From a virus, in the IMG/VR virus record IMGVR_UViG_3300025632_000064, positions 1-25,964 of that record: a stretch of 25,964 bases of DNA; one strand, given 5' to 3'. Position numbers and translations under genes: made by a program. Positions 1 through 25,964 of the stretch are shown piece after piece. The notes beneath the pieces are model-generated. The model was not told where the DNA came from. It made no database searches and saw only the letters and a program-made list of their open reading frames with translations. Each line of letters begins with the position of its first letter. Positions within the stretch are counted from its first letter, which is position 1.

Positions 1-1
1 C

Positions 2-283
2 CGCGGGGCTGGGGACACAGAGACCGCGGCGGCGCACCAGGTGGCCACAAAGGTTACAGGCAGGAGATTGGAGACCCTGCGAGCGCTTTCGACCCTGGGA
101 GGAGGGTCAGGGGAGCAGATAAGCGCTTCTCTGCGGCTACCTATCACTAGCATAAGGCCACGCCTAACGGAACTGCAAGAGATGGAACTAATCGAAGACA
201 CCGGGCGGCGTCACAAAAACCAATACGGCAACGGAGAAATCATCTGGACCGTCACAAAATCAGGGGAACAATATGTATATTAA
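2..283 (+). CDS. Winged-helix DNA-binding protein, 5'-truncated
   Basis: The reading frame is open to the left edge of the window, so this is the C-terminal part of a longer gene. A GTG at 41 could act as a start, but the residues before it (GAGDTETAAAHQ) resemble the lead-in of phage winged-helix proteins, so truncation is more likely. The visible part has helix-turn-helix features: LRALSTLGGGSGEQISASL, then PITSIRPRLTELQEMELIED, where the 'SxRPRxxEL...GLIxDxG' pattern is that of phage winged-helix regulators, and a C-terminal wing ending in IIWTVT. Probable role: DNA binding, perhaps regulation of early genes or replication. The stop lies inside the start of the Gp157-like gene (11-base overlap), so the two are in one operon. 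The exact target and any upstream domain cannot be seen. Confidence 0.65.
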   Translation, partial: RGAGDTETAAAHQVATKVTGRRLETLRALSTLGGGSGEQISASLRLPITSIRPRLTELQEMELIEDTGRRHKNQYGNGEIIWTVTKSGEQYVY

Positions 284-758
284 ATTCGAAGAGATCCGCG
301 AAATGTCCGATCACATCAGGCTATTGACCGGAGACGATCAAGACACCTTTCTTGACACGCTGGACGGAGAGACCGATGCAATGGACATTCTGGGAAAGCT
401 CATTCAAGAGCGCACCGAATGCTCAATCTACGAAGGGTCAGCGAAAGAGTTAGCAGCGACCTACACCGCCAGAGCAAAACGCCTCTCAGCAAAACAGGAA
501 GCGCTCTCGATCACTATCGGCCACTTGCTGGATGCAATGGGCCAGACTAAGATCCAACACGCTCTGGGCACAGTCAGCCGGACCAAGCCACGCAAAAAAG
601 TTGTGGTAGTAGATCCGAATGACATTCCCAGCCAGCTAACAACAGTCACAGTCAAGCCAGACATGGCAGCAATCAAGAAGCAGATGGACGCAGGGGAGCT
701 TGTGCCAGGTTGCGAATATCAAATGGGCAGCGCGTCTGTCACAGTGAGGATCAAATAA
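273..758 (+). CDS. Gp157-family phage protein
   Basis: A 161-residue protein matching the layout of the Siphovirus Gp157 family: an acidic N-terminal helix, a long helical region (about 30-95) in which the chain doubles back as a coiled coil ('AKRLSAKQEALSITIGHLLD'), then a short beta-rich part with GTVSRTKPRKKVVVVDP, an IP motif and the terminal 'AIKKQMDAGELVPGCEY' (about 131-150), typical of this family. Members sit next to phage recombinases and single-strand annealing proteins; one has been linked to phage resistance in Streptococcus, but the biochemical role is not established. The ATG at 273 follows an AGGGGAA ribosome site and overlaps the upstream gene. The gene ends in TAATG, coupling it to the annealing protein. 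Confidence 0.8.
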   Translation: MYIKFEEIREMSDHIRLLTGDDQDTFLDTLDGETDAMDILGKLIQERTECSIYEGSAKELAATYTARAKRLSAKQEALSITIGHLLDAMGQTKIQHALGTVSRTKPRKKVVVVDPNDIPSQLTTVTVKPDMAAIKKQMDAGELVPGCEYQMGSASVTVRIK

Positions 759-1483
759 TGAGCGAACTACAAAAAGCAATGGCCGAGGTGAACGATCTTA
801 ATCGCACCCACGGCGTCACGCAGCGCGGCGGCAAGAAATACACAGAGGTTTTTGTGCGCGTTGAAGCATTCCGCAAAGCATTCGGAACCGATCACGGGAT
901 CAATACCGAGATCCTAACAGACGATGGCAAACGAGTTGTGGTCAAAGCATCGATCACCAACAGCGCCGGGATGGTTGTTGGCTCCGGCATGGCTGAAGAA
1001 ATCAGGGGCCAAGGTAACGTCAACAAGACAAGCGCCCTGGAGAACGCAGAGACCAGCGCCATAGGCCGCGCACTAGCTTCCATTGGCTTGCATGGTGGGA
1101 CATATGCCAGCCTCAATGAGATCGATGCTGTCCCGCGCAAGGCAGCAGCGCAAAGTCAACAGGCTCAATCTACGCAGCCGCCACCAGCACCACCCGCCGG
1201 TGATCTGCTCACACTGAAGAACCACATTGGACAGGAGAAGGGATCAGGTGACGCGCAAGAGTTTACCGCCAATCTCATCAAGCTCATTGCAGCCTATACC
1301 AAATTGGAAGCCACCAAGGAAGGGACCGTTATCCCGCCACGGGAGCGCATGACCTTGCTGCGTGAGTTGATCGAGCAAAACCAGCAGCAAATCGACAAGC
1401 TTTCCGATGGTTTCAAGGAAGAGATCGACAAACGATACAAGAATTGCCTCAAGATCCTGGGCGCACAGTTAGGAAAAGAATGA
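758..1483 (+). CDS. ERF-like single-strand DNA annealing protein
   Basis: 241 residues. The start is the ATG at 758, inside the preceding TAA (TAATG) and behind GTGAGGA, rather than an upstream ATG at 710 within the Gp157-like gene. The N-terminal core (about 1-125) is conserved-looking: 'KKYTEVFVRVEAFRKAFG', then 'GQGNVNKTSALENAETSAI' followed by GRALASIGLHGGTYASLNEID, resembling the ERF-type 'TSAIGxAL' segment of phage recombination mediators. A Pro/Gln linker (about 130-150) leads to a helical, charged C-terminal tail. Expected role: annealing of complementary strands during phage recombination or replication, usually with an exonuclease or SSB encoded upstream, which is not in the window. 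The neighbouring Gp157-like gene supports this. ERF versus another annealing family cannot be settled by eye. Confidence 0.65.
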   Translation: MSELQKAMAEVNDLNRTHGVTQRGGKKYTEVFVRVEAFRKAFGTDHGINTEILTDDGKRVVVKASITNSAGMVVGSGMAEEIRGQGNVNKTSALENAETSAIGRALASIGLHGGTYASLNEIDAVPRKAAAQSQQAQSTQPPPAPPAGDLLTLKNHIGQEKGSGDAQEFTANLIKLIAAYTKLEATKEGTVIPPRERMTLLRELIEQNQQQIDKLSDGFKEEIDKRYKNCLKILGAQLGKE

Positions 1484-1668
1484 TGGAGACCTGGAAACAA
1501 ATGAAAGCGCGTCAAAAGCGGGAGCTGATTGGCGTGGTTGAGGATCTGGCTGGACAAGTGACGCAAGTAAAAGCAGCGGAAAGCCTGGATATGTCGCAAG
1601 CCTTGCTCAGTGCCTTCTGCCGCAAGCACAGTATCACATGGGAGACAGACGGAAGGAAAAAGAAATGA
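1480..1668 (+). CDS. Small helix-turn-helix-like protein
   Basis: 62 residues, starting at ATG 1480 (or the adjacent ATG at 1483), both overlapping the stop of the annealing-protein gene and preceded by AGGAAAAG. The middle region 'VTQVKAAESLDMSQALLSAF' then CRKHSITW reads as a short helix-turn-helix: an Ala-rich first helix, a turn at 'LDMS' and a recognition-like helix. The C-terminus is basic (DGRKKK). A small transcription factor or DNA-binding accessory of the early operon is plausible. An ATGA overlap couples it to the next gene, which has a similar helix-turn-helix pattern. No family name can be assigned from sequence alone. Confidence 0.6.
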   Translation: MMETWKQMKARQKRELIGVVEDLAGQVTQVKAAESLDMSQALLSAFCRKHSITWETDGRKKK

Positions 1669-2111
1669 CCGGTAAAGATATTATCAAGTGCATCAAGGCA
1701 GCAGAAATGAAGCTGACAAAGAAAGAAGCATCTGCTCTTATGTCGATACCGTATAAAACTGTTGTTGAGATCGCAAAAAAATACGGAATAAAATTTATCG
1801 ATGGAAGGCAGAAAAGCGATGAACCAAGAAGGCAAGCAGGCATTGGCCCGAAGTCAACGTCAACTATCAATCATGATCGAGACTGCAAAAAAACAGAACC
1901 GGCACAACCTCAAGCAGCAACTCGAGAGCCTGTTCGCATTAGGCGAGATACTTCAAAGGGCCATTACAAAAGAAAGCTAAAGAATCGGTTTCGTGACATA
2001 CTTCAGAGCGATCTGGATTACGCCGTAAAGCACGAGTTAATCTACGCAGCCAAGTGGCAGGATCATCAGCGCAGCATAAAGAAAAAAACTAAGGTAGGGG
2101 GAACGCTATGA
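1665..2111 (+). CDS. Basic protein with N-terminal helix-turn-helix-like segment
   Basis: 148 residues from ATG 1665, which overlaps the upstream stop (ATGA) and follows GGAAGGAAAA; a start at 1638 within the preceding gene is less likely. Residues 1-48 (KLTKKEASALMSIPYKTVVE then IAKKYGIKF) look like a helix-turn-helix that pairs in style with the preceding small gene. Residues about 52-105 are low-complexity, Pro/Arg/Thr-rich and poorly protein-like. The last 45 residues ('RFRDILQSDLDYAVKHEL') are helical and basic. The weak middle coincides with a well-formed ORF in another frame (1819-1980), so this stretch may be constrained by overlapping coding. Function unknown; DNA binding is inferred only from the N-terminus. 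Confidence 0.6.
   Translation: MTGKDIIKCIKAAEMKLTKKEASALMSIPYKTVVEIAKKYGIKFIDGRQKSDEPRRQAGIGPKSTSTINHDRDCKKTEPAQPQAATREPVRIRRDTSKGHYKRKLKNRFRDILQSDLDYAVKHELIYAAKWQDHQRSIKKKTKVGGTL
1819..1980 (+). CDS. Candidate nested small gene in an alternative frame
   Basis: Lies wholly within the preceding gene but one frame forward. ATG 1819 follows a GGAAGG sequence with a spacer of about 10 bases; ATG 1801 in the same frame is an alternative start. The 53-residue product (MNQEGKQALARSQRQLSIMI... ending LQRAITKES) has the composition of a real soluble helical protein: alternating charged and hydrophobic residues with a Leu-rich amphipathic segment 'LKQQLESLFALGEILQRAI'. The host frame is low-complexity over the same interval. 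This is a reading from composition only; expression is not shown. Function unknown. Confidence 0.45.
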   Translation: MNQEGKQALARSQRQLSIMIETAKKQNRHNLKQQLESLFALGEILQRAITKES

Positions 2112-2218
2112 GCGAAGAGGAAATGGAAAAGAAGATTGAGATTGCAGGCGCGGTCGGCGCGTTTGCAGGCTTTGCCAGTGGCATTGGAGTAATGGCCCTG
2201 GTAGCAATTATATTTTAG
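2108..2218 (+). CDS. Small single-pass membrane protein
   Basis: 36 residues (MSEEEMEKKIEIAGAVGAFA...). ATG 2108 overlaps the upstream TGA (ATGA) and is preceded by GTAGGGGGAA, a strong ribosome-binding site. An acidic and basic N-terminus (1-11) is followed by one Gly/Ala/Val/Ile-rich hydrophobic segment running to the C-terminal Phe, consistent with a single membrane helix with small-residue packing faces. Position at the end of the early operon suggests an early membrane-acting peptide, for example affecting host envelope or superinfection; this is inference. The same ribosome site and tight spacing as its neighbours make it likely to be translated. Confidence 0.6.
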   Translation: MSEEEMEKKIEIAGAVGAFAGFASGIGVMALVAIIF

Positions 2219-2232
2219 GAAGGAAACAAACC

Positions 2233-2367
2233 ATGCTCACTTATCTAATCAAGAAAATATTTGGGGTCACTTTGGTGATTAGTACAGGCAAGTCAAGCGA
2301 CCGGATGGAACACAACATTAGGCATCGCAAGAAAGTCGAAGACGCTATAAAGAAAAATAATGATTAG
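2233..2367 (+). CDS. Small basic protein, last gene of the rightward operon
   Basis: 44 residues, start ATG 2233 after AGGAAGGAAA, stop TAG at 2365-2367. The N-terminal 17 residues (MLTYLIKKIFGVTLVIS) are hydrophobic with two lysines and could be a weak membrane-associated helix. The rest (RMEHNIRHRKKVEDAIKKNN) is strongly basic. The good ribosome site and the 14-base gap to the upstream stop support expression. It is the last rightward gene before the convergent intergenic region. No family recognised. Confidence 0.55.
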   Translation: MLTYLIKKIFGVTLVISTGKSSDRMEHNIRHRKKVEDAIKKNND

Positions 2368-2378
2368 AAAATAATCGT

Positions 2379-2496
2379 GTGGGTGGCCGTTGAAAGGAAT
2401 GCTGGCACATTTGGTAGCAACGTCATCCTAGGCTAAACAACCGCCGTCGCACTACCCACGGCAAGTCGATTTTATCTTGTGATGATAGCCACCCAC
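2379..2496. other. Convergent intergenic inverted-repeat structure
   Basis: Between the end of the early operon (2367) and the end of the late operon (2506). A perfect 9-base inverted repeat, GTGGGTGGC at 2379-2387 and GCCACCCAC at 2488-2496, encloses smaller ones: CGTTG 2388-2392 with CAACG 2418-2422, GCCGT 2443-2447 with ACGGC 2458-2462, and an alternative pairing of GTGGGT 2379-2384 with ACCCAC 2454-2459, continued by GGCCGTTG against CAACCGCC with one mismatch. A TTTT run lies at 2470-2473 on the plus strand, and a T-rich stretch follows the outer repeat when read on the minus strand. Likely a bidirectional termination region or a structured RNA; no canonical strong GC hairpin with a U-tract is present. 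Confidence 0.4.
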
Positions 2497-2505
2497 TCGA
2501 TATTT

Positions 2506-3027
2506 CTATACAGGTTTTGTAGCCATCTCAAGAGCTGTTTCAAGAGTTTCTTTATTTCTTCGCGTCCATCCTTTTCCGAAAGTCTCAAAGGTTTTAAGCC
2601 CTTCATAAAACTTCTGCCGAGTATGATACACAGACTCAATGATCCGGTCTGGATCTAAGTCAGCAACAGCCTGCAATGTCATAGGCCCGATTGCCCCGTC
2701 CTGTTTCGCTCCAACGGCACGTTGAATAGCTTTGGCTGGCCGACCGCTGCCAGAGTTTACAGCCCAATCAAATGCGCACCAATCAACACCGCTTGGGAGA
2801 TCGTCACCGCGAACCTTATCCCAATAGTTTTTCTTGTAGATCGGAGCTACGTCATCAGGCGTCAGGTCTCGCATCTCTTGCTCAGTGCTTTCCCGGCCAA
2901 TCCACTTGTCATAGACAGCCTTGGTCACACCGAGATTAGTCATTCCACCCGGATCTTTTGGATGATTTACAAAGCCACCTTCGTGCTTGAGCAGCATCCT
3001 TAAACAGTGTTCAAAGTTCTCTTTCAT
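2506..3027 (-). CDS. Endolysin, GH108-type N-acetylmuramidase
   Basis: 173 residues. The N-terminus carries the glycoside hydrolase 108 signature: LLKHEGGFVNHPKDPGGMTN, with catalytic Glu16 in the EGG motif and the 'DPGG.TN.GVT' pattern that follows. The C-terminal half ('AIQRAVGAKQDGAIGPMTLQ') matches the GxxxDGxxGPxT peptidoglycan-binding fold usually paired with GH108. Role: cleavage of the glycan backbone of host peptidoglycan at the end of infection. No signal peptide or signal-anchor is visible at the N-terminus, so release through the holin encoded just upstream is expected. ATG overlaps the stop of the coiled-coil membrane protein gene (ATGA). Last gene of the leftward operon. Confidence 0.9.
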   Translation of the reverse strand: MKENFEHCLRMLLKHEGGFVNHPKDPGGMTNLGVTKAVYDKWIGRESTEQEMRDLTPDDVAPIYKKNYWDKVRGDDLPSGVDWCAFDWAVNSGSGRPAKAIQRAVGAKQDGAIGPMTLQAVADLDPDRIIESVYHTRQKFYEGLKTFETFGKGWTRRNKETLETALEMATKPV

Positions 3028-3380
3028 TTCATTCCGCCTTTCATATCCAAGTGGTCTCGACCGATATACTTCAGGTCATTTTCGATCAGAGCCACACGCT
3101 GTTTTATTTTGTTGATCTCGCCAATGGCCATTGTCATTGCCGCAAGCTCATCCCAAAGCTCCTCGATCTCATCAAAGGCATACTGCAACTCCATTGCATT
3201 GTCTTGCACATCACGCTTCAGGTTAATATTATCTTCAATAGCCATGCGAGATCCGATCTGACTGACAGTCTCTTCAAGACTGGCAATGGTTGCCGCCTGC
3301 TGGCTTACCCACCACACACCAGCAGCGAGCTGGACAGCCATTGCAGCAACGAGAGCAAGAGGGAGCTTGATATTCTCCAT
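3024..3380 (-). CDS. Membrane-anchored coiled-coil protein, spanin-like candidate
   Basis: 118 residues from ATG at 3380, overlapping the holin stop (TAATG); a longer start at 3455 would read into the holin gene and is rejected. Residues 7-26 form one hydrophobic segment (LPLALVAAMAVQLAAGVWWV), followed by a long helical, heptad-rich region (about 28-105) with many Glu/Leu/Ile. This is the topology of an inner-membrane spanin: N-terminal anchor and periplasmic coiled coil. It lies between holin and endolysin, where spanins often lie. No embedded or adjacent lipoprotein partner with a lipobox was seen, so it could instead be another lysis-linked membrane protein. Ribosome site weak (AAAGGG, long spacing), consistent with coupling. 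Confidence 0.6.
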   Translation of the reverse strand: MENIKLPLALVAAMAVQLAAGVWWVSQQAATIASLEETVSQIGSRMAIEDNINLKRDVQDNAMELQYAFDEIEELWDELAAMTMAIGEINKIKQRVALIENDLKYIGRDHLDMKGGMK

Positions 3381-3724
3381 TACTTTTTCAAACCCTTTAC
3401 TGTACGGATTCCAAACGATGCAGCAATCGAAGCATACATTGCCCATGAAAACCACGATGGTGCAGCCTCCAGGTTCCTAAAGCCTTGCTCCATGTACGGC
3501 TGTAACCCAGGGATAAAGCTCCCCAGCACGATTGCAATGAAGCATAGCGTCCAGGCTTCATCCTTCCAACTGTCACGACTGGCCTCAATAGCAGCCTGTT
3601 CCCAAGATATTTCCCCGGTAGCGATCTTCATTTTCGTTTCGGCTTCAGCTTTCTTCACCGCAGTCTTGCCATCGATGTAGCTGGTAGCCAGACCGCCAAG
3701 CGATCCTAAGATCTGACCTATCAT
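3380..3724 (-). CDS. Holin, GTA_holin_3TM type
   Basis: 114 residues. Matches the three-helix holin family named from gene transfer agents: an N-terminal weakly hydrophobic glycine-rich helix (1-17), a charged linker, 'SRDSWKDEAWTLCFIAIVLG' with the conserved W-K-D-E-xW entry into the second membrane helix (about 56-73), a PGL/PYM turn and the 'LEAAPSWFSWAMYASIAASF' third helix (about 90-107), ending in a basic tail (GLKK). Role: timed permeabilisation of the inner membrane to release the muramidase encoded two genes downstream. Overlaps the EF-hand gene by ATGA. The family link to alphaproteobacterial gene transfer agents weakly suggests the host group. Confidence 0.75.
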   Translation of the reverse strand: MIGQILGSLGGLATSYIDGKTAVKKAEAETKMKIATGEISWEQAAIEASRDSWKDEAWTLCFIAIVLGSFIPGLQPYMEQGFRNLEAAPSWFSWAMYASIAASFGIRTVKGLKK

Positions 3725-4029
3725 TTCTTAGCCTCCATCGCATTAAACCCGAAGTAAGCAGCAACCACACCCGAAGCAGCAACCACATACACTGTAGCAA
3801 TGTCAGCAATTAGATCCGCAGCAGTGTCTAGGCCCAACGCAGAGGCCGCTACAATGGCGAAAGGGTATAGAAGCATACCAGCAGCGCAGGCAACAGTTAA
3901 ACGGCGCTGTGTGTCGCGCTTAGAATCGGCATCATTAAGCTCTCGCCAACGATCCTCAAGAGCAAGTTTCTGCCACTCGACCTCATCGATCTTACCGTCT
4001 TTGTTTACGTCATACTTATCAAAAGTCAT
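3721..4029 (-). CDS. EF-hand protein with two membrane helices
   Basis: 102 residues. The N-terminus carries a canonical EF-hand calcium-binding loop, DVNKDGKIDEVE (residues 7-18), with the expected Asp7, Asn9, Asp11, Gly12, Ile14 and Glu18. A charged helix (19-43) follows, then two hydrophobic segments (about 44-67 and 72-96) and a C-terminal KK. Only one EF-hand is present, so it may pair through dimers. Gene junctions with both neighbours are ATGA overlaps, tying its expression to the holin. Possible roles: a calcium- or cation-responsive lysis modulator, antiholin or second holin; none is demonstrated. The motif itself is unambiguous; the membrane topology is from hydrophobicity by eye. 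Confidence 0.75.
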   Translation of the reverse strand: MTFDKYDVNKDGKIDEVEWQKLALEDRWRELNDADSKRDTQRRLTVACAAGMLLYPFAIVAASALGLDTAADLIADIATVYVVAASGVVAAYFGFNAMEAKK

Positions 4030-4157
4030 TTCTGATTCCTCGCTTTCTGAAGAAGCTGCAAAACATCCAAAAACTGACGCCCCGACTTTGCTGCCAAGCC
4101 CTCAATTATTAGCTCAATATTCTGATCGAACAGGCTTATGATTTCTTTGTCGTTCAT
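4026..4157 (-). CDS. Small acidic/helical protein in lysis cassette
   Basis: 43 residues (MNDKEIISLFDQNIELIIEG...), start at 4157 behind AAGGTGAA, stop overlapping the EF-hand ATG (ATGA). Predicted to be a short amphipathic helical protein, with no hydrophobic segment long enough to span a membrane; the last residues (LQKARNQK) are basic. It was found by reading the gap between the EF-hand gene and the next upstream gene, and its good ribosome site plus four-base overlaps on both sides support it being translated. Function unknown; possibly a cytoplasmic partner of the adjacent membrane protein. Confidence 0.6.
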   Translation of the reverse strand: MNDKEIISLFDQNIELIIEGLAAKSGRQFLDVLQLLQKARNQK

Positions 4158-4312
4158 AGTTTCACCTTAAAGCAATAGAGATACTCGTTGTTCTTCGTCA
4201 CAAGAATAGAAGCTCTTAGCTTTTCCTCAAAGCAAATCTTTTCTGATTCGTATTGACCAACCTCAAAGTGCGTAACGCCACCCGCAAGTTGCAACCAAAC
4301 CAGCACCCACAT
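4154..4312 (-). CDS. Small protein with hydrophobic N-terminus and two cysteines
   Basis: 52 residues (MWVLVWLQLAGGVTHFEVGQ...). Residues 1-13 are hydrophobic with no preceding basic residue, so it is a weak signal-like segment. Cys27 (KICFEEK) and Cys47 (YLYCFKVKL) could form one disulphide if exported. Start at 4312 is embedded in the upstream stop (TGATG), and the stop overlaps the next ATG (ATGA), the same translational coupling as the neighbours. Its organisation parallels the 57-residue gene one position upstream. No family assigned; a small periplasmic lysis accessory is a guess from context. Confidence 0.55.
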   Translation of the reverse strand: MWVLVWLQLAGGVTHFEVGQYESEKICFEEKLRASILVTKNNEYLYCFKVKL

Positions 4313-4785
4313 CAACGCACCTCTTCAGCCAACAGCGCTGCAACCCATATCAAGCCGCCGCTGCCCACGGCAAACACGGTGCAGGCAATCGCAATTGTAA
4401 TAATGTAGAATATGCGATCACGTTTTGCCGCCGCCTCTTCAAGCGCACGTTTCTGCCGCGCTCTAGCTGCGCCCATTTCACGCTGCACTGTCTCCCACAT
4501 TCCAGGTGGGCCATACAAACGGCAATGGCTGCGAAGAGTATCCATTGCTTCTTTGTGTTTCATTTTTGCATTAGCGATTGCAAAGCCTTCTTCTTCACTA
4601 GAAGTAAGCCTACCTAACGGGCCTTTATGTCGGCCTTTTTCTGCAAGATGAATATCAGCTTCCAGTTTAGCCAGCTTGCCAAACTGCGGTAGTATAGAAC
4701 CAACGTCCTTGCCAGCTTGAACCGCAGAGCTAATCCCGCCTGCGACTGTGCTTACTGCACTTGCAAGAGCAAGAACCTCAATCAT
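4312..4785 (-). CDS. Conserved phage membrane-associated protein, unknown function
   Basis: 157 residues. The first 25 residues are Ala/Ser/Val/Gly-rich and mildly hydrophobic. A conserved-looking central part ('KFGKLAKLEADI' type, here FGKLAKLEADIHLAEKGRHK; 'GPLGRLTSSEEEGFAIANAK'; 'LYGPPGMWETV') is followed by an Arg/Ala/Glu-rich helix (about 100-123) and one strong membrane helix near the C-terminus (about 126-151). I recall this arrangement as recurrent in marine podoviruses close to fibre and lysis genes, without a proven function. It could be a tail- or lysis-linked membrane protein. The start at 4785 overlaps the upstream stop (ATGA-type). Confidence 0.65.
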   Translation of the reverse strand: MIEVLALASAVSTVAGGISSAVQAGKDVGSILPQFGKLAKLEADIHLAEKGRHKGPLGRLTSSEEEGFAIANAKMKHKEAMDTLRSHCRLYGPPGMWETVQREMGAARARQKRALEEAAAKRDRIFYIITIAIACTVFAVGSGGLIWVAALLAEEVR

Positions 4786-4955
4786 GTTTCAACAAACCTC
4801 GCGGGACAAACGTAAAGATAGCTGACACGATATATTCTATCATACCAGCTACCATTTTTTACGCCGCCACAGTCATAGTAGCAGTATTGAAACAACTGGT
4901 TCCCGCCTTGTGTCCAAGCGTGGTTGAATGAGACAAAGGCAAGAACACAGATCAT
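4782..4955 (-). CDS. Small cysteine-rich, probably exported protein
   Basis: 57 residues (MICVLAFVSFNHAWTQGGNQ...), start at 4955 within the upstream TGA (TGATG), stop overlapping the next ATG. Residues 1-14 form a short hydrophobic segment that may act as an export signal; the remainder is rich in Tyr, with Cys at 25, 29 and 50 in 'FQYCYYDCGG' and 'SYLYVCPA'. The paired CxxxC and later Cys suggest disulphides in the periplasm or in the virion. It was found by reading the gap between two longer genes. Like the 52-residue gene further down it is small, hydrophobic at the start and Cys-containing. Function unknown. Confidence 0.6.
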   Translation of the reverse strand: MICVLAFVSFNHAWTQGGNQLFQYCYYDCGGVKNGSWYDRIYRVSYLYVCPARFVET

Positions 4956-5149
4956 CAGCCCATCTTAGTCAGAACCGCGAGTAAGAGGACAATGATTGAG
5001 CCAGTAGTTGCAATCATGATGCTCTCCATGCGCTTAACACGGCCAAATAAATCTTTGAATTGGATCTTCATCTCAGTTTGAATTGCAATTACTTGCTTCT
5101 CCATATTGTCGATCCGTTCATGTGCTGAAGCTACAGTTCGCTTGTCCAT
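4955..5149 (-). CDS. XhlA-like small coiled-coil membrane protein
   Basis: 64 residues. An N-terminal soluble helix with heptad spacing (about 5-42: AHERIDNMEKQVIAIQTEMK) is followed by a single C-terminal membrane helix (about 43-62: SIMIATTGSIIVLLLAVLTK) and a two-residue tail. This order, coiled coil then tail anchor, is that of the haemolysin XhlA family, cell-surface proteins that work with holins in some phages and prophages. Its place at the head of the lysis cassette fits. A generic tail-anchored phage protein cannot be excluded. The ATG at 5149 is a few bases after the stop of the upstream gene. Confidence 0.6.
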   Translation of the reverse strand: MDKRTVASAHERIDNMEKQVIAIQTEMKIQFKDLFGRVKRMESIMIATTGSIIVLLLAVLTKMG

Positions 5150-5153
5150 TTAC

Positions 5154-5417
5154 TTAGCCCTCTTGAGCAGCCAGATGCGCAGCGTAAGCAGCCTGTGCAT
5201 CAGCATCGAACACAGCCTGAATAATTGCCAGCACATCTGCGTCTGGCTCTGCAAGAAAGTCATCACCAGGCGTAACCACACGGCGGTGGAAGTTGCGTGA
5301 TAACTCAACGCCATCCTCTGCAATGATGGTGGCTGTGCGAACCTGAATGACGGGATAACCCGCAGCCAGTTGCAAGACCTCGATCTTGTCGTTCTTTGTT
5401 GTTTTAGTAATAGCCAT
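5154..5417 (-). CDS. Small conserved protein after the tailspike, unknown
   Basis: 87 residues from ATG 5417, chosen over an ATG at 5444 because AAGGAGAT lies six bases upstream. The protein starts MAITKTTKNDKIEVLQL, continues with a beta-like stretch ('YPVIQVRTATIIAEDGVELS', 'NFHRRVVTPGDD') and ends in an Ala-rich acidic helix (AIIQAVFDADAQAAYAAHLA). No membrane segment. It lies between the S74 spike gene and the lysis cassette, and small proteins of this type recur next to phage tail fibres. It could be a virion-associated protein or a fibre assembly factor; this is inference. Strong ribosome site argues for good expression. Confidence 0.65.
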   Translation of the reverse strand: MAITKTTKNDKIEVLQLAAGYPVIQVRTATIIAEDGVELSRNFHRRVVTPGDDFLAEPDADVLAIIQAVFDADAQAAYAAHLAAQEG

Positions 5418-5456
5418 TTTTATCTCCTTGGCTGGACTGTCCACGCACTAAGCGCA

Positions 5457-7019
5457 TCAAAGTGTTGAAATGATAAAAGCAAACAGTTCATCGTAACGAA
5501 CACCAAGCCTTGTTTGCTCATTCTCATTATCATCTGTCCATGTATCTGAGCAAAATACTCCATAGTGAGTAGGGTCTAACCCTTCAGCAATGAAAGCATC
5601 TCGAACATTTTGGGCAATGACACCAAAGTGAATACGAGCATTTGAGCCTTTTGCCTCAACAGCATTTGAAAACTGAAAGGCTTTCATTTGAGACTTAATA
5701 GCAGCAGCAACAACTTTTTCGGTATCCGATATATCCCTGATGTTTTCTTTTAGGTTTCCATCAGATGTATTAATTGTTCCAGTTCCAGCATAAACAACCG
5801 ACCATTTTTCACTAGCTAATCCAAGGGAAAAAACATCGTCGGCTATTGGCACAACTGATCGATTAACCCAATTTTGCACACGTGCCGGAACAGAACCAAA
5901 ATTCAGCGCCGTTGTGGAATAATTACCACCACCGTAACGAACATTTCCAGCAACTGCAAAGTTATTAATCTGATATGTGCAATTAACGAAGTTGTTGTCA
6001 TCTACATCAAGGGCTCGATCACCGCTAGCAGCAGCGTCAAAATAAATTCCTGACACAGACTGAATGGTGTTGCCGATGATTATGTTCTGATAAGAATCTT
6101 GCAAGAAGATACCGGTTGCATATGCGCCCGTGTCAGCAATGATCTGGTTAAAACCAATAAAGTTTCTTAGTGCTGCGCCAGCGCCTTGGCTGACAATCTT
6201 GATGCCTGTTGAATCATTTGGCCAACCCGTCTGACCTGCGCCATAAGCGTTGATCAGGTTGGATGTAATTCTAGCCAAACCGCCACCCGTTGTTTGGAAA
6301 TCGATGGCCGTAGCACAACCTTCCAAATGGCAGTTTTGAATGATGGTCTGATCTCCAGAAAATGAAATAGCAGTTTTGCACCCATCCATGATAACCCGTT
6401 CGATTAATGTATACCGAACACTGGTCAAGATGCCGTAATTAGACGGGGATGTTTGTGCGGAAGGGCTGCCGCCAAAGATGTAAACATCTTTTATGTCTGT
6501 GCTGTAGCCGCCATCCTGACCACCATGCAAATAAATATTGGCATTAGTGCATAAATTAACGTTTAGATCGTGCAAAGATACATTAATGCAACTAACGATC
6601 TCAATGCCATTGGCTACGTTCTCTGCTCCAGCAATGTTAAGGTGATCAATTTCCAAATCAACATGATCAGTGCCAATGGGGATGTTGCCCTCGTCATACT
6701 TGAAGATGGCGGTGCCAGTAAAACCAGAATCAGCCCTTATCTCGCAAATGGAAATAGCTTGCCCACCAGTCCCTTGACCGTAAATCCGCAATCCAACCGA
6801 ATACGTATTACCAGATCGGGGGTTAAGGTTGATTGTAGACGATACAAGATATGTGCCGATGGGGAATACAACTTCTCCTATTTCATTGTTTAAAGCATAA
6901 TCGATTGCGGTCTGGATGGCAGTTGTGTCATCAGCCACTCCATCACCGACAGCGCCATAATCTTTTACGTTGACGGGCGATGCGGTGATCATTGAGTTAT
7001 TTACTTTAGTCAAGGACAT
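5457..7019 (-). CDS. Tailspike with beta-helix (pectate-lyase-3-like) and C-terminal S74 chaperone
   Basis: 520 residues; start ATG 7019 behind GTGAGGAAAAA. The short N-terminus (MSLTKVNNSM) has no T7-type virion-binding domain, so it probably docks on another fibre or spike. Residues about 17-60 carry the pectate-lyase-3 entry motif (NVKDYGAVGDGVADDT) leading into a right-handed beta-helix with repeated Gly/Asn turns, to about 400. Residues 419-520 form an S74 intramolecular chaperone: SDGNLKENI with the Ser419/Lys424 pair, then IHFGVIAQNV and a C-terminal YDELFAFIISTL. In this family the chaperone drives trimer folding and cuts itself off before the Ser. Likely a receptor-binding or polysaccharide-degrading depolymerase; the substrate cannot be inferred. 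Confidence 0.85.
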   Translation of the reverse strand: MSLTKVNNSMITASPVNVKDYGAVGDGVADDTTAIQTAIDYALNNEIGEVVFPIGTYLVSSTINLNPRSGNTYSVGLRIYGQGTGGQAISICEIRADSGFTGTAIFKYDEGNIPIGTDHVDLEIDHLNIAGAENVANGIEIVSCINVSLHDLNVNLCTNANIYLHGGQDGGYSTDIKDVYIFGGSPSAQTSPSNYGILTSVRYTLIERVIMDGCKTAISFSGDQTIIQNCHLEGCATAIDFQTTGGGLARITSNLINAYGAGQTGWPNDSTGIKIVSQGAGAALRNFIGFNQIIADTGAYATGIFLQDSYQNIIIGNTIQSVSGIYFDAAASGDRALDVDDNNFVNCTYQINNFAVAGNVRYGGGNYSTTALNFGSVPARVQNWVNRSVVPIADDVFSLGLASEKWSVVYAGTGTINTSDGNLKENIRDISDTEKVVAAAIKSQMKAFQFSNAVEAKGSNARIHFGVIAQNVRDAFIAEGLDPTHYGVFCSDTWTDDNENEQTRLGVRYDELFAFIISTL

Positions 7020-7028
7020 GATTTTTCC

Positions 7029-7955
7029 TCACGATGCGATGTAACTAAAACTAAAATTGCCGCCACAGTAGTTGCTTGTGCAATTTGCGTCAGTCATTTG
7101 TGTTGTGACGCCAGTTCCAGTATAACCAATGGAAAGCGTTGTTGTATTTTGAATTACTGTAAAAATTGGAGCACCGGATATACCAGTCCAATTTGCACTA
7201 GCAAATCCATTACCAACATCGTCCAAACCTGCTGTTGGAGCCGCAGCAAAAGGCAAACCATTAAAAATTACATTTCCGCTAGACCCACTGGTATAGGAAA
7301 AATACAAATAAAATTGGACATGAACAACCCGACCGACTTTTGTATATTTGCCCGCAGCAGCTTGGACAATAATTCCAGCAGTGCCTCCACCAATTGTTAC
7401 GCTTGGCGTCCACGTCCCCTCTTCATAGTCATCGAACAGTTCACTTGTGCCAGTGCCAGAGGTGGCAGAGAAGTCGATGCCTTTGCCGTTGGGGAAAGCC
7501 AAGCCATTGGCATTGAAGTAAGCAACGTCTGTGTAGCTAATTGCACTATAGTCTGATGTTGCACCAGATACACCAAAGTGCAGGTTCCAATCGCCATGTA
7601 TGTCAGAGGAGTTTGATACTCGCCAACCCACAGAATTATAAAAATCATTGTGAGCAAGAAACTCAGCAGAAGCACCACGGTTTGTTGCCGTTGCTGTTTT
7701 CATGTAAAGACCAGCAATATTCAAATCACTCTTAGCAACAAACCCACCACGGCTTGTTCCACCTGCTACTTGAGCATTTAGGTTATCGTATGTTAAGGTT
7801 GAGTTGTCAGTAACAAGACCATCAACACCTGACAAAGCCACCCGACCATTTGTAAGGTTGCCAAGTTTTAGAGTTTCAGCATCAATGTCGTTTGCTTCCA
7901 CATCATTAAATGATGGGTTTCGACCGAAGATGCCACCTTGTTGTTTGATCGTCAT
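7029..7955 (-). CDS. Tail fibre protein
   Basis: 308 residues, start ATG 7955 after AAGGAGGT. The N-terminal part (about 1-75) is an Asp/Asn/Leu-rich repeat-like region ('FNDVEANDIDAETLKLGNL') typical of fibre shafts. The C-terminal part contains the hallmark 'LFDDYEEGTWTPSVTIGG' (about 173-190), then KYTKVGRVVHVQFYL and a Gly-rich beta domain ending in CTSNYCGGNFSFSYIAS, the arrangement seen in phage fibre tips. Two Cys close to the end could form a short loop. Sits between two spike genes and probably forms part of the same adsorption complex. Receptor unknown. Confidence 0.75.
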   Translation of the reverse strand: MTIKQQGGIFGRNPSFNDVEANDIDAETLKLGNLTNGRVALSGVDGLVTDNSTLTYDNLNAQVAGGTSRGGFVAKSDLNIAGLYMKTATATNRGASAEFLAHNDFYNSVGWRVSNSSDIHGDWNLHFGVSGATSDYSAISYTDVAYFNANGLAFPNGKGIDFSATSGTGTSELFDDYEEGTWTPSVTIGGGTAGIIVQAAAGKYTKVGRVVHVQFYLYFSYTSGSSGNVIFNGLPFAAAPTAGLDDVGNGFASANWTGISGAPIFTVIQNTTTLSIGYTGTGVTTQMTDANCTSNYCGGNFSFSYIAS

Positions 7956-7967
7956 TCTTCGACCTCC

Positions 7968-9941
7968 TTATATTACACGAGCAATTGTTGTTTCGTTTAT
8001 CTTAACAAAACGAATAGATGTTCCAGCAGCTACATAAGCCAAAAGATAGTCATTGTCTGCCCAGCCAATTGTAGTCCACGGGCCTCCACCAACAGGAACA
8101 CGGATGTTGAACCCTGCTGTATTTGAAGCAGCAACCAAAGCTAATTCAAACCCAACAGGAACATCTGCTAAAAGATTAAGGCGCAGTTCAAGAATTGCAG
8201 CAGGTGAGGTAATGTTTTTGACAACAAGTGTTGCGTTATCCCCAGTGCCTCGAACATCAATTTGATTGAGGTTTCCACCTGCACTAAACTCAAACACATT
8301 CTTTGCTGGTTTTGCAAAGAACGACAAAGAGTGTTCTAGCTGACCACCTTTGAACCGAATGATCTCACTATTGTTGTCATAGCCAATAGTGGTGTTTTGA
8401 CCATCTCTAAAAATGTAGTAGTTTGCATCTGCGTTATCGATGTCAGGTGTAGCTGAACCATTTACATCAATGTAAAAATCAAAAGAGTTTGCATATCCAC
8501 GGATGTAGAACAAAGTTGCGCCAGTGGTTGCTTCCAATCCACCAGAGAAAGTGTTTTCTAGGCTGTCGTTGCCGCCATCAAGGTTTGTTTCCCAACGAAA
8601 TGTTGTTCCGCAGTTGTAAAATGTATTTTGACGGAAATCGTTGCCATTTGTATTGCCTACATCAACAGGCTGAAGAACCAAACCAACGGTGCAGCTTTCA
8701 TAGAAAATAGAGTTAAAGTTGCCTGTGTTTGTGCCATATGCATAGATGCCATATGCCGAACTCACCAAGCGCAAGTTGTTGAACTGAACTAATTGCGGGA
8801 ATGTTGCCCCAGAGCCGCCAACACCACCCCTTGTTCCAAGAAGCAAACAAGCACCCCCTACAGATGTGCATTGCATTGACATATTAGAAACACCAATCAT
8901 TCTGTTGCCAGCAATAGAAAAAACAGATGGTCCTGAAGATATAATGCCTGTTAGTGTTGGGCCTTCACCTTTCATTGTCTGACCTTCAACGCCAGAAATG
9001 GTTAGTGAAGAACTTGTTGCATAAGTTCCTTTCGGAAAAAATACAGAAGAACCACTATCAATCGCAGCCTGAATAGCCGCAGTGTCATCCGCCACGCCAT
9101 CACCGACAGCACCGAAGTCTTTGACCGATACAGTCTCTTGCAGCTTGGCTTTGACGGTACGATCCTGTGCGCCAGTGCCGCCTTGATTGTAGGTAATCGC
9201 AGAAGCATCGCCGGTTATCTGGGTAACAGCCTCACCCATCATAAACTCAATAGCGGCGTTTAATGGTGGAGCCTCTGAGAATGTAAGTGTAGATCCACTA
9301 AGAGAAAACGTAGCCTTGTTCTGATACACGCCATCTATATAGACCTGGATGTTTGTCTTAACGCTTGGGCTAGAAGTCAGGCCAAATGCAGTCTGAGACC
9401 CATTTCCGGTTGCTGTGTTAATAATATAGTTTCCACCAAGCACGGAGTTTGTAAAAAAGTCTGAGGCGCTTGCAGCAGTCAGATTGCCTTCTGTATCAAA
9501 CAGCATGATCTTGTCTACACGATCAGCAACCAGAGGCAGATCTAGCGTTGCATCCTCATCACCAGGCTGTGCCTTGATTGTACGGCCAAAGCGCTCATCA
9601 AGCTGCTGAGACATGATAACATTGCTATCGAGCTGCTCATTCAGCGATGAAGCCAGCAAGTCACCGGCGGTAACAAAGTCAGTTGTGCGCGATAGCTCAC
9701 GACCACCGATCATTGTAAGGATGTCAGTCGCGACAAGAGCCACAACCATCGTGACATTACCAGTGCCATTTGCATCGATGGTCACGGTATAATCCGTTGT
9801 TTCGGTCAGCAGCACATTGTTCTTGTAAACAATGATATCGCTTGACTGTAATATATTGAACGTAAAGGCATAAGGACCAGTTCCAGTATTACCTACGAAC
9901 TGAACTCTGCGCGTAACAGGGTTGATTGCAATATCACTCAT
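7968..9941 (-). CDS. Tailspike/fibre with T7-gp17-like N-terminus and beta-helix domain
   Basis: 657 residues. Residues about 1-130 match the virion-attachment domain of T7-like tail fibres in layout: a FTFNILQSSDIIVYKNNVLL strand set, TDYTV, then 'RELSRTTDFVTAGDLLASSL' and the following N-x-Q/L/D helix. A second small beta domain (about 165-250) with 'VYIDGVYQNKATFSLSGSTL' precedes a pectate-lyase-3 entry motif at 271-308 (VSVKDFGAVGDGVADDTAAI), and a beta-helix fills the rest to a compact C-terminal domain. No S74 signature. Likely the anchor for the whole adsorption apparatus, with possible depolymerase activity. Start ATG 9941 follows AAGGAACGGGAAA; a candidate promoter lies upstream at 9967-9995. 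Confidence 0.85.
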   Translation of the reverse strand: MSDIAINPVTRRVQFVGNTGTGPYAFTFNILQSSDIIVYKNNVLLTETTDYTVTIDANGTGNVTMVVALVATDILTMIGGRELSRTTDFVTAGDLLASSLNEQLDSNVIMSQQLDERFGRTIKAQPGDEDATLDLPLVADRVDKIMLFDTEGNLTAASASDFFTNSVLGGNYIINTATGNGSQTAFGLTSSPSVKTNIQVYIDGVYQNKATFSLSGSTLTFSEAPPLNAAIEFMMGEAVTQITGDASAITYNQGGTGAQDRTVKAKLQETVSVKDFGAVGDGVADDTAAIQAAIDSGSSVFFPKGTYATSSSLTISGVEGQTMKGEGPTLTGIISSGPSVFSIAGNRMIGVSNMSMQCTSVGGACLLLGTRGGVGGSGATFPQLVQFNNLRLVSSAYGIYAYGTNTGNFNSIFYESCTVGLVLQPVDVGNTNGNDFRQNTFYNCGTTFRWETNLDGGNDSLENTFSGGLEATTGATLFYIRGYANSFDFYIDVNGSATPDIDNADANYYIFRDGQNTTIGYDNNSEIIRFKGGQLEHSLSFFAKPAKNVFEFSAGGNLNQIDVRGTGDNATLVVKNITSPAAILELRLNLLADVPVGFELALVAASNTAGFNIRVPVGGGPWTTIGWADNDYLLAYVAAGTSIRFVKINETTIARVI

Positions 9942-9966
9942 GTCGTTTTCCCGTTCCTTTGTTCAC

Positions 9967-9995
9967 TCTATAGCATATCTTTGTTGACATTCCAA
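9967..9995 (-). promoter_or_regulatory. Candidate sigma70-like promoter before the adsorption genes
   Basis: Read on the minus strand: TTGGAA (9990-9995), a 17-base spacer, then TATAGA (9967-9972). Each hexamer matches the consensus at four of six positions and the spacer has the ideal length. It lies in the 60-base gap between the last ejection-protein gene and the first tailspike, one of the few non-coding gaps in the late cluster. The GCTATAGAGTG around the start also vaguely recalls a T7-family RNA polymerase promoter core; no second copy was found to support that. Weak evidence only. Confidence 0.25.
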
Positions 9996-10001
9996 TAATA
10001 C

Positions 10002-12467
10002 TTATCTGAAACCGCCGCCCGTTTGGACAATGCTTGATGGTGGCAACCAGAATGTCTGATCGTTTTGATTTTTGGCACGGCGCTCCATTCTGCGGAGATA
10101 GCCAGGATTGATTGTTTCCTGTAACTGATACCACACCAGATAATTCATCGCTTCTTTGGTGTAGAACAAATTAGCAAATGGTATATTGCCCTTGAGCAAC
10201 CTAACAGTGTCGCCTCTGAGATCCTCATCTCCGCCGGTGACAACACCCCTAGCCCTCTGAAGCAAGTCTACTAGCTCAGAAGCAGTACCGATCCCAGGTC
10301 CAGCAATCGTCTCTAGTGTGCCACCTCCATACCGATTAGCCTCACCAAACAGGAAGTCGCCATAGATGCCAAGTCCACCGCCCTGCATTGCGGCAGCGAT
10401 GAATGCTTCTGGGCTTGCTGGGCGCATCTCACGTCCCTTGGCAACCTCTTTGAGCTGCATGACAAAATAGCCAAGAACAGTCGTACCTACGATGCTATTG
10501 ACGATGCCCATGTTTGCACCGATGCCACGCTGAAATTGCTCGATTGGAGTTTTAGCACCATACCCATATACTTGACGCCCAACGCTCTTTGTCAAAGCAG
10601 TAACACCAAATGACTTAAACTGTGTGAGGAATCTAATCCCCTCACCAGCAAATGTGCCGGGACGATAACCACGCCTAATAGCGGCTCTCTCTCTTGCGCC
10701 GGGAGATGGAACAGAATTGTCTGCTTCTGAAACCAACATTGCAAATACATTTTCCCTGATATTTACATCTGGTATCTCACCTGGAACAAGATACATCCGA
10801 CCGTCCGGGCCTTTCTTTGCACCCTTACGGGCAAGCTCCCAGCCCTTTTGATCGATGCCATATATGCCTAGAATGCGCCTTAGATCATCTGGTAATTTAT
10901 CAAACCCCTTAGAAGCCTCTCGCCCAAGGTCATTAGCGATCATTAGAGTAACGCCGCGCTTGTTGCTCTCGGTCCAAGGTTGCAAAAGATTTAGCTTAAA
11001 GAACATGGACATCATTTTAGATGTTTGACCTGGCACATCATCAGCGGCGTTGAACCGGCTCATAAAGTCACCAAGCTGACCCTCAATGCCAACACCAAGG
11101 CGATCTGAGAACTCACGCATTTCGCCCTTGCTCATCCCCTTGAATACGGCTGTAAGGCCATCACCCCATGCGTCCATAAGAGATCTGCCCTGATAAACCC
11201 TGTTAGATGCAATGAATGCCACATCCGATAGAGCAGAGATCCACGCGCCACCCAGCTTTGCCATAGTTTGAATAGAGCGATAAAAGTGCATATAACGTGC
11301 AAGCGGAGTATGTGAGCCAATGTTTACATCGCCCGTAACCTCATCAAGAGCGGCTTTGAACGTGATTGCAGCCTGCTCTCGCTTAATCCTTTTTAGTTTC
11401 TTCGCATCACCACGATATGTTTTTTCCATACGTTTAATGACACGATCAACCATCGCCTCTGGATTGGTTCCTAGAACCTCCATAAGTGCAGTAGACCTAG
11501 ATGCAGATTGCATATCCTGCATAAAGGCTTCGCGCAAAGATGCCTTACCAAACTTCTGATCGTAATCGTACCAGTCATTTGGCTTCTTAAAGGTAAATAC
11601 GCCAGAAGCGCTTTCCTTTTTGGCAAGATTGCCAGGTCCAGTAAACGCTTTGCTAATGTCTGTGCGCTCACCTTCTTTGCGAACACCGCTAACAATCGCC
11701 TCATAAGAGCTGTCGAGAAACCCATCAATGCGGTCTGGCGCTATGCCCATCTTTTCATAATCTAGCTTATCACGAATATAGCTTTTCCATTCATCCGGTC
11801 CGGCTTTAACCATTCTTCGCTGATCGTGACTTGCCCTTACAACACGGCCTTCTTTTAAGCGTATGTAAGATCCAGCCTGGTTCTCACGCTGTAGAGCTGC
11901 GCGTTGATACTTGAATAGTATTTTGCCCAGAGAAACAGCATCAGCGGATGCTTCAGCAACACCCACTGGAGTTTTTAAGTTAAGATCACCTAAAACATTA
12001 GCAACCTGACGCTCGAAGTCGCCTTTCATGTTGTTGAACTTTGTGAGCAGTCCTGCCTTTTTTAAATCAGCAATCATGCCGCCAGCATATGAGTTGACCA
12101 GTGCATTAGTAATGGAATCAACAGAACGCGAAGCTCCCTCAAATGGAGCATTAACGCCAACAAGAGAAGCCTCTAAGCCCAGAGAAGGATCGCCGGTCAT
12201 TTCATCAGCTCTCTGAACTAGAGCCATTAACTTCTGCTCTTTGAGGATGTTCATGTACCGATTGCGCTTTTCAATCTTTCTAGCCAGCTCGGCTTCTTCA
12301 GCCATAACCAAGCCACGATTGAATATTGAAGATTCTATATTTGCTAATGCGCCTTCTGCTTGACGCGCTTTCTTCTCAGCATTTAGCTCAGTAAGAATTT
12401 CATCAAGCTGATCGTCACTCAAGCGACCCTTGTTTGCGGCGTCAACAATTTTTAAACAATCTGCCAT
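10002..12467 (-). CDS. Large internal virion (DNA-ejection) protein
   Basis: 821 residues from ATG 12467, which overlaps the upstream stop (TAATG) with GAGGT just before it; ATG 12485 is less likely. It occupies the slot of the T7 gp16-like core protein: the last and largest of the ejection genes, just before the fibre genes. The sequence is mostly helical and charged, with hydrophobic stretches (about residues 395-430 'AKLGGAWISALSDVAFIAS' and about 650-720) that may insert in the host envelope. No lytic transglycosylase motif such as the T7 gp16 N-terminal one was recognised. Role inferred: forms part of the trans-envelope conduit for genome entry. Position is strong evidence; sequence identity is weak. 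Confidence 0.65.
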   Translation of the reverse strand: MADCLKIVDAANKGRLSDDQLDEILTELNAEKKARQAEGALANIESSIFNRGLVMAEEAELARKIEKRNRYMNILKEQKLMALVQRADEMTGDPSLGLEASLVGVNAPFEGASRSVDSITNALVNSYAGGMIADLKKAGLLTKFNNMKGDFERQVANVLGDLNLKTPVGVAEASADAVSLGKILFKYQRAALQRENQAGSYIRLKEGRVVRASHDQRRMVKAGPDEWKSYIRDKLDYEKMGIAPDRIDGFLDSSYEAIVSGVRKEGERTDISKAFTGPGNLAKKESASGVFTFKKPNDWYDYDQKFGKASLREAFMQDMQSASRSTALMEVLGTNPEAMVDRVIKRMEKTYRGDAKKLKRIKREQAAITFKAALDEVTGDVNIGSHTPLARYMHFYRSIQTMAKLGGAWISALSDVAFIASNRVYQGRSLMDAWGDGLTAVFKGMSKGEMREFSDRLGVGIEGQLGDFMSRFNAADDVPGQTSKMMSMFFKLNLLQPWTESNKRGVTLMIANDLGREASKGFDKLPDDLRRILGIYGIDQKGWELARKGAKKGPDGRMYLVPGEIPDVNIRENVFAMLVSEADNSVPSPGARERAAIRRGYRPGTFAGEGIRFLTQFKSFGVTALTKSVGRQVYGYGAKTPIEQFQRGIGANMGIVNSIVGTTVLGYFVMQLKEVAKGREMRPASPEAFIAAAMQGGGLGIYGDFLFGEANRYGGGTLETIAGPGIGTASELVDLLQRARGVVTGGDEDLRGDTVRLLKGNIPFANLFYTKEAMNYLVWYQLQETINPGYLRRMERRAKNQNDQTFWLPPSSIVQTGGGFR

Positions 12468-14329
12468 TATGACCTCGCTAGGCAAACGGTTGCCGCTTCT
12501 GTAACTTCCACATAAGCCTGGGCCTGTGCATCTATTCTTGCTATTTCATCAAGCTCTTTAATCTGATAATCCGCAAGATCTCCATCTTCACGCATTTGCG
12601 CAATGATAGCTTCCTCTCTTACTATCGTATCATCAAGCTCAATATCATCCCCAACAGCATCAAATCTTGCAGCAGCATCAAAGTCGGCCAGAGGATCGTT
12701 TGTAATGTCAGACGCATGACGCGCCAACATTTCTGCTTTAACATTCTCAACAATGCCGACTACTCTGCCGTAAACATCAACAGCATCATCACCTGTTTCA
12801 GCCATGCGCTGAGAGATAATTGCGATCTCTTCATCAGAAACATTTGTTATCTGGTATTCTTCAAGCTCTGCGCGGATATCTTCGCGGCGAGAAACCTCTG
12901 CATCAAAGTCATCCTTAGCTTGATGGTAGTCTCTCCAAGACTGCGCGTCCTCCATGTCCTGTTTGGCAAATCTAAAGTTGCCAGCCTGCTCGTCCATAAT
13001 GGCTTCCATAAGAAGATTAGGATCGCGCTTGGGAATATACCCTTCCTCAAATGCGATGCGAGCCATATCATCAAGATTATTTTTGCTTGCAGGATTATTG
13101 ACACCACTAACCATAGTGCCTTTTTTATTTATATATCCAGAACGCGCCCTGATATCCCGGCTTGATAACTCGCCACGAAATGTTGGATCATCATCATTAA
13201 TGCCGCCACGTCTTCCAATAAACTCACTGAGCGTCTGAGGGCGCTTTATAGAGCGCGGAGCAATCATTGCTACCTCTACACCCTGATCGGTAACAAACTG
13301 CCTCACAGCAGTCTCATATGTAACCTTACCGCCGGTTATGCCATACATCTCGCGCGTTTGTTTGACTGCCCGATCAGCCTTAGCTATGGCTTCAGCTTCA
13401 GTAATTCTGCGAGGCTCTGGAATAACAACAGCCTCAAGATCTGTTCTAACGGCAGCTTCTATCTCAACAGAATCAATCACCGCTTTGGCATCAACATCAG
13501 CTCGGGTCAAAACCCCTGCTATAGTACCGATACCGCCGCCAAGAAAAAGCCCAGCGCCCACGTTAAGCAGCGCCTCACCCATAGTATAATCAAGTTGCTG
13601 ATCTTTTGAGAGACCATAATAGAGAGGCTCTGTAAGCAATGCGCCAGCAGTACCTTCTATTGCACCAATTCTAGCCCTGCCACCTACACGGCCAAATCTT
13701 GCCACAGAAGCCGCTCTTCCGGCTGGGCCAACAAACGGAATGAACATTGTAGCAACCTCAACCGGATCTGTTGCCATTGCCAGCATACCGCCACCAAACT
13801 TAGCAACACCGGCAACAAAGCCAGATGGGCTGCGAGAGACTATTGCATTGCGAATTATCTCTTCTTTCTTGCCAGCATATAGAAGACGAGCCTCTTCATC
13901 TGACATAACCCTGTCAAACTCAAGAAGATCTCCATACTTCTCGGTAAGATCTTCCGGCATTTGTAATCTGCCTTCATCAATCGCTTGCTGAAAAATAGAT
14001 TCCTTTTGGGTCTCTTTCTGTTGATATATCTCATCAAGCTGAGAAATAAGACTGTCACGAATAGATGGATCTGTTTCTGTAGCAAGATCAAATTCAAGCG
14101 TTTTCTGACGTCTGATCCGCTCCTGTTCTGCTTCAAAGAAGTCCTGCCGTTGCTCATCAGTTATGGCACGAGATGTTGCGGCAGTTTGCTCAAATGATCG
14201 AGATATCAACTCCCCCGTCATTGGAGTGCCAATCATCTCTGAGACCGCCCTGCCTAGAGAAACCCTTAACTCATCAGCGCCAGTAGCGCGGAGTATCCTG
14301 TTTTCGGTCTCAAGTGGGCGAGGCTGCAT
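12467..14329 (-). CDS. Internal virion protein with central hydrophobic Gly/Ala-rich domain
   Basis: 620 residues. Residues 1-165 are charged and helical. Residues about 168-275 form an uncharged Gly/Ala/Val/Ile-rich stretch ('FVAGVAKFGGGMLAMATDPV', 'TMFIPFVGPAGRA', 'NVGAGLFLGGGIGTIAGVL'), with a recognisable 'EGTAGALLTEPLYYGLSKDQ' segment that I recall from ejection proteins of marine podoviruses. The C-terminal half is acidic and coiled-coil-like. The hydrophobic domain is a plausible membrane-inserting pore element delivered into the host during DNA entry. Start ATG 14329 overlaps the upstream stop (TAATG) and follows GAGGAAAA. Lies between the other core genes. Confidence 0.65.
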   Translation of the reverse strand: MQPRPLETENRILRATGADELRVSLGRAVSEMIGTPMTGELISRSFEQTAATSRAITDEQRQDFFEAEQERIRRQKTLEFDLATETDPSIRDSLISQLDEIYQQKETQKESIFQQAIDEGRLQMPEDLTEKYGDLLEFDRVMSDEEARLLYAGKKEEIIRNAIVSRSPSGFVAGVAKFGGGMLAMATDPVEVATMFIPFVGPAGRAASVARFGRVGGRARIGAIEGTAGALLTEPLYYGLSKDQQLDYTMGEALLNVGAGLFLGGGIGTIAGVLTRADVDAKAVIDSVEIEAAVRTDLEAVVIPEPRRITEAEAIAKADRAVKQTREMYGITGGKVTYETAVRQFVTDQGVEVAMIAPRSIKRPQTLSEFIGRRGGINDDDPTFRGELSSRDIRARSGYINKKGTMVSGVNNPASKNNLDDMARIAFEEGYIPKRDPNLLMEAIMDEQAGNFRFAKQDMEDAQSWRDYHQAKDDFDAEVSRREDIRAELEEYQITNVSDEEIAIISQRMAETGDDAVDVYGRVVGIVENVKAEMLARHASDITNDPLADFDAAARFDAVGDDIELDDTIVREEAIIAQMREDGDLADYQIKELDEIARIDAQAQAYVEVTEAATVCLARS

Positions 14330-16665
14330 TATTTATTTTCCTCAACAAGTCTTTGAATTTCTGCGGCGTATGGATTAGCCTCATCAATTACAACCGCTTC
14401 TTCTGGGGCCATTCCAGCTTGAATCAATCCCTCTCTTCGGAAACCTGCTTCTTCTGCTGACATTGCATCGGCGCTATACAGGCTCTTTACTAGAGCCGGA
14501 AGCTCTGAGAATTTAACCTCGAAGCCAGCGGGAAGCTCTACGCCGTTTATGTCATAGTGCAGGCTCAAACCGTCACCAGTGCTGTTGTTGAGGAATTTAC
14601 CAGTGGACGACAGAGAAGCCAGTGCAACAGCCTCGTCTACAAAATCAGGCACAAGATCTGATTCCAGCGGTTTTATATTGAGCTGACCCAGAGCGCTTTC
14701 AGACATCAGCAAAGATACATTATACCTTACGGTCTGTGCATCAAAACTCATCGGAACAACATAAACCCCGTTTCTTTCAATGACTGCCTGTTGATATTCT
14801 GGAATCAAATCATTGATTGCAGTTTCAACAGCCTGAGCTGGGCTATCCGCACTACCATTTTTAAGTCGCGTGAAGGCAAGTTTCTGGGCAGTGTTAATCT
14901 GCTGATTGAATATATTATTGGCAACATTGCCGCCACCAGCCAAATATGCCTGCCTGTAATCTGACAAAACATCATTCATTTCAGATATAACATCATTCTT
15001 TGTTGTATTTGGAAGCCCCTCTAAAATATTGGGAACCTCCATTGCAGATATATCCACTAGCTCTTTTTGAACCGCAGGATTGGAAACGTACATGGCCTGC
15101 ACATACTCAGGACGTAAACCCTGCGCTCTAAGTTCCTCGATGAATTGAGGCGAGTAGTTACCAAGGCTCTGAGTTATTGCCTGGAAAGTCGGAGCCGCAA
15201 CATCGGATGGAATGGATTGAACAATGCTTGCAACCTGAGCGGCCATTTGCTTTGGCATGACATTGCGCAAGTTAGACGGAACTCCGAGATCATCAAACTG
15301 AGATGTCATAATATCGCGCAGCATCAATAAACCTTCAGATGCTTGCTCAATTCGCCCACTGGAGAACTGATCTGCAATGTTATCAACCATTCCAGCAGCG
15401 GGGTCATTTGTGCTAACCACGAACAAAGCTGCGTCTTTTACGATTGCATCATTTCTTTTTGAAACAGATTCAATCCAAGCAGCCTCCCTTTGACTGGCCT
15501 TAATGATATCACCCGCATCACCACTTTCCTCTGCTGCACGAACATCTGCCTGCAAGTCAATAGATATAGAATCTATCTGATCGGCATCCATGTAAGCAAG
15601 AGCGCCCCTATTTAGTGCGTCCTCAGATGCGTCATTCCAAGATTGGATATATTCATCAGCTTGCTCTGGACTGAATATTTCTCGGATGCTTTCTTCGTTA
15701 AATTCAAAGCCAGCCGGAGGTGTTCCGGTCAGAGCCATAGCCTCTGCCGCCTCGGTCAGATCACTTACGGCAGTTTGTTGCGCCCTGTTTATTTGGCTAT
15801 TTAGATTATTTTTTAGCTGATTATTGAACGAACGGTTTTGCTCATATGTATAACCAGGAAGAGGATTACTCTCATATTCCTCAAGAAGAACGCGCTTTGT
15901 GGTAATATCCGCAGCATTGTCATAAAGATACAAACGGTTCTGACGAACTGCTTGCTTTAGCGTCTGGTCAACAACTTTTCTTGCGTTCTTTTCTTTAACA
16001 CCAAGCTCTAACTGATCTGCCAATAACTTCGCGCCAGCGGCCTCGATGCTTTCCCGTGTAGCACCAGGCTGTGTTGCGCTATCCAATATCTCTTGAGATC
16101 CAATGGATACAATCTGAGTTACCCGCTCCGCTGCGGCTGCTTCAGCTTTTTTGAAAACAATATCAGAATACCGACCCTGATAGGTCATAGAACTATCTTG
16201 AAGCCTCGCAGACAAAACACCAGCGGCAACCGGATCTACAACATCCAGTGAAGCGGCATAGCCATCTTGGATATCAGCCATTGATTGCTGAAAGGCAGAT
16301 GTTGACATATTGTTTTTGTCAGCCTCACGAACAAGATTCTGCATATCCTGCTTTGCAAGACTTTCTATCTCCACGACAGCAATTCTATTGGCAGCATCAA
16401 ACGCAGCTCGCTCCGCTATTGTAGTAGGACCACCGGCTTCCTGTATCGCTCCCAGAGTAGGCAAAGCACCCTCTTCGCGCACACGCTCCTGACCACGGAT
16501 TTCCGCAGCCTGGGATGCCTGCCTGAAAGCAAAGTCGGACATACGATCAACTTGCTGAGAAATGGTCTGGCCCAACCTTGCCTGTTCGCGCGTAGCGGCA
16601 AAATCCATCTGTTGTGGTTGACGGGTCTGTAGACCGATGCGCTGATATCTTGGAAGGATTGCCAT
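14329..16665 (-). CDS. Internal virion protein, gp15-like position
   Basis: 778 residues with no obvious membrane helices: a Gln/Arg-rich N-terminus ('RYQRIGLQTRQPQQMDFAAT', 'ISQQVDRMSDFAFRQASQAA') and a long, acidic, Ala/Gln-rich helical body. It is second in the ejection-gene series, the place of T7 gp15. Such proteins build the core inside the capsid and then move through the portal into the periplasm. Start ATG 16665 has only a weak ribosome site (AGGTT); the gap to the upstream gene is eight bases. Functional assignment rests on gene order and size, as the sequence itself gave no recognisable domain. Confidence 0.65.
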   Translation of the reverse strand: MAILPRYQRIGLQTRQPQQMDFAATREQARLGQTISQQVDRMSDFAFRQASQAAEIRGQERVREEGALPTLGAIQEAGGPTTIAERAAFDAANRIAVVEIESLAKQDMQNLVREADKNNMSTSAFQQSMADIQDGYAASLDVVDPVAAGVLSARLQDSSMTYQGRYSDIVFKKAEAAAAERVTQIVSIGSQEILDSATQPGATRESIEAAGAKLLADQLELGVKEKNARKVVDQTLKQAVRQNRLYLYDNAADITTKRVLLEEYESNPLPGYTYEQNRSFNNQLKNNLNSQINRAQQTAVSDLTEAAEAMALTGTPPAGFEFNEESIREIFSPEQADEYIQSWNDASEDALNRGALAYMDADQIDSISIDLQADVRAAEESGDAGDIIKASQREAAWIESVSKRNDAIVKDAALFVVSTNDPAAGMVDNIADQFSSGRIEQASEGLLMLRDIMTSQFDDLGVPSNLRNVMPKQMAAQVASIVQSIPSDVAAPTFQAITQSLGNYSPQFIEELRAQGLRPEYVQAMYVSNPAVQKELVDISAMEVPNILEGLPNTTKNDVISEMNDVLSDYRQAYLAGGGNVANNIFNQQINTAQKLAFTRLKNGSADSPAQAVETAINDLIPEYQQAVIERNGVYVVPMSFDAQTVRYNVSLLMSESALGQLNIKPLESDLVPDFVDEAVALASLSSTGKFLNNSTGDGLSLHYDINGVELPAGFEVKFSELPALVKSLYSADAMSAEEAGFRREGLIQAGMAPEEAVVIDEANPYAAEIQRLVEENK

Positions 16666-16673
16666 GTTCTAAC

Positions 16674-17171
16674 CTATGTTAATTGCCCGTACCGATATGC
16701 ACCTTGGCCGAGAGTACCGGCGGCAGATACATATGAACTTAATTGTGCGGCTTTACCGGCTTGCTGATAAATACCAGCTTGAGTGCTTGCTTGACCCAAA
16801 GCCATAACTGCATTGTCAGCAGCAATGTTAAACTCTCTTACACCTTCGCCCATTGCATATTGCTGAAGTGTTGCAGCAGATCCAGATGTCGGATCAACGC
16901 CACCCGCAGCAGAGCGGGATATAATTGCAGCCAGCGTTTGGTTTAGATTGCGTAAAGCATCTGCGCCTTTTTGCTTATAGGCAATGGCCTCTGACCTGCC
17001 GCGAAGCTCGGCCTGTTCAGCTTGCATCTGGTATTGACGTTTTTGAGCAGCGCCAGCAGAAATTTGGCCCAGAGCGGAAGCCCCTGCCATAGCAAGTTGA
17101 AAGCCACCGCTGGCCGCTAAACTTGTTGCCGCCGTTGCCGCCGATGATGCTAATGCCGCTAAAGCAGTCAT
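16674..17171 (-). CDS. Small internal virion protein, gp14-like
   Basis: 165 residues from ATG 17171, in front of which GGGGA lies at good spacing; ATG 17186 overlaps the upstream gene and is rejected. Composition is Ala/Ser/Gly/Gln-rich. The N-terminal ~45 residues are a hydrophobic stretch (LAMAGASALGQISAGAAQ), followed by 'QMQAEQAELRGRSEAIAY' and an R-S-A-A-G-G-V-D-P-T-S-G-S motif (about 90-105) typical of gp14-like core proteins, then a helical tail. Role: smallest of the ejection proteins, thought in this class to insert in the outer membrane. Directly follows tail tubular protein B in the operon, as in T7-like phages. Confidence 0.75.
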   Translation of the reverse strand: MTALAALASSAATAATSLAASGGFQLAMAGASALGQISAGAAQKRQYQMQAEQAELRGRSEAIAYKQKGADALRNLNQTLAAIISRSAAGGVDPTSGSAATLQQYAMGEGVREFNIAADNAVMALGQASTQAGIYQQAGKAAQLSSYVSAAGTLGQGAYRYGQLT

Positions 17172-17172
17172 A

Positions 17173-19371
17173 TCAATTCCCCACACTTAAACGATATTCA
17201 AGACCAAGGACGGTCATTGCTAACGGCACAGATTGGCTTATCGTTATCTGCCCTGTGCCACTATACCCAAGAATACCATGCACAGTCTTAACGCCCGTGA
17301 ATGGCTCTACTGCCGAATCTAGCACATCTACACCAAAGTTTCTAAATGGAACTTGCTTGCCGTTCACCGTCATATCTTGAGTATTATTTACGATTGCATC
17401 AACTTGAGCGATGCGCTTCTTAAACTCTTGCACAGAGCCAGAAGATAGAACTGGCTCGGCTGGCATGGTTTTAGCTGTTACAGTATAGTCTAGGCCCACC
17501 TGATAGCTGGTTGTTGCTGGAGATGCAAAAGTAATTGTGTAGGGTGATGCCGGTACGACCTGAGAAGGCTCTATGATGCCATCACGAATGATTGCTACAG
17601 TCTCACCCTCTAGCTGCTCCATGTTTACTGAGGAGGCCGCTCCGCCGCTCTTAGCGCTATCCAGGGAAAAGTCTGGGCTGAATTTCTCCAGCATATAATT
17701 ATCAGAGCCATCTATCGTGCGCTTGACGATCACATAAACGTCAGCAACCTCCACGCCGACAGCAATGAAGTCGCCATCAGTAGTGAACCGGCTTGGAGCA
17801 ATAACATTCTGACCGACCAGGATCGAGTAAACAGCCATTGATCCATCAGTGCCATTCACAATGAACAGGCGATCTGACTCATCTGTAGATGCAGCCCTAC
17901 GCGCGGCCATGTCGATGGGATCTTTTAGCAAGTGAGAGCTGAGAGCTGATATGTTCTGGACCTGATAAGATGCTGTCGTATCGCCAAACTGGAACGCATT
18001 GATTGATTTACCCTGGCGCTGGATGAATAGAGACGCACCATTAAGATCCTCAATCGGAAGTCCAGCTTTTGATCCAAGTCTGGTTTGTGGGCGTACAAAG
18101 AAAGACGCTGGAGTGATAGGATTATCGCCGGTCTGCAAAACAACGAACTCAGCACCAGTAGTAAAGATCCGCAGATCGTTACCCGCAAACAAATTTACAA
18201 TCGAATTGAGTTGATTTGTGTTGATTGTTGCCTCAACGGATTCATCATCAAGACCAGTACCAATACCAAAGTCAAAGTAGTCTATGACCTTTGAACCCCA
18301 AATGGTATTGGGCCTCGACTTAGATCCACCGAAATATAGGCGACCCTCATGGAACGTAGCAGATCTGGGCCATCCGCGAGTGGTAGACCAAGTATCTTCA
18401 TACCCATGTTCGCTTTCCCAGTTTCCAGCAGTAATGCCACTGGTATCAAAGAAGTTGACCTCAACAACAGCCTTCATTTCTGTAGCAGAAACAAACTCTA
18501 CATAACGAGCACGACCAAATGTGCTGAGAACCTGAGCATATTCACCAACGGCAGCAGAGGCAAATGCCTCAACCTTGTATTGAGTTGTAGCATCTGGAGC
18601 CGTATCCCATGCGGGATAAACCGTAAGAACCTTTGTGGAAGCAACATAGTCCTCAACATGACGCGTTTGACCAGAGCCAGTGCCAGATGTTAAGGTTATG
18701 AACATTCCATTAGGCTCATCATCAACAGTATATGATGTTGCTGCTTTGAGCGTAATTGTATCTGCGCCTCCACCTTGCGCCGTTCCATTGTCCGTTGTCG
18801 CCCCTGACGCCGTGATGGTAATGTTACCTGTCGTTGCGCTGGGCGTAATTGTAAAGTCTGGTTGGTGCGTATCAAACGCATATGGATATTGAGGAATATT
18901 CTTGAGCGGCAGGTTTTCCAGCGTCCAAGATGTATCGCTGTTTCTTACCAATCGTTTCGTTTGCAGATCCTCATGACAAAGAATGAGCGTATCAACAGCC
19001 TGAGTATAGTTGATCTCATCGAGCATAGCAGTTGTGATTGCCGTTGCTGCTAAATAGTCATTGCCAGAACCATTGATATTTGTCTGAAGGACACCCGCCT
19101 TAAAGATATAAATACGCTGATTGACCAAGACCAGCAAATAGCTGTCAGTAACGCTGTATTCAAAAGGAATGACCTTAAAATCTGTAAACGTAGACCCAAA
19201 GTCATGTATGAACTGAAGCCCGTCACGGCGCTTAAATCCGCCCTGTGGCTGAATGATTATATTCGTAGCTTCCTCAAGAGCATTTTGATACTGCTGAAGA
19301 TCGGTACGAGCGCGCAAAAGCGGATCAAGCTCACCAACCGAGAAATTAGTCTGGAACTGTATGATCCGCAT
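17173..19371 (-). CDS. Tail tubular protein B (nozzle), T7 gp12-like
   Basis: 732 residues. The N-terminus is characteristic: 'QTNFSVGELDPLLRARTDLQ', 'YQNALEEATNIIIQPQGGFK' and RRDGLQFI, the conserved nozzle start in podoviruses, and the rest is beta-rich with repeated Asp/Gly/Thr turns. Internal 'EGRLYFGGSKSRPNTIWGSK' and 'RRAASTDESDRLFIVNGTDG' are also recurrent in this family. Role: the hexameric nozzle closing the tail tube, connected to the adaptor (tail tubular A) encoded immediately upstream. Start ATG 19371 is preceded by GTGAGAT. Length is typical. Confidence 0.9.
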   Translation of the reverse strand: MRIIQFQTNFSVGELDPLLRARTDLQQYQNALEEATNIIIQPQGGFKRRDGLQFIHDFGSTFTDFKVIPFEYSVTDSYLLVLVNQRIYIFKAGVLQTNINGSGNDYLAATAITTAMLDEINYTQAVDTLILCHEDLQTKRLVRNSDTSWTLENLPLKNIPQYPYAFDTHQPDFTITPSATTGNITITASGATTDNGTAQGGGADTITLKAATSYTVDDEPNGMFITLTSGTGSGQTRHVEDYVASTKVLTVYPAWDTAPDATTQYKVEAFASAAVGEYAQVLSTFGRARYVEFVSATEMKAVVEVNFFDTSGITAGNWESEHGYEDTWSTTRGWPRSATFHEGRLYFGGSKSRPNTIWGSKVIDYFDFGIGTGLDDESVEATINTNQLNSIVNLFAGNDLRIFTTGAEFVVLQTGDNPITPASFFVRPQTRLGSKAGLPIEDLNGASLFIQRQGKSINAFQFGDTTASYQVQNISALSSHLLKDPIDMAARRAASTDESDRLFIVNGTDGSMAVYSILVGQNVIAPSRFTTDGDFIAVGVEVADVYVIVKRTIDGSDNYMLEKFSPDFSLDSAKSGGAASSVNMEQLEGETVAIIRDGIIEPSQVVPASPYTITFASPATTSYQVGLDYTVTAKTMPAEPVLSSGSVQEFKKRIAQVDAIVNNTQDMTVNGKQVPFRNFGVDVLDSAVEPFTGVKTVHGILGYSGTGQITISQSVPLAMTVLGLEYRLSVGN

Positions 19372-19372
19372 T

Positions 19373-19990
19373 TTAGTATCTCACATCAATAAGGGAGTAA
19401 TCCTCAATGATTTGTGGCGGCTTGCCACGGCTGTCCACGTTCATCGCCTCACGCATCAAACCACCGCGACCGGAATCTGACGGTGTGCCGAAAGCCTGAA
19501 GGCGGAAGTCTTGGGCTTTTGATATTTGATCGGTAATTACAAAGGCAAGCTCCGCAGCGAGGGCTGTTCTGAGCAGACGAACAAAATACGGAGGCATCTT
19601 GCTTTCTGCTACTGTAGCTTGATAATCGACAAATACTTTTTCAAAGTTAGTAAAGACCTGATCCCCGTAGATCTCCCAGCCATAACGAACTGGCTGCTGG
19701 TTTAAGCCAGCGGTTTGGAATAGCGCAATGACGCCTGAGAGCATATCTCCTGGAAGCTGGTAAGCATACTTCCATTCATCAACCGGAACAGTAGAAAGCC
19801 GACCGAGCTGTTGCTTCTGAACGCTCCAGCTCCATAGATAGTTAGATAGAAGTGTATCGCGAACATCTGGGTAAAGCCTGTCGCAAGCCTGGGCTGCATC
19901 AGATCCTTCCGTGAAAGAAGAGATCGGCGCTGCACCCAACAGGATTAGAGCATCTGAGCAGATTGAGAGTGAAGTATCACCAGCGGCCAT
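19373..19990 (-). CDS. Tail tubular protein A (adaptor), T7 gp11-like
   Basis: 205 residues, start ATG 19990 after AGGAGGG. The opening 'SLSICSDALILLGAAPISSF', followed by 'DAAQACDRLYPDVRDTLLSN' and 'LWSWSVQKQQLGRL', is the typical podovirus adaptor pattern, as are 'YAYQLPGDML' and the C-terminal helix 'LRTALAAELAFVITDQISKA'. It forms the dodecameric ring between portal and nozzle. It lies just downstream of the capsid/decoration genes, separated from them by the GC hairpin at 20014-20031, and one base from tail tubular B. Confidence 0.9.
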   Translation of the reverse strand: MAAGDTSLSICSDALILLGAAPISSFTEGSDAAQACDRLYPDVRDTLLSNYLWSWSVQKQQLGRLSTVPVDEWKYAYQLPGDMLSGVIALFQTAGLNQQPVRYGWEIYGDQVFTNFEKVFVDYQATVAESKMPPYFVRLLRTALAAELAFVITDQISKAQDFRLQAFGTPSDSGRGGLMREAMNVDSRGKPPQIIEDYSLIDVRY

Positions 19991-20013
19991 ATTGCCCTCC
20001 TGTTAGTGGGGAA

Positions 20014-20031
20014 GGGGGGCCGAAGCCCCCC
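20014..20031 (-). terminator. UUCG-capped GC hairpin downstream of the capsid genes
   Basis: On the minus (transcribed) strand the sequence is GGGGGGC-TTCG-GCCCCCC, a perfect 7-base-pair stem closed by a C(UUCG)G tetraloop, which is exceptionally stable. It is followed by TTCCCC rather than a U-run, so it is not a textbook intrinsic terminator. It sits between the capsid/decoration genes and the tail adaptor gene, the same place as the T7 T-phi terminator after gene 10, so it may be a partial terminator or a 3' stabiliser that keeps capsid mRNA in excess over tail mRNA. Confidence 0.6.
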
Positions 20032-20035
20032 AACC

Positions 20036-20278
20036 TTATACGAGAACTGCCGTTGTAATAACGCCAGCAGTATTGGTGGCGATGAGGATCTGACCGCCAT
20101 CGCTTCCATATGTGTAGATCATATCACCAGTAGTGATAAGCGCTTCCACTGTGTCGAAGTAACCGGAACCAGCGATTGCGGCTTGGTTATCAACAGAAGA
20201 AGAATAGCTATACATTGCTGGGGAAACACCGCTTTTAGAAGCGGCAACAGTTGACCAGTTTGCTTGTGCGAATGCCAT
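20036..20278 (-). CDS. Small decoration-like protein downstream of the capsid gene
   Basis: 80 residues with a clean AAGGAGAA ribosome site. Sequence: MAFAQANWSTVAASKSG, then YSYSSSVDNQAAIAGSGYF, 'TGDMIYTYGSDGGQILIAT' and a hydrophobic end. The composition (Ser/Thr/Gly/Ala, alternating strands) suggests a compact beta-rich protein. Small proteins of this type often follow phage major capsid genes and are thought to be head decoration or fibre-attachment proteins, but I know no proven function for this one. The gene ends just before the stable hairpin. Confidence 0.6.
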   Translation of the reverse strand: MAFAQANWSTVAASKSGVSPAMYSYSSSVDNQAAIAGSGYFDTVEALITTGDMIYTYGSDGGQILIATNTAGVITTAVLV

Positions 20279-20290
20279 TGTCTATTCTCC

Positions 20291-21130
20291 TTACGCTTCA
20301 GTACAAGAAATTTTGACAATGCCTTCACCGTCGATTGAAACGGAACCGGCAGAGAACATGGAGCTAACCAAGAACGATGTCTTTTCAGGGACATAGTTTA
20401 CCTCAGTTTTTTGCGCCATTGACTCAGCGTAGCCCATTGAATCTTTGTGCCAAGCAAAACAGGTGCGAGTAGAAGGCTTAGGAATGCCACCCTCATCACG
20501 ATCACCCATTGTCAAAATGTTGAAGCCCATGAATGTGTTGATCTCACCTTGGACCAAAGCCTTTACCGCAGCAAAGTCTTGGCTAGTGATCTCTTGTTCA
20601 CCGAGCAACGAATCGAGCTGTGTTGCGTGCATCAACAAATAACGGCCCTCAGAAGGTACGTTCTTCTCATTAAGAGCTTTTGCTGTTGCGCGTAGCTTCT
20701 CGATGTTCATGTCTGTGTTACCACCGGGGCCAACTGTTGTTGCAACAGTGGATGTGCCAGAAGCAGCATTAAGAGCATCGATCATGATCTGATCCATGCG
20801 GCGAGCAATAGACTTAGATACTACTTGAACCAACTCAGAGCGCTCATCGAAGTTGATGTGCGATTGCTGGAAGATGTCGGAATATTCTGCTGCGATGTAA
20901 TCTTCCATCGTTGCAGTTACCTGACCGTAAGTTACGTTCAGTGGTGTGACATCAGTTTGTGGGACGCGAAGTGTTGCAACACCTTTCCCGATTGTCGGGA
21001 ACTTTACAGTGTTACCAGCTACTCCGCTGCGTGTCCGCATCGTGCCGCGAAGCAACGATTCGGCTTGATACGCCTGTTTGACCTCAGAATCGAAAAGATC
21101 AACAAACGCGGTTGAGACGTTAATCGCCAT
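20291..21130 (-). CDS. Major capsid protein
   Basis: 279 residues from ATG 21130, with AAGGAGGT at nine bases; the longer ATG at 21157 lacks a ribosome site. The N-terminus (MAINVSTAFVDLFDSEVKQA), 'LLRGTMRTRSGVAGNTVKFP' and 'DVTPLNVTYGQVTATMEDYI' are typical of T7-like podovirus coat proteins, as is the later 'RYLLMHATQLDSLLGEQEIT' region. It would form the icosahedral shell on the scaffold encoded immediately upstream. The Shine-Dalgarno sequence, a candidate promoter, and the hairpin downstream all fit high-level expression. The HK97 fold is expected for the family but not demonstrated here. Confidence 0.9.
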   Translation of the reverse strand: MAINVSTAFVDLFDSEVKQAYQAESLLRGTMRTRSGVAGNTVKFPTIGKGVATLRVPQTDVTPLNVTYGQVTATMEDYIAAEYSDIFQQSHINFDERSELVQVVSKSIARRMDQIMIDALNAASGTSTVATTVGPGGNTDMNIEKLRATAKALNEKNVPSEGRYLLMHATQLDSLLGEQEITSQDFAAVKALVQGEINTFMGFNILTMGDRDEGGIPKPSTRTCFAWHKDSMGYAESMAQKTEVNYVPEKTSFLVSSMFSAGSVSIDGEGIVKISCTEA

Positions 21131-21298
21131 TTGCAAAAACCTCCTTTTGCGTTTCAACTAAACGCTTCCGTTATCCGAGGTTCGGGCGGTCGCTTGCGCG
21201 TTATGGCCGCGCCAACCAGTAGATTACTACATCCAACGGGCCGAGCACGGTTAGCCGTTAAGGCTAAAATACACGCAAGCGATATTTATTGCAAGTAC
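21131..21298 (-). promoter_or_regulatory. Capsid-gene leader with candidate promoter and inverted repeats
   Basis: This 168-base gap between scaffold and capsid genes is the largest gap in the late cluster. On the minus strand it begins with a candidate sigma70-type promoter: TTGCAA at 21289-21294, a 17-base spacer and TATTTT at 21266-21271 (four of six matches each). A 6-bp hairpin overlaps the predicted start (TTAGCC 21251-21256 with GGCTAA 21262-21267). A near-perfect inverted repeat, TCGCTTGCG at 21190-21198 and CGCAAGCGA at 21274-21282, encloses the middle. The strong AAGGAGGT ribosome site lies at its end. Together this suggests a transcribed, structured leader tuned for capsid expression. 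Confidence 0.4.
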
Positions 21299-22063
21299 CT
21301 AACCGTTTTGTTGCGATTGGAACCATTTTTGCTCCATCTGAGTGCGCCAAGCGGCATCACTTTGCCAACGAGGATCAGATATAGCAACCTGCAAGTCTTG
21401 CTTTGTCATGCTATCTTGCTGGATCGTAGGCTTGATCGGGATGTTTTCATTCGTGATTGCCTGGTGATACTTGAGGAAAGCATTGATAGAGTCAGCATTG
21501 TTCAATGAATATGCTATCGCTTCACGTTCTGAATTATTCAAAGGAGCCTTCATCAAGATCCGCTCAGTCATTTGAATCTTCTCAGAAGCATTAGTGCCAA
21601 GTTTTTGCATTTCAGCGCGTTGATCGTACTGCACACTTTCTTGCTCATCTTTTGATAGGGCAAGGACACGGCCAGCGAGATCCTCAAAGGCATCCTGGCT
21701 AATCCCGTTTTCTTTAGCCCACTCCTGATATACGGAGACAGTCGGATCTTCAGCGTCCAAACCCTGATCCGCAAGTGCAGATACATCATACTGCTCCGGT
21801 GCTTTATGCTTTCCGGCCTTAAACTTCTTTTCAAGCTCCGCATAACTTTTTGCCAGCTTCTCAACATCAGGACCGTCCTCATCCCAAAACTTTTCTGGAT
21901 AGTAATCTGGGCGCTCTAGCGGCTCATCATCACTTGCCGCCTGTGGTTCGCCCTGTGGCTGTTCGTGAACTGCGACAGGCTCATCCTGCTGGGGAGCCTC
22001 CGGTTCTGCCACGTTAATCATTGGAGCATCAGCTTCCACTTGTTCTGCCATTGCTTCAGCCAT
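21299..22063 (-). CDS. Capsid assembly scaffolding protein, T7 gp9-like
   Basis: 254 residues. The N-terminal ~55 residues are disordered, Glu/Pro/Gln/Ala-rich. The remainder is highly charged and helical: 'RPDYYPEKFWDEDGPDVEKL' (a recurrent scaffold motif), 'SYAELEKKFKAGKHKAPEQY', and a C-terminal 'RWQSDAAWRTQMEQKWFQSQ' that would dock on the coat protein. Acidic overall, with no membrane segment. Encoded directly upstream of the capsid gene, as in T7. Role: directs procapsid assembly and is later removed. Start at 22063 overlaps the upstream gene by eight bases and is preceded by AAAGGTC. Confidence 0.85.
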   Translation of the reverse strand: MAEAMAEQVEADAPMINVAEPEAPQQDEPVAVHEQPQGEPQAASDDEPLERPDYYPEKFWDEDGPDVEKLAKSYAELEKKFKAGKHKAPEQYDVSALADQGLDAEDPTVSVYQEWAKENGISQDAFEDLAGRVLALSKDEQESVQYDQRAEMQKLGTNASEKIQMTERILMKAPLNNSEREAIAYSLNNADSINAFLKYHQAITNENIPIKPTIQQDSMTKQDLQVAISDPRWQSDAAWRTQMEQKWFQSQQNG

Positions 22064-22313
22064 TGTTTGACCTTTCTATTCTTTTCTCAATCATGCGAAC
22101 CATCTCAGCCATGCCCGTCCTCACATAGCCGAAACTCGCATCTTCTCCTGGAAACCAAGTCGGTTGCTCAATAGTAATACTGCGCAAATGACTTAGTACA
22201 CGCGCCCCCTCCGTGCTCTTAAACACTTTGCCATAGATCATATCTATATCTGCGGCCTTTGGAGCTTCACTTGTTGCCTGGGTTAAACCTTCCCAGCCAT
22301 CGGGTGAACTCAT
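22056..22313 (-). CDS. Bbp19-like small structural protein
   Basis: 85 residues from ATG 22313 after GGAGGC, overlapping the portal stop (ATGA). The part 'YGKVFKSTEGARVLSHLRSI' and the later 'GYVRTGMAEMVRMIEKRIER' match the pattern of the Bbp19-like phage proteins found beside portal genes in podoviruses: a phenylalanine, a small residue and GxxVLxxLR, with a FGxxxxGM... helix at the end. Function in assembly is not established; it may be linked to the portal or scaffold. No membrane segment. Confidence 0.6.
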   Translation of the reverse strand: MSSPDGWEGLTQATSEAPKAADIDMIYGKVFKSTEGARVLSHLRSITIEQPTWFPGEDASFGYVRTGMAEMVRMIEKRIERSNNG

Positions 22314-23872
22314 TGCATCGCCTCCATTGTTGCTCCACCATCGTTAGCAGCCGGTGGCCCTTGTTCAGCCATCATTGCTTGCTGCATCTGTTGCATCTGC
22401 ATTTCCTGCTCCTCTGGTGTAGAGAGCAAGTCCTGCTTGATGTTCATTCTTTCCGCGATAAACGCTGCTATCCTTGGAATGGATAATGTCATCTGACCTT
22501 GTGGGCCGAGAGCATTTGCAATCTGCATGAATTGCACAACATCGTTTACTTCTTGTAACTTCTGAGCCTGGGCCAAAGGAGCAACCGGCGTAACTTTTAC
22601 CTCAACGCCGTTCACCTTGAGCGGGAGATCGATGTAGCCTTGCTGATCCAGGATAAAAAGAATCCGAGATACCAATGGAACCATTGTCTCATCAATCAAT
22701 CGACCAAACGCAGAGCCAAGGTTAGTTGCCAGCTCACGGGATCTTTCAGCGATCTCAGTAGCAGAACGAGCCGACATATTGTCCGGCGGCAGCGTATCGT
22801 CCATCAAGATCTTCTTCACGTTCATGCGCAGATCATTCATTACAATCTGGCTGACATTAAAGTCACCGGCCCTTGGGAGAGGAGCCAGTGACGCACCCTG
22901 CGGTCCACCGTTTCGAGCAACGCCGATAATAGACCCAGGCTGTATCTTGATGTTTTGAGGATTGAGAACGCCATCATCTGCCGCTGTATATACGCCAGAG
23001 ATAGCCAAAGATGCGTTCTTCAGAACCAGCTCAACAGTTTTGTTTAACGTCTTGATGTCAGAGATAGCAGTAACCAAAGGACCACGGCCATAGATCTCAC
23101 CGGCAACCTTCATGTATCGAGCAACGATAAACGGCGAAGACTTCATTGTGCGATATACAAGCTCTTGTTGCTTGTGAGGCCAGAGAACATGATAGCAGTA
23201 AATGCCTTGCTCATAGTCGTAGATCACAGCATCCATAAGTTCGATTTCTTTGGAAGGTGAATTTGCTATTGCTTCTGCCAGCTCCGTTGTAATTTCAGCA
23301 TCAGGAAACTCTTGCGGTATCGCTTCCGCCTTCATTCGCAATTTGCGATATACGTTATCGACATTGCCAAATGTGCCCTCTTCAATAGCTACAAGATACT
23401 GTGGGATTGGAGTGAAGCGAATAGGTGTAGTTTCATTACCAGGCGTCACCATCATAACGGCAGTACCAACGCAGAGATCCAGCAGGAACTCGCCCATCGC
23501 CAGATCAAAGTTAGTCTGACGCAATGTTTCAAACATACGAGTTGTATATGCGTCTAGCGCAGATTGCGCCTGTGGCTGTTGTTGCTCTGGAATGCCAGTG
23601 CCAGCCTCAAGGCGACACCATTCTTTTTGCGGTGGGAACAATCCAGCCTGGATGCGATTGGCAAAACGCTGGGTAGCGTGAATGGCTGTTGAGTCAAAGA
23701 CCCTAGACATCTTACCCTTACCGGCCACGCCGCCCTCATAGTAACCTGAATACAAGTTACGCTGAGGTAAAGCGAACTCATAACAGTCCTCATAGATTGA
23801 GCGCCATTCGTCCTTACGGGCCTGAGCTTTAGCCTCACGTTCAATGATATCTTTTACATTCAGCCGAGCCAT
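22310..23872 (-). CDS. Portal (head-tail connector) protein, T7 gp8-like
   Basis: 520 residues. Clear family signature throughout: 'EWRSIYEDCYEFALPQRNLY' near the start, 'GKGKMSRVFDSTAIHATQRF' then ANRIQAGLFPP, 'VGTAVMMVTPGNET', the 'EIAERSRELATNLGSAFGRL' helix and DETMVPLVSRILFIL. The C-terminus is Met/Gln-rich ('EMQMQQMQQAMMAEQGPPAA'), a common low-complexity tail. It forms the dodecameric ring at the capsid vertex through which DNA is packaged, and binds the tail adaptor (tail tubular A). AAGGATAA precedes ATG 23872. Length is as expected. Confidence 0.92.
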   Translation of the reverse strand: MARLNVKDIIEREAKAQARKDEWRSIYEDCYEFALPQRNLYSGYYEGGVAGKGKMSRVFDSTAIHATQRFANRIQAGLFPPQKEWCRLEAGTGIPEQQQPQAQSALDAYTTRMFETLRQTNFDLAMGEFLLDLCVGTAVMMVTPGNETTPIRFTPIPQYLVAIEEGTFGNVDNVYRKLRMKAEAIPQEFPDAEITTELAEAIANSPSKEIELMDAVIYDYEQGIYCYHVLWPHKQQELVYRTMKSSPFIVARYMKVAGEIYGRGPLVTAISDIKTLNKTVELVLKNASLAISGVYTAADDGVLNPQNIKIQPGSIIGVARNGGPQGASLAPLPRAGDFNVSQIVMNDLRMNVKKILMDDTLPPDNMSARSATEIAERSRELATNLGSAFGRLIDETMVPLVSRILFILDQQGYIDLPLKVNGVEVKVTPVAPLAQAQKLQEVNDVVQFMQIANALGPQGQMTLSIPRIAAFIAERMNIKQDLLSTPEEQEMQMQQMQQAMMAEQGPPAANDGGATMEAMQ

Positions 23873-23876
23873 CTAA

Positions 23877-24149
23877 TTATCCTTTTTTATTGCGCTGGGC
23901 GAAGTTACGCGCTGCCTCAACAGATCCAAACCCCCATGCCTTCAAGGCCAGAGCCTTTCTAGTAGGCCGACCCTTTTCATCTTTCATCGGACCCTTCATC
24001 CCGGCGAACCTAGCAGCGAAGCTGACACGCCGGGGATTGGTTCCCGTCTTTACTGGAGCCTTTAGATTGCCACCCTCTTTTGCCTCAAAGTGCCTGCGAC
24101 CAGCTTCATTCAAGCCGCCCTTGGGGTTTTGAAACTTCTTAGCAACCAT
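23877..24149 (-). CDS. DUF6321-type small basic protein
   Basis: 90 residues, strongly basic, start 24149 behind AGGAGG. The middle 'NLKAPVKTGTNPRRVSFAAR' and 'FAGMKGPMKDEKGRPTRKAL' then ALKAWGFGS is the conserved pattern I associate with the DUF6321 family, found in marine phages and some bacteria beside packaging or portal genes. No membrane segment or catalytic motif is visible. Because it is basic and next to the portal, a DNA- or capsid-associated role is possible but unproven. Confidence 0.7.
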   Translation of the reverse strand: MVAKKFQNPKGGLNEAGRRHFEAKEGGNLKAPVKTGTNPRRVSFAARFAGMKGPMKDEKGRPTRKALALKAWGFGSVEAARNFAQRNKKG

Positions 24150-24158
24150 AACGGCCTC

Positions 24159-24464
24159 CTATCGGCCAATGCGAATGTTTGCCGTTCCGCTTGTAAATTC
24201 ACCAGTCTTGAAGCCAGCACGATACAGAGCAACGCCGGACGGTTCAAAGCCATAGGTTTCGATTGGGGATGTGAATGTATCAACATCACGCGCGGTACTA
24301 TCCGCATTGGCTGGGTCAAAGCTGCGCTGAACTGTGACAGTGCCAACAAATGTCCCACTTACGGAAAAGTTAAAGTCCTTTGTGGAGTAGATCCAGTCAG
24401 TGAAAGTGTCCTGAGCTGTCAGGCTTGCCTCAACGACACCAGTATCTTTTGGAAGAACAGCCAT
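24159..24464 (-). CDS. Small beta-rich putative virion protein
   Basis: 101 residues with alternating short strands: 'DWIYSTKDFNFSVSGTFVGT', VTVQRSFDPANA, 'ALYRAGFKTGEFTSGTANIR'. The F/V/T/G-rich, Cys-free composition suggests an immunoglobulin-like or small beta-sandwich protein, as found on phage heads. The VTVQRSFD segment is a recurrent element of such proteins in my recollection. Start ATG 24464 overlaps the TAA region of the small upstream gene and has AAGGG nearby. Located between the DUF6321-type gene and the small packaging-linked genes. Function unknown. Confidence 0.6.
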   Translation of the reverse strand: MAVLPKDTGVVEASLTAQDTFTDWIYSTKDFNFSVSGTFVGTVTVQRSFDPANADSTARDVDTFTSPIETYGFEPSGVALYRAGFKTGEFTSGTANIRIGR

Positions 24465-24602
24465 TTATTTACCCTTCTTTTTAGCTTCTTGTTTCTTTTC
24501 GACACGTTGCATTGTGCCATAAACATAGGCTTGCTTACGCTCACCCTTTAGATTTAGACGCTTTGCGCTTAGGAGCAGCCTTCGGTGCAGCTTCTTTGGC
24601 AT
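24465..24602 (-). CDS. Small basic protein overlapping the upstream gene out of frame
   Basis: 45 residues (MPKKLHRRLLLSAKRLNLKG...). The core 'LKGERKQAYVYGTMQRVEKK' matches a recurrent small phage protein with a 'LKGxRxxAYxYGTxxKxxxK' core. ATG 24602 has an excellent GAGGAG ribosome site at seven bases, although this lies inside the upstream gene. Its first 62 bases overlap the 46-residue gene in a different frame. Its end is directly followed by the start of the beta-rich gene. Likely a real gene because the motif is recognisable; function unknown. Confidence 0.65.
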   Translation of the reverse strand: MPKKLHRRLLLSAKRLNLKGERKQAYVYGTMQRVEKKQEAKKKGK

Positions 24603-24681
24603 TAGGCTTCTCCTCTTTTGCAGGAACTTTTGCCGCTTTCTTTACGTCATAGACTTTTTGGAAATCTTTAATCTTAGTCAT
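24541..24681 (-). CDS. Lys/Ala/Pro-rich small protein
   Basis: 46 residues, start ATG 24681, overlapping the upstream gene by one base (TAATG). MTKIKDFQKVYDVKK is followed by a repetitive Lys/Ala/Pro/Glu-rich disordered tail ('KVPAKEEKPNAKEAAPKAAP' then KRKASKSKG), reminiscent of histone-tail-like composition. The last 62 bases are read in a second frame by the small gene that starts at 24602. No strong ribosome site was seen; the upstream gene's stop is adjacent, so coupling is likely. Possibly a DNA-binding or packaging-linked peptide. Confidence 0.55.
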   Translation of the reverse strand: MTKIKDFQKVYDVKKAAKVPAKEEKPNAKEAAPKAAPKRKASKSKG

Positions 24682-24905
24682 TATTCAACACCTAACTTAG
24701 TTTTTTGCGGACCTTCTTGACGAGCGGGAGAAAACAATAACCTCATGCCACCAGTGCGGCGCAACCGCCGGCGAGACTGAGCACCCTGCATCTCTGCGCG
24801 TTCCTGAGAGGTAGCACGTTCCTCTGCCCTGGCTTGAGCAGCCTGAGCATCTTTCTCTGCTTGAGTTGGAGCCGGGCGACCGCCACCACCAAATAATCCA
24901 GACAT
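24681..24905 (-). CDS. Small Gly/Arg-rich conserved protein
   Basis: 74 residues. MSGLFGGGGRPAPTQAEKD at the start, then a Gln/Ala/Arg/Glu-rich helix (about 20-40), then RRRLRRTGGMRLLFSPAR (about 45-62). I recall this layout, glycine loop then charged helix then basic GGMRLL motif, from small proteins near terL in marine podoviruses. Start ATG 24905 follows GTGAGGTTT. No catalytic or membrane features. A role in the head or in packaging is suggested by position only. Confidence 0.6.
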   Translation of the reverse strand: MSGLFGGGGRPAPTQAEKDAQAAQARAEERATSQERAEMQGAQSRRRLRRTGGMRLLFSPARQEGPQKTKLGVE

Positions 24906-24906
24906 A

Positions 24907-25386
24907 TTAAAACCTCACCATCATGTAATAGTCCGACCCCTCTGGGCCAAACCTTCTCATAATGCTTTCTACCTCAAAATGCAGTGCTTTGGCAAACCTA
25001 AATGCGGTATCATTTTCGACTTTTACCGAGATTTGTAGCCTTCTGACCGCATAATCACGCAAAGCGCTATCGGTTATGGCCCTAGCCCCACGCACAAGTG
25101 ATATCGCGTGACGATCAAGATCCTTGCTGGGAACCATCCACATCTCAGCCAGACCCGTCCAGATAATCCTAATGCCAAAGACAGCGATCACTTTGCCCTT
25201 ACCAATCGCGGCCCAGCTCCAGCCATCAGCGGAATTATCCCATATGTAATCCAGATAGCCTGGAATGTGTTTCATGTATTCGATGCTATCGTCAGTAAGG
25301 CGCAATCTGGAAATATGTTCATAACGCAGCGGAACAATGTGCTCGTCCTGGCTCATTCGGAACTGAGGAAGCTGCACTATACCCAT
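24907..25386 (-). CDS. T7 gp13-like protein, GNAT-fold
   Basis: 159 residues. The sequence runs as a GNAT acyltransferase fold: a central 'WSWAAIGKGKVIAVFGIRII' strand pair, 'LAEMWMVPSK' (the usual E-W/M strand before the acetyl-CoA pocket), RLQISVKVENDTAFRFAKAL and HFEVESIMRRFGPEGSDYYM, with the N-x-x-A-x-x-x-x-x-x-L-x-F-E-x-E pattern typical of GNAT proteins. The family in phages is named from T7 gp13, needed for virion morphogenesis or stability. Whether it is catalytically active cannot be judged; the usual Q/R-x-x-G-x-G/A loop is not obvious. Its ATG overlaps the terL stop (TAATG). Confidence 0.7.
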   Translation of the reverse strand: MGIVQLPQFRMSQDEHIVPLRYEHISRLRLTDDSIEYMKHIPGYLDYIWDNSADGWSWAAIGKGKVIAVFGIRIIWTGLAEMWMVPSKDLDRHAISLVRGARAITDSALRDYAVRRLQISVKVENDTAFRFAKALHFEVESIMRRFGPEGSDYYMMVRF

Positions 25387-25964
25387 TAGAAGATCTCGAA
25401 ATCAGTGCTTGCGTTGAATGTCTGACCGCCAGCAAATGTTGTGCCGTAGCTACCGCGCCGCAATCGCCGTTGCTCACCACCGCCGAGCATAAGGTATCCA
25501 AAAGCATCACCGCAGTGTGAATGCTCATTCTTCACCGGCGCATCCTTAAACCGCTCCTGCCCAGCGCCCATAGACACACGCTTAAAGAAATAGCCACCGC
25601 TAAGAGATTTCCGCAGCCGCAAACATTTCTTGTTGACGAGAAGACCAGGTTTACCGCTAACCAGTCGGTTCATAGGAGCCGCAGCGGCCTCACGCCTTAC
25701 ATTGAAAGCATTGCTATCGGTCGGCTGGGCCTTAAACCCAATAGACTTCAAGTGATCGAAAGCAGTAACCTCATAGATCTCATCGCGCTTGTTACCGGCT
25801 GGGTCTCCCCAGATCTGCACCTCGGCCTTGTCAAAACTTGCAGCGATCTTGCCTAGAAGCTCCTGACCAAAGCGCTCAAGCCCCATGTCAAACGTCACCA
25901 GCTCATCGAGGATCTTCCACGCGCCGCCAGATGTTCGCTGCCCAAAGATAGCCGCCGGTGTCAA
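25386..25964 (-). CDS. terL: Terminase large subunit, C-terminal part (runs off window)
   Basis: The frame is open to the right edge and the first visible codon (TTG) is internal, not a start. The visible 192 residues form the RuvC/RNase H-like nuclease domain: the opening LTPAAIFGQ normally follows the first catalytic Asp (just outside the window), WGDPAGNKRDE holds the second acidic residue (Asp about 54) and HCGDAFGYLML holds the third (Asp about 153). The ATPase half with the Walker motifs lies beyond the window. Role: cuts and translocates the genome into the procapsid through the portal encoded downstream. The C-terminal tail (YGTTFAGGQTFNASTDFEIF) is also typical of such proteins. Confidence 0.9.
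   Translation of the reverse strand: MTPAAIFGQRTSGGAWKILDELVTFDMGLERFGQELLGKIAASFDKAEVQIWGDPAGNKRDEIYEVTAFDHLKSIGFKAQPTDSNAFNVRREAAAAPMNRLVSGKPGLLVNKKCLRLRKSLSGGYFFKRVSMGAGQERFKDAPVKNEHSHCGDAFGYLMLGGGEQRRLRRGSYGTTFAGGQTFNASTDFEIF

Follow-up and report, generated by a model that had tools for sequence, protein, structure and literature searches.

The DNA analyzed here, a virus record of 25,964 bases from IMG/VR (the window), very probably harbors a dual-coding pair of genes, in which the nested frame dominates and constraint on the linker of the larger product is mild at most. This reading is based on comparison of sequences. A single stretch of mRNA would be read in two frames, and the pair is conserved across a phage family. 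The larger (host) frame would encode a DNA-binding-like protein that comprises a helix-turn-helix (HTH)-like domain, a flexible linker and helices, to which longer relatives add another C-terminal domain. Within the linker-coding DNA, ATG 1819 and a ribosome-binding site of its own would start a helical hairpin of 53 amino acids in the +1 frame, presumably by internal initiation.

The host gene (1665..2111, plus strand) encodes 148 amino acids comprising an N-terminal HTH-like domain, a linker and C-terminal helices, as predicted. Its open reading frame (ORF) extends from 1638 to 2111 and gives 157 amino acids from ATG 1638 or 148 from ATG 1665. The duplex energy with an anti-Shine-Dalgarno motif was computed to be -5.7 before ATG 1665 and 0.1 before ATG 1638; the start at 1665, which is preceded by a putative Shine-Dalgarno sequence GGAAGG (1651..1656, plus strand), was therefore favored. 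A small HTH-like gene with weak profile matches is located upstream (1480..1668, plus strand) and overlaps the host start by four bases. At the other end of the host gene, a tiny ORF (2108-2218, 36 amino acids) overlaps its last bases; the C-terminal part of the product is hydrophobic and rich in glycine and alanine, and among nine window starts checked this ORF has the strongest Shine-Dalgarno-like sequence (-9.3). The nested gene (1819..1980, plus strand) encodes 53 amino acids followed by the stop codon TAA (1978-1980) and is read in frame +1 relative to the host gene. A preliminary description of this DNA had placed a nested ORF at 1801-1980 inside the 148-residue gene at 1665-2111, and the ORF listing confirmed this position. 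The whole overlap corresponds to host residues 52-105, and across it the host frame is rich in Arg, Pro, Thr and Lys.

Scans of viral contigs returned 34 loci by the host protein and 35 by the nested protein; the first scans of viral contigs with profiles yielded the close clade only. In the window and 30 full-length loci, which carry 27 different IMG/VR sample numbers, both frames were intact, free of indels and free of stop codons, and 27 of the 31 window-clade rows were distinct. Identity to the window decreased to 83% for the host and to 88% for the nested protein. Two observations had been named beforehand as arguing against a nested gene. Stop codons in the nested frame of homologues were looked for in the window-clade rows and not found, and a vanishing of the compositional difference was not seen either, as the host frame of these rows, inspected by eye, stays rich in Arg, Pro, Thr and Lys.

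A distant set was obtained via a neighboring gene followed by profile searches inside its loci, and two further host scans added more. Distant host proteins showed about 17-41% identity to that of the window. A nested or host match at E 1e-3 was present in 264 loci, a collection that includes many repeat fetches of one contig and is not a census. The nested ORF was located wholly inside the host gene in frame +1 in 252 of them; 11 were cut by contig ends, and one (L132) carried a nested-like ORF without a host gene of this family. Among the 264 loci, 71 nested DNAs and 62 nested proteins (counted from stop to stop) are distinct. Besides contig-end truncations, no locus among the 264 combined an intact host with a broken nested frame. 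A scan with the nested alignment alone kept 80 of 85 relatives, of which 11 were already known and 69 had new identifiers; in 67 of these 69 loci the ORF was fully nested in a host homologue, and two were cut at contig ends. The nested-like ORF of L132 (4937-5104) overlaps an HTH-like gene at its 3' end only; by eye, this gene resembles the upstream one of the window. The ORF could be a free-standing relative, but support for it varies with the profile: it was matched at E 0.065 by one profile, at 1.4e-5 and 0.033 by others, and at 4.8e-17 when itself included in the profile.

Searches of phage records gave only short fragments at the DNA level (E 0.09 or worse), nothing better than E 2 for the host protein, and no relative with five further protein queries or the L132 ORF. 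Furthermore, GTDB genome contigs were covered by two pattern scans, made with A2 and A3, alignments of hosts other than the L190 kind, and these revealed no relative. All evidence is therefore derived from metagenomic contigs, and the phages bearing the pair are known so far from environmental sequence data only.

The surroundings of the pair were compared in eight loci. In each, a series of plus-strand genes ends with the pair or shortly after it, and minus-strand genes come next in seven of the eight, the L148 locus ending too early to tell. In the window, L157, L270 and L127, a few small plus-strand ORFs lie in between. One minus-strand gene of the window is similar to a GH108-annotated gene of Roseobacter phage CRP-810, the single phage record with a DNA match beside the pair (242 bases), and the neighboring gene 758-1483 matched PHROGs of unknown function in the libraries. 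Genes preceding the pair vary by lineage (L195, L208 and L270 versus the window, L157 and L127), which suggests that the two genes remained linked while their surroundings were exchanged. The distant host relatives that were aligned are longer (224-251 amino acids) and have an extra C-terminal domain absent from the window clade; from weak profile matches this domain looks winged-helix-like. The window-clade host thus lacks the C-terminal domain of L190, L148, L157 and others, and its remaining parts still vary in the manner of coding sequence.

Structures of both products were predicted. The nested protein was modeled as a two-helix hairpin (helices 3-25 and 29-52; pLDDT 93.4, pTM 0.74), in agreement with the earlier impression that this frame reads as a helical protein. 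The host model (pTM 0.34) has C-terminal helices and an HTH-like N-terminus; confidence is low at about residues 51-100. Mean pLDDT per ten-residue block was 41-65 for residues 61-100 and residues 61-77 were under 50; the low-confidence linker over the nested gene (host residues 60-100) corresponds to 1842..1964 on the plus strand. The description of the host frame as low-complexity over the nested ORF was also upheld, both by its Arg/Pro/Thr/Lys-rich composition and by the low-confidence prediction. Low pLDDT of the linker is consistent with disorder and is no proof of it. In these models, the compact product is the nested protein and the loose one is the host linker.

Neither protein had a convincing match in Pfam, PHROG, NCBIfam or PDB sequences. 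HTH matches of host relatives fell below curated cut-offs, and the Foldseek rows for the host model were mostly HTH or winged-helix proteins, all with E 1.3 or worse. The best PDB sequence match of the host profile was an Lrs14-like regulator (E 0.043), in the C-terminal part that is absent from the window. For the nested protein, PHROG 10889, annotated as 'anti-repressor', matched four of 41 members with a best E of 0.029, a lead only.

Both genes occur together in all uncut loci except L132, and the hairpin was therefore proposed as a modulator of the host regulator. The small protein may form a pair, either homotypic or with the host protein, and tune the regulatory activity of the latter, with the shared mRNA tying their dosages; we regard this as a tentative proposal with perhaps one chance in three. 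Rather unlikely, yet worth considering, is a Rop-like, RNA-binding role of the nested protein that is functionally unrelated to the host gene. Rop/Rom is a dimeric four-helix bundle that binds paired RNAs. The first 15 PDB rows of the Foldseek search with the nested model were Rop/Rom chains or variants (TM to query 0.67-0.83; PDB 1gto is presumably a Rop variant), and 41 nested proteins all share Arg 11, with Arg 14 and Arg 28 present in nearly all. However, all Foldseek E-values were 0.65 or worse, and the VIA-align Z-scores of 5.9-8.0 for Rop rows were equaled or exceeded by unrelated hairpins (up to 8.6); a Z under about 13 may reflect merely an arrangement common in helical bundles. No Rop was present among the PDB profile matches or the matches listed from the 41-member Pfam scan.

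The Rop/Rom proteins of ColE1 plasmids nevertheless share with the nested protein, as predicted, the short two-helix hairpin. Rop/Rom proteins are hairpins of about 55-63 amino acids, and the nested model agrees with this description; since such an arrangement is common, the agreement is weak. The matches listed contained no sequence relationship between the two, and short helical sequences are hard to link. Rop is not known as a nested gene. A more far-reaching form of the modulator proposal is somewhat more doubtful still: the pair may constitute an obligate dual-coded regulatory module in which a second gene effectively dictates the host linker, the nested product is older or dominant, the N- and C-terminal DNA-binding parts of the host became joined by translation across the nested gene in another frame, and the hairpin binds the host protein to time phage gene expression.

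Independently of its function, the hairpin would be a separate protein in the dual-coding reading, which attributes to it a start site of its own. The putative Shine-Dalgarno sequence GGAAGG noted earlier before ATG 1819 was confirmed at 1803..1808 (plus strand), 10 nt before this ATG, and the computed duplex energy of the stretch upstream was -5.5 kcal/mol. Two starts had been considered for the nested frame. ATG 1819 is supported, as its position is common to most distant lineages; ATG 1801, which would give an in-frame extension (1801..1818, plus strand; 59 amino acids in total) that is open in the window clade, is not shared in this way and was disfavored. The sequence upstream of the nested ATG is purine-rich and Shine-Dalgarno-like, and weak in some lineages. 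Mean duplex energy was -6.8 before the nested ATG of 18 representatives versus -2.6 before 2280 other plus-strand ATGs of the same loci, these controls including real starts of other genes. Pairing was weak in L204 (-2.8) and L218 (-3.5), no better than at about half of the control ATGs; in L151 and L132, a quarter of the other ATGs pair as well as the nested start. L198, L200 and L201 lack the usual ATG and have an in-frame ATG upstream instead, with AAGGAG 13 nt before it. At the sequence level, the nested gene of the pair apparently has its own start codon and ribosome-binding site. A promoter-like sequence (TTGAGA-18-TAAAAT, sigma-70-like) occurs at 1765-1794, just before the nested start; one was found versus 1.5 expected by chance.

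These start sites bear on the possibility that programmed frameshifting from the host frame produces an HTH-hairpin fusion and no separate small protein, which we regard as very unlikely. The +1 relation of the frames and the upstream A run permit such a shift. In the window, the nested frame is open from 1792 and closed upstream by TAA 1789-1791; a shift must therefore fall within 1792-1818. Frameshifting is opposed by the ATG with purine-rich upstream sequence that most lineages share and by the upstream ATG that substitutes for it where it was lost.

The nested frame as a chance ORF, an untranslated passenger of host conservation, was considered next in rank and is highly improbable. From the window alone it would be tenable: for a +1-frame ORF of at least 59 amino acids starting with ATG, codon permutation gave P 0.038 and synonymous shuffling P 0.28 (5000 shuffles each), and the length of the nested ORF alone is therefore weak evidence. 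In the window clade, the nested ORF from ATG 1801 was intact in 27/27 distinct sequences. Four alternative-frame ORFs (40-63 amino acids) in the gene 758-1483 served as control and were intact in 15, 21, 9 and 16 of 23 sequences, so that one of them (21/23) comes close to the conservation of the nested ORF. However, the control ORFs vary chiefly at codon position 3 of their host gene, whereas the nested ORF varies chiefly at its own position 3.

The same shift was evident from mean pairwise differences. In the window clade (27 sequences), values at host positions 1/2/3 were.034/.033/.150 before the overlap,.091/.029/.034 within it and.103/.038/.216 after it. In a second clade (19 sequences), they were.25/.20/.42 before and.32/.13/.14 within the overlap; values after the overlap run past indels and were unused. 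This clade was reduced from 33 rows to 19 by taking out L209, L210, L216 and L224-L227 by choice, L203 because of an N, and identical sequences. Variation within the overlap thus moves from host position 3 to host position 1, the equivalent of nested position 3. In this region the third host position ceases to be the variable one, contrary to the host flanks, which speaks against a chance ORF.

Simulations were scaled to the observed divergence, with kappa 3 assumed and omega chosen, not fitted. With host-only coding (three omega values) or with no coding, the observed nested identity was reached in 0/200 runs per setting in both clades, which speaks strongly against a chance ORF; a repeat of the window-clade simulation likewise gave no run reaching it. 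The closest setting combined nested omega 0.1 with host omega 0.5, that is, strong nested and mild host constraint, and reached the observed nested identity in 131/200 and 112/200 runs. Purifying selection on the nested frame therefore exceeds, in both clades, what the host frame explains.

Additionally, ten lineage representatives showed 44.8% identity in the nested frame versus 24.9% in the host frame, the nested value being higher in 45/45 pairs; this comparison uses the nested-protein alignment, which favors the nested frame. The 41-row nested alignment A6 was made without L229, L230, L111, L132, L224, L225, L226, L227, L216 and identical proteins. The third forward frame contained stops in 41/41 rows; the one row of 41 flagged in each coding frame is taken to be L203, which holds an N. 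As to which frame is the older, codon usage made no distinction (mean log RSCU 0.04 in the overlapped part of the host, -0.03 in the nested frame and -0.07 in the host after the overlap), and L132 was left aside in judging the order of events. The suggestion of a truly nested gene is thus borne out by family-wide conservation, the codon-position shift and the simulations.

The preliminary description had also raised the possibility that the host frame is the passenger over part of its length. The overlap is indeed at most mildly constrained in the host frame and predicted with low confidence. Host-frame identity was reached in 21/200 runs (second clade) and 36/200 runs (window clade) at omega 0.1/0.5, in 73/200 and 31/200, respectively, when the host was merely kept open, and in 1/200 and 4/200 when nested constraint was added to an open host. 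Considered by itself, the overlapped part of the host frame would also fit an absence of constraint at the amino-acid level in these simulations. On the other hand, it contains no stops, and both flanks look coding: nested-only coding at omega 0.1 would be expected to leave host stops in 7.4/27 and 12.9/19 rows, and none were observed. From the variability of position 3 in the flanks and the lack of stops in either clade, the host frame itself appears to be coding. When constraint was compared in both frames, as had been recommended, position differences and simulations agreed that the nested frame dominates the overlap and that host constraint is at most mild.

Equally improbable as a chance ORF is a constraint exerted by an RNA or DNA element, such as a structure or binding site, instead of a second protein. 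In favor of such an element, the overlap shows unusual conservation at the third host position. However, conservation has a period of three bases that follows the nested frame (identity 0.52, 0.66 and 0.39 at its codon positions 1, 2 and 3), the protein family encoded by this frame has a fold predicted with confidence, and no Rfam family reached the gathering score in 1400-2600, where one match was listed (E 0.68). Finally, a sequencing or assembly indel fusing two ordinary adjacent genes, for which the seven-A runs at 1775-1781 and 1887-1893 would offer a site, can practically be dismissed, and with it the one-base sequencing error proposed earlier, as the window and the 30 full-length loci from 27 sample numbers share both frames without indels and distant relatives have the same arrangement.

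With the dual-coding pair comes a family of small proteins for which the libraries searched gave no convincing match; it offers 62 distinct nested proteins, with host proteins down to about 17-20% identity with that of the window. The pair may provide a clean natural system for the sharing of constraint between frames, in which the nested frame prevails and the weakly constrained partner is the host linker. Annotation pipelines usually exclude long overlaps, as stated in the available parts of PMC8665328 and PMC5810103. The pair suggests that low-complexity linkers of phage proteins should be checked for hidden genes.

Nested phage genes on the same strand are already known, namely Rz/Rz1 and E/D. 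The E protein of PhiX174 has a lysis function. Its gene is located inside gene D, according to the accessible text of PMC8227390, and is an internal overlap in a phage as is the pair described here; the proteins are unrelated, and the PhiX174 genome is much smaller. In lambda Rz/Rz1, a small gene lies wholly inside another one on the same strand in frame +1 in a double-stranded DNA phage, as in the window; both products act in lysis, Rz1 as a proline-rich outer-membrane lipoprotein and Rz as an inner-membrane protein (PMC6139136, available sections). Unlike Rz1, the nested protein of the window has no Cys and hence no lipobox cysteine, the host is DNA-binding-like, and the confidently predicted fold is on the nested side. 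Two overlapping genes with exclusion activity were described for Pseudomonas phage Fc02 (PMC9936078, in the part available); they represent a functional phage overlap as proposed here, and no link to this family was seen in that text. Among the literature matches listed, no description was recognized as this pair.

The accessible part of PMC8227390 reports that +1 overlaps predominate, even more so among internal ones, and that disorder of a product has been proposed to relieve overlap constraint in eukaryotic viruses. That text treats mainly small eukaryotic viruses, whereas the pair belongs to phages and the partner that looks disordered is a linker within the larger product. A compact nested protein opposite a loose host linker, as predicted here, is in line with this proposal.
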